Origin: Actinomycetota bacterium
Lineage (GTDB): Bacteria; Actinomycetota; Rubrobacteria; Rubrobacterales; Rubrobacteraceae
Reading direction: 5' to 3'
Assembly (NCBI GenBank): GCA_902810695.1
Contig: CADDYV010000010.1
Coordinates: 1-64,000, forward strand
Length of the DNA stretch: 64,000 bases
The notes below the pieces were generated by a model. The model was not told the origin of the DNA and did not search any database. It saw nothing but the letters and a program-made list of their open reading frames with translations. A program made the position numbers and the translations under genes. Positions 1 to 64,000 of this stretch are shown one piece after another; position 1 is the stretch's first letter, and each line of letters opens with the position of its first letter.

Positions 1-1
1 G

Positions 2-136
2 AGCATGGAACTCTACGACATAAACAAAGACCCAAAGCAGGATAAGAACATCGCTTCCTCTAACCAGAAGATCATCAAGAGGATGTTCCACGATTATGTT
101 CTGAAGGATGCTGGCGGTCCCTTGCCCGAATACTAG
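2..136 (+). CDS. Sulfatase-like protein, C-terminal fragment (cut by window start)
   Basis: Only the last 44 codons are visible; the gene begins before the window. The peptide opens with an ELYDINKDPKQDKNIA segment, which resembles the C-terminal 'W-ELYDL-x-x-DP-x-E-x-x-N-L' signature of arylsulfatases and related alkaline-phosphatase-superfamily hydrolases, and ends with a basic/aromatic stretch and PEY. No catalytic residues are inside the window, so the assignment rests on the tail motif alone. The stop lies 4 bp from the end of the convergent MFS pseudogene. Confidence 0.55.
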   Translation, partial: SMELYDINKDPKQDKNIASSNQKIIKRMFHDYVLKDAGGPLPEY

Positions 137-139
137 CCG

Positions 140-838
140 CTAACTCAACTCCTGCACCGAGCGCAAGCTCAGTCCGGCCAGCGCGAGCGCCGCGAGAATC
201 GAGCCGCCCGCGACCCCCGACATTATCCAGCCGAAGGCCGCCGCACCGCCAAAGTCCTGCTTGGCGAGCATCGGCAGCGCCACCTGCACCGCGCCGCCGA
301 AGAACACGTTGACGAGCGAGAACAGAAGAATCGTCGCCCACGGCCACTGCGAAGCCCTAACTACCCGGAACCCCTCCCGCAGCTCGCGCCAGTAGCCGGG
401 GATTCCGCCCGCCGGGGCGGCGCTCCTCGGAGACCAGTTCCGGGATTATGCCCTCGACGCCGGCATGAAGAACGCGCTGAATGCTCCGAAAAACGCGGCG
501 AGCGCCCACACGTCCCAGACGCTCAGGTTGCCCGTCAGGAGCAACATCACTACTGCACCGAGCACCAGGATGTGTACCGCGTCGGTGAGCAGCATCGCGT
601 TTCTGCGCGGGAAACGGTCCACGACCACGCCCCCGAGCAAAAGAAAGAAGAGCTGCGGCACGAAGTAGAAAACGAACGCGAGGCTCAACTGCTCGGGCGT
701 GCCGCCGAGCTCGAAGACCAGGAAGGGGAGTGCGGTTCCGTATACCCGGTCTCTGAGGAAACTCACGGTCTCGCCGAACCACAGCAGCCGGAACCGCCTC
801 TCGGCCAGCGGCGAGAGTATCCGAGATCTCGCTACCAT
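140..838 (-). pseudogene. Decayed MFS transporter (frameshift plus internal deletion)
   Basis: The first frame (starting at MVARSRILSPL, ATG at 838) encodes the first transmembrane segments of an MFS drug/enterobactin-exporter-like protein up to FFMPASRA near 446. A one-base shift then changes frame, and the expected continuation IIPELVSEERR follows at once. After about fifteen more residues the similarity jumps to GIPGYWRELREGF in yet another frame, and the helix-7/8-like segment TILLFSLVNVFFGG ends at a TAG at 140. Relative to the usual roughly 400-residue family, helices 4-6 and most of the C-terminal half are missing. It cannot make a working transporter. Confidence 0.8.
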
Positions 839-945
839 CTCTACGATGCCCAGAGCGCCATCCTTCCCGAATCTTTGGCCGCAGGGCAATATACCATCCC
901 GGCCAGATGCCTCTGTGCCCTGAGGCGCCGTGATAGAATCGAGGT

Positions 946-1362
946 ATGTCTGAGATCAGGAAGAAAGTAGAGAAGACTGACGAGGAGTGGCGCGAGGAGC
1001 TTACTCCGGAGCAGTATCAGATCACGCGCAAGAAAGGTACCGAACCGCCCTTTACCGGAGAGTTCTGGAACAACCACGACGAGGGCGTCTACCGCTGCGT
1101 GTGCTGCGGGGCTCCGCTTTTCAGCTCCGAGACCAAGTACGACTCCGGCACGGGCTGGCCGAGCTTCTGGGCTCCGCTGGATGAGAACAACATCGCCACC
1201 GAAGAAGATCGCAGCCTGTTCATGCGCCGCACCGAGGTCCACTGCGCCGTGTGCGGGGCTCACCAGGGGCACCTCTTTGGCGACGGGCCGAAGCCCACGG
1301 GCAAACGCTACTGCATCAACTCCGCCTCGCTCCGCTTCGATCCCGGCAGGCGCCAGGACTGA
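946..1362 (+). CDS. msrB: Peptide-methionine (R)-S-oxide reductase
   Basis: This 138-residue enzyme reduces the R-sulfoxide of oxidised methionine in proteins. It has the two zinc-binding CxxC pairs (C51/C54 in YRCVCCG and C100/C103 in VHCAVCG), the SGTGWPSF substrate loop and the catalytic cysteine C123 in RYCINSASL. Length and architecture are those of a complete single-domain MsrB; no MsrA partner is in the window. GAGG just upstream can serve as the ribosome-binding site. The neighbours on both sides are pseudogenes, so it is an intact gene in a decaying stretch. Confidence 0.95.
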
Positions 1363-1436
1363 GTAGTTTTCCGTTCCGGGAAACTTGCAGACCTTACCGA
1401 ACCGTAGTTTTACAGTCGGGCTTGCTGGCTATGAGG

Positions 1437-1852
1437 CTACGGCCAGCGTCGGTATTTGGTGGCTTTCGGCGTAGGGTTATTTTTCCGATCCTGCAGGTTC
1501 GCGGAAGAGACGCTACAGGCCTCAACTCTGGTGGTGGGCAACTGGTTCGAGACTAGCCAGTGGTTCGCTATCTGCTTTACCAGTTCCGGGAAGGACACGG
1601 AGAGTGCCATCTTGTCAATGAAGGCATTGGCCCCAGACGGTGGGCTTTGGTTATATCTTCGGGACTGTTGCTGGCCGAAAACATTACCACTGGTAGAAGT
1701 TCCGTTCGTTCGTCGGCACGTATGCGCCGCAGCGTTTCAAAGCCGTCCATCCAGGGCATGTGCAGATCGAGCATGATGAGTTGCGGCATGTCGTTTGTGT
1801 CCCTTCCGGCGTTTTCGCGTTTGTCATCTACGATCAATAGCTCCTCGCCCAT
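1437..1852 (-). pseudogene. Decayed response-regulator receiver domain
   Basis: Reading from ATG 1852, GEELLIVDDKREN gives the acidic pocket of a receiver domain. About 30 residues that normally follow are absent, and the sequence resumes at DMPQLIMLDLHMPWMDGFETLRRI, which carries the phospho-acceptor aspartate. After KAHRLG a one-base frameshift occurs; in the next frame the expected ANAFIDKMALSVSFPELVKQI continues, including the conserved lysine region, and runs to a TAG at 1437. Small standalone receivers of this type (Rcp1-like) are typically about 140 residues. A TTG at 1873 is an alternative start. Two independent lesions mark it as a pseudogene. Confidence 0.8.
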
Positions 1853-2074
1853 GTGAGCCTCACCCTCCGGCAAACCAATGTACTCCCTTAATCAAAGGAA
1901 AACTTTAGCTGCACCCCAAAGGACCGCGACGAGGAGCGTGAAGTTTACACAGGTGAAGTCCGCTAGAGGCTGGATGGGACTTAGCTCTGCGGTTCTTCCG
2001 GTAATTTTCTAGCTAGGCCGGGGCGATCGTGATAAAGTGCTGGCGGTAATCAGGCGGGGGCGGAGTTGTAACCG

Positions 2075-3367
2075 GTGGCTACCCTGGTGAATGAGACGCT
2101 GGCAACGCATAACTCGAAGACAAAAGCGGGTGAGCCCGTCCTGCTCCAGCGAGAGATCCGCGACACGCCGTGGCGTATAGAGCCGCCGCAGTTGCGGGTG
2201 CCAGTAACGTTTCTTCTCGATGATCCCTGCCCCGGCTGGAACCCTTACTACTTTCACGACCAGTTCAACCCGCGAAGTGCATCGCACATACCCAACTCCT
2301 TCCTTGAAGGCTTCGCGGATGTAGTCGAGCGTACGGGTATCCGTGGAAAATTCTCGATCATCCCGCATCCTTTCGGTCTGGGACCGGTCAGCGAGCACGT
2401 GGAGGGCGTCTCCGACCACGACCTCGCCGCTTGGGTGGGGACGGTGCGCGAGCGGGTTGCGCCCTTCATGGACCTCAGCCCAGAGGTCGTTACGCACTGG
2501 AACGCGCTCGACATCGAAACGGGCAAACTCCATCCTTTCTGGGAGCCGATCTGGGTTGCGCAGCAATCGCGGGAAACGCTCGCCCGCTACATACGATATG
2601 GGCTGGACATCCTGGATCACACCGGGCTCCCCGCTAATGGCGTTACCTCCTCGTGGAGTACGGGCAGCACGAACGAGGAGCCTTATGCCGCCGCCATCGG
2701 CGACGCGCTGCGGGAGACCAGGAACCCCGAGGTAACGTGGTACTTTCTGCATCCCGACACGGCGTTGCCCTACGTACCGCCTCGCCTCGTGCCGAACGAT
2801 TCCGGGGTCGCCGTGGTCAGCATCGTCTGCTGCGTCGGTGATTTCGCGTGGAGTACCCTTGACGGCAACCCGGCGGAGATTGACGCCATGATCAGCGCGG
2901 ACGGTGGAGCCGGACGGCTCGTGGATGCGTGCGACCCGCGTGGCATCGTCGCCTTCGTCTCGCACTGGCAGTCTCTGTACTCCAACGGCAACGAGGCGGG
3001 CCTCAAGGCGCTGGAGACTATCGCGCGGCGCGTGAAACAATGCCTCGGCGACCGTGTGCAGTGGATGCGGTGCAGCGACATCGCGCGATACGCAGCCGCA
3101 ACCGCGAACCTCACCGCGAACGCGCAAGATGAAAACCGCACGAGCTTCACTACAGACATATCCTGTCCGGCTCTTACCGTAAGCAGGCCGCACGAGGCTG
3201 ATGTCATCCCCGCGAGCGTAAGGATCCAACGCGCAGGAGAGACACAACCGCTACGACGCGTTGATGATCCGCGGACGCTCGGGCCCGGCTCCTGGACGGT
3301 GCGCGATGGTCGCCTGTGCGTCTGCTGGAACATGCGCCGTGACGACGCGCTGGTGCTGGATCGGTAG
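2075..3367 (+). CDS. Conserved protein of unknown function (possible polysaccharide-deacetylase-like fold)
   Basis: The protein has 430 residues and a GTG start, with a GGAG-type site upstream. There is no signal peptide or membrane segment. An early VTFLLDDPCPGWNPYYFH segment followed by FSIIPHPFG, VTHWNALDIETG and a late IVAFVSHWQSLYSNG stretch gives a spread of Asp/His residues like those in NodB-type deacetylases and other metal-dependent alpha/beta-barrel carbohydrate enzymes. That resemblance is weak and I do not assign a reaction. Codon use matches the neighbours. It is monocistronic, ahead of an ABC binding protein. Confidence 0.7.
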   Translation: MATLVNETLATHNSKTKAGEPVLLQREIRDTPWRIEPPQLRVPVTFLLDDPCPGWNPYYFHDQFNPRSASHIPNSFLEGFADVVERTGIRGKFSIIPHPFGLGPVSEHVEGVSDHDLAAWVGTVRERVAPFMDLSPEVVTHWNALDIETGKLHPFWEPIWVAQQSRETLARYIRYGLDILDHTGLPANGVTSSWSTGSTNEEPYAAAIGDALRETRNPEVTWYFLHPDTALPYVPPRLVPNDSGVAVVSIVCCVGDFAWSTLDGNPAEIDAMISADGGAGRLVDACDPRGIVAFVSHWQSLYSNGNEAGLKALETIARRVKQCLGDRVQWMRCSDIARYAAATANLTANAQDENRTSFTTDISCPALTVSRPHEADVIPASVRIQRAGETQPLRRVDDPRTLGPGSWTVRDGRLCVCWNMRRDDALVLDR

Positions 3368-3514
3368 CTTGAGAGGAGATGCGCGGGGTAGAGGAATCTT
3401 ACTGAAGCAGAAGGGAAAGTAGCACGGGGTAGCCGGAGGCCGGCTTAGAGCCCCCAGAATTATCGCGCGGTTGGATGGCGCGAGCTGGGATCAACGGTTT
3501 AGGGGTAGGATCGC

Positions 3515-5194
3515 ATGATTGCCGGAAACATACCTGCAAAAGATAGGGGCGTACTGGAGACGAGGAGCGTAACCCGCCGTGACTTTCTCAAGATCGGCGG
3601 CGCGGGGCTGGCGGGAGCGGCGCTGCTGGGGGTCGCGGGCTGCGGCGGTGGAAGTAAAAATCAGCAAGGTGGGGGAAAGCCGATCAAGGGCGGCACGTTG
3701 CAGGCTACCTCCCAGCAGGACCCACCATCTCTGGACCCGGCGCTGGCTTACGACGGGTATAGCTGGGCTCTGATTCACGGCCTGTTCGTCACCCCGATCA
3801 CCTACACCAGGACCGGCGAGGGATTCGTACCCTGGGCGGCGAAGTCCGTGCCCAAGCCAGAGAACGGCGGCCTGAAGTACGTCTTCGACATCCATCCCGG
3901 CATCAAGTTCACCAACGGCGAGTCGGCTGATGCCGCGGCTTTCAAGTACCAGATCGAACGGGTCCTAAACCCCAAGACAAAAAGCCCCCTGGCAGGCTTC
4001 TACACCAACATCGTGGGAGCCAAGAAATACCGCAGCAATCCCAAAGGAAGCGTAAAGGGCATAAAGGTTCTCTCGCCGACGAAGATACAGTTCGACCTCG
4101 AAAAGCCGGACCAGATCTTCCTGCAAACCATGTGCATACCCTCGGCTTCGGCGGTCCCGAAGAAGGCGGTCGAGAAATACGGGCAGGACTTCGCGAGCCA
4201 CCCGGTAGGGGCCGGGCCTTTCAAGCTGGAGCAGTGGAAGCGCGGCTCGAAGCTGATCCTGGCGAAGAACAAGAACTACTTCGACAAGAACACTGCGGCC
4301 AGGCTGGACAGGCTCGTATACACTATTGGCTTCGATCCGCACACCGGAATCTTGCGCGTGGAGCAGGGTACTGCGGACTACGTGTACGCCAACAACACCA
4401 TACCGTCGGGAGACTTCAACGCCGTGGTGAACAATCCCAAGTGGAAGAGTTACGTTCACCACGCCACGCTCAACGAGCTCGGCTACGTATATATGAACAT
4501 GAAGATGAAGCCGTTCGACAGCCCGAAGGTGCGCGAGGCGATGCAGTACGCAATTGATAAGGGACGCATCATCCAGGTGATAAATGGCACGGGTACGGTA
4601 GCCAACCAGATCCTGCCGCCTCACATGCCTGGTTACGACAGGAGTATCAAAAATATCCCCTACGATCCGGGCAAAGCCAGGAGCCTCCTCAAAGAAGCCG
4701 GATACAAAAACGGCTTCACCCTCGATTACTGGAATTCAAACGACGACGACCGCCCCAAGATAGACCAGGTGATTCAGCAGAACCTCTCGGATGTCGGGGT
4801 CAAGGTCAACATCCACAGCGTCTCGCTCGCCTCGTACGTGAGCAGGATGCCGACGGGTAAGATCCAGATCGGATTCTCGACGTGGTCCGAAGACTTCCCG
4901 GACCCCTCGGACTTTCTGAATATTCTGTTCAACTCGGACCAGATCCCCACCAACAACCAGCCCCAGTACTCCAATCCGAAGGTAGACAAGGAGTTGAATC
5001 GGGCGCAGTACATGCTGGACAGGAAGAAGCGGCTCGCGCTCTACCAGAAGATCCAGAAGCAGATCCTCTCGGCCCACCCGATAGTCCCGCTCTACTTCGG
5101 TGTCGAGTACGACTTTATCTCGCCAAAGGTCGGCGGGTTTTACATACACCCGGTGTGGCACCAGGTATACGCGGACTGGTATCTGACCGGGTAG
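3515..5194 (+). CDS. ABC transporter substrate-binding lipoprotein, family 5 (peptide/nickel type)
   Basis: This 559-residue extracytoplasmic solute receptor has a twin-arginine-like RRDFLKIGGAGLAGAALL leader ending in a lipobox (VAGC), so it is probably exported and lipid-anchored. The mature part shows family-5 landmarks: SLDPA near the N-terminus, a FxxxxGVKF-like segment (DIHPGIKFTNGE), HPVGAGPFK and VREAMQYAIDK. The ligand is probably an oligopeptide or similar organic solute but cannot be read from sequence. No permease or ATPase gene adjoins it, unlike its paralogue at 43592, which has the same leader design. The start follows a weak GGGTAGGA site. Confidence 0.9.
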   Translation: MIAGNIPAKDRGVLETRSVTRRDFLKIGGAGLAGAALLGVAGCGGGSKNQQGGGKPIKGGTLQATSQQDPPSLDPALAYDGYSWALIHGLFVTPITYTRTGEGFVPWAAKSVPKPENGGLKYVFDIHPGIKFTNGESADAAAFKYQIERVLNPKTKSPLAGFYTNIVGAKKYRSNPKGSVKGIKVLSPTKIQFDLEKPDQIFLQTMCIPSASAVPKKAVEKYGQDFASHPVGAGPFKLEQWKRGSKLILAKNKNYFDKNTAARLDRLVYTIGFDPHTGILRVEQGTADYVYANNTIPSGDFNAVVNNPKWKSYVHHATLNELGYVYMNMKMKPFDSPKVREAMQYAIDKGRIIQVINGTGTVANQILPPHMPGYDRSIKNIPYDPGKARSLLKEAGYKNGFTLDYWNSNDDDRPKIDQVIQQNLSDVGVKVNIHSVSLASYVSRMPTGKIQIGFSTWSEDFPDPSDFLNILFNSDQIPTNNQPQYSNPKVDKELNRAQYMLDRKKRLALYQKIQKQILSAHPIVPLYFGVEYDFISPKVGGFYIHPVWHQVYADWYLTG

Positions 5195-5201
5195 AAATCC
5201 T

Positions 5202-6380
5202 CTAGAAAAAGTCCGGGTTGAAGACCCAGGGATCACCGGCAGGGAAGATTTTCTGCGCGAGATCGAGTGCTCGCGTCGAACTCGCCGTGATGAGCCCGCG
5301 CCGGGCGAGGTTTTCCGGAGAGAGATACCCGGCGTAGAGTTGCGCTAGTTGCTGCACCTTGAGCTCTACAAATTCACCTGATCTGGCGTCCCTGACTACC
5401 TCACCCTCGGATACGGTGTAATCCCCGGAGTTTTCTGGCAGCGCATCATCCTGGACTTTCAGAACCAGAGGGAATTCGATGGAGCGTCTCAGGCATCTCA
5501 GGGCTTCCGATACGTCTACCAGACGTAGCATCTGCTCCGGGAAGATCTTCATCTCGACATAGGAGTTGCCCAGATACGGGTGCAGCGGCTCTCCTGGCGA
5601 GGTGCGGCATTTGATCCGGAAAACTGCGGGATCGAGAGCGGCTAGGAACGAGAGCAAGCCCGCCCGAGACTCCGGGTTGCTCCAGATGAGTTCTCTGACC
5701 TCAAGGGTTCGGAAGGGTGTGCGATCTTCCTGATATGCCGTTTGCCGGTAGAGGAGATAACCTTCGATCTTACCGCTGGATTCGTAGACGGCGGCTTCGA
5801 GGTCGTTGCGGGAGAGGGTTTTCCGCCAGTACGCCTCGCTGCGCAGGACGCAGCAAGGATGTCGGACGGCTTCTTCTTCAAAGAGTGCCATCATCTGCGG
5901 CAGGTCCTCGTCGTGGTAAGCGCGCACGTTTTTCTGCTCAGGGTGGGTGGTGAGGTTCGTGGGTTTCAGATCGTACTTAATACTCTCCAGGGCGAGTTCG
6001 AAACCGAAGAAGCGGTAGAAAGCATAGGAGAATGGCGTGAGCATCGAGAGAGGTACATCCCGCTCGCGCATCTGCCGCAGGGCCAGCCGCATAAGCTCGC
6101 CCGCGTAGCCTCTGCGGCGGTAGGCCGGATGCGTGGACACCGCCGCGACACCCCCCATCGAGACCGGGGATCCATCCACGCAGACCCGCAGCGGCAGGAC
6201 GGTAACGCTGGCTCGCGGCTCGCCATCTTCCTCTATTACGTACACCTGATCGGGGTCCAGGCGCGGGTTTTTCTCCGGCTCGTAGTACTCTTCCCAATAT
6301 TCCCGGTTCACCCCGAAGGAAGCCGCGCTCAGATGGGCGAGGCTTGTCTTGTCTTCTGACCGATATTTGCGAAGCTGCAA
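5202..6380 (-). CDS. Eis-type GNAT N-acetyltransferase
   Basis: A cytoplasmic acetyl-CoA-dependent acyltransferase of the Eis (enhanced intracellular survival) family, which acetylates amines on small molecules or proteins. The N-terminal GNAT core has the acetyl-CoA loop VSTHPAYRRRGYAGELM, followed by the TPFSYAFYRFFGFE segment that holds the catalytic tyrosine region, a second GNAT-like region and a C-terminal sterol-carrier-like domain. The chain ends in FNPDFF; in characterised Eis proteins the terminal carboxylate of a Phe serves as base. I prefer a TTG start at 6380 because GAGAGGAGAA lies at ideal spacing; a TTG at 6428 would add 16 residues. It converges with the ABC binding protein, 7 bp apart. 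Confidence 0.88.
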   Translation of the reverse strand: MQLRKYRSEDKTSLAHLSAASFGVNREYWEEYYEPEKNPRLDPDQVYVIEEDGEPRASVTVLPLRVCVDGSPVSMGGVAAVSTHPAYRRRGYAGELMRLALRQMRERDVPLSMLTPFSYAFYRFFGFELALESIKYDLKPTNLTTHPEQKNVRAYHDEDLPQMMALFEEEAVRHPCCVLRSEAYWRKTLSRNDLEAAVYESSGKIEGYLLYRQTAYQEDRTPFRTLEVRELIWSNPESRAGLLSFLAALDPAVFRIKCRTSPGEPLHPYLGNSYVEMKIFPEQMLRLVDVSEALRCLRRSIEFPLVLKVQDDALPENSGDYTVSEGEVVRDARSGEFVELKVQQLAQLYAGYLSPENLARRGLITASSTRALDLAQKIFPAGDPWVFNPDFF

Positions 6381-6455
6381 CGTTCTCCTCTCAATCTTCG
6401 AGCGGCGAGCCTCGGGCCGGGATGCCAAAGCGGGATCATCCGGCGAACCACGTTC

Positions 6456-7451
6456 TCACGCGCTGTTCTTTCGCGCGTGTTTGGGTTCGTGGTCGCGCCC
6501 GGACCGGTAGGCGGCTAGAGCCACCTCCAGAGTACGCAACCCGTCCTCGGCGCTCGCTCCCGCAGGAGCACCTTTGCGCACGCCGGAGAGGAAATCTTCC
6601 AGCATCAGCCGGTTCATGTCCTCGCCGGTGCTCAGGAATTCGGTGCTCGATGTGTCGTGGTTGAACACGGTAAGCGACGGGGCGAAAGCGTCCACGCTTA
6701 TTACGCCTCTGGTGCCGACGATCTGCAGCGTGAGGTCCCCCCAGGTCGGGTACCCTGCGCCCCGCGACCAGCTGGGGTCTATGGTCGAAAACGTGCCGTT
6801 TTCGAGTTCAAGCGTGAGTATGGCGCCGTCGTCTATCTCTCCATCTCCGAAGAAGGTCCCGATCTCGGCGTAGACGCTCTGTACTTCGGTGCCGAGCATC
6901 CACCTCAAGAGGTCCGCCACGTGCACGGTGTGATCCATGACCGCCCCGCCCCCCGACGCCTCTGGCTCGAGGAACCATCCGCCGGGGATCTTGCCGTGGT
7001 TGGTGCCGTTGACGGCGATGATGCGCCCGATCTCACCTGATTCGATAACCTGCTTTGCCTGCCTGACCGCCGGGGTGTAGCGTACCGGAAAGGCGATCCG
7101 CAGTTGCAGATTTGCCCGGCGGGACGCTTCGATCATCGCGCGGGCGTCATCGGTCGTTGTGGCGATCGGCTTCTCGCACAGGACATGCACTCCTCCTTCG
7201 AGAGCTGCTGACACGTCGCGCAGATGCTTGCTGTTCTCCGAGCAGACGATAACGGCCTCGGTTTCCTCGAAGAGCTTTTTGGCATCCTCGAAAAAGCGCA
7301 CCCTGTAGCGTTCGGCAGCCTCCCGGCCCCTGGAAGGGTTATCGTCGGTGATCCCGACGAATTCTGCTAGCCCGGAGAGATCCCCCAGCGCGCTGGCGTA
7401 ATCGTGGGCGTGCAGGTGGGCGAAACTGACGATACCTGCTCTGGGCTTCAT
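6456..7451 (-). CDS. Gfo/Idh/MocA family NAD(P)-dependent oxidoreductase
   Basis: This 331-residue dehydrogenase belongs to the glucose-fructose oxidoreductase/inositol dehydrogenase superfamily, which oxidises or reduces sugars and cyclitols. The N-terminal Rossmann domain contains the family EKPIA motif (HVLCEKPIATT), and the C-terminal sheet domain contains GGGAVMDHTVHVADLLRW with the conserved histidine. The nucleotide-binding start (GIVSFAHLHAHDY) deviates from the classic GxGxxG. The substrate is unknown. Its start overlaps the end of the upstream paralogue (7448-8431) by an ATGA, so the two are translationally coupled. Confidence 0.9.
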   Translation of the reverse strand: MKPRAGIVSFAHLHAHDYASALGDLSGLAEFVGITDDNPSRGREAAERYRVRFFEDAKKLFEETEAVIVCSENSKHLRDVSAALEGGVHVLCEKPIATTTDDARAMIEASRRANLQLRIAFPVRYTPAVRQAKQVIESGEIGRIIAVNGTNHGKIPGGWFLEPEASGGGAVMDHTVHVADLLRWMLGTEVQSVYAEIGTFFGDGEIDDGAILTLELENGTFSTIDPSWSRGAGYPTWGDLTLQIVGTRGVISVDAFAPSLTVFNHDTSSTEFLSTGEDMNRLMLEDFLSGVRKGAPAGASAEDGLRTLEVALAAYRSGRDHEPKHARKNSA

Positions 7452-8431
7452 CGCAGGTTCACCGGTTTGCCGCTGGCAGCCGACTGTGCAGCCGCGAGCC
7501 CGATGCGCAGCGCCTCGCAGGCATCCTCACCGCTCACCGCTGGCTCCTGTCCGGTGCGGGCGCACGCGAGGAAATGCTCCAGCTCGGACTGGTACGGGCT
7601 CTTTCCCACCTGCCGCTCGGGGCTTTCGCTGCCATCTTCGCCATCTCCGTCAGCGACCAGGACCATCAGGGGAGAATATCTGGTGCTGTCTATGGTGACG
7701 AGGGCGCGGGATCCCGCAACCTCTACGGCGTAGCAGAAAGGAGCGGGATAGCCCCAGTGTCCCTCGACGTGGGCGATCGCACCGCTCGCGAAGCGCAACG
7801 TAACCAGCGCGTAGTCCAGGCGGCCGTACTGGCGTCCCAGCGCGTTTCTGGCGTATACGCGCTCGACCTCGCCGAAAGACCATCGGAGGAAGTCGAAGTC
7901 GTGAATGAGCAGGTCAACGATCGGACCCCCGCTCGATCTCCAGTCGGCGTACCAGTCGTTCCACCCGCTGAGAAACGGCGACTTCCGGCTGGTTCTTATC
8001 ACCCCTACCTCGCCCAGTGCCCCCTCATCTATGAGGTTCTTGAGCCGTGCGTATTCGGGGAAGAAGCGTACCACGTGGCCGACGAAGAGCCGCTCCGGGT
8101 TGTCAGAGAAAGCTTCGAGGATAACCTCAGCATCTTCGAGGGAGCGGGCGATGGGTTTCTCCAGGATCACATACTTGCCCTCGCGCGCGGCCTTGAGAGC
8201 CACCTCGCGGTGAAAGATGGTCGGCAGGCAGATGTCCACCACGTCCACATCTTCTCCGGCAACCAGCTCTTCATAAGATCTGTAAGCAGTGCTCCCCGAA
8301 GTTTCGGCGGCAGCAACGGCATTTTCAAAGCGGACATCCGCGACACCTACCACCTGCGCCTCAGGTATCTTAGTGTAGGCATCCAGGTGGACGCACCCGA
8401 TGAAACCAGCGCCGACCAGCCCGATCTTCAA
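7448..8431 (-). CDS. Gfo/Idh/MocA family NAD(P)-dependent oxidoreductase
   Basis: The first gene of a two-gene operon with the paralogue at 6456. The start is TTG at 8431 (LKIGLVGAGFIGCVHLDAY) because it follows GAGAGGGG at proper spacing and places the GxGxxG dinucleotide motif at residue 7, as usual in the family; the reading frame remains open upstream but lacks similarity there. It has the EKPIA motif (VILEKPIARS) and the GGPIVDLLIHDFDFLRW segment that supplies the catalytic histidine region. At 327 residues it is full length. The pair probably act on related sugar or inositol derivatives; no transporter or isomerase adjoins to specify which. Confidence 0.9.
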   Translation of the reverse strand: MKIGLVGAGFIGCVHLDAYTKIPEAQVVGVADVRFENAVAAAETSGSTAYRSYEELVAGEDVDVVDICLPTIFHREVALKAAREGKYVILEKPIARSLEDAEVILEAFSDNPERLFVGHVVRFFPEYARLKNLIDEGALGEVGVIRTSRKSPFLSGWNDWYADWRSSGGPIVDLLIHDFDFLRWSFGEVERVYARNALGRQYGRLDYALVTLRFASGAIAHVEGHWGYPAPFCYAVEVAGSRALVTIDSTRYSPLMVLVADGDGEDGSESPERQVGKSPYQSELEHFLACARTGQEPAVSGEDACEALRIGLAAAQSAASGKPVNLR

Positions 8432-8635
8432 GCTGCCCCTCTCACGACCACTAACAGGCCCTCGTAAACCTCGCGCATCAACAACCTGATAAACTCCCCG
8501 TCGTTTCCCGGAGCAGGGATCATAACTCGAATCGAAATCCAAGATCAAGCCAGAGGAGCCCCAGAATTCACAGTTGCGGATAACAACGACCCTGACGAAC
8601 GCTGCTCGGACGTGGTGCATCTTTCCCGCTTACAC

Positions 8636-8666
8636 AAAAAGCCCGTCGGCTAGAAAACCGACGGGC
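8636..8666 (-). terminator. Rho-independent terminator of tRNA-Glu
   Basis: On the minus strand GCCCGTCGG, a short T-rich loop and CCGACGGGC form a 9-bp GC-rich stem directly followed by a T run (8636-8640). It sits 10 bp beyond the 3' end of the tRNA-Glu gene and should end that transcript. Confidence 0.9.
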
Positions 8667-8675
8667 CTGATAGAG

Positions 8676-8748
8676 TGACCCCACCGGGATTCGAACCCGG
8701 GTTTTCGCCGTGAGAGGGCGATGTCCTTGGCCTCTAGACGATGGGGCC
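8676..8748 (-). tRNA. tRNA-Glu (anticodon CTC)
   Basis: The 73-nt cloverleaf reads GGCCCCATC at the 5' end and GGGGTCA at the 3' end. The acceptor pairs GGCCCC with GGGGTC (one G-T pair), and the anticodon stem CGCC/GGCG encloses CTCTCAC, giving anticodon CTC for GAG codons. The T arm has the standard GGTTCGAATCC. CCA is not encoded. It lies downstream of gltX on the same strand, separated by the S66 peptidase remnant, and has its own terminator. Confidence 0.95.
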
Positions 8749-8804
8749 GACATAAAAGCAGGAATAGAGTTTAGCCGATCAAGCACGTTCCGTCAAAAGC
8801 TTTG

Positions 8805-9329
8805 TCAATGACTCTCGACCCCGAACCTTACGCTATTTCTCTCCGCGTGTAGCAGACCTCTGCCTCCGAGCGGAAAGGTGAACTGCGGGGTGGTGTGACC
8901 GAAGCTCGCGTTGGCGACCACGGGTATACCGGATAGCTCTGGCTTGTTCTCGAAGATCGTGGTCAAGGTGGCGAGGGCGGTGATGTCCGAGTACCCACAG
9001 AAAACCTTGGGGTTGGCCTGGATCAGGCCGTAATCCAGACGGCCGAGGAGCTGGTTGCTGTTATACCCGCCCAGGGTGGTGAGGATACCCTTCACATCCG
9101 GGTCCGAAAAGGCATCATGCAGGTCAGACACACGAGCCTCGACCGGAGACGAGTCGAAGCGGTCGAGGAACTCGCTGTTCTTTGAGTAGGAGACTTTTAA
9201 CCCCAACCCGGCGAGGTGCTCGCAGGCGATCTCTTTCTGATCTCCAGGAATGACCCCGAGGCTGATGGCGGGAGAGACGACCCTGACCTCATCTCCCGGC
9301 TTGAGCTTCCCGGCGGGCAGGGCGCTCAA
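8805..9329 (-). pseudogene. S66 (LD-carboxypeptidase/MccF-like) peptidase remnant with internal deletion
   Basis: The frame begins with a TTG that overlaps the gltX stop. It matches the N-terminal third of MccF-like S66 peptidases (LKPGDEVRVVSPA to ILTTLGGYNSNQLLGRLDYGLI and FCGYSDITAL), then jumps directly to the family's C-terminal segment NKPELSGIPVVANASFGHTTPQFTFPLGG. The join is in frame. About 170 residues are missing, including the nucleophilic serine that follows GYSDITAL in intact proteins; the C-terminal His region remains. At 174 residues it is half the usual length and should be inactive. Confidence 0.8.
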
Positions 9330-10804
9330 GCTCCTGCTTTGATCCTCTCCAGGACGTCGCCGAGCCGCAGCAGGCACCGCTCCCGGCCTACGAGCTCCAT
9401 CGTCTCGAAGAGCCCGGCGCTCACGGTGCGGCCGGTAGTCGCGAAGCGGAGCGGGTGGATCAGGTGCCGCGCCCCCTTCTCCTTCTCCGCCGCGAGCCCC
9501 CGTACGCACCGCTCTATCCCGTCCGCGGTCCACTCCGGAAGCGCCGCGAGGCGATCCCTCAACTCGGGGAAGGTCTCGCGGACGAACTCCTTGCCGAACT
9601 GCTTGTCGAACTGCTCCGGATCGTAGTCCAGCTTGCCGCCGTAGAAGTAGCCGACGGCATCCGGGATCTCGGTGGTGAGGCTTATGCGCTCCTTGAGGAG
9701 GTCCATGATCTGCGTGAGGCGCGGCATGTCGCGTTCGAGCTCTTCCGCGCTGGCAACGTCGCTCTCCGCGAGCATCGGGGCGGCGAGCATCGCCAGTTCC
9801 TCCGGGCTCCGGCGCCTGAAGTACACGGCGTTTATGGCGGTAAGCTTCTGCTGGTCGAAGATCGCCGGGTTGCCGCTCACCCTCTCCAGCCGGAAACGCT
9901 CGGCGAGCTCGTCTGGGGTGAAGATCTCCTCGTCCGCCGCATAGCCCGCGCCCAGAAGCGCCAGATAGTTGAAGAGCGCCTCCGGCAGATAGCCCTGCTC
10001 GGCGAACTCCTCGACGCTCGCCGCTCCGTGGCGCTTGGACAGCTTCTTCTTGTCCGGTCCCAGAACCTGCGGGACGTGGGCGAAGGCCGGAAGCTCGTAG
10101 CCCAGGGCCTTGTAAAGGAGGATCTGGCGCGGCGTGTTGGAGAGGTGGTCGTCGCCCCGGATGACGTGGCTGATCTCCATCTCCGCGTCGTCCACCGTCG
10201 CGGCGAAGTTGTAGGTCGGGGTGCCAGAGGACTTCATGAGCACGAAGTCCTCGATGTTCTCGTTCTCGAACGTTACCGGCCCGCGGATTATGTCCTCTAC
10301 CACCGTATGTCCCTCGCGCGGGGTCTTGAACCGGACGGTGTGTGGCTCGCCGGTTCTGACCCGCTTTAGCGCCGCTCCGGGGTCCATCTCCCGGTACTCC
10401 CCGCCAGTGTAGATCGGGCGCCGTCCCTCGACCCGCGCCCGCTCGCGGAATTTCGTGAGATCCTCGGGCGTCGCGAAGTCGTAGTAGGCCGCCCCACAGT
10501 CGAGCAGCTTCTGTGCCGCTTCCCGGTACAGGCTCAGCCGCTCGGTCTGACGATAAGGGGTGTGGGGGCCGCCTACCTCCGGTCCCTCGTCCCACTCCAG
10601 CCCGATCCAGCGCAAAGAGCGCTTTAGCTGCTCCACCGACTCTTCTGTGGAGCGTTCGAGATCCGTGTCCTCGATCCGCAACACGAACGTGCCGCTATTC
10701 TTTCTCGCGAATAACCAGTTGAAGAGCGCCGTCCTGACGCCGCCAACGTGCAGCGTGCCCGTCGGACTCGGCGCGTATCGTACCCTAACCTTGGAATCGT
10801 CCAT
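9326..10804 (-). CDS. gltX: Glutamyl-tRNA synthetase
   Basis: This class I aminoacyl-tRNA synthetase charges tRNA-Glu with glutamate and, in many bacteria without GlnRS, also tRNA-Gln for later amidation. The 492-residue chain has the HIGH-type motif APSPTGTLHVGG at residues 11-22, the RIEDTD signature of GluRS, and the KMSKS-type KKLSKRHG starting at K253, followed by an all-helical anticodon-binding domain. The start is ATG at 10804. The remnant S66 gene overlaps its 3' end, and tRNA-Glu(CTC) lies downstream on the same strand. Whether it is discriminating cannot be decided by eye. Confidence 0.97.
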   Translation of the reverse strand: MDDSKVRVRYAPSPTGTLHVGGVRTALFNWLFARKNSGTFVLRIEDTDLERSTEESVEQLKRSLRWIGLEWDEGPEVGGPHTPYRQTERLSLYREAAQKLLDCGAAYYDFATPEDLTKFRERARVEGRRPIYTGGEYREMDPGAALKRVRTGEPHTVRFKTPREGHTVVEDIIRGPVTFENENIEDFVLMKSSGTPTYNFAATVDDAEMEISHVIRGDDHLSNTPRQILLYKALGYELPAFAHVPQVLGPDKKKLSKRHGAASVEEFAEQGYLPEALFNYLALLGAGYAADEEIFTPDELAERFRLERVSGNPAIFDQQKLTAINAVYFRRRSPEELAMLAAPMLAESDVASAEELERDMPRLTQIMDLLKERISLTTEIPDAVGYFYGGKLDYDPEQFDKQFGKEFVRETFPELRDRLAALPEWTADGIERCVRGLAAEKEKGARHLIHPLRFATTGRTVSAGLFETMELVGRERCLLRLGDVLERIKAGA

Positions 10805-10979
10805 AAAATAAAGCTACCATATGGACCAGCCTCAGAGAAGCCACCTGCCAGCCTAGCATTCCAATATGCAGCTTATCCGCCGTGGCGAGAAACCATAATT
10901 GTAAGGGAACGTATGGGTATGAGGTGTAGTATCTGGGGTGTAGTTTTACTGGTCCATCGTGGAGGATACGAGGAGGCGT

Positions 10980-12614
10980 GTGACGGAGGGAGAAAGCGGG
11001 AGGTGGTTTTTGGGAGGAATGCGGAGGTGGGACACGTTGCTCCTCGCGGTCTTGTTGATCTCCGCCGTGGCTGCCTGCAGCGGAGGTTCCAGGGGTTCCG
11101 AGAGCTCTTCGGGCAGCGGTTCGAGCGGCCTGGCGGCACCGGGTGGCGCGGCCCCGAAAGACATCGTGCCACGTGGGATCCACAAGATAAAGCACGTGGT
11201 CATCATCATGCAGGAGAATCGCACCTTCGATAACTACTTCGGAACCTACCCCGGTGCGGACGGTATACCCATGAAGAACGGCAAACCCACCGTCTGCTTA
11301 CCCGACCCCAAGCTCGGCCATTGCGTGAGGCCCTTCCACGACCACGCAGACCTCAACTACGGCGGCCCGCACACGGCGAAGGACGCCAAAAAGGACATAG
11401 ACGGCGGGAAAATGGACGGGTTCATCCGGCGGGAGATCGCCGGTCAAAAAGAGTCTTGCAAGAAGAGATTCTTCAACCCCGACTGCGCCGGCTCGAATAA
11501 CACCCCGCCTGACGTTATGGGTTATCACGATGCGCGCGAGATTCCCAACTACTGGGCCTACGCCCACCGCTTCGTCCTGCAGGACCACATGTTCGCCTCC
11601 AACAACTCCTGGAGCCTTCCGGCGCACCTGTACATGGTCTCGGCGTGGTCGGCCCGGTGCAAAACCAGAAACCCCATGAGTTGCCACAATGCTCTGCAAA
11701 ACCCCGAGCGCCCGCCCGACGACATCTTTGGCAAACACCGGCGGCAGTTGATCAGGGAGCGCGGCAGGGTTCCCCCGCCCGACTACGCCTGGACGGACAT
11801 TACCTACCTCCTTCACAAACATCACGTCAGCTGGGGCTACTACCTCGCCAGGGGACCGGAGCCCGATTGCCGCAACGACCAGATGACCTGCCACTGGACC
11901 ATGCAGAGCCCCAGAACACCCGGCATCTGGAATCCGCTCCCTTACTTCCAGACCGTCAAACAGGACGGGCAGCTAAAGAACATCAAGAACACCAGAGCCT
12001 TCTACCGGGCGGCCAGTGCGGGGAAGCTGCCCGCGGTCTCGTGGGTGATCCCCAACGGGAGAAACAGCGAGCACCCCCCGGCTCTCATCAGCACCGGACA
12101 AGCGCACGTAACCAGCGTTATCAACGCCATCATGCGTAGCCCCGACTGGAACTCCACTGCTATCTTCCTGGCCTGGGATGATTGGGGCGGATTCTACGAT
12201 CACGTCCCGCCGCCGAAGGTGGACAAGATGGGCTACGGGATACGCGTGCCCGCTCTGGTGATAAGCCCCTACGCGAAGAGAGGCTACATAGACCACCAGA
12301 CCTTATCTTTTGATGCCTACCTGAAGTTTATAGAGGACGACTTTCTGGGGGGGCAGAGGCTCGATCCAACCACCGACGGGCGTCCCGATTCGCGCCCCGA
12401 TGTCCGCGAGGACGAGCCCGAGTTAGGCAACCTGGTCAGGGATTTCGACTTCTCCCAGAAGCCGCGGCCGCCCCTGATCCTGCCTATCCATCCCAAGCGT
12501 CACGCGGTCATGAGAGAGCCCGGCCAACGAGCAGCACATCCAGAGTGCGCGGGCCGTGCACACCCGCGACACGCTCAAGCTCGATGTCCGAGGTTGCGGA
12601 GGGGCCAGAGATGA
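10980..12614 (+). CDS. Phospholipase C/acid phosphatase-family lipoprotein
   Basis: A secreted phosphoesterase of the alkaline-phosphatase-like PLC family (PF04185), which hydrolyses phospholipid headgroups or other phosphoesters. After the leader [19 protein letters not shown] (lipobox AVAAC) and a Ser/Gly linker comes [17 protein letters not shown], the family's metal/nucleophile motif, then [15 protein letters not shown] and [17 protein letters not shown]-type segments. GTG 10980 follows GAGGAGG; GTG 10959 and ATG 11019 are alternatives. The family-like domain ends near [10 protein letters not shown]; the frame then runs about 40 residues further, over the end of lutC on the other strand, giving an atypical Arg/His-rich tail. 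Confidence 0.87.
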
Positions 12615-13170
12615 AGGTGATCGCCCGCCCCTCACTCTGAACAGCATCCCTGAGCCGGTCAAACGCCTCCGGGACGAGTCCCACGACCTGATCCTCCCGC
12701 ACGACGCACAGGTGGTAGTCGGGGAGCAGGGTGAGCGCCCGCCGGCCCTGCCTCTCTCCCGCATCCAGCGCGATGGTGCCCGTCTGGGCTATCCCCAGAG
12801 CGCATCCGGTAAGCACCCCGTCGCTCGCATCGAGATCCCGATTAGAGAGGCGATCCGCATCGCTCAAGACCTCGACACCTTTGGGAACCCACCCTTCCGG
12901 CAGATCGGGCGGGACTACGAGTCGTCTGACGCCGCGACGCCTAAGCGCCTTCTCTATCGCCGCAGGCAGTTCGGCTTCCTCTACGCGGGTAACCGTGGCG
13001 TCGTACTCGGATACCCTCTCGGCGAAGAGTTCGATCAGCTCCTCGCGTGAAGTGTCGCTCTCTGTGCGATAGCCGCGCTCGACGGGAACATCTTCCGGGC
13101 GCTCGTTCCGGGGAACGTCCTTCAGGGAGCGCCGGATGCGGGAGAGAACCTCCTCTTTCGCCCCGCTCAA
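12508..13170 (-). CDS. lutC: Lactate utilization protein C (LUD domain)
   Basis: The third gene of the lutABC L-lactate-oxidation operon. It is a 220-residue LUD/YkgG domain protein starting at TTG 13170, which overlaps the lutB TGA; GGAG lies upstream. Family segments include [46 protein letters not shown] split over the mid-region, and HVCVV-like [16 protein letters not shown]. LutC acts with the iron-sulfur proteins LutA and LutB to oxidise lactate to pyruvate. Its last 107 bp overlap the convergent phospholipase C-like gene. Confidence 0.92.
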
Positions 13171-14618
13171 GAGCCCCGCTCCTTCTTCCACCACTCGCGG
13201 AAGGTCTGTCTGGGTACGGGCTTCAGGTCGCGCACCGCGCTCCAGCCGGAGAGCCTGCCGGGGAGGCGCTGTATCACCCCGCCACGCGCCAGCGGCCACT
13301 GTCCTGCCTTCGCGAGCTTCTGCGAAGCTTCGTAGAGCCTCACATCGGAGAAATTTCTCGCCATTAGCTGCATCGCGGCGTTCTCCGGGTCAAGTCTGGA
13401 ACGCCAGCCTTCTCCCGCATCCTGCTTGTGGCGGACGACCTTGCCTCGAAGCTCGATCAGGACCTCCGGGATGTTGATCTTGACGGGACAGACCTCGTAG
13501 CACGCGCCGCACAGCGAGGAGGCGTAGGGCAGCGAATCGGGTCCTTTCTTGCCGATGCCGACGAGCTGGGGGGTGAGGATCGCACCTATCGGACCGGGGT
13601 ACACCGAGTTGTAGGCGTGGCCGCCTACTCTTTCGTAGACCGGGCAGACGTTCAGACACGCCGAGCACCGGATGCAGTTCAGCGCCTGCCTTCCCCTCTC
13701 ATCCGCGAGCACGTCGGTGCGCCCGTTGTCCAGGAGGACGAGGTGGAACTCCTGCGGCCCGTCGCCTTCTGAAACCCCGGTCCAGAAGGAGGTGTAGGGG
13801 TTCATCCGCTCGGCGGTCGAGGAGCGGGGGAGGAGCTGCATGAAGACCTCGAAGTCCTGCCAGGCGGGGATGACCTTCTCTATGCCCATCACCGTTACCA
13901 GCACCCTGGGCAGCGTCGTGCACATCCGGCCGTTGCCTTCGGACTCGACCACGCTCACCGTCCCGGTCTCGGCCACCGCGAAGTTCGCCCCGCTGATCCC
14001 GACCTCCGCTTCGAGAAACTTCTTCCGCAGGTAGAGGCGGGCGGTGTTCGTGAGGTCGGTGGGTTCGTCGGAGAGATCCCCGGCGTCAAGCTCTCTCAGA
14101 AACAGCTCCCGGATCTCGGAGCGGTTCTTGTGGATCGCGGGTACGAGAATATGCGAGGATTCCTCCCCCGAGAGCTGGATGATCAACTCCGCCAGGTCCG
14201 TCTCGATGGCCCTGATGCCTTCCCGTTCGAGGTATTCATTCAGCTTGGTCTCATCTGTAGCTATGGACTTGACCTTGACGACCTCTCTCGCGGCGTGTCC
14301 TCTGGCGATACTGGCGACGATCCGGTTCGCCTCTCTCGCGTCGCGCGCCCAGTGGACTTTTCCTCCGGCTCTGGTTACCGACTCTTCGAGCTGCAGCAGG
14401 TACTCGTCGAGGTGGCGCATCACGCGCTCCTTGAGGGCCCGCCCAGCCTCGCGCAGCTCCTCCCAGTCGGGCATCTCCCCGACCGCGGCGGCCCTCTTCT
14501 GGCGGATGGTCGTCGTAGCCTTGCCCAGGTTCCGTCGGAGCTGGCTGTTCGCCAGAGATTCTTTAGCCAGAACCTCGAAAGGTGCTCCTCCGCCGGGAGA
14601 GAAGGCGTCCTGTTTCAT
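13167..14618 (-). CDS. lutB: Lactate utilization iron-sulfur protein B
   Basis: The 483-residue LutB/YkgF protein has an N-terminal LUD-type domain (NLGKATTTIRQKRAAAV, GANFAVAETGTVSVVESEGN) and two 4Fe-4S motifs near the C-terminus: CIRCSACLNVCPVY and CGACYEVCPVKINIPE. The tail WWKKERG is also typical. The ATG at 14618 overlaps the stop of lutA and its own stop overlaps the lutC start, so all three genes are translationally coupled. It is part of the cytoplasmic complex that passes electrons from lactate to the quinone pool or another acceptor. Confidence 0.95.
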   Translation of the reverse strand: MKQDAFSPGGGAPFEVLAKESLANSQLRRNLGKATTTIRQKRAAAVGEMPDWEELREAGRALKERVMRHLDEYLLQLEESVTRAGGKVHWARDAREANRIVASIARGHAAREVVKVKSIATDETKLNEYLEREGIRAIETDLAELIIQLSGEESSHILVPAIHKNRSEIRELFLRELDAGDLSDEPTDLTNTARLYLRKKFLEAEVGISGANFAVAETGTVSVVESEGNGRMCTTLPRVLVTVMGIEKVIPAWQDFEVFMQLLPRSSTAERMNPYTSFWTGVSEGDGPQEFHLVLLDNGRTDVLADERGRQALNCIRCSACLNVCPVYERVGGHAYNSVYPGPIGAILTPQLVGIGKKGPDSLPYASSLCGACYEVCPVKINIPEVLIELRGKVVRHKQDAGEGWRSRLDPENAAMQLMARNFSDVRLYEASQKLAKAGQWPLARGGVIQRLPGRLSGWSAVRDLKPVPRQTFREWWKKERGS

Positions 14619-15358
14619 CGTCTGATCTCCTCCTCGGTCGAGGCCAGGATCTCGGCGAGGTGTACGGTTGCGACGCCCGTGCGCTGGCGTCTCAGCGCCC
14701 CGCCGATGTGCATCAGGCACGAGTTGTCTCCTGCGGCGCACGCCTCGGCTCTGGTGTCGAGGATGTGCCGGACCTTGTCCGCCAGCATCGCCGCAGAGGT
14801 GTCGGCGTTCTTGACGGCGAACGTTCCCCCGAACCCGCAGCACTCCTCGGCCTGCGAAAGCTCCACGAGATCGAGGCCCCTCACCGCACGCAGGAGCGCG
14901 AGCGGCGCATCCCCGACCTTTATCATCCTCAGCGAGTGGCAGGTGGGATGGTAGGTTACGCGGTGGGGATAGTACGCGCCTACATCCGTTACCCCAAGCT
15001 TCTTCACCAGAAACTCCGAGAGCTCGAATACCCTCGGGGCGAGAGCTTCGACCTCTTCGGCGAGTTTGTTGTCGCCCGCCAGCTCTGCGGCCATCGGGTA
15101 GAGCTCGCGCACCATCCCCACGCACGAACCGGAGGGGGCGACGACGGCCTCGTACGGGGAGAAGATCTTTACGAACCTCCTGACGAGCGGTATCGCCTCG
15201 CGCTGGTAGCCGGTGTTGAAATGCATCTGGCCGCAGCAGGTTTGCTCCCGCGGGAAGTCCACCTCTACCCCCAGCCGTTCGAGTAGCCGGACGGTAGCTA
15301 TCCCCGTTTCGGGGAAGAGGGTGTCGTTGAAGCAGGTTATGAAGAGCGCCACCCGCAC
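14615..15358 (-). CDS. lutA: Lactate utilization iron-sulfur protein A
   Basis: This 247-residue LutA/YkgE protein is made of two CCG (cysteine-rich) domains: FITCFNDTLFP with QTCCGQMHFN, and YHPTCHSL with ECCGFGGTFAVKN. Together these bind the non-cubane or 4Fe-4S cluster typical of the glycolate oxidase GlpC/LutA family. It opens the lut operon and starts at ATG 15358, about 20 bp after the DeoR-type regulator gene on the same strand. Confidence 0.95.
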   Translation of the reverse strand: MRVALFITCFNDTLFPETGIATVRLLERLGVEVDFPREQTCCGQMHFNTGYQREAIPLVRRFVKIFSPYEAVVAPSGSCVGMVRELYPMAAELAGDNKLAEEVEALAPRVFELSEFLVKKLGVTDVGAYYPHRVTYHPTCHSLRMIKVGDAPLALLRAVRGLDLVELSQAEECCGFGGTFAVKNADTSAAMLADKVRHILDTRAEACAAGDNSCLMHIGGALRRQRTGVATVHLAEILASTEEEIRR

Positions 15359-15377
15359 GAGGACCTCTGCAATCTGG

Positions 15378-16175
15378 CTAGCGGATCGCCGTCAGGGTCT
15401 CACGGGAGTTGGCGACGATCACCTCTACCCCGGTGAGCCCTATCTCCTTGAGCACCTTCTTCGGGGCTTTTTCGTCGGTGATCAGGGCGTCAACCTCCGA
15501 TAGAGAGACTATCTTCGCCAGCGCCACGACCCCGAGCTTGGTGTGGTCCGCGACGACCACGACTTTTTGCGCCGCTTCCACCAGGCACCTGTCCGTCTCG
15601 GCCTCGGCGACGTTCGGCGTGGTCAGGCCCGCGTCGGGGTGTATGCCGTGCACGCCGATGAAGAGGATGTCCGCGTTGAGCGTGCGCAGGGTGCGTTCGG
15701 CGAAAGGCCCCACCAGGGCGTCCGAGGGCGTCCTGAAGATGCCGCCGGAGAGCACGATCTGGTCCCACCCGTTCTCCTGCAGCGTGAGCGCGATGTTGGT
15801 CGAGTTAGTGATGAAGGTGAGGCTGCGGCCCGCGTGCTGGAGGGCGTTAGCTATGTGCCAGGTGGTCGTCCCGGCTGAAAAGGCAACGGTGTCTCCGTCC
15901 TCGATCAGCGGCAGCGCGGCCCTGGCGATGGCAACCTTCTCCGGGCGGTTGAGCTTGCGCTTGTACTCGAAGTGCGGCTCCTTCGCGGTCTTGGGGACCT
16001 GAACCGCCCCACCGTGGACCTTCTTCAAAAGTTTCCGCGCGGAGAGAGCTTCGAGATCCCGCCGGATCGTCATGTCCGACACCCCGAGCCGCCGGGAGAG
16101 ATCCATGACCGAAACGCTGCCCTTCTGCTCTATCTCCTTTAGTATGGTCTCCCTGCGCTCTTCCGCCAGCATCAT
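15378..16175 (-). CDS. DeoR-family transcriptional regulator
   Basis: A 265-residue repressor-type protein. The N-terminal winged helix-turn-helix (residues 4-56: ERRETILKEIEQKGSVSVMDLSRRLGVSDMTIRRDLEAL) is the classic DeoR/GlpR DNA-binding domain. The C-terminal DeoRC effector domain has DGDTVAFSAGTTTWHIA, ITNSTNIA and VVVVADHTKLG, which in the family senses phosphorylated sugars or related metabolites. It precedes lutABC on the same strand, so regulation of lactate use is a reasonable inference; most described lut regulators are of other families. ATG 16175 and 16172 are both possible starts after AGGTGG. Confidence 0.9.
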   Translation of the reverse strand: MMLAEERRETILKEIEQKGSVSVMDLSRRLGVSDMTIRRDLEALSARKLLKKVHGGAVQVPKTAKEPHFEYKRKLNRPEKVAIARAALPLIEDGDTVAFSAGTTTWHIANALQHAGRSLTFITNSTNIALTLQENGWDQIVLSGGIFRTPSDALVGPFAERTLRTLNADILFIGVHGIHPDAGLTTPNVAEAETDRCLVEAAQKVVVVADHTKLGVVALAKIVSLSEVDALITDEKAPKKVLKEIGLTGVEVIVANSRETLTAIR

Positions 16176-16353
16176 CCCACCTGCCTTTCCTCGGAAATGC
16201 CAGCTACCATAATACACGAGAGTAGCTAAAAACCATTGATAATCCGTCAGTAAAAAAGTACCTTTGGGTTAACTTCTGTTGAAAATGCTACACGAGTCTC
16301 AATCTGCGAGATCGCTTGGACTTGCGCGGAGATAGTCAAAGGGGTGATGCTGG

Positions 16354-16764
16354 GTGGGGGAGAACTCTGTTTCCGACGGGGGATGCAGGTGCGGGGAGGT
16401 GAAGATTCAGGCTCGCGGACGTCCGGAGACGGTAACCTACTGCCATTGCCGCGACTGCCGCAGGTCCAGCGGCGCTCCCGTCTCGCTGTTTGTCGGCTAC
16501 CGGACGGATCGGGTGGAGAGGCGGGGGGAGCCGAAGGTGTACGAGTCGTCGCCAGGCGTGCGCAGATCCTTCTGCTACGAGTGCGGATCCCCGATCTCCT
16601 ACGAAGACGAGCGTTTGCCCGGAAGGGTCTACTTCCACGTGGGCGTCTTTAATGAGCCGGAGAAGTTCGAGCCGCAGGCTCACAGCTGGTTTTCGCAGAG
16701 GCTGTGGTGGTTGGATCTCCGGGACGACCTTCCCCGGTATCGGGAGAGCAGCGTGCCCCGGTAA
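16354..16764 (+). CDS. GFA/CENP-V-type zinc-binding protein
   Basis: This 136-residue protein has the mss4-like beta fold of the GFA (glutathione-dependent formaldehyde-activating) family. Cysteine motifs are GGCRCGEVK near residue 10, TYCHCRDCRRSSGAP in the thirties, and FCYECGSPISY near 75, which together bind one or two zinc ions. Whether it handles S-hydroxymethylglutathione is unknown; actinobacteria generally lack glutathione, so the historical name may mislead. GTG 16354 is the start. It converges with the benzoylformate decarboxylase-like gene, 8 bp apart. Confidence 0.88.
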   Translation: MGENSVSDGGCRCGEVKIQARGRPETVTYCHCRDCRRSSGAPVSLFVGYRTDRVERRGEPKVYESSPGVRRSFCYECGSPISYEDERLPGRVYFHVGVFNEPEKFEPQAHSWFSQRLWWLDLRDDLPRYRESSVPR

Positions 16765-16771
16765 AGTACGC

Positions 16772-18355
16772 CTATCGCATCAGCTTCGGAACAGCGGTGT
16801 CCACGGCGACATCCACCAGGTAGGGGCGTCCGGCTCCCAGAGCTTTGACCAGAGTTTCTTTGAGGCTGTCGGGTTTTTCGACTCTCTCTCCATCAACTCC
16901 GAAGCCGCGGGCTATCTGGACGATGTCTATGCCGGGGAGGTCAAGGCCCGGAACCTTCTCCCCGGCTCCTATCGCGTCGCGGAAGCCCTTGAGGATCGAG
17001 TATCCCCGGTTGTTTATCACCACGGTCGTGACGTTCGCCCCGTAGCGGGCGGCGCTCCAGAGGGCCTGGATCGAGTACATGCTGGATCCGTCCCCGATCA
17101 CGCAGACGACCGGCCTCTCGGGCAGCGCGAGCTTCAGGCCCATCGAAGCCGGCATGCAGAATCCCAATCCTCCCGCCGCCGAGGTGTGGTAGCCGACCGG
17201 GTCGTTGGTCCTCACGTATTTGTGGAGGATCACCTTGCTCGATGTTGATTCATCCACGACTACGGCGTCTTCTGGCAGAACCTCGGCGATAGTATTCATC
17301 GCGTAGTCCACGCTCATCGGCACGCTCGCTTCCGGGGCTGGAGGTGGTTCCTTCGCGGGAGGCGCAACTCTCTCCATCTCGGGCAGAAGCTCGGAGAGAC
17401 CCCTGGCCGCGAGCGCGACATCCCCGACGATGCTCGTCCCGACCGCCGCTGCGGCGGCCTCCTCCGGGTCTTCCGTTAGCTGGACTACCCGCGTGCCCTG
17501 CCGTACCACGGAACCGGGAACGTAGGGGTAGTAGGTAAAGACCGGCGAGCCGAGGACCAGGATCGCATCGTGAGGAGAGAGGATCTCGGAGATTACCTTC
17601 TGGGCGAGGGGCAGGAAGCCCATGAACAGAGGATGGCTCTGCGGGAACCCGGCGAAAGCGACGACGCCTTCCTGCCACACGGGGGCCTTCAGCTTCTCCG
17701 CCAGGGCCACAGCCTCATCAAAGCTGCGCGACCGGGCGACACCGGGACCGACCACGATCGCCGGGTTTTGCGAGGCACGCAGGATTTCGGCGGCTCTGTC
17801 CAGGTCTTTGGGGTCCGGGGCGGTTCGGTGGGAGACCTCCCGGAGAGGGGGCATCTCCACCTCGGCATCCCAGTCGTCCATCGGGATAGAGAGGAAGACC
17901 GGTCCGCGGGGGGGCTGCATCGCGGTGTGGTAGGCGCGCTGGATCTCGCGCGGCACGTCCTGCGCCCGCACGGGCTCGTAGCTGCGCTTTACGTAGGGCT
18001 TTGCGAGGTCTACGAGCCTGCCGGTGAGCAGGGGTTCGAGCGCGACGTGGCGGCGGTCCTGCTGCCCGGCGGTAACCACGAGCGGGGTCTTGTTGTGGTA
18101 GGCGGTTACCATCACACCCATCGCGTTCCCCAGGCCCGGCGCGGTGTGCAGGTTGACCAGAGCCGCCCTGCCGGTTCCCTGGGCGTAACCCGCGGCCATC
18201 CCCAGGGCGCTGGCCTCCTGCAACCCCAGGATGTAGCGGAAATCGTCCGGGAAGTCCTTGAGGAAGGGAAGCTCCGTCGAGCCCGGATTGCCGAAGACCG
18301 TAGTCATCCCCAGTTTGCGCAGAAGCTTGTGTGTGATATCGCGTACCGTCGCCAT
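16772..18355 (-). CDS. Benzoylformate decarboxylase-like thiamine diphosphate enzyme
   Basis: A 527-residue ThDP-dependent enzyme of the acetolactate synthase/benzoylformate decarboxylase family, equal in length to benzoylformate decarboxylase. It has the activating glutamate in GLQEASALGMAAGYA, the active-site histidine in VNLHTAPGLGNAMG, and the ThDP-magnesium motif VIGDGSSMYSIQALWSAARYGANVTTVVINN. It probably decarboxylates a 2-oxo acid non-oxidatively, but the substrate is not certain. ATG 18355 is preferred over an upstream in-frame ATG that would add 45 unrelated residues. It is divergent from the quinone oxidoreductase gene. Confidence 0.88.
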   Translation of the reverse strand: MATVRDITHKLLRKLGMTTVFGNPGSTELPFLKDFPDDFRYILGLQEASALGMAAGYAQGTGRAALVNLHTAPGLGNAMGVMVTAYHNKTPLVVTAGQQDRRHVALEPLLTGRLVDLAKPYVKRSYEPVRAQDVPREIQRAYHTAMQPPRGPVFLSIPMDDWDAEVEMPPLREVSHRTAPDPKDLDRAAEILRASQNPAIVVGPGVARSRSFDEAVALAEKLKAPVWQEGVVAFAGFPQSHPLFMGFLPLAQKVISEILSPHDAILVLGSPVFTYYPYVPGSVVRQGTRVVQLTEDPEEAAAAAVGTSIVGDVALAARGLSELLPEMERVAPPAKEPPPAPEASVPMSVDYAMNTIAEVLPEDAVVVDESTSSKVILHKYVRTNDPVGYHTSAAGGLGFCMPASMGLKLALPERPVVCVIGDGSSMYSIQALWSAARYGANVTTVVINNRGYSILKGFRDAIGAGEKVPGLDLPGIDIVQIARGFGVDGERVEKPDSLKETLVKALGAGRPYLVDVAVDTAVPKLMR

Positions 18356-18470
18356 GTTCCCCGACCCTTCTCTAGAAGCCTGACGTTCGTCCGCAGAAAA
18401 TATAGCAGAGAGCAGCATGATACTTTGCCGGTACAATGAACCAGGAAAATTTCTGGCGGAGGGAGAGTGG

Positions 18471-19442
18471 ATGAAGGCGATCAGAGTCAACCAGCACGGC
18501 GGACCGGAAGTTCTCAGCTACGAGGATGTGCCCGTCCCTGAACCGGGAGAAGGCGAGGTGCGGGTGCGCCTGGCTGCTGCCGGAGTCAACTACATAGACA
18601 CCTACCGGAGATCGGGCCTCTATCCGACCGAGCCGCCGTTCACGCTTGGCTCCGAGGGGGCGGGCGAGGTAGACGCGGTGGGTGAAGGCGTCGAGGAGTT
18701 CTCCGTGGGAGACTACGTGGCGTGGGCGAGTGCGCCGGGCTCCTACGCCGAGTACGTCGTCGTTCCGGCGGAGAACCTCGTGCCGGTTAACGTTACGCTG
18801 GTCGAAGCAAGGGTAGCGGCGGCGGCGATGCTCCAGGGAATGACCGCCCACTACCTCACCCACAGCACCTTCCCGCTCGAAGAGGGTCACACTGCGCTCG
18901 TGCACGCCGCTGCGGGCGGGGTGGGACTTCTGCTGTGCCAGATGGCGAAGATGCGGGGTGCGACCGTGATCGGGACCGCAGGCACGGAGGAGAAAGCCAG
19001 GCTCGCCAGAGAAGCGGGGGCCGACGAGATGATCCTCTACACCGAGCAGGACTTCGTGGAGGAGACGAGGCGCATCACCGGCGGCGAGGGCGTTGATGTG
19101 GTCTACGATTCCGTGGGCAGGACGACCTTCGATGGGAGCCTAGACTGCCTCAAGATGCGAGGGTATATGGTCCTCTTCGGCCAGTCCAGCGGTCCCGTGC
19201 CGCCGGTGGACCTCCAGATCCTCAACCAGAAGGGCGGCCTCTTCGTCACCCGACCCTCGCTCGCCCACTACACCGCAACCCGCGAGGAGCTTCTGTGGCG
19301 GGCAGAGAGCATCCTCTCCTGGATCGGGCAGAACAACCTACAGGTACGCATCGGTGGGACCTACGCGCTCTCCGACGCCGCCCAGGCCCACCGCGACCTC
19401 GAAGGCCGCAAGACGACCGGCAAGCTGATCCTGATCCCGTAA
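18471..19442 (+). CDS. NADPH:quinone reductase-like zinc-independent MDR oxidoreductase
   Basis: The 323-residue protein belongs to the quinone oxidoreductase branch of medium-chain reductases. It shows [13 protein letters not shown] near the N-terminus, the [10 protein letters not shown] segment, the nucleotide-binding [17 protein letters not shown] and [18 protein letters not shown]. Zinc-ligand cysteines of alcohol dehydrogenases are absent. It reduces quinones or other carbonyls with NADPH. ATG 18471 follows GGAGGGAG. The next gene starts 3 bp after its stop, so the two form an operon. Confidence 0.93.
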
Positions 19443-19444
19443 AG

Positions 19445-20470
19445 ATGAGGCTGAACGCGACTCTGGGCGTCGAAGCCAGCGCGCTCACGCAGGCACAAGA
19501 GGCGGCGAAAGCCGCCGAGTCTCTGGGGTTCGCCGGGCTGTGGACCAGCGAGACCAAGCACGACTCGTTCTTGCCGCTCGCGCTGGCCGCCGCGAGCACG
19601 CAGAGAGTAGACCTCGGGACCTCGGTTGCCATCGCCTTCTCCCGCTCGCCGATGGTCGTGGCCCAGCTCGCCTGGGATCTGCAGGCTCTCTCGAACGGCC
19701 GCTTCATCCTCGGACTCGGGACCCAGGTAAAAGCGCACATCGAGAGACGCTTCGGGATGCCGTGGGGCAGACCCGCCGCGAGGCTGCGCGAGTACATCCT
19801 GGCGCTACGGGAGATCTGGCACACCTTCCAGACGGGAGAACGCCTGAATTTCAGGGGCGAGTTCTACCGGCACACGCTCATGACCCCGTTCTTCAACCCC
19901 GGACCCATCGAGAACCCGGAGATCCCCATCTACATCGCCGGGGTCAACACCCGCCTCGCCCAGCTGGCCGGGGAGTGCTGCGATGGTTTCCACGTCCATC
20001 CTTTCCACACGCCGGAGTACGTGCGGCAGGTCGTAAAACCCGCCATCGCCGAAGGCGCGCAGGGAGAAGGCCGCGATCCCGAAGACGTGAAGCTCGCAAC
20101 CAGCGTCTTCGCCATCACAGGCGAGAGCCGGGAGGAGATCGAAGCCCGCCGCGAGGAGTTGCGCTCCCAGGTTGCCTTCTACGCCTCAACCCCGACCTAC
20201 CGCACCGTCCTGGAAGTCCACGACTGGGGAGAGGTTGGCGAAGGGCTCTCCCGCCTCGCCAGGAAGGGGAAGTGGGAGGAGATGCCGGAGCTCATCACCG
20301 ACGAGATGCTCTCCACGTTCGCCGTCGAGGGTGATGCTAGTGATATCGGGGCAGCTCTTCGGGAGCGGTACGAAGGGATCATGGACCGCATCGCCCTGTA
20401 TATGCCCTTCGTCCCTGGCGAGAGGGATGGGTTCTGGCGGAAGGTGATCGGGAGCGCGGGCAAAATCTGA
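19445..20470 (+). CDS. F420-dependent-type LLM class oxidoreductase (TIGR03617-like)
   Basis: This 341-residue luciferase-like monooxygenase-fold flavoprotein has segments characteristic of a predicted F420-using subgroup: FAGLWTSETKHDSFLPLALAA, SRSPMVVAQLAWDLQALSNGRFILGLGTQVKAHIERRFG, and IYIAGVNTRLAQLAGE. It would carry out hydride transfer on an unknown substrate. It starts 3 bp after the quinone reductase stop, so the two are co-transcribed and may act in the same redox conversion. Use of F420 is inferred from family, not proven here. Confidence 0.9.
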   Translation: MRLNATLGVEASALTQAQEAAKAAESLGFAGLWTSETKHDSFLPLALAAASTQRVDLGTSVAIAFSRSPMVVAQLAWDLQALSNGRFILGLGTQVKAHIERRFGMPWGRPAARLREYILALREIWHTFQTGERLNFRGEFYRHTLMTPFFNPGPIENPEIPIYIAGVNTRLAQLAGECCDGFHVHPFHTPEYVRQVVKPAIAEGAQGEGRDPEDVKLATSVFAITGESREEIEARREELRSQVAFYASTPTYRTVLEVHDWGEVGEGLSRLARKGKWEEMPELITDEMLSTFAVEGDASDIGAALRERYEGIMDRIALYMPFVPGERDGFWRKVIGSAGKI

Positions 20471-20544
20471 TAATTGCGACCGGAGGTAATATCTCCGGGG
20501 TATACTCATCTTGTGCAGCTAATGATGCCAGCCTGGTTCCGCGG

Positions 20545-22617
20545 ATGTTACTAGAAGAATGGGAAGCTACGCCTCTGGCGTCGCCGCTTGGCAGCGTCGA
20601 GGAAGCCGGAAAGTCAGGTGATTCCTGGACCCGGATCGAGGTGCCGGGCAACTGGCAGCTTCATCCCGCCTTCGCGGATCACGAGGGCTACGTGCTCTAC
20701 CGCTGCCGCTTCGGGCCGGTTTCTCCGCCTGAAGGAGGTATGCTCGCGCTGCGTTTCCGGGGTATCTACTACTCGGCGCGGGTATGGCTGAATGGAGAGT
20801 TTCTGGGGAGTCACGAGGGGTATTTCGCCCCGTTCGAGTTCGACTGCACGGATTTGGTGAACGAGAGTGCCGACAACAAGGTGCTGGTCGAGGTCTGCAG
20901 CCCGAACGAGCCCGACGAGAACGACCGCAACACGGTGGGCGGTGTGTGGAGCCGGTGGGACGGGATGGACCCGACCGTCAACCCCGGTGGGATTTTCAGG
21001 CCGGTGGAGGTGATCAGCAGCGGTCCGGTTCGCGTGCGCTTGCTCAGGGCCGAGGCGCACCCATCTGGTAACTGCCGGTTCGTGGCCCGCGTCTACTCGC
21101 GCGAGGCGAGGAGCATCACGCTGAAAGGGGTGGCACGACCGGTAGGATTCGAGGCTCCCTGGACGCAGTTCGAGAAGACTCTCCAGCTAGAGCCGGGAGA
21201 GACGCGGATGGAGATGCCCTTCTCCCTCAAGGAACCCAGGCTGTGGTGGACCTGGGATCGGGGGGAGCAGCCGCTGTATGAACTCAGGCTGAGTGGTCCT
21301 GAGATCGAGCGAAAGACGCGCTTCGGGGTGCGTTCGGTCGAGCTGCGTGGCTGGAACTTCTACCTCAACGGCGAGCGCATCTTCCTGCGCGGCACGAACT
21401 ACCTGCCCTCGGATGCCTACCCGGCGCGGGCTACCGAAAAGCTGTTCCGGGACGATGCCCGCCTCCTGCGCGATACCAACCTCAACGCCGTGCGGGTGCA
21501 CGCGCACGTGGCCGAGAAGGCATTCTACGATGCGTGCGACGAACTAGGGTTGCTCGTGCTGCAGGACTTTCCCCTGCAGTGGACGCACCACAAGAGGGTA
21601 CTGGAGTCTGCAGTAGAGCAGGCACAGGAGATGACCCGCCTGCTGCGCAGCCATCCGTCGGTGGGGCTGTACCTGGCGCACGATGAGCCCTTCTACGTGG
21701 TCCCTCCGAGAAAGTGGACCCTGCTGACGCTGGCGCGCACCGCCGTTGAGGTGGCGGCACCCCACTGGATGTTCTGGCAGCGGCGGGTGCTGGACCCTGC
21801 GGTGGTCAAAGCCATCCGCGAAGAAGATGACTCGCGCCCGATCATCGAGGCTGCCGGGCATCCTCTGACGACCAATCATCTCTACTTCGGCTGGTACTAC
21901 GGGGAGTTCCGGGATCTCGAACGCGCTATCCGCCTGTTCCCCGGACTCTCGCGCTTTCCGACCGAGTACGGAGCCCAGGCGCTCCCGGAACCGGAGTCGC
22001 TGGCGGAGATCTGGCCCGAAGGCAAGGATCCGGACTGGAAGACCCTCAACGCGAGATACTGCTTCCAGCCGAGGCGGATGAGGCGCTACGTCACCTGGAG
22101 AGGCGACTGGCGGGCCTACATCTGGGAGAGCCAGGACTACCAGGCAGAGCTCATAAAGCACGCCACGGAGCTTTTCCGGGTCAGGAAGTACCACCCTACC
22201 GGGGGCGCATTTCCTTTCATGTTCAACGACTCGGCGCCGGCCATCTCCTGGTCGGTGGTGGACTGGAGACGGCGCCCCAAGCGGGCCTACGCGGTGCTCC
22301 AGGCGGTGATGCGACCGGTGATCATCTGCGCCCGATACCCTAAGAAGCGTTACCCTGCCGGTGAAGAGATGGATCTTCCAATATTCGTGGTAAACGATCT
22401 GCGGCGCTGGCTCCAGGAAACGGGATGGGGTTGGGAGCTTAGGCAGGATGGAGACCTGATCGCCAGCGACTCGGGGGAGTCGCATGTCCCGCCAGACTCC
22501 GTGGTAGAGGTTGGAAGAGTTCGCGCCCGGCTTTCCGGGACGGGACGCTACGAGCTGGTTCTGAAGCTCTCCGGGGAGCAGGAGGCTTCCAACCGCTATG
22601 AGTTCCGTGTGGGCTAG
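20545..22617 (+). CDS. Glycoside hydrolase family 2 (beta-galactosidase/mannosidase/glucuronidase type)
   Basis: A 690-residue protein without an evident signal peptide. It has the GH2 sugar-binding jelly roll (IEVPGNWQLHP, RFRGIYYSARVWLNGEFLGSHEGYFAPFEFD), an Ig-like domain, then the TIM barrel opening with YLNGERIFLRGTNYLPSD. The acid/base glutamate is E381 in HPSVGLYLAHDEPF, where the common NE is replaced by DE. The nucleophile is E474 in RFPTEYGAQALPE. The DE rather than NE signature suggests a divergent subfamily; the sugar cleaved is not predictable. ATG 20545 is the only in-frame start near, with a poor ribosome-binding site. It converges with the glycosyltransferase, stop to stop. 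Confidence 0.87.
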   Translation: MLLEEWEATPLASPLGSVEEAGKSGDSWTRIEVPGNWQLHPAFADHEGYVLYRCRFGPVSPPEGGMLALRFRGIYYSARVWLNGEFLGSHEGYFAPFEFDCTDLVNESADNKVLVEVCSPNEPDENDRNTVGGVWSRWDGMDPTVNPGGIFRPVEVISSGPVRVRLLRAEAHPSGNCRFVARVYSREARSITLKGVARPVGFEAPWTQFEKTLQLEPGETRMEMPFSLKEPRLWWTWDRGEQPLYELRLSGPEIERKTRFGVRSVELRGWNFYLNGERIFLRGTNYLPSDAYPARATEKLFRDDARLLRDTNLNAVRVHAHVAEKAFYDACDELGLLVLQDFPLQWTHHKRVLESAVEQAQEMTRLLRSHPSVGLYLAHDEPFYVVPPRKWTLLTLARTAVEVAAPHWMFWQRRVLDPAVVKAIREEDDSRPIIEAAGHPLTTNHLYFGWYYGEFRDLERAIRLFPGLSRFPTEYGAQALPEPESLAEIWPEGKDPDWKTLNARYCFQPRRMRRYVTWRGDWRAYIWESQDYQAELIKHATELFRVRKYHPTGGAFPFMFNDSAPAISWSVVDWRRRPKRAYAVLQAVMRPVIICARYPKKRYPAGEEMDLPIFVVNDLRRWLQETGWGWELRQDGDLIASDSGESHVPPDSVVEVGRVRARLSGTGRYELVLKLSGEQEASNRYEFRVG

Positions 22618-23748
22618 CTATTCCAGACCTTGCAGGATAAGCTTTGCGGCTGAGAGGGCGGAGTGGGGGCGGTGCGCTCTCTGGGCGGCCTCGACCATCC
22701 GCTTTCTCAACGAGGAGCTCACGAGTATCCTGAGCGTCTGTCCGAGGACTTCCGAGGTATCCCGCGCTATAACCCCGGCCCCGTAGCGGACGATCGCGGC
22801 GGAGTTGTCCTCCTCGTTGCCGGGTATGGGCCGGTACAGGACCTGCGGCAGCCCGCAGGCCAGGGCCTCGGTGCAGGTCATGCCGCCGGGTTTGGTGACC
22901 AGCACGCTCGAAGCGTACATAAGCTCCCTTACCCTGTCGGTGAACCCGAGGCAGCAGATCGGGTAGTTCCAGCGGCGAGCGAGGCGCTCCAGCCGGATGC
23001 GCGTGCGATCATTCGTGCCGCAGAGGATGATCAGGCGCAGGGCGGTGCTGGCGTCGAGCAGCGAGATCGTTACCTCCTCCAGCGCACCGCCGCCCAGTCC
23101 GCCGCCCATCACCATCACTGCCGGAAGATCCTCGTGCCCGTCCGGTCCCGGAAGCCCAGCGAGCACGTCGCTGGCGTCCACCGGTTCCTCGAAGGCGGTA
23201 TCTATGGGGATGCCGGTGGCGTGGATAAGCTTTTCCGGGACTCCCAGCTTCGCGACCATCTCCGCCGCCCGCTCGTCGGCGACGACGTAGAGATCCAGAT
23301 TATCCGGGACCCCGATGGGGTGGGGGACGTAATCGGTCAGGACCACGGCGCAAAAAGCGGAAGGATGCTTCTGCTTGTAGCGTCCGAGAACTCCGCCGCC
23401 GTAGAAGTGGGGGGCCACAAGGACCTTTGCCCCGGTCTCACCAACGAGGCGCTCCAGCGCCCGCACTCCCGGTCTGCCCAGGTAGCGCGTGTAAACCTCC
23501 CGGCGTCCGCTGCCAGAGGTGCGGTACAGACGGCCGTAGGCTGCGGGCCAGATCTTTAGAGCTTCGAGGTAGGCGCGCCGGATCACCCGCTCTAGCGTTG
23601 GAGAGACCTCGCGCGGGAAGTCTACCGTGAGGCTTTGGAGTTCCGGTCTCAGGGAGCCGAACGCCTTCACCAGCGCGGCGCTGGCCCGCATGTGCCCGCT
23701 GCCGATGGTGCTGGAGAGTATCAGTATGTCCGCTTTTCTCCCGGCCAA
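22618..23748 (-). CDS. GT28/MGDG-synthase-like glycosyltransferase
   Basis: The 376-residue GT-B enzyme begins at TTG 23748 after GGGGGAAA. The N-terminal domain has LILSSTIGSGHMRAS, the G-x-G-H loop of MGDG synthase and UgtP-type diacylglycerol glucosyltransferases. The C-terminal domain has VMVMGGGLGGGALEE, LVTKPGGMTCTEALACGLPQVL and the PGNEEDN segment that contacts the nucleotide sugar. It probably transfers a hexose from a UDP-sugar to a lipid acceptor at the membrane. It is divergent from the metallophosphoesterase gene. Confidence 0.87.
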   Translation of the reverse strand: MAGRKADILILSSTIGSGHMRASAALVKAFGSLRPELQSLTVDFPREVSPTLERVIRRAYLEALKIWPAAYGRLYRTSGSGRREVYTRYLGRPGVRALERLVGETGAKVLVAPHFYGGGVLGRYKQKHPSAFCAVVLTDYVPHPIGVPDNLDLYVVADERAAEMVAKLGVPEKLIHATGIPIDTAFEEPVDASDVLAGLPGPDGHEDLPAVMVMGGGLGGGALEEVTISLLDASTALRLIILCGTNDRTRIRLERLARRWNYPICCLGFTDRVRELMYASSVLVTKPGGMTCTEALACGLPQVLYRPIPGNEEDNSAAIVRYGAGVIARDTSEVLGQTLRILVSSSLRKRMVEAAQRAHRPHSALSAAKLILQGLE

Positions 23749-23849
23749 GTTTCCCCCGGCTATGCTAGTCTCAGCGGGTTCAGGATACAACAGGTGCGAG
23801 GCATCAGCCTGTTGCAAGTTCTGCCCGCGCAGAATAGCCTTATGGAGAA

Positions 23850-25205
23850 GTGCGAGAGCTCTCCGAAGAAACGCTGGTCGTCTTCGTCTCCGATTCCCAT
23901 ATCGGGGGGGATCCAGGCTGCGACGGCTTCGAATCCCCAGAAGAACTAGAGTCCCTCTTTGAAGAGCTTGCCGCTTACGAGAACCCTGTCGAACTGGTAC
24001 TCGCCGGTGACTTCTTCGACCTGCTCCTGATCGGAGAACCCCCACCCCAAACCAACCGGGCCAGGCTCACCATAGAGCGCAAAGAGTATAAGAAGATGTT
24101 TGACTCCTTGAGACGCTTTGCCTCAAGAGAGAATCATCGGGTGATCTACCTGCCAGGAAACCACGATGCGGAAGTGTGGTGGAACCCCCAGGTGAGAGAG
24201 ACGTTAAGGAGAGAGGGGCTGGTTGAGGAGTTTTCGCTTTCGTATTTGGCATCTGTTGGGGGGTTCACCATCTACTCGGAGCATGGCAACCAGTTCGATA
24301 TCCCCAACTACGTCGAGGACTACAAAGAGCGGCTGGACACCCCGATCGGGCACCACGTCGTAACGGATTTTACCCGCCAGGTGGCTCCCATCGGACAGGT
24401 AACGCGGCATCTGGATCTCTCGCAGCTCAAGAACATCTATCCTCTGGGGGCGATCCCGCAGTGGATCGCGAGCAAGTATTTCTACGACGTTCTCGAAAGA
24501 GCTCTCGCGTTTCTCCTGGTTCCTTTCGTTCTGGTGTATATCGGCTACCGCGCGGTAGCCCTGTACCTCGACATCGAGCGCAGGCTCTCTCTTTCCTTCT
24601 CTCAGAGTTATCTGACGCTGCCACGGGTACACGACGCTTTCTCGGACTTTGCGGGGTTTCTGCTCGCCTCTCTGGTGCTCTTCGCGCTGATATTGTTTGT
24701 CTTGAGACGTGGGGTACGCAGACTGGTCTCCAACTTGTATCCCTGGAGATCCGTGGGGGAGAGGACTACCTCGCAGCGGCAGGCTATCGAAGAAGCCGTG
24801 CGTGAGAACAAACCCATGCCGATGCTTAGAGGGGAACACGATCCCATAGATGTCTTCGTCTCCGGGCATACGCACAGCCCGAGCCTCACGGCGGTAGAAC
24901 GCAAGGACGGCAGGGAGGCGGTGGTGGTGAACTCGGGGTGCTGGCTCAGGCAGCTCAGGCCGGTCGGTTCCTGGTTGAGGTGGCCTCCGGTGTTCGTCCC
25001 GAGGTTCGTGCTCACCCACGTGCGCGTGTTTTTACGGGGCTCGGTACTCCGCGTCGAGCTCTGGGAACGTCCCAAACCTGCTGCCGAGTCGCTGATGAAG
25101 GTCGAGCAACTGGCGAGCCTGGGAAAGAGGCCGAAACAGCCCCCCGCGGACGCCAAGCCGCGTGTGATATCCGCCCGTGAGATCCCGGCTCCCGACCAGC
25201 GTTAG
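23850..25205 (+). CDS. Membrane-anchored metallophosphoesterase
   Basis: This 451-residue calcineurin-like phosphoesterase shows the full dinuclear metal set: SDSHIGG, LAGDFFD, LPGNHDAEVW, IYSEHGNQFD and VSGHTHSP. Two hydrophobic helices (ALAFLLVPFVLVYIGYRAVALY and FAGFLLASLVLFALILFVL) interrupt the catalytic domain before the final GHTH motif, so the enzyme sits at the membrane with a hairpin insertion. Such proteins resemble UDP-diacylglucosamine pyrophosphatase (LpxH-like) folds, but the substrate is unknown. Start GTG 23850. The tail is Pro/Lys-rich. Confidence 0.88.
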   Translation: MRELSEETLVVFVSDSHIGGDPGCDGFESPEELESLFEELAAYENPVELVLAGDFFDLLLIGEPPPQTNRARLTIERKEYKKMFDSLRRFASRENHRVIYLPGNHDAEVWWNPQVRETLRREGLVEEFSLSYLASVGGFTIYSEHGNQFDIPNYVEDYKERLDTPIGHHVVTDFTRQVAPIGQVTRHLDLSQLKNIYPLGAIPQWIASKYFYDVLERALAFLLVPFVLVYIGYRAVALYLDIERRLSLSFSQSYLTLPRVHDAFSDFAGFLLASLVLFALILFVLRRGVRRLVSNLYPWRSVGERTTSQRQAIEEAVRENKPMPMLRGEHDPIDVFVSGHTHSPSLTAVERKDGREAVVVNSGCWLRQLRPVGSWLRWPPVFVPRFVLTHVRVFLRGSVLRVELWERPKPAAESLMKVEQLASLGKRPKQPPADAKPRVISAREIPAPDQR

Positions 25206-25211
25206 TCCGCT

Positions 25212-25790
25212 CTATCGCCGCTGGTAGGTGCCCATCAACCGCCCCTCGGCGAGAACGTGCCCCTGGATCGCTCCATCCAGGTCTTCCCTCGTCGTTCCCG
25301 CGCCGAGGTCGAGCGTCGTGTCGAGCGCGTAGATCTCGAAGAAGTAGCGGTGTGTCCCGCTCGGGGGACACGGACCCATATACCCGACCTTCCCGAAGCC
25401 GTTCACACCCTGCGCCGCCCCGTTCGGGAGCCTCTCCTGATCGGGGATATCCTCTGCTAGCTCCCTGGCATCCGGGGGCACGTTGAAGAGCACCCAGTGG
25501 ACGAACGTACCGCCCGGAGCGTCCGGGTCGTAGGTGACGAGCGCCAGGCTGCGGGTATCGTCGGGAACGGAGCTCCAGGAGAGCGGTGGGGAGATGTCCT
25601 GGCCGTCGCAGGTGTAGCGGGTGGGTATCGCAGACCCTTCTTCGAACGCCGGACTTTTGAGGTCTATCGCCATCTTTCCTCCCTTCGTCTGTCCCCGCGC
25701 GGTCGGCGTGGGCTTTTGATCGCGCCCCGTCCCGCACGCCGCAACGAGCAGGACCACAGCCGCCAGCCAGAGGAGGAGCTTGCGCTTCAT
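25212..25790 (-). CDS. YbhB/YbcL (PEBP-like) lipoprotein
   Basis: A 192-residue phosphatidylethanolamine-binding-protein-like domain with a lipoprotein leader (LLWLAAVVLLVAACG). Motifs are SPAFEEGSAIPTRYTCDGQDISPPLSW, ALVTYDPDAPGGTFVHWVLFNVP, YMGPCPPSGTHRYFFEIYALD. These form the anion-binding pocket of the family. Its role in bacteria is unresolved. The stop is 6 bp from that of the convergent phosphoesterase. Confidence 0.92.
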   Translation of the reverse strand: MKRKLLLWLAAVVLLVAACGTGRDQKPTPTARGQTKGGKMAIDLKSPAFEEGSAIPTRYTCDGQDISPPLSWSSVPDDTRSLALVTYDPDAPGGTFVHWVLFNVPPDARELAEDIPDQERLPNGAAQGVNGFGKVGYMGPCPPSGTHRYFFEIYALDTTLDLGAGTTREDLDGAIQGHVLAEGRLMGTYQRR

Positions 25791-25876
25791 TTAGTCTTTT
25801 TACCAGATCCACCAGCGGGGATTCGAATGCCGCCAACCGAGGCAAAAAGTGAGGCTATAGTCCTGCTTGGCGCGGG

Positions 25877-27025
25877 TTAGCGTGCCCTGATTCTTGCGGG
25901 GCTCTCCCAGCGCCCGCCGGGCTCCAGCCTGCGCGACTTGAAGTAGGCGAGCGCGAACAGCACCGACTCCAGGTATGCGACGGCCACGAAAGCCGGTAGC
26001 AGCAGGAGCGTCGAGGGACAGGACTTGCGATAGGCGTACAGCCCGGCGAAAACGAACATCTGCGCGAGCTGCCACCCGACCATCGCGGGCACCAGCCACA
26101 CGCCGATCGTGCCGCGCAGGAGCAGGTAGGCGATCAGGGCGACCACGGGCAGCACTGCGCTCCACACCCAGCAGAGTATCTGGAGGTTGTTGGTGATCGA
26201 AAACCAGTCCGTCTTCAGGAACATCCTGCGGTCCCGCATGGTTTGCCAGATACCGGGCCACCACCTGTCGTAGGTCTGCTTGAGGTAATCGCGGAAGGTC
26301 CGCGGCTCTTCTATGAGCGCGGGCGGCGTCTCGTGCAGGTACTTTATCTTGCCGAGGCCACCGTACCACACGTCACACAGCATCGAGAAATCATCGAGCA
26401 CGAGCCGCGGGGCCCTCTGCCAGTCTATGCCCGCCACCGCCTCCCTGCTCAGGAGGACGCTCGACCCTGGCAGGACGTTGATGACGTTCAGAATGTCCTG
26501 AGGGGTGCGGATGATGGCATTGTACAACCACATCACGAAACTCCTGTAAGCCACCCAAAAGTTGAAGGGAACCGGATGCGACTCGATGCGGCCCAGGACG
26601 AAGGCGACGCCCGGTTTAAGCTCCGGCTCCAGCGCGGCGATGTGGCCTGGCGTAAGCCAGGTGTCGGCGTCTAGCAAGAAGATCCCGTCGTAACGCTCCA
26701 CCAGCTTGAAGTGGTCTATGGCCTCCGCGAGCGCCAGGGCCTTGCCCCGGTTCTCGGTGGTCGTGTACACGTTGCCCTGCGTACAGAACCTGCCGATGTG
26801 GGCGGTGAGATCAGTGGAGCAGTTGTCGGCTATGTAGACGTTATCTGGCCCAACCTGCAAAACAGCGGCCTTGAGCGTCCTGTCCAGTATCCCTTCTTCA
26901 TTGTGAGCCGGAACGAGCACGGCTATGCGGCCCGGCCTTGCTCTCTCAGCCCGATGCTTGTCCGGGTAATCCAGAGACCCGCATCTCGATGATCTTCGAG
27001 GTGTATGATCTATGATCGTTCTCAT
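25877..27025 (-). CDS. Membrane glycosyltransferase family 2
   Basis: The 382-residue processive-type GT2 has IAVLVPAHNEEGILDRTLKA (nucleotide-sugar binding), FLLDADTW (DxD-like metal site), PGSSVLLSREAV and LVLDDFSMLCDV (the acceptor ED-type motif), then RWWPGIW, close to the Q/RxxRW motif. Three to four C-terminal membrane helices follow (LCWVWSAVLPVVALIAYLLL, AMVGWQLAQMFVFAGLYAY, LLLLPAFVAVAYLESVLFALAYF). It probably polymerises or transfers sugar across the membrane. The ATG at 27025 lacks a clear ribosome-binding site. Confidence 0.9.
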   Translation of the reverse strand: MRTIIDHTPRRSSRCGSLDYPDKHRAERARPGRIAVLVPAHNEEGILDRTLKAAVLQVGPDNVYIADNCSTDLTAHIGRFCTQGNVYTTTENRGKALALAEAIDHFKLVERYDGIFLLDADTWLTPGHIAALEPELKPGVAFVLGRIESHPVPFNFWVAYRSFVMWLYNAIIRTPQDILNVINVLPGSSVLLSREAVAGIDWQRAPRLVLDDFSMLCDVWYGGLGKIKYLHETPPALIEEPRTFRDYLKQTYDRWWPGIWQTMRDRRMFLKTDWFSITNNLQILCWVWSAVLPVVALIAYLLLRGTIGVWLVPAMVGWQLAQMFVFAGLYAYRKSCPSTLLLLPAFVAVAYLESVLFALAYFKSRRLEPGGRWESPARIRAR

Positions 27026-27127
27026 TGCGTACCATGAAGTTGAGTGATGCTATATTTATATAATTAGTATGTTTGCTTTTCAGATCGCATAAGAGTCAAG
27101 CGTACGATACCGGAAGGGGGACGTTTT

Positions 27128-27274
27128 ATGTACGGAGGGTTGCTCCCCGGCACCGGTGGCTTCTTTATAAATCCCCTGCGGGCGATATACATACTCATAG
27201 CCCTGGTCGCGTTTTGTGGCAGATGGTTGGCGCGTCGCAGGGCACGCAAGAGATCCAAAATGCATGACGAGTGA
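27128..27274 (+). CDS. 48-residue membrane microprotein with an LPGTG sorting-type motif
   Basis: ATG 27128 follows GGAAGGGGG at good spacing. The peptide reads MYGGLLPGTGG, a short linker, a hydrophobic helix (AIYILIALVAFCG) and a strongly basic tail (RRRARKRSK). LPxTG, helix and positive tail are the three parts of a cell-wall sorting signal, but only five residues precede the motif and there is no signal peptide. It may be a small membrane protein that matches by chance, or the exposed stub of a sortase substrate. An LPNTG protein and a sortase lie 20 kb away. Other frames here give no convincing product. An AT-rich promoter-like stretch (27045-27070) precedes it. Confidence 0.5.
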   Translation: MYGGLLPGTGGFFINPLRAIYILIALVAFCGRWLARRRARKRSKMHDE

Positions 27275-27312
27275 GGCCAAGGGGAGGGCCGGAGCCGAAA
27301 ACTTAGATACAC

Positions 27313-28353
27313 TCACCGGTTGTCCTTCAACTTTTCCTTGATGGGAACCCACATTCCGGGTGATTCACCTCCTATGTGCCAGATGGCTACTCCTCCTATC
27401 TCCGGGTGTTTGCGGACGAGCATGTTGAGCTTGATCGTTATGCTCCTGCGGTCCTAATAGTAAACGGTGTGCCCGCTGGGGTAATGGAAGTATGGCTCTC
27501 CCGAGAGACCGCGGCGGATGGCGGGGGAGAACGTATCCATGAGCCCCACCACATCGGTGTGTACGAGGTCTTTGGATTTTGTCCCCACCCAGTCCCGGCC
27601 ATAGAACGGCAGGCCCATCCGGATCTTGCGCGGCGCCACCTGGGTCTCGGCGAAAGCCAGCACCCGGTTGACCCACTTCGGGGGCGCCGCCGGTCCGGCT
27701 TTTGAGCCGTCCCAGTGATAGTCGTAGGTCATGATCTTGAACTCATCTGCTGCCCGGCCCAGCCGTCTCCAGTCTTCGGCTTTGGCTCCGCTCCACGCTC
27801 CGGGCTCGGAAGTCTTCGGGTGCACATCTACCGAGAGCTTCTTGCCCCTGGCGTGCAGACGGCGCGCCAGGTCCTCTACGAACGCGGAGAACCGGTTTCG
27901 GTCCGATGCGTACAGAGACTCGTAGTCCAGGTCTATGCCGGCGTAGCCCTTCTCGACGACGAGCCGTGTCAGCTTCGTCGCCTGGGCATCGCGCGAGGCC
28001 CGGCTAGAGAGTATGCGATGGACCCTTTCGGGGTCGAACTCGTTGGTGATCAGGGGCATCACCCTGATCCTGTTCCTGCGGGCCAGGGACAGCAGGCGGG
28101 GATCTCCGGCGTAAGGGACGATTGAGCCATCCGGTTTGAGGGCGTACCAGTAGGGATTGACCTCGTTTACCACCGAGGCGTTTTGGGAGAGCGATTCGTA
28201 TGCGGATATTCCAGGAGTGCCCCAGCTCGCATACCAGACGTCAACCTGGTAGAGGTGAGGCATCGCTCGTGCCGGCAGCGCCACCCACAACGCCGCCATC
28301 CCCGCCGCCAGGAAAGCCAGCCAGATTGTCGCCAGATACTTCGTGCCGGACAC
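27313..28353 (-). pseudogene. GH18 chitinase-like gene interrupted by an in-frame amber codon
   Basis: The protein has a signal-anchor (YLATIWLAFLAAGMAALWVAL) and a GH18 barrel of the type seen in spore-lytic YaaH/YdhD-like N-acetylglucosaminidases. The catalytic DxDxE is GIDLDYE (E145), followed by IMTYDYHWDGSKAG and MGLPFYGRDW. A TAG at 27454-27456 stops translation after HTVYY. The same frame then reads DRRSITIKLNMLVRKHPEIG and GVAIWHIGGESPGMW, the expected last strands of the barrel, to TGA 27313. The family usually has a Gln at the stop position, so one CAG-to-TAG change explains it. The 299-residue product lacks the final strand and is probably misfolded unless the codon is read through. 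Confidence 0.85.
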
Positions 28354-28504
28354 GCCGCAAAACCTCCGATAGGTCTGTCCGCAGTGGTTATCGGCTCAAA
28401 CGGGTGAAAGCTTTAATCTTGTCTTTTTGTCGGGGACCAGAAGCTCGCCAAGAGGGAGTTTTTCCTGAGTATGTTGAACGCCAGCCGGAGTCTGCGATAC
28501 CATC

Positions 28505-29443
28505 ATGCAGCCTTTGCGCGGCGAGGATTTCGGGAGAGTCCCCGGTCGTACAACCCATTTGAAAGGTTTTGATTTGTTCAGAGAGCGTGATGTTGCAAAC
28601 AACGGGTTGCCCTTCGATCTTGGCGCGCTTGACCTCGACGGGACCGTTCTCAGGCGGGACCTGACGATCACAGACCGCACCCTGAATGTTCTGCGCAGGC
28701 TCCGGGAGTTGGGGATGAGGCTTGTGGTGGCGACGGGGAGGCACTACGAGGGTGCGCGGGAGCACGCGGAGAGGCTGGGTTTCGGAGGGGATGATCCTGT
28801 GATCTGCTACGGCGGCTCGATGGTGCGGCGGATGAACGGCGAAACTCTGCTGTTCCGCACGCTGCCGGTAGACCTCTCGGTGGAAGTACTGAACTGGGCA
28901 GCGCAGCGCAACTTGCACGCCCGCGTCTTTCTGGATGGCGAGATCGTAACCTCTCCCAACAATACAGCCGTCCGCAAACACCTGCGCCGCGCCGATGAGC
29001 CCAACGTTACCGCAGTGGACTCTCCTGCCGCGTACCTCGAAGAGAGCGGGAGGGAGCCGATCAAACTCGTGATCGTGGACTACCCGGATGCGGTCGCCTC
29101 GTGGCTGGATGCGGCCCGGGAAGCCTTCGCCGGGCGGCTCTTCGTAACCCGCAGCCTGCCGCACTACGTCGAGGTCAGCGGGCTCGAAGGCACCAAGTCC
29201 TCGGCTCTGGAGTTTCTGTGCGGGCGTTGGGGGATAGACCCTGCGCGCACGGTTGCTTTTGGAGATGCCGACAATGACGTGGATATGCTGCGCTTCGCGG
29301 GGCTCGGGGTCGCGGTCGGCGGGATGAGCGAGGAGGTTCGGGCCGCCGCCGATGCCGTTACGCGTCCGGTGGATGAGGACGGCGTGGCCCTCTACCTGGA
29401 GAAGATGATCGAGGAGAGCACGTGCCAGAACTGCCCGAGGTAA
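28505..29443 (+). CDS. HAD-superfamily Cof-type phosphatase
   Basis: A cytoplasmic haloacid-dehalogenase-like phosphatase. It carries DLDGTVL (nucleophile Asp), VVATGRHY (motif II), KSSALEFL (motif III Lys) and FGDADNDVDML (motif IV), with an inserted C2 cap domain between motifs II and III. Cof proteins dephosphorylate sugar phosphates or FMN-like compounds. The domain begins near residue 36; the ATG at 28505 has no evident ribosome-binding site, and TTG codons at 28574 or 28607 may be the true start. Its 3' end overlaps the start of mutM by 22 bp, so the two are co-expressed. Confidence 0.85.
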   Translation: MQPLRGEDFGRVPGRTTHLKGFDLFRERDVANNGLPFDLGALDLDGTVLRRDLTITDRTLNVLRRLRELGMRLVVATGRHYEGAREHAERLGFGGDDPVICYGGSMVRRMNGETLLFRTLPVDLSVEVLNWAAQRNLHARVFLDGEIVTSPNNTAVRKHLRRADEPNVTAVDSPAAYLEESGREPIKLVIVDYPDAVASWLDAAREAFAGRLFVTRSLPHYVEVSGLEGTKSSALEFLCGRWGIDPARTVAFGDADNDVDMLRFAGLGVAVGGMSEEVRAAADAVTRPVDEDGVALYLEKMIEESTCQNCPR

Positions 29444-30243
29444 CGGTCATCTCTCAGAACATCCGCACCCTGGCCTGCGGTAAGAAGGTGCTGCGGGCCG
29501 CAGCCTTCCGGCCCGACGTCTCCAACGCGGGGGTAGAAGGGTTCGGGAAGCGGCTCGTTGGACGGAGGCTCCTGGGAACGGACCGGCGCGGTAAGATCAT
29601 CCTGCTCGACTTCGGCGAGGTTGTCGGCGTGGTGCACCTGGTCATCTCCGGTCGTGTCAGGAAGCTTCCCGGGTGGCAGGAGCCGGACAGGTTCAACACC
29701 GCCGTCCTGGAGTTCGAGGGCGGCGTGGTTCTCGCCTTCGCCAAGCTGTGGCTCGGGTATTTTGATCTCTACGCGCCGGAAGAGGTCGAGAAGCACCCCC
29801 TGATATCACGCCTTGGCCCCGACCCGTTCTCGGCGGAGTTTACCCCCGAGTACCTGATGAAAGCTTTCGCGCGAAAGGCGAGCATCAAGGGGCTTCTGCT
29901 CGACCAGTCGGTGGTCGCGGGATTGGGCAACATCTACGTTGACGAGGTGCTGCACGCTGCCGGCGTTCACCCCACGCGCAGGGCAAACACCTTGAGTCCG
30001 GAGGAGATCCAGCGTGTCCACACAGCAACCCGCGACATCCTGCGCCGCGCCATCGAGTTCAAAGGGACGACTTTCGACTCCTACCACGACGCCTTCGGCG
30101 AGAGCGGAAGGTTCCAGGACCAGCTCAGGGTCTTCACGCGCGCAGGCAAGCCCTGCTACGCTTGTGGGGAGGAGATAACCAAGCTGCGCGTCGCGGGCCG
30201 GGGAACGTACGTCTGCCCCGCATGCCAAACTCTCCTTCGGTAG
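29422..30243 (+). CDS. mutM: Formamidopyrimidine-DNA glycosylase
   Basis: A 273-residue bifunctional glycosylase/AP lyase that removes 8-oxoguanine and formamidopyrimidines. After the initiator Met (GTG 29422) comes PELPEV with the catalytic N-terminal proline and Glu. It also has KLWLGYFDLY, the helix-two-turn-helix region GLGNIYVDEVL, and a C-terminal zinc finger CYACG...CPAC. The start codon lies inside the end of the HAD gene. It is complete. Confidence 0.95.
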   Translation: MPELPEVTVISQNIRTLACGKKVLRAAAFRPDVSNAGVEGFGKRLVGRRLLGTDRRGKIILLDFGEVVGVVHLVISGRVRKLPGWQEPDRFNTAVLEFEGGVVLAFAKLWLGYFDLYAPEEVEKHPLISRLGPDPFSAEFTPEYLMKAFARKASIKGLLLDQSVVAGLGNIYVDEVLHAAGVHPTRRANTLSPEEIQRVHTATRDILRRAIEFKGTTFDSYHDAFGESGRFQDQLRVFTRAGKPCYACGEEITKLRVAGRGTYVCPACQTLLR

Positions 30244-30256
30244 AACCGGGTGCGCC

Positions 30257-31192
30257 CTACCGGGTTTTGTGAGATGAAGGTGCAGTTTTCGTGTGCTCTG
30301 CAAAGCGCGCACCGCGACCTGTCAGGAGGACACCGCCGAAGCAGATCGCGAGTCCCAAAACAGCGAGAAGGCCGATGCTCTCTCCGAATATCAGGTATGC
30401 CCAGACCATCGTGGTGGGTGGCGTGAGGTAGATGAGGCTGCTGACCCGTGCCACGCTGCTGAGCTTCAGGTTCAACCAGTAGAAGCCATAACCGCCGAAG
30501 GTGGAGAAGATCACGAACCACAAAACCGCTAGCCAGAAGCGGACGCCGCCCGGAGGCTCCAGCCCTCCCCAGAACAGCGCGAGCCCCGCGAACCAGAGAG
30601 TGCTCGTAGCGCACTGGATCGCCAGCGCAACGTCCAGCGGCGTGTCCGATTCCGCCTTGAGACTCATCTTGCGTTCGAACAACGTTGCTGCTACCAGGCC
30701 AGCCATACCTGCGAAGGGCAGGGCATAGGCCCAGAACGCCGCGGAGTTCCCTACCCACACGTCATCGCCCACAACCAGCGCAACGCCGACCAGGCCCAAC
30801 GCGAGACCTGCCCACTGCCACGAGCTTATGCGCTCGCCGAGAACGGGCCCCGCTAAAGAGGCCGCCAGCAGCGGTTGAAGGGCCGCCACCAGCGCCGAGG
30901 TCCCGGCGGAGACGCCAAACTCCACCGCCCCAACGACACCCGCCAGGTATACGACCTGCGCGAGAACCCCGATCACCCCCTGCACGGTCACCTCTCTGAG
31001 CCGGGGCAGACGCCGCCGAAGCAGAAAAGACGTAGCGAGCAACAGAAGCGCAGCGATAAAGAACCTCCAGACCATGAGTGTCGGTGTGCTCGCCGCCTGC
31101 GTGCCGAGCCTGGCACCGATAAAGCCCGAACTCCACATCACGACAAAGCCAGCCTCGGCAAGCGCCCGGCCCCTGTCAACCTCGCCGATCAC
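30257..31192 (-). CDS. EamA-family (DMT) exporter
   Basis: The 311-residue transporter has ten predicted membrane helices in two EamA repeats: AEAGFVVMWSSGFIGARLG at the start of the first and PFAGMAGLVAATLFERKMS at the start of the second, ending in LAVLGLAICFGGVLLTG. DMT proteins usually export metabolites such as amino acids. GTG 31192 (VIGEVDRGRALAEA) after a G-rich site is preferred; the frame stays open upstream but would run through the shared promoter. It is divergent from the TetR gene, whose repeated operator-like sequences lie between them. Confidence 0.88.
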   Translation of the reverse strand: MIGEVDRGRALAEAGFVVMWSSGFIGARLGTQAASTPTLMVWRFFIAALLLLATSFLLRRRLPRLREVTVQGVIGVLAQVVYLAGVVGAVEFGVSAGTSALVAALQPLLAASLAGPVLGERISSWQWAGLALGLVGVALVVGDDVWVGNSAAFWAYALPFAGMAGLVAATLFERKMSLKAESDTPLDVALAIQCATSTLWFAGLALFWGGLEPPGGVRFWLAVLWFVIFSTFGGYGFYWLNLKLSSVARVSSLIYLTPPTTMVWAYLIFGESIGLLAVLGLAICFGGVLLTGRGARFAEHTKTAPSSHKTR

Positions 31193-31220
31193 ACCCAGAC
31201 CCACCACCCAAACTAGTAAA

Positions 31221-31278
31221 CATACTGGTATGTATATTAACCGTTCGTTCTGACTTTGTAAACATACGTGTTGGTATA
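31221..31278. promoter_or_regulatory. Paired operator-like repeats between EamA and TetR genes
   Basis: CATACTGGTATG (31221-31232) is a perfect inverted repeat with a 2-bp centre. About 40 bp further, GTAAACATACGTGTTGGTAT (ending at 31277) repeats the same left half after GTAAACATAC and has a second GTAT arm. Both copies share GTAAACATAC, and they lie in the divergent promoter region. They are the likely binding sites of the adjacent TetR protein, which would repress both genes. Confidence 0.6.
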
Positions 31279-31310
31279 CTTTAAACAGGCTCGTAAAATG
31301 TGAGGAGGCG

Positions 31311-31910
31311 GTGAGAGTGAACGTCACTAATAAGAAGGGAGGGAAAGTGAGGACTCCGGCGGCGGAGCGCATTTTGAGGACTGCTTCTGAGATGTTCTAT
31401 CGGGAGGGGATACGGGCGGTGGGGGTGGACGCCATTGCTGCCCGGGCCGGTGTTACCAAGAAGACGCTCTACGAGAGATTCGGCTCCAAGGATGAGTTGA
31501 TCGTCGCCTACCTGCGCGCCCGCGATGAACGCTGGCGGGGGTGGCTCACCGGGGTTGTAGAGCGGACGGGTGGTTCGGCGAAGGAGAGGCTCCTCGCGAC
31601 GTTCGACGCGCTGGAGGAGTGGATGGAGCGCGAGAATCCGAGAGGGTGCGGCTTCGTGAACGCCGCTGCGGAACTCGCGGACGCCAGCCATCCGGCGCGG
31701 GCGGTGGTGATGGAGCAGAAGGAGTGGTTCCGCGGATACTTAACGAAGCTCTCGGCTGAAGCCGGTGCCGGGAACCCCGAGGACCTGGCCGAGAAGCTTT
31801 TAATCCTGCACGAAGGCGCTACCGTCGCTAATTCTTTGGGAATTGCTACCGATGCGGCCAAAAAGGCCAAAGAGAGCGCCGCGATCCTCGTCGCCGACCT
31901 TCACGGTTAG
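31311..31910 (+). CDS. TetR/AcrR-family transcriptional regulator
   Basis: A 199-residue repressor. The N-terminal helix-turn-helix (residues 15-62: TPAAERILRTASEMFYREGIRAVGVDAIAARAGVTKKTLYERFGSKDELI) is canonical for TetR. The C-terminal ligand-binding region contains PRGCGFVNAAAELADASHPARAV, as in the TetR_C_33-type regulators. It is divergently placed to an EamA exporter, with operator-like repeats between, so local control of export is the likely job. GTG 31311 follows GGAGGCGGTGAGA. Confidence 0.93.
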   Translation: MRVNVTNKKGGKVRTPAAERILRTASEMFYREGIRAVGVDAIAARAGVTKKTLYERFGSKDELIVAYLRARDERWRGWLTGVVERTGGSAKERLLATFDALEEWMERENPRGCGFVNAAAELADASHPARAVVMEQKEWFRGYLTKLSAEAGAGNPEDLAEKLLILHEGATVANSLGIATDAAKKAKESAAILVADLHG

Positions 31911-31918
31911 GGAGTGCG

Positions 31919-32560
31919 CTACTTACCAGAGGCGGGAGTCTGTTTGCCCTTGACTTTTGGCGTGGTTATTAGCTTGGGATTCGCGTTGGCGAGCTTCTGG
32001 GCTTTCCGGTAGGTCGCTGTGGCGCTCTCGTAGCCCTGGCTTACCTGGGAGAGGATCTTCTGTGCCTGATCTCGGTTGTGCCTCAGGGTGGGGTCCTTTT
32101 GCAGCAGCCCGTAGAACTCTATCTCCTTGGATTCGGCGGCGAGCTGGTCGTCAATGGCGCTGCTCAGAAGCCGGGCGTATTTCTTGACCTTCGGGTTTAC
32201 GTCCATGTCCTGCACGCTGTTCAACGCGTCCCTGGCGTTCGAGAGGTCGCCGCGGGCTTTCTGGAAGATGGACTTGATATCGCCGATACGCTTCACTTCC
32301 TTCGAAGGGTCGCCGCCGGAATCGAGGCTCTTCCTGACGTCCGCGTACTCGCTGTGGGCGCGTTCGACCAGCTTGTTATGCTCGGATATGGACTTGTTTG
32401 CCTGTACTATGGCATCGTTTGCCTTTTTACTCGGATTTTCCAGGGTGGAGCACCCGCAAACAAGCAAAAATGCGGCGAACGAAATCACGACAAGCAAGAG
32501 AGAACGGTTTAATATATTCATCATGAATGAGGGAAGTTTTCTACCATCAACGCCTTTCAA
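31919..32560 (-). CDS. Coiled-coil lipoprotein of unknown function
   Basis: A 213-residue protein. A TTG start at 32560 is supported by AAGAGGAG at ideal spacing. The leader NRSLLLVVISFAAFLLVCGC ends in a lipobox, so the mature protein should be lipid-anchored outside the cell. The remainder is charged and helical (KSISEHNKLVERAHSEYADVR, KARGDLSNARDALNSVQ), with coiled-coil character. I do not recognise a family. ATGs at 32524 and 32521 would give a shorter leader but lack a ribosome-binding site. Its 5' end overlaps the divergent gene at 32523. Confidence 0.72.
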   Translation of the reverse strand: MKGVDGRKLPSFMMNILNRSLLLVVISFAAFLLVCGCSTLENPSKKANDAIVQANKSISEHNKLVERAHSEYADVRKSLDSGGDPSKEVKRIGDIKSIFQKARGDLSNARDALNSVQDMDVNPKVKKYARLLSSAIDDQLAAESKEIEFYGLLQKDPTLRHNRDQAQKILSQVSQGYESATATYRKAQKLANANPKLITTPKVKGKQTPASGK

Positions 32561-32942
32561 ATTACGCTCCTCTTACGGGAGGGCGTTCAAGCAAAAGCTT
32601 GCGCGGCTCTTCAGAAAAAGGCGCAGAAAGACCGAAAGCGCCCCGGCTGCTTCGTTGAGCCTGCAGGCACGGGCCGCGATCCAGGAACACGCCGAAGCGC
32701 ACGCGACGCTCTTCGAGCGTGCGGCCCGCCTGATGGAGAGGGCCGAGCGCCTGGAGAGTGCAGGGACCCCGAGCGAGAGCGCCCGAAACCGCGCCGAGCG
32801 CGCGAAAGAAGAGGTCGAGCAGACCCTAGCCGCCCTGAAATCTTCCTTCGTGGGCTCGGGCGGACGAGAAAAGAGGCGTGCCTTCGACGAGGAGATTGAA
32901 CGCCTGTACCCGGCTTTCAAGGTCTACGACGAAGGCCGCTGA
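32523..32942 (+). CDS. Small charged helical protein of unknown function
   Basis: 139 residues from ATG 32523. After a basic start (RAFKQKLARLFRKRRRK) the chain is a long Ala/Glu/Arg-rich helix (LQARAAIQEHAEAHATLFERAARLMERAERLE) with EIERLYPAFKVYDEG at the end. Codon use matches neighbouring genes and no competing frame exists here, so it is probably real, but I recognise no family. The first 38 bp overlap head-to-head with the lipoprotein gene, so the exact start is uncertain. Confidence 0.55.
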   Translation: MNEGSFLPSTPFKLRSSYGRAFKQKLARLFRKRRRKTESAPAASLSLQARAAIQEHAEAHATLFERAARLMERAERLESAGTPSESARNRAERAKEEVEQTLAALKSSFVGSGGREKRRAFDEEIERLYPAFKVYDEGR

Positions 32943-32966
32943 AACGATTCTCCGGATGCGCCAGAT

Positions 32967-33452
32967 TTAGCCTTCCGAGGTCAGCGCGGAGTACGCCTCG
33001 CGGGCGAACCTGCGCGCCTCCGGACCAGTTTTGGGATTGAGGAACAGGAACCCGACGGCAGTGGCGAGGAGCAGGAATACAAACCTGGAAGACCTGCCGC
33101 CTCCGCTCTTGATCTTCTGGCCCCGGACCCGCCTGCTGCCCTCTTCGGCGGCGCCGACAGCCATCTCGACTTGCCTGCGCAACTTGTCGTCGTCCCAGAG
33201 CTTGGCAACCGCCTCTGCCGGGCTCTCATCGGAGAGCTCCTCGATGATATTTCTGCCTGACTCTATGAAGGTGCGGATGTTGTCCCTGAGATCGTCATCG
33301 TAGAGCAGTCGTTCGACGACCGGTCTCACCTCCTCGTACAGGTCGGTCAGGGACCCTATCAGGTCGAATGAGGTATCTTCGGCCTGGCCCCTGATGTTTT
33401 CGATTCGATCTCTTAGCCTCTCCGCCCGGCTCTTTCCTCCAAACCCGAACAA
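32967..33452 (-). CDS. Single-pass membrane protein of unknown function
   Basis: 161 residues from ATG 33452. An acidic, helical N-terminal region (RAERLRDRIENIRGQAEDTSFDLIGSLTDLYEEVRPVVERLL) is followed by a basic linker and one transmembrane helix near residues 122-140 (RFVFLLLATAVGFLFLNP), with a short tail. It superficially resembles YtxH-type envelope proteins. It lies downstream of ileS on the same strand and may be read from the same transcript. Confidence 0.7.
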   Translation of the reverse strand: MFGFGGKSRAERLRDRIENIRGQAEDTSFDLIGSLTDLYEEVRPVVERLLYDDDLRDNIRTFIESGRNIIEELSDESPAEAVAKLWDDDKLRRQVEMAVGAAEEGSRRVRGQKIKSGGGRSSRFVFLLLATAVGFLFLNPKTGPEARRFAREAYSALTSEG

Positions 33453-33528
33453 GACTCGACCTCCCTTTTTCTCTCTAGGATCGCCGTTTCGTGTACATCA
33501 TACCCGTTTTGAGGGTTTCTTGTGTCGG

Positions 33529-36500
33529 CTATTGGTTTCCGGCGGTTTCTATCTTTACCCGCAACCTCTCGCCATCAACCTCGATGCTCTCGCCGGCGAC
33601 GTCCTGGTCGAAGTCCAGTGTCCGGGCGAGTACCTCGGTCTTGAAGTATTTGCCCCAGCGTCCGCCGAGCAGCTTTCGGAAACGCTCGCTGCCAGAGAGG
33701 CTTACGGAGATGCTCTGCTCTATCTCGAAGCCCTTCTCGCGCCGCAGGTTCTGCACCTTGTGCACCAGCTCGCGAACGAGCCCCTCGTCGAGAAGCTCCC
33801 GGTCCAGTTCCGTGCTCAGCGCCACCGAGAGATCCCGCTCCCGCTCCAGGGCGTAGCCGGGTTTCTCCGTAGGCTCGACCAGCAACTCGTCAGAACTAAG
33901 CGTGATATCCTCCCCGTCCACGGCTACGGTGACGCTCTCTCCCGCGGCGGCGCGGGCTCCGACCTCCGGTGGAGCCTCTTCGAGCGCCCGGCGGATGCCC
34001 GGAACCAGCCTGCCGTACTTCGGGCCGACTACCGAGAGATTCGGCTTGAGGTCGTAGGCCGTTACATCCTCGGTCTCGCCGAAGCGCAAAGACTTGACGT
34101 TCAGCTCGTCCAGAACCACGTCCTTGAGACTCTCCACGCCTTCGCGGAAGCGCGAGTCTGCGTCGTCTGGCACGACCACGACCTCGCGCAGGGGCTGGCG
34201 GGTTTTGATCGCCGCCGCGTTACGCGCGGCGCGCCCGAGGGCGACTACCCGGCGAGCAGCGTCCATCCTCTCCGAGAGATCCCGGTCAACCAGCGCATCA
34301 TCGGCCTCCGGCCAGTCCGCCAGGTGCACGCTCTCCGGTGCGCCGGACTCCACGTTCACCACCAGGTTCTGGTAGAGCGCCTCGGCGACGAACGGGGTGA
34401 AGGGCGCGGTGAGCTTCGCCACCGCAACCAGACATTCGTAGAGCGTGGAGTGGGCGGCCTTCTTGTCGGCGTCGTCCTCGCCCTTCCAGAACCGGCGCCG
34501 GCTGCGGCGGACGTACCAGTTCGAAAGCTCGTCCACGAACTCCTGGATGGCCCTGCTCGCCACGGTAACATCATAAACATCGAGCCTCTCCGTTACCGTC
34601 TGGGTGGTGAGCTGGAGCTCGGAGAGCGCCCAGCGGTCCATCAGGCTCCTCTCCTGCGGCGGCACGTAGTCTTCCTTCGGATCAAAGCCGTCTATGCGGG
34701 CGTAGGTGACGAAGAACGAGTAGGTGTTCCAGAGCGTGAGCAGGTACTTCCGCACGGCGTCGTCTACCTGCTCCTCGCTGAAGCGGCGGGCGTTGCCGGG
34801 GTTGGTGGCGGTGCACAGCGTCCACCTCAAGGCGTCCGCACCCTGCTTCTCAAAGAGATCCCAGGGGTTGACCACGTTGCCCCGGCTCTTACTCATCTTC
34901 TGGCCCTCGGCGTCGAGTATGATCCCCAACACCATGCACGTCCTGTAGGAACTCTGGTCGAAGAGCATCGTCGAGACCGCGAGCAGCGAGTAGAACCAGC
35001 CCCTCGTCTGGTCGGTCCCTTCGCAGATGTAGTCCGCCGGGAACGCCCGCTCGAAACGCTCTGCCCCCATCTCCGGGTATCCCCACTGGGCGAACGGCAT
35101 ACTCCCCGAGTCGAACCAGGCGTCTATGACCTCTGGGACGCGGCTCGCTTCCCCGCCACACTCGCTGCAGCGCACCCTGACCCCGTCTATGTAGGGGCGG
35201 TGCAGGTCTTCGGGAACGGGGGTGAGGGAGATTTTCTCCAGTTCGTCCGTGCTGCCTACGGCGGTGATGTGTCCCTCCGCGCAGCGCCAGAGGGGGAGCG
35301 GCGTGCCCCAGTAGCGCTCGCGGCTTAAGGCCCAGTCTATGTTGTTCTTCAGCCAGTCGCCGAAGCGTCCCCACTTGATGTGCTCGGGGACCCAGTTGAT
35401 CCCCTCGTTCTCCCGCAAAAGCTCGTCCAGGACGCGGGTCGTCCGGGCGTACCAGGCTTGCTTGGCGTAGTACAGAAGCGGTGAGCCGCACCGCCAGCAG
35501 TGGGGGTAGGGGTGCTCGTACTCCTCTGCGCGCAGCAGAAGCCCCTTCTCGCGCAACTCCTCGACGAGCCCGGCGTCAGCGTCCTTGACGAACTGCCCGG
35601 CAAACGGGCCGACGCGCTCGTCGAAGGTGCCGTCCGGCTTCACGGGATGGATGGTCGGGAGGCCGTAGCGCTGCCCGGTGCGCAGGTCGTCCTCGCCGTA
35701 GGCAGGGGCGGTGTGGACGAGTCCTGTCCCTTCGGTCGTCGTAACGTAGTCGCCGAGCACGACGGTGAAGAGGTTTTCGGTTTCCTCGACGGGCACGTAG
35801 TCGAAGGGGCGGCGGTACTTGAGCCCTTCCAGCTCGCTGCCCTTCTTCGTCTCAAGGACTTTGTATTCGCCCTCGCCGAGCACCCTATCCAGCAGTTCGG
35901 CGGCCAGGATGAGCCTCTCGCCGTTGGTTTCGACGGTTGCGTACTCCACGTTCGGGTTCGCGGCGACGGCGGTATTGGAGATCAGGGTCCAGGGCGTGGT
36001 GGTCCAGATGAGGAGGCTGGTCTCCGGGTCATCGGCGAGCGGCAGCCTCACGTAGATGCTCGGATCTATCACGTCCTTGTAGCCCTGGGCGACCTCGTGG
36101 GAGGAGAGGGAGGTCTGGTCGCGGGGGCAGTGGGCGGTTACCTTGTAGCCCTCGTAGAGCAAGTCTTGCTCGTAGAGCGTCTTCAGAGCCCACCAGACGC
36201 TCTGGATGTAGGAGTTGTCCAGCGTGCGGTAGGGGTTCTCCATGTCCACCCAGTAACCCATCCGGTCGCTCATCTTCTTCCAGTCTCCGACGTAGCGGAA
36301 GACGGACTCGCGGCAGAGGCGGTTGAACTCCTCGACGCCGTATTTCTCTATGTCGGGTTTTCCGGTGAGGCCCAGCTCCTTCTCGACCTCCAGCTCGACG
36401 GGCAGTCCGTGGCAGTCCCAGCCGCCCTTGCGCTCGACCCGGTAGCCGCGCATGGTCTTGTAGCGCGGGATGAGGTCCTTGAAGGTGCGAGCCGGGACGT

Positions 36501-36675
36501 GGTGGAAGCCGGGACGGCCATTGGCGGTCGGCGGACCCTCGTAGAAGACGAACTGCTTGTCTTCTGGCCTGCTCTCGACCGACTTCTTGAACGCCCTGCT
36601 CTTCTCCCAGAACTGCAGAACCTTCTTCTCCAGCTCCGGGAAGCTGACCTGTGGATCTACCCTCTCGAACGCCAC
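33529..36675 (-). CDS. ileS: Isoleucyl-tRNA synthetase (long, Thermus/eukaryote-like type)
   Basis: The 1048-residue class I synthetase attaches isoleucine to tRNA-Ile. GTG 36675 follows GAGGAG. The catalytic signature is YEGPPTANGRPGFHHV (HIGH position near H58-H59, in the G-x-HH form of this subgroup) and KMSKS is at K593-S597. It has the editing CP1 domain (TTTPWTLISNTAVAANP) and a long C-terminal region without the zinc finger of E. coli-type IleRS. This size and motif set correspond to the second IleRS type, which is often insensitive to mupirocin. Expression is controlled by the T-box leader upstream. Confidence 0.97.
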   Translation of the reverse strand: MAFERVDPQVSFPELEKKVLQFWEKSRAFKKSVESRPEDKQFVFYEGPPTANGRPGFHHVPARTFKDLIPRYKTMRGYRVERKGGWDCHGLPVELEVEKELGLTGKPDIEKYGVEEFNRLCRESVFRYVGDWKKMSDRMGYWVDMENPYRTLDNSYIQSVWWALKTLYEQDLLYEGYKVTAHCPRDQTSLSSHEVAQGYKDVIDPSIYVRLPLADDPETSLLIWTTTPWTLISNTAVAANPNVEYATVETNGERLILAAELLDRVLGEGEYKVLETKKGSELEGLKYRRPFDYVPVEETENLFTVVLGDYVTTTEGTGLVHTAPAYGEDDLRTGQRYGLPTIHPVKPDGTFDERVGPFAGQFVKDADAGLVEELREKGLLLRAEEYEHPYPHCWRCGSPLLYYAKQAWYARTTRVLDELLRENEGINWVPEHIKWGRFGDWLKNNIDWALSRERYWGTPLPLWRCAEGHITAVGSTDELEKISLTPVPEDLHRPYIDGVRVRCSECGGEASRVPEVIDAWFDSGSMPFAQWGYPEMGAERFERAFPADYICEGTDQTRGWFYSLLAVSTMLFDQSSYRTCMVLGIILDAEGQKMSKSRGNVVNPWDLFEKQGADALRWTLCTATNPGNARRFSEEQVDDAVRKYLLTLWNTYSFFVTYARIDGFDPKEDYVPPQERSLMDRWALSELQLTTQTVTERLDVYDVTVASRAIQEFVDELSNWYVRRSRRRFWKGEDDADKKAAHSTLYECLVAVAKLTAPFTPFVAEALYQNLVVNVESGAPESVHLADWPEADDALVDRDLSERMDAARRVVALGRAARNAAAIKTRQPLREVVVVPDDADSRFREGVESLKDVVLDELNVKSLRFGETEDVTAYDLKPNLSVVGPKYGRLVPGIRRALEEAPPEVGARAAAGESVTVAVDGEDITLSSDELLVEPTEKPGYALERERDLSVALSTELDRELLDEGLVRELVHKVQNLRREKGFEIEQSISVSLSGSERFRKLLGGRWGKYFKTEVLARTLDFDQDVAGESIEVDGERLRVKIETAGNQ

Positions 36676-36699
36676 GATCTCCTCGCTCTCCTTTATAAA

Positions 36700-37025
36700 C
36701 CTAAGGCTCCCGCTCCAGACGGACGGAGCCATCTCCTAAAACTCCGCCGCAGGAACGGGAGCCTCGCCATGAAAAGCTCTCGCGGTACCATCCTGCTTGC
36801 CCGGAGCCTCACGGCTCCGGACCTCTTCGCGGGTGCGCCTGTGAACACCCTTCCGCTGTAACGGGCGGACCCGGCCAGCCCTACTAACGCCTGGACTACT
36901 TCTTAGCAGCCCTTCGCTTTCGGACGGGCGGCTCGGGGAGGATCTTCGGGCCGCTTCCCGCGCCGGACTCTCACCATCTCCGGCTCGCTCTTACAGGATT
37001 CGGCGACCCTACTCGTTCCCGTTAA
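36700..37025 (-). promoter_or_regulatory. T-box riboswitch leader of ileS
   Basis: The minus-strand transcript contains the T-box AGGATGGTACCGCG (36781-36794). An AUC isoleucine codon (36942-36944) lies in a GAAGATC...CCGAGCCGCC context like that of actinobacterial ileS T-boxes, with a GGTGAGAG motif further 5'. GCAGGA (36791-36796) can pair with TCCTGC (36749-36754) as the antiterminator. Alternatively GGCTCCCGTTCC (36752-36763) pairs over 12 bp with GGAGCGGGAGCC (36705-36716). These two share bases, so they exclude each other. No strong T run follows the second stem, so transcriptional versus translational control is unsettled. Uncharged tRNA-Ile should raise ileS expression. Confidence 0.9.
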
Positions 37026-37122
37026 CGCCTGTATAAAAAGCTTTGTAGCCCCGAAAGGCGGGGATGTCAAGTTAGCTGCTATGAAAGAGAGCGCCGCAGT
37101 AGATTGGATCTTTAAGCTCCTC

Positions 37123-37149
37123 GTAAGGAGTCGGTAAGAACTGCGTAAG
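37123..37149 (+). promoter_or_regulatory. Triple GTAAG direct repeat, 11-bp period
   Basis: GTAAG occurs at 37123, 37134 and 37145, exactly 11 bp apart, 80 bp before the ccdA start. Tandem half-sites one helical turn apart are the usual binding mode of OmpR/PhoB-family regulators, and the operon downstream encodes one (38702-39388). Autoregulation is inferred. Confidence 0.55.
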
Positions 37150-37228
37150 ATTTGTCGCTTAAATTCCGTTTCGGAGTACGATTTCCAGGATTAGGGGAGA
37201 AGATACGTGAGTTGGATAATCGGAAGAT

Positions 37229-37939
37229 ATGGCTGAGCCGACGCTGGCGCTGGCTGCTGTCGCAGGGCTCGCTTCCTTCCTCTCACCCTGTGTGTTGCCG
37301 ATCTTACCGGCCTTCGTGGCGCAGATGGCGGGCAGTGCGCTCGGTTACGCCGGACCGAAACGCGGGGAGCTCTTTCTGGGTGCTGCGCTGTTCGTGGCCG
37401 GTTTCTCGGTGGTGTTCGCCGCTCTGGGCGTCGCTTTGAACGCGGCGCTCGGCGGGCTTGCTGGCGGGGAGGTAACGGTCTGGCTCTCGCGGTTGGCGGG
37501 GGCTGTGATCATAGTGCTCGGTCTGCATCTTACGGGTTTGCTGCACCTTCCGATCCTGGACCGACGGTACAGGCCGGGATCTAAAGTTCCCAGAGTTAGC
37601 CTCAGCCTAAGATTGAACCGTATGGCTCCGATGCTTTTCGGTGCTTCGTTCGCGGTCGGCTGGACTCCGTGCGTCGGTCCCATCCTGGGCAGCACGCTGG
37701 CGCTGGCCGCAGTCCGACCCGCTTCGGCGTTTTTGCTGCTGGTGGCTTATGCGCTGGGGCTTGGGACGCCTTTCTTGCTGGTCGGGCTTTTCCCCGCACA
37801 GGCGTTCGCGTTTCTAAAGAAGCACCGGCGTATGGCGGCGCGCCTGCACGCGGCTTTCGGCGTGATCCTTGTTGTGATGGGCGTCCTCGTCTTTACCGGC
37901 GAGTTGGGCCTGCTCGCCAGCTATTTTCAGTTCTTCTAG
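37229..37939 (+). CDS. ccdA: Cytochrome c biogenesis/thiol-electron transporter CcdA
   Basis: A 236-residue membrane protein with six helices. The first carries the paired-cysteine helix LASFLSPCVLPILPAF, and the fourth carries GWTPCVGPILGS. These two cysteines (in SPCVLP and TPCVGP) pass electrons from cytoplasmic thioredoxin to extracytoplasmic thiol proteins. The neighbouring membrane redoxin is the natural acceptor. It starts the four-gene ccdA-redoxin-regulator-kinase cluster, with gaps of 15 and about 60 bp. Confidence 0.95.
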   Translation: MAEPTLALAAVAGLASFLSPCVLPILPAFVAQMAGSALGYAGPKRGELFLGAALFVAGFSVVFAALGVALNAALGGLAGGEVTVWLSRLAGAVIIVLGLHLTGLLHLPILDRRYRPGSKVPRVSLSLRLNRMAPMLFGASFAVGWTPCVGPILGSTLALAAVRPASAFLLLVAYALGLGTPFLLVGLFPAQAFAFLKKHRRMAARLHAAFGVILVVMGVLVFTGELGLLASYFQFF

Positions 37940-37954
37940 GAGAGGAGATCCGCT

Positions 37955-38638
37955 GTGAGACCGGAAATACCCAGGCCGCTGGTCCTTATCGTTGCTTTGA
38001 TCGCCGTCGTCGGGGCCATTACTCTTATCGAGCTCAGGATCAACGCTACCGGAGCGGGTGATACACGGGCTTCCGCAAAACCCAGGCCCGCCGCGCAACA
38101 CGAACAGACGGGCCATCCGAGTAGAGTCGCCAGGGAAACCTCCAGAACGAAAGCTACGTTCCTACCGGATGAGCTTAACTATCCGCGCCCTGCGGAGATA
38201 ACCAACCCTACCGGATTCATCAACACGAAGAACGTCTCGATACAGAGGCTGGCGGAGGAGCACAAGGTCGTCCTGCTCGACTTCTGGACTTACGATTGCA
38301 TCAACTGCCAGCACACCCAGCCGCACCTCAACGGCTGGTACGAGAAGTATAAAAAAGACGGGCTCGTGATCGTCGGCGTCCACACGCCGGAGTTCGGCTA
38401 CGAGAGCAATTACTCTAACGTCCGGGCGGCTGTGGAGCGGGCAAACATCCGCTACCCGGTCGTTCTGGACAACCACTACGCCACCTGGAACGCCTACGAC
38501 AATCACTACTGGCCCGCGATGTATCTGATAGACGCGAGCGGACACATCCGCTACAAGCACATCGGCGAGGGCGCATACAGGCAGACCGACGCCATGATCC
38601 GCAAGTTGCTTGCGGAGAGAAACAGGAGATATAACTGA
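37955..38638 (+). CDS. Membrane-anchored thioredoxin-like redoxin
   Basis: 227 residues: an N-terminal anchor (VLIVALIAVVGAITLIEL), a linker, then a TlpA/redoxin domain outside the membrane. The active-site motif is WTYDCINCQHT (C115 and C118), a CxxC found in the DipZ/redoxin group, with the cis-proline in HYWPAMYLID. It should receive electrons from the adjacent CcdA and reduce disulfides or haem-binding cysteines in envelope proteins. GTG 37955 follows AGGAGAGG. Confidence 0.92.
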   Translation: MRPEIPRPLVLIVALIAVVGAITLIELRINATGAGDTRASAKPRPAAQHEQTGHPSRVARETSRTKATFLPDELNYPRPAEITNPTGFINTKNVSIQRLAEEHKVVLLDFWTYDCINCQHTQPHLNGWYEKYKKDGLVIVGVHTPEFGYESNYSNVRAAVERANIRYPVVLDNHYATWNAYDNHYWPAMYLIDASGHIRYKHIGEGAYRQTDAMIRKLLAERNRRYN

Positions 38639-38701
38639 TCGGAGTAGAGCGTGGGAGTCCGGAATCCCGCTATAATCGGGAAAACCCAAGGAGCAGCACA
38701 G

Positions 38702-39388
38702 GTGGCGAAGATCCTGGTCGTTGATGATGAGCCCAACATCCGGGAGGTAGTCGGCCTCTACCTGGAGAGAGACGGTCACACCGTCATCTCCGCTTCCAAT
38801 GGCAATGAAGCCTTGAAGCTCTACGAGAGGGTCAGGCCGGATTTGGTGGTGCTGGATCTCATGCTGCCCGGGGTGAGCGGGCTCGAAGTGTGCCGGCGCA
38901 TCCAGGCAGAGCGGAGGGTACCCCTGATCATGCTGACTGCCAGGGGTGAGGAGGAAGACAGAATCATCGGGCTGGGACTCGGAGCCGACGACTACGTGAC
39001 CAAGCCCTTCTCGCCGCGCGAGCTGGCGGCCCGCGTCGAAGCGGTACTCCGGCGGACCAACGAAGCGCAGGCGAGTCCGGTGGTTGGCGGGGCGCTGGTT
39101 TTCGAAGAGTTGCGGATAGATCGCAGCACGCGCGAGGTAACCGTTCACGGTGAGCCGGTAACGCTCACGGCGCGGGAGTTCGATCTGCTCTACCATCTGG
39201 CCTCTCATCCCAGGCGCGTATTTACCAGAGACCAGTTGATGGAGGCGGTCTGGGGATATGCCTTCTCCGCCGATACCAGCACCGTTACCGTCCACATACG
39301 CAGGCTGCGCGAGAAGATAGAGAAGAACTCCACCAAACCGCGCTATCTCCAGACCGTATGGGGCGTTGGCTACCGGTTCGGCGGATGA
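38702..39388 (+). CDS. OmpR/PhoB-family response regulator
   Basis: The 228-residue regulator has a receiver domain (acidic pair D8/D9, phospho-acceptor D52 in VVLDLMLPG, K101 in TKPFS) and a C-terminal winged helix (TAREFDLLYHLASHPRRVFTRDQLMEAVWG, VTVHIRRLREKIE). GTG 38702 follows AAGGAG. Its stop overlaps the kinase start (ATGA). Expected DNA targets are direct repeats at 11-bp spacing, three sets of which I find nearby. Confidence 0.95.
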   Translation: MAKILVVDDEPNIREVVGLYLERDGHTVISASNGNEALKLYERVRPDLVVLDLMLPGVSGLEVCRRIQAERRVPLIMLTARGEEEDRIIGLGLGADDYVTKPFSPRELAARVEAVLRRTNEAQASPVVGGALVFEELRIDRSTREVTVHGEPVTLTAREFDLLYHLASHPRRVFTRDQLMEAVWGYAFSADTSTVTVHIRRLREKIEKNSTKPRYLQTVWGVGYRFGG

Positions 39389-40629
39389 CAAAGCTGGCCT
39401 GGACCACTCTTGCCGCGCTCGTGTTCTTTGCGGGCGCTCTGGCGATCACGCTGGCGTTCGCCGCGACCGTGTTCGGGATACCTCGGGCCGACCTGTCAGG
39501 AGTGGCATTGCTGCTGGTCGGTTCGGGAGGCATCGTCGGGATTGCGGCTCTGATCTTGATGCACCCCGCCGTGCTCGGGCGCATCGGGGGTGTGCGGGGA
39601 CACCTCGTGGGTGTCAGCCTTATCGGAAGCCTGCTCCTGTCAGGAATGGTGCTCGCCGGGTCTTGGGAGATGTTTCTCTCCGAACACGATCTCTCGGTGC
39701 TGCTGACGATGCTGCTCTTTGCGTCGCTTCTGGCGGCTGGGTTTAGCCTGTACGGAGCGGCACCGCTCGCGCGGAGGGTCGAGCAACTGCGGCGCGGGAC
39801 GGCCCGACTCGCCAGCGGAGAATTGCAGACGAAAGTGCCTGTCGAGGGTCACGACGAACTCGCCGGACTTGCCCGAGATTTCAACCGCATGGCGCGAGAT
39901 CTGCAGAGAGCGACGAAGCGCGAGCGGGAGGTAGAAAGTGCCCGGAGAGACCTGATAGCCGCCATCTCCCACGATCTCCGCACGCCACTTGCCTCGGCGC
40001 GCGCTCTGATCGAGGCGATCAGCGATGGCGTTGTTGCGGATCCAGAGTCCAAAGCGCGCTATCTCGAATCGGCGCGTAGAGAGCTCGAAAAGCTCGGCGA
40101 ACTGGTAAACGACCTCTTCGAGCTCGCCCAGCTCGACGCCGGTGTGCTGAGGATGGACCTTGAGGAGACCTCGCTGCGCGATTTGATCTCCGATACATTG
40201 TCCAGCTTTAACCTTCAAGCTGAAGGAAAGGGTGTGCGTCTGATCGGAGAGGTTTCTGAGGATGTGGATCCCGTACTCGCGAACCCATCCAAACTGCAGC
40301 GTGTTCTTTACAATTTGGTTGCCAATGCCCTGCGCCACACGCCGACTGATGGCACCATATTTCTCCGTGCGACCGCCGATGAAGAGGTGGTGCGGGTAGA
40401 GGTATCTGACTCGGGGGAGGGCATAGCTCCCGAGGACCTGCCGCATATCTTCGAACGCTCGTTCCGTGGCGAGAAGTCCAGGACTCGCGCCGGTATGGAG
40501 GACGACTCCAGCGCTGGACTGGGGCTGGCGATAGCCCGCGGCCTGATCGAAGCCCACGGTGGTGAGATCAAGGCCGAGAGCCGCTTAGGTCATGGCTCCA
40601 GTTTTCGCTTCACGCTTCGCCGGGGGTAG
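39385..40629 (+). CDS. Sensor histidine kinase
   Basis: 414 residues. The N-terminal half has four membrane helices (AALVFFAGALAITLAFAATVFG, VALLLVGSGGIVGIAALILM, LVGVSLIGSLLLSGMVLAGSW, VLLTMLLFASLLAAGFSL) with little extracellular sequence, so it probably senses an intramembrane or envelope signal. A HAMP domain, the HisKA box (H196 in ISHDLRTPLAS) and the ATPase domain (NLVANALRHTP, SDSGEGIAPEDLPHIFERSFRG, GLGLAIARGLIEAHGG) follow. It is the cognate partner of the overlapping regulator. Its linkage to ccdA/redoxin suggests thiol-redox or envelope stress as the cue. Confidence 0.95.
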   Translation: MTKLAWTTLAALVFFAGALAITLAFAATVFGIPRADLSGVALLLVGSGGIVGIAALILMHPAVLGRIGGVRGHLVGVSLIGSLLLSGMVLAGSWEMFLSEHDLSVLLTMLLFASLLAAGFSLYGAAPLARRVEQLRRGTARLASGELQTKVPVEGHDELAGLARDFNRMARDLQRATKREREVESARRDLIAAISHDLRTPLASARALIEAISDGVVADPESKARYLESARRELEKLGELVNDLFELAQLDAGVLRMDLEETSLRDLISDTLSSFNLQAEGKGVRLIGEVSEDVDPVLANPSKLQRVLYNLVANALRHTPTDGTIFLRATADEEVVRVEVSDSGEGIAPEDLPHIFERSFRGEKSRTRAGMEDDSSAGLGLAIARGLIEAHGGEIKAESRLGHGSSFRFTLRRG

Positions 40630-40743
40630 CAGTTCAGGATGCGCCATATCGTACAAAGATTTTTGGATTCACTGGAGCTGCTTTCTTACATGATCCAGTT
40701 GCGCTTTGTGAGCGTACTATTTGTCAGAGGAATTTAAGCTCAT

Positions 40744-40760
40744 GTTCATCTTCTGTTCAT
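40744..40760 (+). promoter_or_regulatory. GTTCAT direct repeat, 11-bp period (PHO-box-like)
   Basis: GTTCAT at 40744 and again at 40755, exactly 11 bp apart, 55 bp before the molybdoenzyme start. It closely resembles the Streptomyces PhoP half-site GTTCACC, which is also spaced at 11 bp. Binding by the neighbouring response regulator or by PhoP is inferred. Confidence 0.5.
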
Positions 40761-40814
40761 AAATTAGCTTTAATCTGAAGACGCACAAGATACGAGAAGC
40801 GGAGGTTTAAGGTC

Positions 40815-42491
40815 ATGGGTGCCAGATCGAGGGCGGCAATAGCGGGCGTCGCGGGCGGCGTTGTAACTTTCGGGATCACAGAACTGGTCCACGGTTTATA
40901 CGATCCCGTCCCATCAGTGCTTGTATCGGTTGCCCAGATCATAGCCAGATTGACGCCGGGTGCGCTGGTAACGAAGGGCATCGAGACTCTGGGTACGGCG
41001 GACGTGCCAACCTTGATCACGGTCGCGGTGATCGGAACGCTGGCGATAGCGGCCTTCCTCGCAAACCTGAGCCGCAGTCGTCCGCTTGCTGCCCTGGTAG
41101 GCGTGGCGGGTCTGGGCGCGATCGCACTCTACGCCACCTTCGCCGAACCTTTTACCTCTTCTGTAGCTACAGTCTTGACCATACTCGCGGCTCTGGCCGC
41201 TGGCTGTGTCGTTGCCGTTTTCTTGAGGGGCATTTCCGGTTTGCGAAGTGAGAAAAAGCCTGCATCTTCCACCGAAGGTGGGGATCACAGAGTACCGCAG
41301 ATGCCAGACGTCAGGTACAGAGAGTCGGGGGAGGGAGGGGAGATATCGGTTGGACGCCGCAGTTTCCTCGCGCTCAGTGGCCTCGCGACGCTGGCGGGGC
41401 TTGCTGCCGTGGGTGTGGGGCGCGCCCTGGGAAGCGGGCAAGCGCAGCAAGTGAGCCGGCCCCACAAGCTGAAACTCCCCGGGAAGCCATCCGCCCCAAA
41501 AGGTTCCGGGACTTCCGTCGCAGGCTCTGGGAGCAAAACTGTAACGCACAAGACCTTGCCGCCCCCGCCCAGATCGGCCTCCATAGAAACAAAAGGGATG
41601 CCGGAGTTGATCACACCCGCCAAGAACTTCTATCTCATAGACACCGAACTTTCCTCGCCCCGGCTCGACGCCAAAACCTGGAAGCTTTCGGTCAAGGGAG
41701 CGGTAGATAACCCGTTCGAGATGACCTACAAAGATCTCCTCGGCATGTCCACCATCGAGGCGGACATCACGCTCTCCTGCGTCTCCAACCCGGTTGGCGG
41801 CGGTCTCGTCTCCAATGGCCGCTGGACCGGCGTACTGCTCTCCGATGTTTTAAAAGAAGCCGGGGTAAGCCGCGACAAGATCACCCGCGCCTCCAGACAA
41901 CTCGTGGGCAGGAGCGTGGACGGCTTTACGACGGGCTTCAAGACGGAAATCGCACTCGACGGTCGCAATGCGCTGGTTGCCTTCGGGTTGAACGGGGACC
42001 AGCTTCCCATCATTCACGGCTACCCGGTGAGGCTGGTCGTGCCAGGGCTCTACGGTTACGTCTCGGCTACCAAATGGCTCACTGAGATAGAGCTTACGAA
42101 CTGGAGCTTCGACGCGTACTGGATCCAACGCACCTGGTCCAAGCAAGGCCCCATCAAAACCCAGTCCCGAATAGACACCGTAACAGACGGGGACACACTC
42201 AAGGCGGGCAGGACCCCGATCGGTGGTGTCGCCTGGGCTCCTCACCGGGGTATCTCTAAAGTTGAGGTTTCAACAGATAACGGGTTCACCTGGCACAAAG
42301 CCCGACTCGCCAGACCCCTGAGTATTGATACCTGGCGCCAGTACGTCTACTACTGGGACGCTGAACCCGGCAACTATACACTCAAAGTACGCGCCACCGA
42401 CGGGACCGGCAAAACCCAGACCGCCAGGGAAACCCCACCGCACCCCTCCGGCGCCACCGGCTATGACACGGTAAACGTAACCGTGTCATGA
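40815..42491 (+). CDS. Membrane-bound sulfite-oxidase-like molybdopterin oxidoreductase
   Basis: 558 residues. About five helices in the first 150 residues (AAIAGVAGGVVTFGITEL, LITVAVIGTLAIAAFLANL, LAALVGVAGLGAIALYATF, VATVLTILAALAAGCVVAVFL) precede an internal twin-arginine-like GRRSFLALSGLATLAGLAAVG segment. A sulfite-oxidase-type molybdopterin domain follows, with the Mo-ligand cysteine C322 in TLSCVSNPVGG, and then a C-terminal dimerisation domain (GVAWAPHRGISKVEVSTDNG). This arrangement is known in actinobacterial relatives. The active domain should face outside; the substrate (sulfite or another oxo-acceptor) is not certain. GGAGG lies upstream. Confidence 0.9.
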   Translation: MGARSRAAIAGVAGGVVTFGITELVHGLYDPVPSVLVSVAQIIARLTPGALVTKGIETLGTADVPTLITVAVIGTLAIAAFLANLSRSRPLAALVGVAGLGAIALYATFAEPFTSSVATVLTILAALAAGCVVAVFLRGISGLRSEKKPASSTEGGDHRVPQMPDVRYRESGEGGEISVGRRSFLALSGLATLAGLAAVGVGRALGSGQAQQVSRPHKLKLPGKPSAPKGSGTSVAGSGSKTVTHKTLPPPPRSASIETKGMPELITPAKNFYLIDTELSSPRLDAKTWKLSVKGAVDNPFEMTYKDLLGMSTIEADITLSCVSNPVGGGLVSNGRWTGVLLSDVLKEAGVSRDKITRASRQLVGRSVDGFTTGFKTEIALDGRNALVAFGLNGDQLPIIHGYPVRLVVPGLYGYVSATKWLTEIELTNWSFDAYWIQRTWSKQGPIKTQSRIDTVTDGDTLKAGRTPIGGVAWAPHRGISKVEVSTDNGFTWHKARLARPLSIDTWRQYVYYWDAEPGNYTLKVRATDGTGKTQTARETPPHPSGATGYDTVNVTVS

Positions 42492-42617
42492 GCCACAGAA
42501 CGGAAATAACTCTGAACCAGATTAACCTTAACCGTTTTATAGAGGTTTACTGTGTAAAGTAACCAAAAGGACGTTTTGCTTCTATTAACGTAGGTTACAA
42601 TAACAATATTTAGTTGC

Positions 42618-42655
42618 GTAACAAAACTGTAACATTAATACAAGACGAATGTAAT
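42618..42655 (+). promoter_or_regulatory. GTAAC/GTAAT direct repeats in an 11-bp register
   Basis: GTAAC at 42618 and 42629, and GTAAT at 42651 (two further turns), fall on one 11-bp register. A TATAGT -10-like hexamer follows at 42666. No good -35 is present, as at promoters activated by OmpR/PhoB-type proteins. Confidence 0.5.
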
Positions 42656-42675
42656 ATAAGCCGAGTATAGTGAAT

Positions 42676-42762
42676 ACATCCGAGTTCCGGCCGGTGGGAT
42701 TTACTTCCCCCCTCCAAATCCCGCCGGTCGGGTCGGCATTTCTGGGGACATCTCCTTTTTAC
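42676..42762 (+). ncRNA. Candidate small RNA with a C-rich hairpin loop
   Basis: No coding frame is evident between 42492 and 42810. Downstream of TATAGT (42666-42671) lies a 15-16-bp stem (42687-42702 with 42716-42731, two G-U pairs) enclosing the 13-nt loop ACTTCCCCCCTCC. The loop is complementary to Shine-Dalgarno sequences, a design common in Gram-positive regulatory RNAs. A short GGGG/CTCC stem followed by TTTTT (ending near 42762) could end the transcript. The ends are estimates, and the element could instead be a structured 3' region of the molybdoenzyme mRNA. Confidence 0.45.
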
Positions 42763-42809
42763 CTGCTGCGTGCGCCTATGCGCGAAGGTGTATATAATCG
42801 CGGGCTATC

Positions 42810-43502
42810 TTGAGGGTCGAGGGGATTCACGAGTTCGAGTTCACGCCGGCGGAGGCGAGGCGTTTGCAGGACGAGTTGGCGCCGCGAGTTGAGGCGGGGC
42901 CGGCTCTGGATCTGGATCGGCTGCGGTATGTGGCCGGGGCGGATGTCTCTACGGAGAAGGACATGGCCTACGCTACGGTGGCGGTGTTGAGCTTCCCGGA
43001 GTTGGCGGTGGTGGAGGTTCAGGGCTTCGAGGCTCCGCTCAAGTTTCCCTACGTGCCGGGGCTCCTCGCTTTTCGGGAGATACCTTCCGTCAAGGGAGCC
43101 CTCGAAAAAGTCGAGTCGCCGGTTGATGCCGTAATCTTCGATGCCCAGGGACTCGCCCATCCGAGGCGGATGGGGCTGGCTTCGCATCTCGGGCTTTTTC
43201 TGGATGTGCCGAGCGTCGGGTGCGCCAAGAGCCGGCTTGTCGGGAAACACGAAGAGCCTGGCCCGAGAAAAGGCGACAGCGTGGATCTCATAGACCGGGG
43301 GGAGAGGGTGGGGAAGGTCGTGCGTACCCGTGATGGGGTTTCGCCGGTCTACGTCTCGGTCGGGAACAGGATCAGCCTGGAGAGCGCCGTAGAGCTGGTG
43401 CTCGCCTGTTGCACCAGGTACCGCCTTCCGGAGCCGACGCGGCAGGCGCACAACGCGGCCAACAGGCTTCGCCGCAGGGAAGCCCCCGAAGGCCTCTTTT
43501 GA
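42810..43502 (+). CDS. nfi: Endonuclease V
   Basis: The 230-residue enzyme cleaves DNA (or RNA) near deaminated adenine (inosine). It has the family motifs YVAGADVST (metal-binding Asp), PYVPGLLAFREIP, VIFDAQGLAHPRRMGLASHLG and SVGCAKSRLVG. The start is TTG 42810. A TATAAT box at 42793-42798 sits so close that the leader can be only a few nucleotides long, with no ribosome-binding site visible. The length is normal. Confidence 0.95.
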   Translation: MRVEGIHEFEFTPAEARRLQDELAPRVEAGPALDLDRLRYVAGADVSTEKDMAYATVAVLSFPELAVVEVQGFEAPLKFPYVPGLLAFREIPSVKGALEKVESPVDAVIFDAQGLAHPRRMGLASHLGLFLDVPSVGCAKSRLVGKHEEPGPRKGDSVDLIDRGERVGKVVRTRDGVSPVYVSVGNRISLESAVELVLACCTRYRLPEPTRQAHNAANRLRRREAPEGLF

Positions 43503-43591
43503 GATGGTGCGGGGCGGAAGTGCTAAGCTACGAAGATCAAGTATTCGATAGGGCTGACTCTATGGGGAAGGGTTAGAGAAAGGAGAGGATT

Positions 43592-45304
43592 TTGGCAGCG
43601 AACAGCGATGCGCGGAAGATGAATCGCCGCGACTTCCTGAAGGCTGGTGGAGCCGGGCTAGCGGGGGCGGCTCTACTCGGGGCGGCTGGTTGCGGCGGCG
43701 GAACCATACAGGGAGGCCAGGGCGGTGGAGGCGGAGGCGCGAGTAGCGGCAACGTCTTCACCTATGGCCGGGGGTCGGACTCGGTTTCGCTGGACCCGAT
43801 CAACGCCACCGACGGCGAGTCCTTCCGGGTAACGATCCAGATCTTCGACGGTTTGCTCGCTTTCTCGCCCGGCACGACCGACGTTGTTCCCTGGCTCGCC
43901 ACCGAGGTCCCGAAACCCGAAAACGGCGGCCTGTCGTACACCTTCAAGCTGCGTAAAGGCGTCAAGTTTCACGACGGCACGCCCTTCAACGCCGATGCGG
44001 TGGTCTTCAACTTCAACCGCTGGATCTACACCAAGAATCCCTACCATAAGGGAGGCGGGGGACAGAGCGCGGACTTCGCCTACTACTCTTCCATGTTTGG
44101 CGGCTTCGATGACAAATCCGTGATAAAGAAGGTAGAGGCGCTGGATAACTACACGGTGCGCTTCACGCTCAGAAAGCCGCAGGGACCGTTCCTGAGAAAC
44201 ATGGCGATGCACCAGTTCGTCATGGCGTCTCCCACGGCCATAAAGAAAGACGTGGAGGGATTCTGGAGGAATCCTATTGGGACCGGACCCTTCAAGTTCG
44301 TCAACTGGGACCAGGGCTCCGAGGTGGACCTGAAGGCGAACCCCGACTGGTGGGGCAAGAGCTACCCGACCTCCAAGGGTGGCGGTGGTCCGCACATCAA
44401 GAAGCTCGTCATACGCTCGATCCCGGACAACACCTCGCGCGTTGCGGCGCTTACGGGCGGGAGCCTCTCCGCCGCCGACGGCCTCAATCCGGACGACGTG
44501 CCTGCGGTCAAGAAGCACGGCGGGCTCAAGGTCGTGCTCCGACCGCCGCTCGACATAGGCTACCTGGCGATGAACAACGAGAAGAAACCGTTCGATGATG
44601 TCAGGGTGCGCCAGGCCGTCAATATGGCGATCAATATGCCCAAACTCGTGCAGGCTTTCTTCGGGAACACCGCGACGGTGGCCTCGAACGATATGCCGCC
44701 CACCGTGCCGTACTTCAACAAGAGCGTAAAACCCTACCCCTACAACCCCAAGAAGGCCAAGAAGCTCCTGCAGCAGGCGGGAGTGGGCGGCGGATTCAAT
44801 ACCGACCTCTGGTACATGCCGATCCCGCGCCCCTACATGCCCGATGGCAAGGGGATCGCGCAGGTCATGCAGAACGACCTCAAAAAAGTTGGCATCAAAG
44901 CCAAGCTCGTAACCTACGAGTGGGGCACGTATCTGGACAAGACGGGCAGGGGCGAACACCACATGTGCCTGCTCGGCTGGACCGGAGACAACGGCGACCC
45001 GGACAACTTCCTGAACGTCAACCTCTCCAGTGCCAGCGCTACCCCGAAGGATGCCTTGAACGTCGCCTACTACAAGAACCCGCAGGTGGACAAGCTGCTC
45101 AAGACGGGCCAGGAGAGCATAGATCCGAACGTGCGCAGGCGGGTCTACTACAAGGCGCAGGAGATCCTGCACAGGGACGCGCCGTGGGCCCCGATCGCCT
45201 ACGCCAAGCCGCCCATCGGGCTCCAGGACAGCGTGCGCGGCTACGACCCGAGCCCGACCGGCAGCGAGGCTCTCAACGATGTTTATTTCTCGGGCGGCAA
45301 GTAG
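43592..45304 (+). CDS. ABC transporter substrate-binding lipoprotein, family 5
   Basis: 570 residues. The leader NRRDFLKAGGAGLAGAALLGAAGC has a twin-arginine-like start and a lipobox, almost identical in design to the paralogue at 3515. Family-5 features are VSLDPINATDGES, FKLRKGVKFHDGTPFNADAVVFNF, NPIGTGPFKF and VRQAVNMAIN. It delivers a peptide-like solute to the permeases encoded next. The TTG start follows AAAGGAGAGG. A Gly-rich linker follows the lipid-modified cysteine. Confidence 0.93.
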   Translation: MAANSDARKMNRRDFLKAGGAGLAGAALLGAAGCGGGTIQGGQGGGGGGASSGNVFTYGRGSDSVSLDPINATDGESFRVTIQIFDGLLAFSPGTTDVVPWLATEVPKPENGGLSYTFKLRKGVKFHDGTPFNADAVVFNFNRWIYTKNPYHKGGGGQSADFAYYSSMFGGFDDKSVIKKVEALDNYTVRFTLRKPQGPFLRNMAMHQFVMASPTAIKKDVEGFWRNPIGTGPFKFVNWDQGSEVDLKANPDWWGKSYPTSKGGGGPHIKKLVIRSIPDNTSRVAALTGGSLSAADGLNPDDVPAVKKHGGLKVVLRPPLDIGYLAMNNEKKPFDDVRVRQAVNMAINMPKLVQAFFGNTATVASNDMPPTVPYFNKSVKPYPYNPKKAKKLLQQAGVGGGFNTDLWYMPIPRPYMPDGKGIAQVMQNDLKKVGIKAKLVTYEWGTYLDKTGRGEHHMCLLGWTGDNGDPDNFLNVNLSSASATPKDALNVAYYKNPQVDKLLKTGQESIDPNVRRRVYYKAQEILHRDAPWAPIAYAKPPIGLQDSVRGYDPSPTGSEALNDVYFSGGK

Positions 45305-45371
45305 GTTAGAAGTAGAGATTGAATCCGGGGTGAGCACAGTCTGCCCCGGTTTTCTTACGGGAGGTTAGCCC

Positions 45372-46373
45372 CTGGCAGCGTATATAGGACGCAGGATACT
45401 CCAGATCATCCCGGTCCTTCTGGGAGTCTCTATCGTGGTGTTCTTCATGGTGCGGGCGATCCCCGGAGATCCGGCGCAGATACTCCTGGGCCAGAACGCG
45501 ACCCCGCAGCAGGTACACGAGATCCGGGCGAGGTTGGGCCTGGACAAGCCCCTCCCGATCCAGTACCTCGACTTCATCGAGGGTGCGGTGAGGGGGGATC
45601 TGGGCAACTCCATCGTAACCGGGCGCCCGGTTACGACCGAACTCGCCGTGAGGTTCCCGGCGACGCTGGAGCTGACGGCGTTCGCCATGATCGTCGCGAT
45701 CATCGTGGGGATTCCGGTCGGAGTCATCTCGGCGGTCAAGCAGTATTCCTGGCTGGATAAGATCGCTTCGGTCTTCGCGTTGACCGGGATCAGCATGCCT
45801 ATCTTCTGGCTGGCAATGATCCTTATAGTCATCTTCGGCGTGCGGCTCGACATCCTGCCGTTTCCAGGGCGGCTCTCCAGCGGGGAGGCCATCCCCTCGG
45901 TAACCGGGCTGGTTCTGGTGGACTCGCTGATCGCGGGTAACTTCGGGGCGTTCTGGGATGGGTTCCTGCACCTCTTGATGCCCGCTGCGGCCCTGGGGAC
46001 GATCCCGATGGGTACGATCATGCGGATGACCCGCTCCAGCATGCTCGAGGTGATGGGCGAGGACTACGTCCGCACCGCCCGCGCCAAGGGGGTGATGCCC
46101 TGGCGGGTCGTATTCAAGCACGCGCTCAAGAACGCGATGCTCCCGACGATAACCGTGATCGGGCTCCAGGTCGGGCTCCTGATGGGCGGGGCGGTGATAA
46201 CCGAGACGATCTTCTCCTGGCCGGGGGTAGGTCAGATCGCCTACGAGTCGGTCTTCCGGCGGGACTACGCGATGATCCAGGGCGTCGTCCTCTACGGAGC
46301 TTTCCTCTTCGTCCTGATAAACCTCGTGGTAGACGTGCTCTACGCGATACTCGATCCGAGGGTGAGGTACTAG
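45372..46373 (+). CDS. ABC transporter permease, DppB/OppB type
   Basis: The 333-residue inner-membrane permease has six helices and the EAA loop (MGEDYVRTARAKGVMPWRVVFKHALKNAMLP) that contacts the ATPase. The family N-terminus AYIGRRILQIIPVLLGVSIVVFF requires initiation at CTG 45372, spaced correctly from GGGAGG. A GTG at 45435 would cut off most of the first helix. It lies 67 bp after the binding-protein gene. Confidence 0.92.
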   Translation: MAAYIGRRILQIIPVLLGVSIVVFFMVRAIPGDPAQILLGQNATPQQVHEIRARLGLDKPLPIQYLDFIEGAVRGDLGNSIVTGRPVTTELAVRFPATLELTAFAMIVAIIVGIPVGVISAVKQYSWLDKIASVFALTGISMPIFWLAMILIVIFGVRLDILPFPGRLSSGEAIPSVTGLVLVDSLIAGNFGAFWDGFLHLLMPAAALGTIPMGTIMRMTRSSMLEVMGEDYVRTARAKGVMPWRVVFKHALKNAMLPTITVIGLQVGLLMGGAVITETIFSWPGVGQIAYESVFRRDYAMIQGVVLYGAFLFVLINLVVDVLYAILDPRVRY

Positions 46374-46376
46374 AGG

Positions 46377-47282
46377 ATGACGGCTCAGGCCCAGCAGAAC
46401 GTTGCTGTAACCGCGGATGGGGTCGAGGTACGCAGCCGCCGCAAGGATTTTCTCAAGGCCTTCTTCAGCAACCGGCTGGCGGTCTTCGGGACTATCGTGA
46501 TGGCCGTGTTTATCCTGGCGGCGATCTTCGCGCCGGTGGTTGCGCCTTACGGCCCTTACGCGCAGGATCTGACCGGCAAGTTCGCCGGCCCGAGCCTCGC
46601 GCATCCTTTCGGCCGGGATGAGTTGGGGAGGGACATCCTCTCGCGTGTTATCTACGGCGCCCGCATCTCGCTCACCGCGGGGCTCGCTGCCGTAGTCTTT
46701 TCGACGGTGGTCGGGACGCTTATAGGGCTCACGGCGGGATACGCCGGCAAGTGGGTTGACTCGGTGCTCATGCGCCTTATGGATGTTCTTCTGGCCTTCC
46801 CGAGCATCCTGCTAGCGATCGTGATCGTAACCATCCTCGGGCAGGGGCTCACTAATGCCATGCTCGCGGTCGGTATCGTCTACGTGCCCCAGCTTGCGCG
46901 CGTGGTGCGTTCGGCAGTCATCAGCGTCCGCGAGCGCGACTACATAGAGGCCGAGCGGGCTCTGGGAGCCTCCCACACCCGCATCGTCTTCTCCGGGATA
47001 CTGCCCAACAGCCTGGCGCCTCTCATCGTGCAGGCAACCCTTACGCTCGCGACCGCCATCCTGGACATCGCGGCGCTCTCGTTTCTCGGACTCGGGGCCC
47101 AGGCTCCCTCTCCAGAGTGGGGGGCTATGCTCACCGACGCCTTCCGTTCGGGGTACGGCGTCTTCGTAAGCGGCCAGCACGCCATCCTGTTCCCCGGCAT
47201 CGCTATCGCGCTCTCCGTTCTCTCCGTGAACTTCATCGGCGACGGACTGCGCGACGCTTTCGACCCGCGCCGGAGGAGATAA
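46377..47282 (+). CDS. ABC transporter permease, DppC/OppC type
   Basis: A 301-residue partner permease with the N-terminal OppC segment (FFSNRLAVFGTIVMAVFILAAIFAPVVAPYGP), HPFGRDELGRDILSRVIYGARISL and the EAA loop (VRERDYIEAERALGASHTRIVFSGILPNSLAP). It starts 3 bp after the DppB-type gene. No DppD/DppF ATPase follows, so the ATPases must be encoded elsewhere or shared with another system. Confidence 0.94.
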   Translation: MTAQAQQNVAVTADGVEVRSRRKDFLKAFFSNRLAVFGTIVMAVFILAAIFAPVVAPYGPYAQDLTGKFAGPSLAHPFGRDELGRDILSRVIYGARISLTAGLAAVVFSTVVGTLIGLTAGYAGKWVDSVLMRLMDVLLAFPSILLAIVIVTILGQGLTNAMLAVGIVYVPQLARVVRSAVISVRERDYIEAERALGASHTRIVFSGILPNSLAPLIVQATLTLATAILDIAALSFLGLGAQAPSPEWGAMLTDAFRSGYGVFVSGQHAILFPGIAIALSVLSVNFIGDGLRDAFDPRRRR

Positions 47283-47615
47283 GCCAAAAGGCGAAACATC
47301 AGCAGCGTAAAAATCTTAATAATCCTACTTTTTGGTGCGTCCGATTCGGGAAGGTTTGCGTATAACCGCTCGGAAACGATCGTGGCGCAGGAGCGGCGTT
47401 GCTCTAGAAAGGGGACCTTCTCATGCACCGGATACCTCTGCTCATACTGACACTCATGCTCGCACTGGGGTTATAGCGGGTAGCAGAGATCAGATAATGG
47501 ACTACCAGTGTATGTGCAGATCCCGGCTCCGCGAGACGAAGGAAGGAGCTTCTACGACCAGGATCGAGAAGAGTACAGGCATTTTGTTGGCAAAGGAGAA
47601 GACCAAGGAGAAACT
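47283..47615 (+). other. Intergenic region with a possible 17-residue leader peptide
   Basis: 333 bp without a normal gene. After AAAGGGGA, ATG 47423 opens MHRIPLLILTLMLALGL and then a TAG at 47474-47476. This looks like the signal-sequence start of an exported protein that stops early: a remnant, or a short leader peptide. The frame that runs into the LPNTG gene from 47508 lacks a start with a ribosome-binding site, so I do not extend that gene upstream. AT-rich DNA at 47310-47330 may hold a promoter. Confidence 0.4.
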
Positions 47616-48095
47616 ATGAGACGATTATTGTACCTGATCCCGATCTCTATTCTGACCTTGTTAATGTTCGCGTCTGCCGTCGCAGCGCAGCAAATGCAGG
47701 GCTCACACTCGGAGATGAGAGATCAACAAGAACAAATGATGCAGCAATCCGCCGCTGCAACCATGAGCTCACCGGCCACGAGCATGATGAGTTCCCCCGC
47801 TACGAGCATGATGAGCTCATCCGCTGCGACCATGAGTGCTCCCGCTACGAGCCCTTCGTCAATGAGCGCCGTTGCTACGAGTGCTCCGGCCACTAGCTCG
47901 CCTGCCACGAGCATGAGTTCTCCAGCTACGAGTGTGGCCGCTACAAGCGCACCTGCCACGAGCACCCCTGCTGCAACTACCACACTCCCCAATACCGGTG
48001 GGTTCTCGTTCCTGGCGGTAGCGACTGCCGTGCTGCTCGGGGGTGCTGGCATCCTGATGATGTGGAGGATCGTCGCCCACCGGCGCGCTTCGTAA
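47616..48095 (+). CDS. LPXTG cell-wall-anchored Ser/Ala/Thr-rich protein
   Basis: 159 residues. The signal peptide is RRLLYLIPISILTLLMFASAVAA. A short Gln/Met-rich part is followed by a low-complexity stalk of PATS/SSPATS repeats (residues about 50-123), then the sorting signal LPNTG at residues 124-128, a helix (FLAVATAVLLGGAGILMMW) and a basic tail (RIVAHRRAS). It should be exported and joined to the cell wall by a sortase, and the sortase gene follows 140 bp downstream. The stalk has no globular domain, so it may act as a spacer or glycosylated surface coat. ATG 47616 follows AAGGAGAA. Confidence 0.9.
   Translation: MRRLLYLIPISILTLLMFASAVAAQQMQGSHSEMRDQQEQMMQQSAAATMSSPATSMMSSPATSMMSSSAATMSAPATSPSSMSAVATSAPATSSPATSMSSPATSVAATSAPATSTPAATTTLPNTGGFSFLAVATAVLLGGAGILMMWRIVAHRRAS
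47763..47984 (+). repeat. Degenerate PATS-coding repeats
   Basis: This stretch encodes about eight imperfect copies of SSPATS/SAPATS/MMSSPATS. At the DNA level, 'atgatgagttc-cc-gc-acgagc' units recur with changes at third positions, so the amino-acid repeat is kept better than the DNA. Such repeats vary in copy number by slippage in other surface proteins. Confidence 0.8.
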
Positions 48096-48192
48096 GGTTT
48101 CTGAATAATGAGGGCCTGCACTCTTCTTGATCTCCAACCTTCAACTGGAGGAGCAGGGTTAATCAGGCTCTGAGCTCGTAGTTGCCTGACGA

Positions 48193-48230
48193 CATGTACT
48201 CCCGCCTTGTTGATGCGGCGGGAGTACATG
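48193..48230 (+). promoter_or_regulatory. Perfect 14-bp hairpin enclosing the sortase ribosome-binding site
   Basis: CATGTACTCCCGCC (48193-48206) and GGCGGGAGTACATG (48217-48230) are exact inverted repeats around a 10-nt loop. The GGGAG in the right arm is the Shine-Dalgarno site for the sortase start at 48234 (or 48228). If the stem forms in mRNA, it should hide that site. There is no T run for a terminator. Confidence 0.65.
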
Positions 48231-48233
48231 CGG

Positions 48234-48947
48234 ATGATAAAATCAGTAACCGTTCGGGTTCTCGAAGTCAATGTAGGCGGCGCACTGGTATGGGAGAGTG
48301 CGGGCTTGAGCCGCAGGATTTTGGTCTTCATCGGGATAGCTATGATTCTGGTCTCCGCCGCGATGGTGCTGACGAGCGTGCACTCGGCGGTGGACTCGGC
48401 AAAGTCCGCCAGGTTCGAGCCGACTCCCCCGAACCAGACTCTCCATCTGACGATCCCCGAGATGGCACGGGTAAGAAACGTGCCGGTCAGAACGGCTGGG
48501 CCCCACGATAGTGCGGCGCTTAACGCCGGGGTTGTGCACCAGCGCGGAACCGGATTCCCCTGGCAGAAGGTGTCCAACACCTACCTGATAGGACACCGGC
48601 TCGGCTACCCGCACACCGGCAGCTTCCTGGTCTTCTATGACCTTAACAAGCTTCGGAGGGGAGACGCCGTTATCCTGAAGGATGCCGGAGGACACAGGTA
48701 CGTTTACCGCGTCTTCAGAAGGATGATTGTAGGGCCGCGCGACACGCAGGTAACCAGACCTGTGCCCGGAGAGAACGTGGTCAGCCTGCAGTCCTGTACG
48801 CTGCCCAACTACTCGCACCGTCTGATCGTGCAGGCCAAGCTCGTGCGCGTCCAGAGGACGGCGGGCAGGCCGGACGGCGGATCTAAAGTTGCCGCCGGGG
48901 CAGATAGAGGGTTTTTACGCGATAGCTATCTGGGGAGCAGAACCTAA
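48234..48947 (+). CDS. Sortase (class E/F-like)
   Basis: 237 residues with an N-terminal anchor (ILVFIGIAMILVSAAMVLTSV, residues 29-49) and a sortase beta-barrel. Catalytic residues are H121 in YLIGHRLG, C188 in VSLQSCTLP and R196 in SHRLIV. It cleaves LPXTG-type signals and links the protein to peptidoglycan. The LPNTG protein directly upstream is the obvious substrate. ATG 48234 is preferred for spacing from GGGAG; ATG 48228 and TTG 48207 are in frame. The short Gly-rich tail is not conserved in sortases. Confidence 0.9.
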   Translation: MIKSVTVRVLEVNVGGALVWESAGLSRRILVFIGIAMILVSAAMVLTSVHSAVDSAKSARFEPTPPNQTLHLTIPEMARVRNVPVRTAGPHDSAALNAGVVHQRGTGFPWQKVSNTYLIGHRLGYPHTGSFLVFYDLNKLRRGDAVILKDAGGHRYVYRVFRRMIVGPRDTQVTRPVPGENVVSLQSCTLPNYSHRLIVQAKLVRVQRTAGRPDGGSKVAAGADRGFLRDSYLGSRT

Positions 48948-49519
48948 ACGGCCCTGCGGCCCTGCTGTCCCCCTCTCATACTCCGAACGCGGAATGCCAG
49001 GACGATCAGCGTGATCCCCAGGATCAGAGCCCAGATGCCAACCAGCCACACCAGCGAGAGCAACCCCACGCCGGGCAGAATGGCCAGAACTGCTCCGAAG
49101 AGGACCGTTACCGCGCCGCTCAATACCATCGCCCACTCGTTGTCGATCTCACGCCGCAACGAGATTGCCATGACAATCCTCAAAACGCCCGTGAAGATGG
49201 CCCAGAAAGCGATTATGTAGAGTAGCACGAGCGCCGTGATGCCGGGCCAGGCGAAGGTTACAAGCCCCGCAATAATGCTGAGAACGCCTTCGACCAGAAG
49301 CAACCACCTTCGCCCGGTGCCCCGGATGGCGGCTACAAGCGCAAAGATGCCGTCCACCAGGGCGTAGGCTCCATAGAGCAGAACGAGCGCCACGAGCGTG
49401 AGACCCGGCAGGGCCAGAGCCAGAATGCCGAAAATGACGGCGACAAGACCCCGAAAGGCTACAGCCCACCAGTTGCCGGATAGCATCGGCAGCATGGATT
49501 GGCGCTGCGCGTAGCTCAT
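48944..49519 (-). CDS. HdeD-family membrane protein (DUF308)
   Basis: 191 residues with six helices in three repeated pairs: AVAFRGLVAVIFGILALALPG, LLVEGVLSIIAGLVTFAWPG and MVLSGAVTVLFGAVLAILPG each open a DUF308 repeat ending in P-G. E. coli HdeD has a role in acid resistance, but the function in this group is unknown. It converges with the sortase gene, overlapping by 4 bp. Confidence 0.92.
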   Translation of the reverse strand: MSYAQRQSMLPMLSGNWWAVAFRGLVAVIFGILALALPGLTLVALVLLYGAYALVDGIFALVAAIRGTGRRWLLLVEGVLSIIAGLVTFAWPGITALVLLYIIAFWAIFTGVLRIVMAISLRREIDNEWAMVLSGAVTVLFGAVLAILPGVGLLSLVWLVGIWALILGITLIVLAFRVRSMRGGQQGRRAV

Positions 49520-49752
49520 GTCGCTCTCCTCTCGTCAGGGGACTTGTCGGCATCGAAAATTCGATAAAAACCGTACAAAATATCATAGTAACTCATTGCG
49601 ATAAATGCCGCAACAGTATCATATGCGTGAAACAGAGACTTAACATTCATGAGGACTTCCGCCGGCAGCGGGATGCGGTGACCTTACCCTTACTTTTGGG
49701 GATTCGGGTTAAGCGCTTTTCGGGAAGTTGGGTAACCCTGACAGCTTCTGAG

Positions 49753-49971
49753 CTATTGCCTGGTGCGCTCGTTGTAGTGGCGGACCGAAACCTCCTGACG
49801 GTTGCCGCATTCCGGACAGGTAAACGGTCTGACTTTCCTCGAACCGTAGGCCGGAACGATGGTCGTCTTGTTCCAGTCGAAGACGTAGCCGCACTGCTCG
49901 CACTTCTGCTGGAAGGTTACGACCGTGCCCCGCTCGTTGACGATCTTGCCGCCCGTCATCTCTATCGCCAT
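49753..49971 (-). CDS. Small zinc-ribbon protein
   Basis: 72 residues from ATG 49971, with a GAGGGA-type site upstream. Two CxxC pairs (KCEQCGY and FTCPECGNR), 27 residues apart, form a zinc ribbon. Strands between them are basic and aromatic. It may bind nucleic acid or another protein. I know no named family. The 230 bp beyond its stop, up to HdeD, hold only AT-rich promoter-like DNA. Confidence 0.75.
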   Translation of the reverse strand: MAIEMTGGKIVNERGTVVTFQQKCEQCGYVFDWNKTTIVPAYGSRKVRPFTCPECGNRQEVSVRHYNERTRQ

Positions 49972-50048
49972 CTCTAGTCCCTCCGAAAAAAGCTGAACTT
50001 CGACCAGATTTTAATGGACGGGAAACGCTCCGACCGGTTTGGTAGCCG

Positions 50049-51263
<1,215 letters not shown>

Positions 51264-51339
51264 CGATGCTCCTCCTACGCGGGCCGGTTTATGCAGCCGT
51301 CAGGGGCACATTCTACCGGCCCGCGCACGGGAAGACTCT

Positions 51340-52704
51340 TTACACCCAGATGTCCGAGGTAACGTCCCCGCCGGGGTAGCGCATCTCGTGGGCGCGGGCG
51401 GGACCGTCAGGCTCTCTGCCGAAGTCCACGTAGAAGCCTTCGTTGACCTTCATGCCCCCGTTCTCGGTGTCGCAGTCTATCTGCAGCATGTAGGAGCCCT
51501 CGTCGGCGATCTTGGGGTAGAACTGGTTGTCCCAGGAGCTGTAGAGCGAGTTGGTCACATAGAGACGCCTGCCGTCGAGCGAGAGCTGGAGCATCTGCGG
51601 GCCGCCTTCGAGCTTGCGCCCGGCGATCTCCTGGCTCTTGCCCAAAAGCCCTCCGACCCAGACCTGCCCGGTGAGACGCGGGTTCGAGGGGTCGGAGATG
51701 TCGTACTGCCTGAGGTCGCCGTGCAGCCAGTTGGAGAAGTAGAGGAAGCGGTCGTCCATCGAGACAAGCAGGTCGGTGATGAGGCCCGGCATGGGCATCG
51801 GCCAACCCTCGACATCCTCGCTCGGAACGTCTACAACCTTCTCCGTCTTCCAGCTTCCGTTCTCCTTGTACCAGTGGATGAGGTTGGAGGCGAGGGCCGC
51901 CCCGACAAAGCCGTGGGTGCTCTCCGGGTTGTGGTGGAAGCGGACTTCCAGCGGTATCAGGCCGTCCTCCCCGAGATCCACGCTCTGGAAGATCTCGTGC
52001 TTGTTCCAGTCCCAGAAGTGGAGCTGGCGCCCGTACTTGCCCTCGGCGACATCCTTGGGGTCGAAGCCCTGCTGGTAGGTGTTGGGCGCGCCCCACTCGC
52101 TGGAGACCATCACGTTGTGGCGCGGCTGGTACCAGAAGTCGTAGTTGAATTTCATGCCGTTGGTGGAGCCGTTCTCCCAGCGACCGGCGATCTCGAAGTC
52201 CTCGTCCAGGAGCAAGAAACCACCCGGACCGTTGCCCTCGGCGTCGCCAAGCATGCTGATCATGACGTGCCCATCCGCCAGACAGTGGACCGTGTGCGGC
52301 GCGGTGAGGTTAGTCTTCTCGATTATCTTCTCGGGCTCTATGACCTTGTGGAGCTTCGGTGCCCTTTCTTCTGCGGTGTCTATGATGTGGATGCGGCTCG
52401 ACCTCTGGCCCGGTACGATCAGGAAGCGGCGCTCTTTGCCTTCCTCGCCGTGGCAAGAGGAGCAGGCGTTCCATCCGAAGTGATGAAGCTCATCCCCGAC
52501 GTTGGGCATGGGGGTGCGGTGGATCACCTGCGAGTAGGTCGGGCTCTCCGGGTCCACGTCAACGGTAGCCAGGTAATCCGGCTTCTCAACCTCTGTTCCG
52601 ACGTACAGGGCGATGGCGTAGATGACCTTCTCTCTCGGGGCGCGCATCGCCTCCTGGGGGCTCGCGTAGCCCGGACCGTGGCAGGTGTGGTTGGCCTCGG
52701 ACAT
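51340..52704 (-). CDS. Methanethiol oxidase / selenium-binding protein SBP56
   Basis: The 454-residue seven-bladed propeller oxidises methanethiol to formaldehyde, sulfide and H2O2 in characterised homologues, using copper. SBP56 landmarks are [51 protein letters not shown] and [26 protein letters not shown]. The His-rich metal sites and the CSSC cysteines are kept. No signal peptide is present. AAGGAGGAG lies 6 nt before the ATG. A palindrome covering the promoter is listed separately. Confidence 0.93.
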
Positions 52705-52732
52705 CTTTACTCCTCCTTAATCCGACCAAACT

Positions 52733-52752
52733 GGTATAGATTAGACTATACC
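52733..52752 (-). promoter_or_regulatory. Palindromic operator over the methanethiol oxidase promoter
   Basis: GGTATAG (52733-52739) and CTATACC (52746-52752) are perfect inverted repeats with a 6-bp centre. Read toward the gene, TATAGT inside it is a good -10 hexamer about 45 bp from the start codon. A dimeric regulator bound here would block RNA polymerase; the regulator is unknown. Confidence 0.55.
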
Positions 52753-52822
52753 CGCGCTGGCGGGAGTGCAAATGCGCCCGGGAAAGGCGAAAGCAAGCGT
52801 ATTAGTGCACGGCTGGCAGTAC

Positions 52823-53818
52823 CTAGTGCGAGTGCGTCGGAAGCCCGTCGTGGGAGTGAGCGGGAATGCGATGGTGTGTCTCGCCGGCTTCCTGGATAGG
52901 GTCTACGTGGATCGTAGCCTGGGCCAGATACGGCAGGTGGTGCAGGAGATGGTGGTTTACCTCACGAGAGATATCGTGCCCCTCGGACACCGAGAGCTCC
53001 GGTGAGACGGCGACGTTGACCTCCGCTCGCAGCTCGTGTCCCGACCAGCGGGCGCGCACCTCCGCGACCTTCTCGACGCCAGGAACCTGGCCTGCGGCGT
53101 GTTGGATCTCCTCTATGATCTCCGGCTCCACTCCGTCCAGAAGCCTGGTGAAGACCGACTTGCCCGACTCCCAGACGATGAACAGGATGGCGACCGTAAT
53201 AACGAGACCCGCGATCGGGTCCGCGAGCGGGAACCCCAGCCAGACCCCGATGGAGCCTGCAAGAACCGTCAGGCTCGTCCAGCCATCCACCCGCGCATGG
53301 TAGCCGTCGGCCTCCAGCGCGGCGCTCCCGATCCGGCGTCCTGTCCGGATGCGGAAGATGGCGACGGTCTCGTTGCCGAGGAACCCGATCACCGAGGCGA
53401 CCGCAACCGCCCAGAGGAATCCTACCGGCTGCGGGTGGAGCAGACGCTCAATGGACTCGTAGGCGGCGACCACCGCGCTGAAGAGGATCACCAGCACCAC
53501 CATTACCCCGGCCAGATCCTCGATGCGACCATAGCCGGATGGGAAGCGGCGGCTGGGTTTCAGACGGGAGAACGCGAAAGCCACCCACAGCGGTGCGGCA
53601 GTAAGAGCGTCGCCAAAGTTGTGGATCGTGTCCGAGAGCAAGGCGATGCTCCCCGAGAAAAACACCACAGCCGCCTGCAAAAGCGCCGTTACGAAGAGCC
53701 CGGCGAACGACCACTTGACCGCCCGGATCCCGGCTTCGGAAGCGGCGACGGATGGGTCCACTACCCCGTGGGCGTGCGAGTGTTCCTCATGGTCGTGCGA
53801 TTCTCGTTTTCCGAACAC
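52823..53818 (-). CDS. Cation diffusion facilitator (zinc/cobalt-type) exporter
   Basis: 331 residues with six helices and His-rich ends (SHDHEEHSHAHG at the start and HSHDGLPTHSH at the end). The transport site is formed by SDTIHNFGD and ADGYHARVD; the H-x-x-x-D pattern in both favours zinc over cadmium or manganese. A cytoplasmic ferredoxin-like C-terminal domain follows (VPGVEKVAEVRARWSGHELRAEVNVAV). It exports divalent metal from the cell in exchange for protons. Confidence 0.95.
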   Translation of the reverse strand: MFGKRESHDHEEHSHAHGVVDPSVAASEAGIRAVKWSFAGLFVTALLQAAVVFFSGSIALLSDTIHNFGDALTAAPLWVAFAFSRLKPSRRFPSGYGRIEDLAGVMVVLVILFSAVVAAYESIERLLHPQPVGFLWAVAVASVIGFLGNETVAIFRIRTGRRIGSAALEADGYHARVDGWTSLTVLAGSIGVWLGFPLADPIAGLVITVAILFIVWESGKSVFTRLLDGVEPEIIEEIQHAAGQVPGVEKVAEVRARWSGHELRAEVNVAVSPELSVSEGHDISREVNHHLLHHLPYLAQATIHVDPIQEAGETHHRIPAHSHDGLPTHSH

Positions 53819-53904
53819 GCTCCTCCCGAGTTCAGGTTCGCCTGACAGTTCCTGTCAGATACTACACCGTCTCCCGGGACTCTCCACTTGCTCGTATGAA
53901 AACG

Positions 53905-55008
53905 TTACTGCTGACCTCGCGGGAGCGTGCCCAGCTTGACGCCGAAGGTTTTCTTGCTGTTGCCCCTCATTACCGTAATCTTTGCGGTATCTCCGGGCTG
54001 GTAGTTGCGCAGCGCGGAGATCAAATCTCCCGAGTTCTCGATCTGGGTCGAGCCTACCTTCGTTATGACATCCCCGGATTTGAGGCCGGCCTGGTCTGCC
54101 GGGCCTCCCTTTACCACCCGGATTATCGCGCCTTGCTTGGCCGGAACGTGGAACTGTCTGGCGATCTCCGGGGTCAGACTCGCCACCTCGACTCCGAGAT
54201 AGGCGTGGGTGGCGTGTCCGGTCGCGATGATCTGATCCGCCACCGAGGTTGCGGTTGCGGCGGGGATGGCGAACCCGATGCCCTCGACGGGTTGTCCGTT
54301 CTGGGTCTGGGGCAGGTAGGCGACGTTGATCCCCATTACTTCGCCCTCGCGGTTTACCAGGGCGCCGCCGGAGTTGCCGGGCGATATCGCCGCGTCGGTC
54401 TGGATCAGGCCCGTAAGGGACGGGGTCTGCGGGCCGCCGCCCCCGAGCTGCGCGCCGAGATCCCGGTTGAGCCCGCTCACGACGCCCGCGGTAACGGTTG
54501 ACTGGAATCCGGAGGGACTTCCGATGGCGACCGCGAGCTGGCCTACGATGGGACTGTGATCTGTAAACTTCGCCGCCGGGAGGTTATCGCGGTTGACCTT
54601 GACCACGGCGATGTCGGTGTAGGGGTCTCTTCCCACCACCTGCGCCTTCATGGTAGACCCGTCGGCGAAGGCCACGTGGACGCTCCTTGCTCCCTGCACG
54701 ACGTGGTTGTTGGTGATGATGTAGCCGTCCTTGCGATAGATAACGCCGCTGCCGATGCCCTGTTCCTGCGCCGGTCCGAAGGGGGTGTTCTGAATGGCGC
54801 TGACATTTACCTGCACCACGCTCGGGCTAACCTGCGCGGCGACGCGGGCCACAGGCTCGTCCTTGGGGATTTTCGAGGAGACTTTGGGGACTGTCTTGGC
54901 TACGTTCTGGGCTTTCGTGTCGGCGGGATTGCTCTTCCCGCAGCTCGCGAGCAAAACGGCGGCTAGCGCCACGCTCAGCAAAAGGAAGAGTGCTCTCTTG
55001 AACTTCAC
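53905..55008 (-). CDS. HtrA/DegP-type trypsin-like serine protease lipoprotein
   Basis: 367 residues. The leader RALFLLLSVALAAVLLASC ends in a lipobox, so the enzyme sits outside the membrane. The catalytic triad is H102 (TNNHVV), D132 (PYTDIAVV) and S213 (SPGNSGGAL), followed by one PDZ domain (AYLGVEVASL, VKGGPADQAGLKSGDVI). It degrades or refolds damaged envelope proteins under stress. It is divergent from the gene at 55102. Confidence 0.95.
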   Translation of the reverse strand: MKFKRALFLLLSVALAAVLLASCGKSNPADTKAQNVAKTVPKVSSKIPKDEPVARVAAQVSPSVVQVNVSAIQNTPFGPAQEQGIGSGVIYRKDGYIITNNHVVQGARSVHVAFADGSTMKAQVVGRDPYTDIAVVKVNRDNLPAAKFTDHSPIVGQLAVAIGSPSGFQSTVTAGVVSGLNRDLGAQLGGGGPQTPSLTGLIQTDAAISPGNSGGALVNREGEVMGINVAYLPQTQNGQPVEGIGFAIPAATATSVADQIIATGHATHAYLGVEVASLTPEIARQFHVPAKQGAIIRVVKGGPADQAGLKSGDVITKVGSTQIENSGDLISALRNYQPGDTAKITVMRGNSKKTFGVKLGTLPRGQQ

Positions 55009-55101
55009 CTTCTCGAAACCTCCGTGGGAGCTTCGGACCGTTATTCCAAGTCTATACGAAAAGCTCTTCTGATGGTTTCCGTTCGTTGTAACCTAATAAG
55101 T

Positions 55102-55443
55102 ATGGATGCGTCGAACAACAGAAAAGAGGTTCCGGTAGAGCTTGCCCGCGCAGGCGAGGCGAGGCATTTTATCGCCTGGCGAGCCGCTGTTGCGGGGCTT
55201 GGTGGCGGGCACCTGAGCGACTTTGCCACCGCCGCGGAAGCTGTGATCACCGATATATACCTCTCCGGGGTGGAAGGTACGCTCGTGATCGAATCCGAGC
55301 ATACCTCTGAAGAACTCAAAATCTACCTCGCCCACCCGGAGATAAAGAAACGCCGCATGGCGGATCTCGAAGAGATGCTCGACAAATTCCTCGACGGCTA
55401 CGAGATATCCCCGACCAGAGAGGTGCTGATCAAGCGTCTATAG
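55102..55443 (+). CDS. Small conserved-looking protein of unknown function
   Basis: 113 residues from ATG 55102. No signal or membrane helix. It is mixed alpha/beta, with RHFIAWRAAVAGLGGGHLSDFATAAEAVITDIYLSGVEGTLVIESEH forming the core and an acidic helical tail. Parts (a helix with DFATAAEAVITDI) recall the N-box of anti-sigma-factor ATPases, but the ATP-binding G boxes are missing. I do not assign a function. The frame extends upstream to 55024 without a better start. Confidence 0.6.
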   Translation: MDASNNRKEVPVELARAGEARHFIAWRAAVAGLGGGHLSDFATAAEAVITDIYLSGVEGTLVIESEHTSEELKIYLAHPEIKKRRMADLEEMLDKFLDGYEISPTREVLIKRL

Positions 55444-55618
55444 CAAACTATCGACGCTTTCCGCGCGTCCTGGAGAGATGGGATGCTCTGGTCTTCGGCT
55501 GACACTCAGCGGTGCATCGGCCCTGATCGTAGTGCGGGATACCCTGGTTTATCGAGGAGGGCTACATTAACCGCCACGACCTGCCGTATAGATGTGATGT
55601 TATTTGAGCGACGGAGCA

Positions 55619-56242
55619 CTAGGGCTTGAGGTGTATGTATTTCACGGTTGTGGCCGTGTCTCCGAGCCTGATCCTGACGTTCGAAAGGCTGGCTGATTTA
55701 CTGCCGACAACATCAGGGTTGGGGTGAGAGCCGAAAGCTTTGAGGTCGAAGTTGACCGTTCCTTTCTTGGTTTCACCGGGTGCCAGGAGACCTTCTTTGG
55801 TGAATAGCAGATCCTTTTTGGGCGATATGTACTCGGTGTTGAGGTCTGCGGACGGGATATTCAAGAGTCCTTTTTTGTCGCGGAGGATGATCGAGTGGTC
55901 GGATAACGTAATGGGGTACTTGGAGATGTTTTTGGCGGTGAAATTTACGACGAGGAAGTCACCGCGGTTAGCGGTCGGGGGCTCGGTGAACTGGTTCAAC
56001 TGATCCGTCCGAATGACGTTGCTCACAGTCCACCTCACGCCGCCAGCGGTTAGGGTCTGACCGACGTGGATCGTTTGACCGCTCGGCTTGCGGAATTTAG
56101 TACCAAATCCTGCCTGATTCCCTGATAGAGGCTCCGAAACGAGGTTCTTTCCCGAATATTCCCGGAGTATGCCGAGGGAGCCGATCACGATGGCTACCGC
56201 GAACAGGATCAGTCCCAGCATACCCGCCATAGTTCTCACCAC
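55619..56242 (-). CDS. DUF4352-like membrane-anchored protein
   Basis: 207 residues from GTG 56242. An N-terminal helix (MAGMLGLILFAVAIVIGSLGIL) is followed by an Ig-like DUF4352 domain: TIHVGQTLTAGGVRWTVSNVIRTD, NRGDFLVVNFTAKNISKYPITLSDHSIIL, and LAPGETKKGTVNFDLKA. Such domains lie outside the membrane in many Gram-positive lipoproteins. Function unknown. The 260 bp upstream, before the SDR gene, hold only AT-rich promoter-like sequence. Confidence 0.8.
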   Translation of the reverse strand: MVRTMAGMLGLILFAVAIVIGSLGILREYSGKNLVSEPLSGNQAGFGTKFRKPSGQTIHVGQTLTAGGVRWTVSNVIRTDQLNQFTEPPTANRGDFLVVNFTAKNISKYPITLSDHSIILRDKKGLLNIPSADLNTEYISPKKDLLFTKEGLLAPGETKKGTVNFDLKAFGSHPNPDVVGSKSASLSNVRIRLGDTATTVKYIHLKP

Positions 56243-56504
56243 GGTTTTACCCTTCCTTCCCCAACCCGAACTCTCCGGATGGACCGCTCACGATGTTCCG
56301 TCCCGCGCCTCACAACCTTTATACAAATAGTTTACGACCCAGCGTACTTTTTATCAGCACCGACCAAGCCTGGCGATCTATCTACCCAGGCCAGACCTGG
56401 AGGAAACTTGAGTGTACTTTAGAAAACAGAACCGTATTTTGGTATCTTAAAAACAGTCGGAAAGTCCGGGCGTGTTACGTCGCCGGGTGCAAACTTGAAG
56501 AGGG

Positions 56505-57512
56505 ATGGATCTTATGGAATCTCGAAATGGGAACGAGGTGGTTGTTGTTACAGGTGCCTCGGCGGGAGTAGGACGTGCTGTTGCGAGGGAATTCGCTTCA
56601 CATGGCGCCCACGTGGGGTTGCTGGCGCGGGGGGAAGAGGGGCTCGAAGGCGCCAGGAGAGACGTCGAGGCGGCGGGTGGCAAGGCGCTTGCGCTCCCTA
56701 CCGATGTCTCCGACCATGAACAGGTAGAGGATGCTGCAGAGAGGGTGGAGCGGGAGTTCGGGCCTATAGACATCTGGGTCAACGATGCCATCGCAGTCGT
56801 GTTCGCGCCTTTCTGGGAGATCCCGGCGGAAGACTTCAAAAGGTCCACCGAGGTATGTTATCTCGGGACGGCCAACGGGACGAGAGCCGCTCTCAAGCGC
56901 ATGAGAGAACGGGATCGGGGGACCATCGTGCAGGTGGGGTCCGCGCTCTCCTACCGGGCGATACCGTTGCAGTCGGCCTACTGTGGCTCCAAACACGCCA
57001 TAAGGGGGTTCACCGACTCGGTGAGAACCGAGCTGATGCACGAAAATTCGGGCATCCACATCACTATGGTGCAGCTTCCCGCGGTCAACACCCCACAGTT
57101 CTCCATCTCCAAGGCATTGCTGCCCAACCATCCCCAGCCGGTGCCCCCGATCTACCAGCCCGAGGTACCCGCGAAGGCTATCTACTGGGCCGCTCACCAC
57201 AGGCGGCGCGAGATCTACGTCGGAACTTCATCCGTGGCGGTAATACTGGGCAACAAGCTCTTCCCCGCCCTCGCAGACCGCTATCTTGCCAGAACGGGCT
57301 ACGATTCCCAGCAAACTTCGGAGCCGGTGGACGAAAACCGCCCGAATAACCTCTACAATCCGGTTGCGGGGGACCACGGAGCCCACGGCATCTTCGATGA
57401 AGAGTCGCACTCAGAGAGTCCTCAACTCTGGGCGACGACCCACCGGAGCTGGCTCGTCGCCGGGGCGCTCGGTCTCGCCGGGGCCGCATATGCCGCCGCC
57501 AGGAAGCTGTAA
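56505..57512 (+). CDS. Short-chain dehydrogenase/reductase with C-terminal helix
   Basis: 335 residues. It has the Rossmann motif [13 protein letters not shown], the NNAG-equivalent region altered to WVNDAIA, the catalytic Ser in [22 protein letters not shown] with Tyr and Lys, and a C-terminal tail of about 60 residues ending in a hydrophobic helix ([16 protein letters not shown]). This matches a known SDR subgroup with a membrane-tether tail. Substrate unknown. ATG 56505 or 56514 after AAGAGGG. It begins a cluster with the next two genes. Confidence 0.9.
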
Positions 57513-57539
57513 GCCAGCGTAGTAGGGATCGAGGAAGAG

Positions 57540-57878
57540 ATGAAGAGAGTTGCTATCGCACGTACCCTCTACGGCGCGACCCTGCTCCTGGCCCCGAATC
57601 TCCTGATCGGGGCGGTTTCCAGCAGAGAGGCGAGCGGAGCATCCGTAACGGTCGCCCGCATCCTCGGTGCCCGCCACCTGATGCAGGCGCTCACCCTGGA
57701 GCGTAGCGCGAGCCGTTTATGGCTTGGCGTTGGAGCGGCGGTGGACGGCCTGCACTCCTTGAGTATGGTGGCTCTCGCGGCCCTGAGCGGCGGCTACCGG
57801 CGGCCCGCGGCGTATGATGCGGTGTTCGCGGGACTGCTGGCCCTGAGCGGAATTCGGGAGGTCCAGAATGCCCGGTAA
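57540..57878 (+). CDS. Small membrane protein of unknown function
   Basis: 112 residues with three or four hydrophobic segments (IARTLYGATLLLAPNLLIGAV, VARILGARHLMQAL, LWLGVGAAVDGLHSLSMVALAAL, AYDAVFAGLLALSGI). GAGGAAGAG lies upstream. Its end overlaps the start of the GH15 gene by 11 bp, so the two are co-translated. It has no recognised domain. Confidence 0.8.
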   Translation: MKRVAIARTLYGATLLLAPNLLIGAVSSREASGASVTVARILGARHLMQALTLERSASRLWLGVGAAVDGLHSLSMVALAALSGGYRRPAAYDAVFAGLLALSGIREVQNAR

Positions 57879-59658
57879 CCCGTACCCGCCTATCGGGGAC
57901 TACGCCCTGATCGCCGACAGCAACTCTGTGGCGCTGGTCTCGCGCGAGGGCTCGGTTGACTGGTGCTGTATCCAGCGCCTCGATTCGGGGAGTTGCTTCG
58001 GACGCCTGCTCGACTGGGGGCAGGGAGGGTATTGCTCCATCCGTCCTGCCGGGGACGAGTGGCAGATATCCCGCCGCTACCTCGACGGCACGCTCGTTCT
58101 GGAGACGACCTTTCAGGTGCCCGGCGGCGAGGCGCGCCTCTTGGATTGCTTCACCCTCCCGGCGAGCATGGAGGACTACCCTTACCGCCAGCTGTTGCGC
58201 ATCGTGGAGGGGGTGCGGGGGCACGTCGAGCTGAAGCTGGAGATAGCACCTCGCTTTGACTACGGCGACATAGAGCCCTGGCTGAGGCGCGAGGACATCA
58301 AGCTCTACAGCGCCATCGGGGGCAATGACGGACTTTTGATCTCCTCTGACGCCGAGCTTTCCGCTGTGGACAATCACGATCTCGAAGCCACCGTAGAAGT
58401 ACAGGCTGGCGAGAGGGTGCGGCTCTCGATGGTCTCCGTACCTCCGGAGCAACTCGACCGGGATACGCCCGAGGCGCCCAAGCCTGAAGAGCTCGACCGC
58501 AGGCTCGAAGAGACCATTGAGTGGTGGAGAAGCTGGTCAGACGGGCTGCGGTTCGAAGGATCTCACCGGCCCGGAGTCCTACGCTCGGCCATTACCATAA
58601 AGGCGCTGATGAACGAGATGACCGGGGCCATAGCCGCCGCCGCGACCACTTCGTTGCCTGAAGTGCCCGGCGGGAGCCTCAACTGGGACTACCGCTACAG
58701 TTGGATCCGGGACTCCTTCTTCTCCGTGCGCTCTCTGGCCGAGGTGGGTTTCGTAGAAGAGGCCGACGCCTTCCGGCGCTTCGTGGAGCGCAGCTCTGCG
58801 GGCAGCGCCAGGAAGCTGCAGATTATGTACGGCGTGGGCGGCGAGAGGCGCTTGACCGAGTGGGAGATAGACTACCTGGAGGGCTACCGGGGAGCGAGAC
58901 CCGTGAGGGCGGGTAACGCCGCTTCCACCCAGCTACAGCTCGGGGTCTTCGGGCAACTGCTGGAACTCTCCTGGCGCTGGCACAGGCGCGGCAACTCCCC
59001 CGACGACGACTACTGGCGCTTCATCGTGGACCTGGTGGACACCGCCGCCGAGAGGTGGAAGGAACCAGATGCCGGTATATGGGAGAAACGGGGAGAGCCA
59101 GAGCACTTCGTCTTCTCCAAGGCGTCTTGCTGGACGGCGCTCGATAGGGGAATCAGGCTGGCCGAAGAGTGCATGAGAAGAGCCCCCACCAGACGCTGGG
59201 AGAAGACCCGCGATGAGATCCGGGAGGCCATAGAGAAAGAGGGTTACGACAAAGAGCGCGGCGTGTTCGTAAGAGCCTTCGGCGGCAAGGAGCTTGATGC
59301 CGCACTCCTCCTTCTGCCGGAAATAGGTTTCGTGGAGTATCAGGACGAGCGGATGGTTCGCACCGCCGAAGCCATCCGCGAAGACCTCGAAGAGGACGGA
59401 CTGATCCTGCGCTACCACAGCGACACGGGGGAGGGCGTTTTTCTCGCCTGCTCTTTCTGGCTCGCCGAATGCCTGGCCCGGCAGGGGAGATCGGAGGAAG
59501 CGCAGAAATTTTTCGACCGGGCTCTCACCACCGGCAACGACCTGGGACTCTTCTCCGAGGAATACGACACCGAAAACAAAGAACTTCTGGGCAATTTCCC
59601 CCAGGGGTTGACCCATCTCGCGCACATCTCCGCGGCGGTGGCTCTGGCCGATTCATAA
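57868..59658 (+). CDS. Glycoside hydrolase family 15 (glucoamylase/trehalase type)
   Basis: 596 residues, cytoplasmic. The N-terminal super-sandwich domain (PPIGDYALIADSNSVALVSREGSVDWCCIQRLDSGSCFGRLLD) precedes an (alpha/alpha)6 barrel with LNWDYRYSWIRDSFFSVRSL. The catalytic general acid is E406 in GIWEKRGEPEHFVFSK and the base is E564 or E565 in LGLFSEEYD. The N-terminal form and absence of a signal peptide match actinobacterial GH15 trehalases and glucosidases that act on internal trehalose or maltodextrin. The final NFPQGLTHLAHI is standard. Confidence 0.93.
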   Translation: MPGNPYPPIGDYALIADSNSVALVSREGSVDWCCIQRLDSGSCFGRLLDWGQGGYCSIRPAGDEWQISRRYLDGTLVLETTFQVPGGEARLLDCFTLPASMEDYPYRQLLRIVEGVRGHVELKLEIAPRFDYGDIEPWLRREDIKLYSAIGGNDGLLISSDAELSAVDNHDLEATVEVQAGERVRLSMVSVPPEQLDRDTPEAPKPEELDRRLEETIEWWRSWSDGLRFEGSHRPGVLRSAITIKALMNEMTGAIAAAATTSLPEVPGGSLNWDYRYSWIRDSFFSVRSLAEVGFVEEADAFRRFVERSSAGSARKLQIMYGVGGERRLTEWEIDYLEGYRGARPVRAGNAASTQLQLGVFGQLLELSWRWHRRGNSPDDDYWRFIVDLVDTAAERWKEPDAGIWEKRGEPEHFVFSKASCWTALDRGIRLAEECMRRAPTRRWEKTRDEIREAIEKEGYDKERGVFVRAFGGKELDAALLLLPEIGFVEYQDERMVRTAEAIREDLEEDGLILRYHSDTGEGVFLACSFWLAECLARQGRSEEAQKFFDRALTTGNDLGLFSEEYDTENKELLGNFPQGLTHLAHISAAVALADS

Positions 59659-59797
59659 TGCCGGAAAACTCTACTTCGTAGAACGGCAAATCATTTCACT
59701 GAGCCCGGACGAAGGAGGCTGTACAACTTAGAGCATCGCTGGCGGCCGCAGCTATGTGGGCTTGCCGCTGTTTTCGATACTGAGGCAGGATGCTCGG

Positions 59798-61525
59798 ATG
59801 GACAGAGAACTCTTTCGTCAGATAAAACCGGCGCGGATCTTCCTGGCCCTTACGGTCGCTCTCGGCGTTCTCGGAGCGGCGGCGACCATAGCCCAGATGA
59901 CTTTCCTGAGTGAAGTCGTGAGCCGGGTGTTTATGGGCGACGAGAATCTGGGACGGGTCGAGGGTTTGATCTTCCTGCTCCTTGCCGCCATCGTGGTGCG
60001 CGCGGCGCTCGTCTGGGCTCGGGAGGTCGTAGGCCAGCGAGGGGCAATCCAGATCAAGACCAAGCTTCGGGAGAGGCTGTTCTCGCATCTGATGAGGCTC
60101 GGCCCCACCTACACGAAAAACGAGCGTACCGGTGAGCTGGTCTCCACTGCGGTCGAGGGGATCGAGAGGCTCGATGCATACTTCGGGCGCTACATGCCCC
60201 AGGTTCTCTTGAGTCTGCTCGTACCGCTTATGATCTTTGTCTACCTGGTGCAGGTTGACTGGATCAGCGCCCTCCTGCTCGTGGGGAGCGCGCCCGTGAT
60301 CCCGATACTGATGATCGCCGTCGGCAAACATTCCGAGAGACACATCCAGCGCCAGTGGCTCGCTCTCTCCCGCCTGAGCGCCTATTTTCTGGACACCCTC
60401 CAGGGCTTGACTACCCTCAAGGCGTTCGGGCGCAGCCGGGCCGAGAGCGAGACGGTGGCGAAGGTGGGAGAGCGTTTCCGCAAGAGGACGATGAAGGTGC
60501 TGCGCTACGCCTTCGCCTCCGGACTGGTGCTGGAGTTCATGGTCTCCATCGCCATCGCGCTCGTGGCCGTGGAACTCGGCGTGAGGCTGCTGCGCGGCGA
60601 CATCTCCTTCCAGCCGGCGTTTTTGATCCTGCTCCTCGCCCCGGAGTTCTACCGCCCGCTGCGCGAGCTCGGCACCCACCGCCACGCCGGAATGGAGGGC
60701 AAGGCCGCAAGCGGCCAGATCTTCGAGATCCTGAACACCCCCGCTCCGGTAAGCGGTGGCGATGCTTACCCAAGGGAAATCCAGAATCAACTGACCATCA
60801 GGCTGGATAGTGTGAGATTCTCCTATCCGGATGGCTCACGCCCAGCGCTCTCCGGGGTGAGCCTCGATCTCCCAGTGGGAACCACTACGGCGCTGGTCGG
60901 GCGCAGCGGCGCGGGAAAGAGCACGCTCGCCAATCTGCTGCTGCGTTTCCTGGAGCCCAGCGAGGGCGATATCCTGGCAAACGGGCTCCCGATCATGGGT
61001 CTCCCCGTCGAAAACTGGCGGGAACATGTGGCGCTGGTACCCCAGAGACCACATCTGTTCTACGGCACGGTGCTGGAAAATATCCGGCTCGCCCGGCCCG
61101 GCGCTACCCCCGAGGAGGTGCAGCGGGCGGCCGAGCTTGCCGGAGCGGACGGGTTCATCCGCCGCCTGCCCGAAGGTTACGATACCCAGATCGGGGAGCG
61201 TGGCGCGCGTCTTTCCGGGGGAGAGGCACAGAGGGTGGCGATAGCCCGCGCCTTCCTCAAGGACGCCCCGCTGCTCGTGCTGGACGAGCCCACCTCCAGC
61301 CTCGATCCGAAAAGCGAGAGGCTCGTCCGCCAGGCGATAGAGAGGCTGAGTAAGGGACGGACCACGCTCATCATCGCCCACCGCCTGAACACCGTCTACA
61401 GCGCGGACCGGATCGCCGTCCTCGAAGACGGCCATCTGCGTGAGGTGGGAACGCACGAGGAGTTGCTGGAGCGCAGCACCCTGTACGCCGGGCTGGTAAA
61501 CGCGCCGGAGCGTGTAACGACATGA
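59798..61525 (+). CDS. cydD: Thiol/haem ABC exporter subunit CydD
   Basis: A 575-residue ABC half-transporter: six-helix domain (ARIFLALTVALGVLGAAATIAQM onward), then ATPase with Walker A GRSGAGKST, signature LSGGEAQRVAIARAF and Walker B LLVLDEPTSS. CydD pairs with CydC to export glutathione/cysteine, or by newer work haem, needed to assemble cytochrome bd. ATG 59798 fits the family start; GTG 59756 would add 14 residues. It overlaps cydC by ATGA. No cydAB is in the window. Confidence 0.9.
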   Translation: MDRELFRQIKPARIFLALTVALGVLGAAATIAQMTFLSEVVSRVFMGDENLGRVEGLIFLLLAAIVVRAALVWAREVVGQRGAIQIKTKLRERLFSHLMRLGPTYTKNERTGELVSTAVEGIERLDAYFGRYMPQVLLSLLVPLMIFVYLVQVDWISALLLVGSAPVIPILMIAVGKHSERHIQRQWLALSRLSAYFLDTLQGLTTLKAFGRSRAESETVAKVGERFRKRTMKVLRYAFASGLVLEFMVSIAIALVAVELGVRLLRGDISFQPAFLILLLAPEFYRPLRELGTHRHAGMEGKAASGQIFEILNTPAPVSGGDAYPREIQNQLTIRLDSVRFSYPDGSRPALSGVSLDLPVGTTTALVGRSGAGKSTLANLLLRFLEPSEGDILANGLPIMGLPVENWREHVALVPQRPHLFYGTVLENIRLARPGATPEEVQRAAELAGADGFIRRLPEGYDTQIGERGARLSGGEAQRVAIARAFLKDAPLLVLDEPTSSLDPKSERLVRQAIERLSKGRTTLIIAHRLNTVYSADRIAVLEDGHLREVGTHEELLERSTLYAGLVNAPERVTT

Positions 61526-63258
61526 GGGTGTTGCTGCGGCTGCTAGGGTTTCTCGGCGCCCATCCCTGGCGGGCTGCGCTCGCCGTTCTGCTCGGGGTGG
61601 CTACGGTGGCGAGCAATGTGGGGCTCCTGGCGTTGTCTGCGTTTCTTATCGCCGCTGCCGCCCTCAAGCCCGAGCTGGCAGCCCTGAGCGTGCCGATCTA
61701 CCTGGTCCGCTTTTTCGGGGTCTCCAGGGGATTCGCCCGCTACGCCGAACGAGTGGTCTCCCACGACGTTACCTTCAGGCTGCTCCGGAATCTGCGCATC
61801 TGGTTTTACGAGCGTCTCGAACCGCTCGCCCCGTCGCGGCTGCTGGAGCACCACAGCGGCGACCTGCTCGACCGGGCCGTGGAGGATGTGGACGAACTGC
61901 AAAATGTCTATCTCAGGATCTTCTCTCCCATCCTCGTCGCGGCCTTTACCGTATCGGCCACCTTCGCCGTGTTCTGGGTTTTCTCCCCGCTGCTGGCGTT
62001 CGTCGCCCTTGGATTCCTGGTTGCTGCTGGCGTGGGCGTGCCGCTTCTGGTAGATGCTCTGGCGCGGCGCACCGGACGGCAGCAGGTAGAGCTTCGGGCC
62101 GAACTCAGCGCCCAGCTCGTTGACAGCGTACAGGGGGTGCAGGATTTGCTCGCCTTCGGAGCGGAGAAGGAGCGGCGGGACAGGATCTCTGAAATCAACC
62201 GCAAGCTCGCGCGTGCCCAGCGGAGGATGGCCCTGATAGAGGGCCTGCAGGGTTCCCTCAACGACTTGCTCTCCAACCTGGCGATGCTGGTGCTGCTCGT
62301 CCTGGCGATACCGCTGGTCAGCGGTGGTGAGATCCGGGGTGTCTACCTGGCTTTTCTCGCGCTGGTGATCCTGGGCAGCTTCGAGGCGATAACTCCTCTG
62401 GGGAGTGCCTTCCAGTTCCTCGGGCGTTCGCTCTCGGCGGCGGGAAGATTGTTCGAGATCGCAGACGAGGAGCCGCAGGTCAGGGACCCGCAGAACCCCG
62501 CGCCCGTACCGGAGAGGCCGGGCCTGGAGTTCCGCCGTGTAACCTTCTCCTACTCCAATAGCGGGTCCAAAGCGCTCGATGATGTCTCCTTCGAGATCAA
62601 AGCCGGAAGCCGCGTCGCGGTGGTCGGACCGAGCGGTTCGGGCAAGAGCACCCTGGCGAGGCTTGCCCTGAGATTCTGGGACCCGGATGGGGGAGAGGTC
62701 CTGCTCGGCGGGCGCGACGTTCGCGAGTACGCCCAGGAGGATCTGCGCGAGAAGATCGGGCTCGTCGCCCAGGACACCCACATCTTCAACGGTACCCTGC
62801 GCCGCAACCTGCTCCTCGCCAGGCCCGAAGCAACGCAGCGGGAGCTGGAGCGGGCAGTAGAAGCGGCGCGGCTCGGCGGACTCGTGGAGAGCCTGCCGGA
62901 GGGTCTGGATAGCTGGGTTGGAGAGCAGGGCTTGAGGATCTCCGGGGGGGAGAGGCAGCGGCTCGCCGTTGCGCGGGCATTGCTGAAGAACGCTCCGATT
63001 TTGCTCCTGGATGAGCCGACCGCCAACCTCGATACCGTGACGGAACAGGAGCTTCTGGGTTCTATCCGCGAGATGGTGCAGGACAGGACGACCCTGCTCA
63101 TAACCCACCGGCTCGTGGGCATGGAGGGTATGGATGAGATCCTGGTCCTCGATAAAGGCCGAATCGTCGAGCGCGGCACCCACGCCGAACTGCTGAGATC
63201 CAGCGGCCTCTACAGGCAGATGTACGACACCCAGAGGGAAATGCTGGCTGCGGCATGA
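61522..63258 (+). CDS. cydC: Thiol/haem ABC exporter subunit CydC
   Basis: The 578-residue partner half-transporter. The membrane domain has the CydC-typical FGVSRGFARYAERVVSHDVTFRLLRNLR segment. The ATPase has Walker A GPSGSGKST, signature ISGGERQRLAVARAL, Walker B ILLLDEPTANLD and the H-loop ITHRL. Its start and stop overlap cydD and the next gene by ATGA-type junctions, so all three are translationally coupled. Confidence 0.92.
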   Translation: MRVLLRLLGFLGAHPWRAALAVLLGVATVASNVGLLALSAFLIAAAALKPELAALSVPIYLVRFFGVSRGFARYAERVVSHDVTFRLLRNLRIWFYERLEPLAPSRLLEHHSGDLLDRAVEDVDELQNVYLRIFSPILVAAFTVSATFAVFWVFSPLLAFVALGFLVAAGVGVPLLVDALARRTGRQQVELRAELSAQLVDSVQGVQDLLAFGAEKERRDRISEINRKLARAQRRMALIEGLQGSLNDLLSNLAMLVLLVLAIPLVSGGEIRGVYLAFLALVILGSFEAITPLGSAFQFLGRSLSAAGRLFEIADEEPQVRDPQNPAPVPERPGLEFRRVTFSYSNSGSKALDDVSFEIKAGSRVAVVGPSGSGKSTLARLALRFWDPDGGEVLLGGRDVREYAQEDLREKIGLVAQDTHIFNGTLRRNLLLARPEATQRELERAVEAARLGGLVESLPEGLDSWVGEQGLRISGGERQRLAVARALLKNAPILLLDEPTANLDTVTEQELLGSIREMVQDRTTLLITHRLVGMEGMDEILVLDKGRIVERGTHAELLRSSGLYRQMYDTQREMLAAA

Positions 63259-64000
63259 CTGAAGAACGACACCGGATACCACCCGGGCTGCAGTCTACCC
63301 GCTCGGTAGAGACCCTCAGAAACCCGGCGCCCCCGGACTGGAGCGAGAGCCCCGCTGCCTGGTCCAAGAGGACAGGGGTGGCCGCGCTTTCTATCGTTGG
63401 ATTCTGCGTCGCCGTCTATCTCACGCTCTACCAGAGCGGGTCTTTGATCGGCGTGTGGGACCCGTTTTTTCCGAATGGAAGCCCCGCGGTGCTGCGCCTC
63501 GCCGGACCGTTCCCGTACGCTATCCTGTGGGCCATTGCCTTCGGGCTTGAGGCGGTGCTGTGCTTCATCGGCGGGCGCGAGAGGTGGCATACAGCGCCGT
63601 GGGCGGTGATCTCCTTCGGCATCCTCGCTACCCTTACCGCAGCGGCTAGCACGCTACTGGTGATCGCGCAGCCGCTGGCGACGAACAACTGGTCCACGCC
63701 TTGTCTGTTCCTCGCGGTGGTGTCCCTGATCCTTCTGGGCTGGGAGTCGGATGAGGTGCTCGCAGCTCTGCAGCATGTAGCGAGGGTGCGGGAGGGCGGA
63801 GGCTCTCTGCGGCGCGCTTTTCTTGGACGGGAGAGGCTGGACTTCGCTCAAAGCGCCACGCGAACCCGGCCCCCGCAGCTAACACGCTTGCTCGCCGCAG
63901 CGCTCACCCTCGCGCCGCGCCTCGTCGGTCTGGCTTTCGGGATGTGGTTCACGATGGCCCCGGAGGTCGTGGGGTATACGAGGACAGCATCCGGCGGTAA
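63255..64000 (+). CDS. VKOR-like membrane protein lacking one active-site cysteine (cut by window end)
   Basis: 248 codons are visible. Helix 1 (VAALSIVGFCVAVYLTLYQSG) and VWDPFFPNGSPAVLR match a vitamin-K-epoxide-reductase-like group, followed by three more helices. Where VKOR has the CxxC redox pair, this protein reads NNWSTPCLF, with S147 in place of the first Cys and C150 kept. A second part, LTLAPRLVGLAFGMWFTMAPEVVGYT, resembles an SPW-type two-helix repeat and continues beyond the window. Disulfide exchange is therefore doubtful. ATG 63255 overlaps the cydC stop. Confidence 0.7.
   Translation, partial: MTEERHRIPPGLQSTRSVETLRNPAPPDWSESPAAWSKRTGVAALSIVGFCVAVYLTLYQSGSLIGVWDPFFPNGSPAVLRLAGPFPYAILWAIAFGLEAVLCFIGGRERWHTAPWAVISFGILATLTAAASTLLVIAQPLATNNWSTPCLFLAVVSLILLGWESDEVLAALQHVARVREGGGSLRRAFLGRERLDFAQSATRTRPPQLTRLLAAALTLAPRLVGLAFGMWFTMAPEVVGYTRTASGG

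Follow-up and report, generated by a model that had tools for sequence, protein, structure and literature searches.

A candidate small RNA of the Rubrobacteraceae with an anti-Shine-Dalgarno-like loop, predicted to act on secreted cell-wall hydrolases

An intergenic region of a Rubrobacteraceae genome (148 contigs, 3.59 Mb) most likely encodes, as judged from its fold and conservation, a single-hairpin small RNA with an exposed 13-nt loop. With a probability of roughly 0.7, we favor the reading that this RNA is controlled by a two-component system and acts in trans as an anti-Shine-Dalgarno RNA that would lower the levels of autolysins and surface proteins. In the proposed circuit, an envelope-type signal would lead to a phosphorylated OmpR/PhoB-family response regulator, most likely of the MtrA type, on an 11-bp GTAAC array, where it would substitute for the -35 box and activate the small RNA gene. 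The outcome would be a burst of 66-nt RNA, a single terminator hairpin displaying a C-rich loop that may base-pair with GGAGGGGG(G) ribosome-binding sites and thereby block translation. The chief targets would be the peptidoglycan hydrolases of the Golvesin-NlpC/P60, Amidase_2, RlpA/DPBB and SpoIID types, with CAP, RTX, subtilase and other surface proteins as further targets. The features found in the window, that is, the whole 64-kb stretch of DNA that was analyzed, and the candidate targets in the same genome are listed in Table 1.

Table 1. Features of the small RNA locus in the window, and genes of the source genome with loop-complementary ribosome-binding sites
Feature	Position or locus	Strand	Remark
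GTAAG half-sites (three) upstream of ccdA-type gene	37123-37149	+	exact 11-bp register
OmpR-family response regulator	38651-39388	+	candidate regulator; best structural relative MtrA (2gwr, 4.9e-61)
Oxidored_molyb gene	40815-42491		upstream flank of the small RNA locus
Operator array	42618-42655	+	GTAAC 42618-42622, GTAAC 42629-42633, ACAAG 42640-42644, GTAAT 42651-42655
-10 hexamer TATAGT	42666-42671	+	15 bp past start of last half-site
Predicted small RNA, about 66 nt	42678-42743	+	start inferred from -10 box
Hairpin 5' arm	42680-42702	+	4 bp + bulge GU + 17 bp; folding, covariation
Exposed 13-nt loop ACUUCCCCCCUCC	42703-42715	+	seed complementary to GGAGGGGGG ribosome-binding sites
Hairpin 3' arm	42716-42736	+	folding
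Short U-tract of intrinsic terminator, ATTTCT	42738-42743	+	longer T-run in most relatives
Possible back-up terminator	42744-42760	+	4-bp hairpin + TTTTT; not conserved in relatives
Endonuclease V gene	42810-43502		downstream flank of the small RNA locus
Amidase_2 proteins (three)	L378, L408, L384		GGAGGGGG ribosome-binding site
DPBB proteins (two)	L369, L392		GGAGGGGG ribosome-binding site
Golvesin-NlpC/P60 proteins (two)	L358, L409		GGAGGGGG ribosome-binding site
SpoIID; CAP; GHL10	L395; L374; L360		GGAGGGGG ribosome-binding site
Subtilase (S8); RTX protein	L382; L122		GGAGGGGG ribosome-binding site
Cadherin/Ig-domain surface protein	L405		GGAGGGGG ribosome-binding site
Secreted unknowns (two)	L129, L135		GGAGGGGG ribosome-binding site

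A conserved hairpin between two protein-coding genes

The elements named in the original prediction (half-sites, TATAGT, hairpin, loop and TTTTT) are all present in the sequence, and the stretch between the Oxidored_molyb and endonuclease V ORFs holds no coding frame, as had been stated. The hairpin, expected to have 15-16 bp and an exposed loop, folds as 17 + 4 bp (-34.3 kcal/mol, z = -4.2), and none of 200 shuffled sequences was equally stable. The loop requires no opening before pairing, and it constitutes an unpaired, conserved, C-rich (CCUCC) seed. It had also been proposed that the transcript, of about 85 nt, closes with a terminator-like end containing TTTTT. A terminator does exist; however, in relatives a T-run lies directly 3' of the hairpin, and therefore it is the hairpin with its ATTTCT that terminates, the TTTTT at 42756 being at most a back-up. 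Since the hairpin is its own terminator, an RNA of about 66 nt is expected, and about 83 nt would be reached only by read-through. The minus strand was rejected as the functional strand, its fold being no better than shuffles (z 0.46), and a small antisense gene was rejected because the antisense GGAGGGGGGAA-ATG frames are of unconserved length, from 8 to 70 codons.

Searched as DNA at a loose cut-off, the intergenic region gave matches in 46 of 61 genomes; the significant ones were confined to Rubrobacteraceae and fell mostly on the hairpin. The closest matches of the endonuclease V query were records of Rubrobacter and Rubrobacteraceae. In an alignment of 22 homologues, UUCCCCCCUCCA forms a near-invariant block between stem arms of changing sequence. 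Two-sided changes were seen in 7 of 19 stem pairs, and the observed percentage paired and covariation score, the scores being inflated by the relatedness of the sequences, were reached by none of 500 shuffles. The slid controls used alongside had at best 51% of cells paired, against 90% at the true stem. A covariance model detected the small RNA in 33 of 40 Rubrobacteraceae genomes, spanning 13 of 13 genera, with scores of 51-96 bits, and in all but one of the 22 genomes with at least 90% completeness and at most 5% contamination. The match in the source genome (42668-42750) had 71.3 bits and an E-value of 1.4e-18, to be read in light of the fact that the model was trained on part of the same sequences. 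In a search of 397 genomes of the phylum, nothing above 25 bits was found outside the family (about 357 genomes). Homology of the loci can be regarded as safe in view of the further loci found and the constant synteny. The original prediction had staked itself on conservation of stem and loop in relatives, and both, together with the operators and the -10 box, are conserved across the 13 genera, with a covarying stem. One genome (G003, contig C27) carries two tandem copies, at 4651-4731 and 4726-4796 (L082), the second with a lower score of 36.8 bits.

Nearly all genomes share the gene order oxidoreductase - small RNA - endonuclease V. In nearly all genomes the Oxidored_molyb gene lies just 5' of the element, which ends in a T-run, so that the hairpin might be a mere intrinsic terminator of that gene, with a C-rich loop devoid of function in trans. 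However, a plain terminator would not preserve a near-invariant 12-nt loop sequence, nor half-sites and a -10 box at fixed distance directly before the hairpin, and one genome (G010, L018) has the element although a search of the 1.5-kb flank found no oxidoreductase gene. We thus find it quite improbable that termination is its only role. Endonuclease V, in turn, lies within about 100 bases 3' of the element in most genomes, as it would if the element were a cis-acting leader or attenuator of this gene. Against such a role, which we consider very improbable, two genomes (L018 and L020) keep the element without an adjoining endonuclease V, R. taiwanensis (L022) has endonuclease V with no element in front, no conserved alternative structure was seen, and G-rich complements of the loop sit elsewhere in the genome. 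The small RNA is therefore better viewed as an independent unit, since it is kept where endonuclease V does not adjoin, and the sequence evidence points to a conserved unit with its own promoter and intrinsic terminator.

The promoter array and its candidate regulator

The GTAAC/GTAAT repeats were confirmed to stand on an exact 11-bp register. They correspond to units 3-6 of a six-unit family array (GTAAC, GTTTC, GTAAC, GTAAC, GCAAG, GTAAC), units 1 and 2 being decayed in this genome. Units 3, 4 and 6 match GTAAC at four or more of five positions in 30, 29 and 30 of 30 homologues, respectively, and the -10 box lies at a constant distance from them in nearly all homologues, one row of this register count having been mis-registered by the script. 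Within the window, GTAACN6GTAAC has a single exact match, and five matches with at most one mismatch, compared to 0.99 expected. A sigma-70 -35/-10 consensus pair was sought at the promoter and not found, there being no -35 hexamer. A half-site array without a -35 box, as in pho-box-type promoters, is the anatomy of activation by OmpR/PhoB-family response regulators, and this anatomy supports the view that such a regulator would activate transcription of the small RNA. Upstream of the six-unit array, about 100-150 bases 5' of the hairpin, relatives (L044-L062) carry a partly conserved block, approximately CTAAAC-N5-AGGTTnAGGTTnAG, which may either be the site of a further regulator or lie in the final part of the transcript of the upstream gene.

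Two GTAAC-type half-sites on the 11-bp register are present, as would fit the MtrA regulon, and they are similar to the MtrA consensus of C. glutamicum, (A/G)TAACAATttn(A/G)TAACAAT (PMC3353115). GlnR boxes (GTnAC-n6-GTnAC) are similar, overlapping MtrA boxes and being bound by MtrA (PMC10704036), and for this reason the name of the regulator is one that we infer. Owing to this overlap, the same small RNA could be driven by a GlnR- or PhoP-like regulator answering to a nitrogen or phosphate signal, and not by an MtrA-type envelope regulator. However, the other GTAAC arrays of this genome mostly precede secreted and envelope genes and none was seen before nitrogen genes; besides, in M. tuberculosis peptidoglycan hydrolases are under MtrA control (PMC10480492). 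A GlnR- or PhoP-like regulator is possible, though it is not what we expect. The same role of MtrA makes an MtrA-like array in front of a small RNA with hydrolase targets coherent, and the signal, we presume, would be envelope stress.

The scans of the source genome for operators and targets consisted of a pattern search plus selected stretches. Nine three-unit arrays with at most two mismatches were found elsewhere in the genome, against two for the reversed control, mostly preceding secreted or membrane proteins, among them an NlpC/P60 hydrolase and an RTX protein. An NlpC/P60 gene (L096, contig C28 near 41817) has, in addition to its GTAAC array, a 5' leader whose GAGGAGGGGGGCTCCTC can self-fold and hide a loop-complementary G-run; this leader had no Rfam riboswitch match. 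In front of a secreted RTX-repeat protein (L092/L122, contig C5, 67594-67645), a three-unit GTAA-type array directly precedes a GGAGGGGGG ribosome-binding site, and joint control of this gene by the regulator and the small RNA is possible.

The response regulator encoded in the window is MtrA/RegX3-like, and its gene belongs to a run headed by the ccdA-type gene, followed by genes for a thioredoxin-like protein, the regulator itself and its kinase. It had been suggested that one regulator drives both ccdA and the small RNA. The three half-sites before ccdA agree with this, so that the gene is a possible second target of the small RNA's regulator and the array might serve autoregulation. However, a shared regulator is no more than plausible, since the response regulator and kinase genes are not beside the small RNA in most relatives, and direct evidence for this adjacent regulator as the cognate one was sought and not found.

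Ribosome-binding sites complementary to the loop

Sequences exactly complementary to the loop, with an ATG after them, were gathered from sets of 15, 7 and finally 40 family genomes. The genes behind them include many that encode secreted proteins, such as Golvesin_C amidases, Golvesin_C NlpC/P60 proteins, and DPBB/RlpA, CAP, beta-helix and RTX proteins, and some non-secreted ones (tpiA-, comM- and coaX-like). In the source genome, duplexes of loop and target range from -19.8 to -25.5 kcal/mol. Peptidoglycan-hydrolase families account for 8 of 30 genes behind GGAGGGGG and for none of the 16 behind AAGGAGGTG, the control Shine-Dalgarno (Fisher p 0.02), and export-type N-termini for 18/30 and 4/16, respectively (p 0.02), as counted by hand from printed lists of ORFs of at least 120 codons, with small control sets and with several targets that are paralogues having Golvesin_C in common and not all independent. 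In this genome, GGAGGGGG-N-start as a bare pattern shows no enrichment (60 sites compared to 56 for the reversed control), and it was rejected as proof of targeting. The signal for targeting appears to lie in which genes carry the pattern and not in its frequency. The original prediction had the loop pairing with G-rich ribosome-binding sites of many mRNAs; the complementarity is strongly supported, but it concerns one class, secreted hydrolases and surface proteins, and not random mRNAs. The complementary sites are thus found on a coherent and conserved set of genes. No known riboswitch was matched by Rfam in 13 target loci. Five targets (L392, L374, L395, L382 and L358) keep (A)TCTGGAGG, which fits the family loop CUCCAGAU better than CUCCAAAU of the source genome, the mismatch being outside the exposed 13-nt loop.

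A reverse test started from the genes, with NlpC/P60 proteins located by the Pfam model in eight genomes. In the Golvesin-NlpC/P60 subfamily, ribosome-binding sites complementary to the loop occur in all genera examined (eight genera). Duplexes with the loop range from -19.9 to -29 kcal/mol for nine genes of seven genera; in the eighth genus, GGAGGGGGGCC precedes a Golvesin-NlpC/P60 gene (L118). Other NlpC/P60 genes and short-chain dehydrogenases (adh_short_C2), taken as controls, have means of about -11 to -12 kcal/mol, and the subfamily differs from both (Mann-Whitney p 1.8e-4 and 2.1e-5, respectively), with the weakness that start codons were chosen from signal peptide and Shine-Dalgarno, in two cases by hand, and with one NlpC/P60 gene of G020 (L308, -10.1), maybe of the same subfamily, left out because it did not fit.

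These sites must also be weighed against the view that the small RNA is real and its loop acts mainly otherwise, by protein binding or on a few targets other than ribosome-binding sites, the G-rich sites being just strong Shine-Dalgarno sequences. GGAGG does belong to the ordinary Shine-Dalgarno, secreted genes may prefer strong ones, and the frequency of the bare pattern is what this view would expect. However, energies of pairing with the 16S anti-Shine-Dalgarno are similar in targets and controls whereas those with the loop differ, the extra G-run contributes little to anti-Shine-Dalgarno pairing, and the feature is common to unrelated protein families. Such an action is therefore unlikely. 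We prefer pairing of the loop with the ribosome-binding sites, from which we infer repression as the direction of control.

Known anti-Shine-Dalgarno small RNAs and meaning for the family

At gathering score, Rfam finds only a tRNA in the window, and the sub-threshold matches to mir-23, mraW and ar14 were rejected as chance-level. The 6C covariance model gave no match even at E-values up to 10, and the 6C architecture consists of a pair of stem-loops, both C-rich in the loop, as opposed to the one hairpin here; the alpha-r14/ar14 model gave 15.0 bits against a gathering cut-off of 58.8. By these tests of model and architecture, the small RNA appears to belong to none of LhrC, B11/6C and alpha-r14/NfeR1, although by analogy it would be of the same anti-Shine-Dalgarno kind and work as they do.

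B11, of the 6C family in M. tuberculosis and M. abscessus, represses via the eccB4 5' UTR, which has a tract of six G, and for this B11 needs just one of its two C-rich loops, no matter which (PMC10470900). The small RNA described here is likewise actinobacterial, and 6C/B11 loops have about six cytosines. Unlike 6C/B11, with its two C-rich stem-loops, it has a single one, its seed hairpin is the terminator, its promoter carries an OmpR-type array and its predicted targets are mainly cell-wall hydrolases. The LhrC1-5 RNAs of Listeria monocytogenes are switched on through a two-component system when the cell envelope is stressed, and their CU-rich motifs, one of them in the terminator structure, bind the mRNA of a cell-wall protein and impede translation (PMC4132741). 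They are unrelated in sequence and exist as five copies with three redundant CU-rich sites, whereas the RNA studied here is single-copy and single-loop and comes from a different phylum. In Rhizobiales, alpha-r14/NfeR1 displays an unpaired ultraconserved anti-Shine-Dalgarno motif, CCUCCUCCC, on hairpins whose stems vary and is linked to a two-component system (PMC10746234), but it has three hairpins and its targets are in nitrogen metabolism. Finally, the Streptomyces RNA scr5583/sar2652/svr5279 is conserved and highly expressed, with a terminal loop that is 67% C (PMC3765725). The sco5583 gene, which scr5583 should adjoin to judge from its name, responds to loss of MtrA (PMC5650626). With its C-rich loop and its name taken from an MtrA-responsive gene, scr5583 is a possible functional counterpart outside Rubrobacteraceae.

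No paper on a small RNA of Rubrobacter was found in the literature searched, and as far as that literature goes, a small RNA aimed at hydrolases behind an MtrA-like array would be new. The broader proposal, which we put forward tentatively, is a brake on autolysins throughout the family: a 66-nt RNA driven by an MtrA-type regulator, whose terminator loop would mimic the 16S anti-Shine-Dalgarno tail and silence hydrolases and surface proteins. If this is true, a single circuit would unite control of cell-wall cutting at the transcriptional and the RNA level, as a counterpart to the envelope-stress small RNAs of enterobacteria. The design would be very small, with one hairpin serving as seed, stabilizer and terminator. 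The RNA would represent an undescribed family in a deep-branching actinobacterial lineage, with secreted peptidoglycan hydrolases as a concrete regulon, and would tie OmpR/MtrA-type envelope signaling to post-transcriptional control of autolysins.
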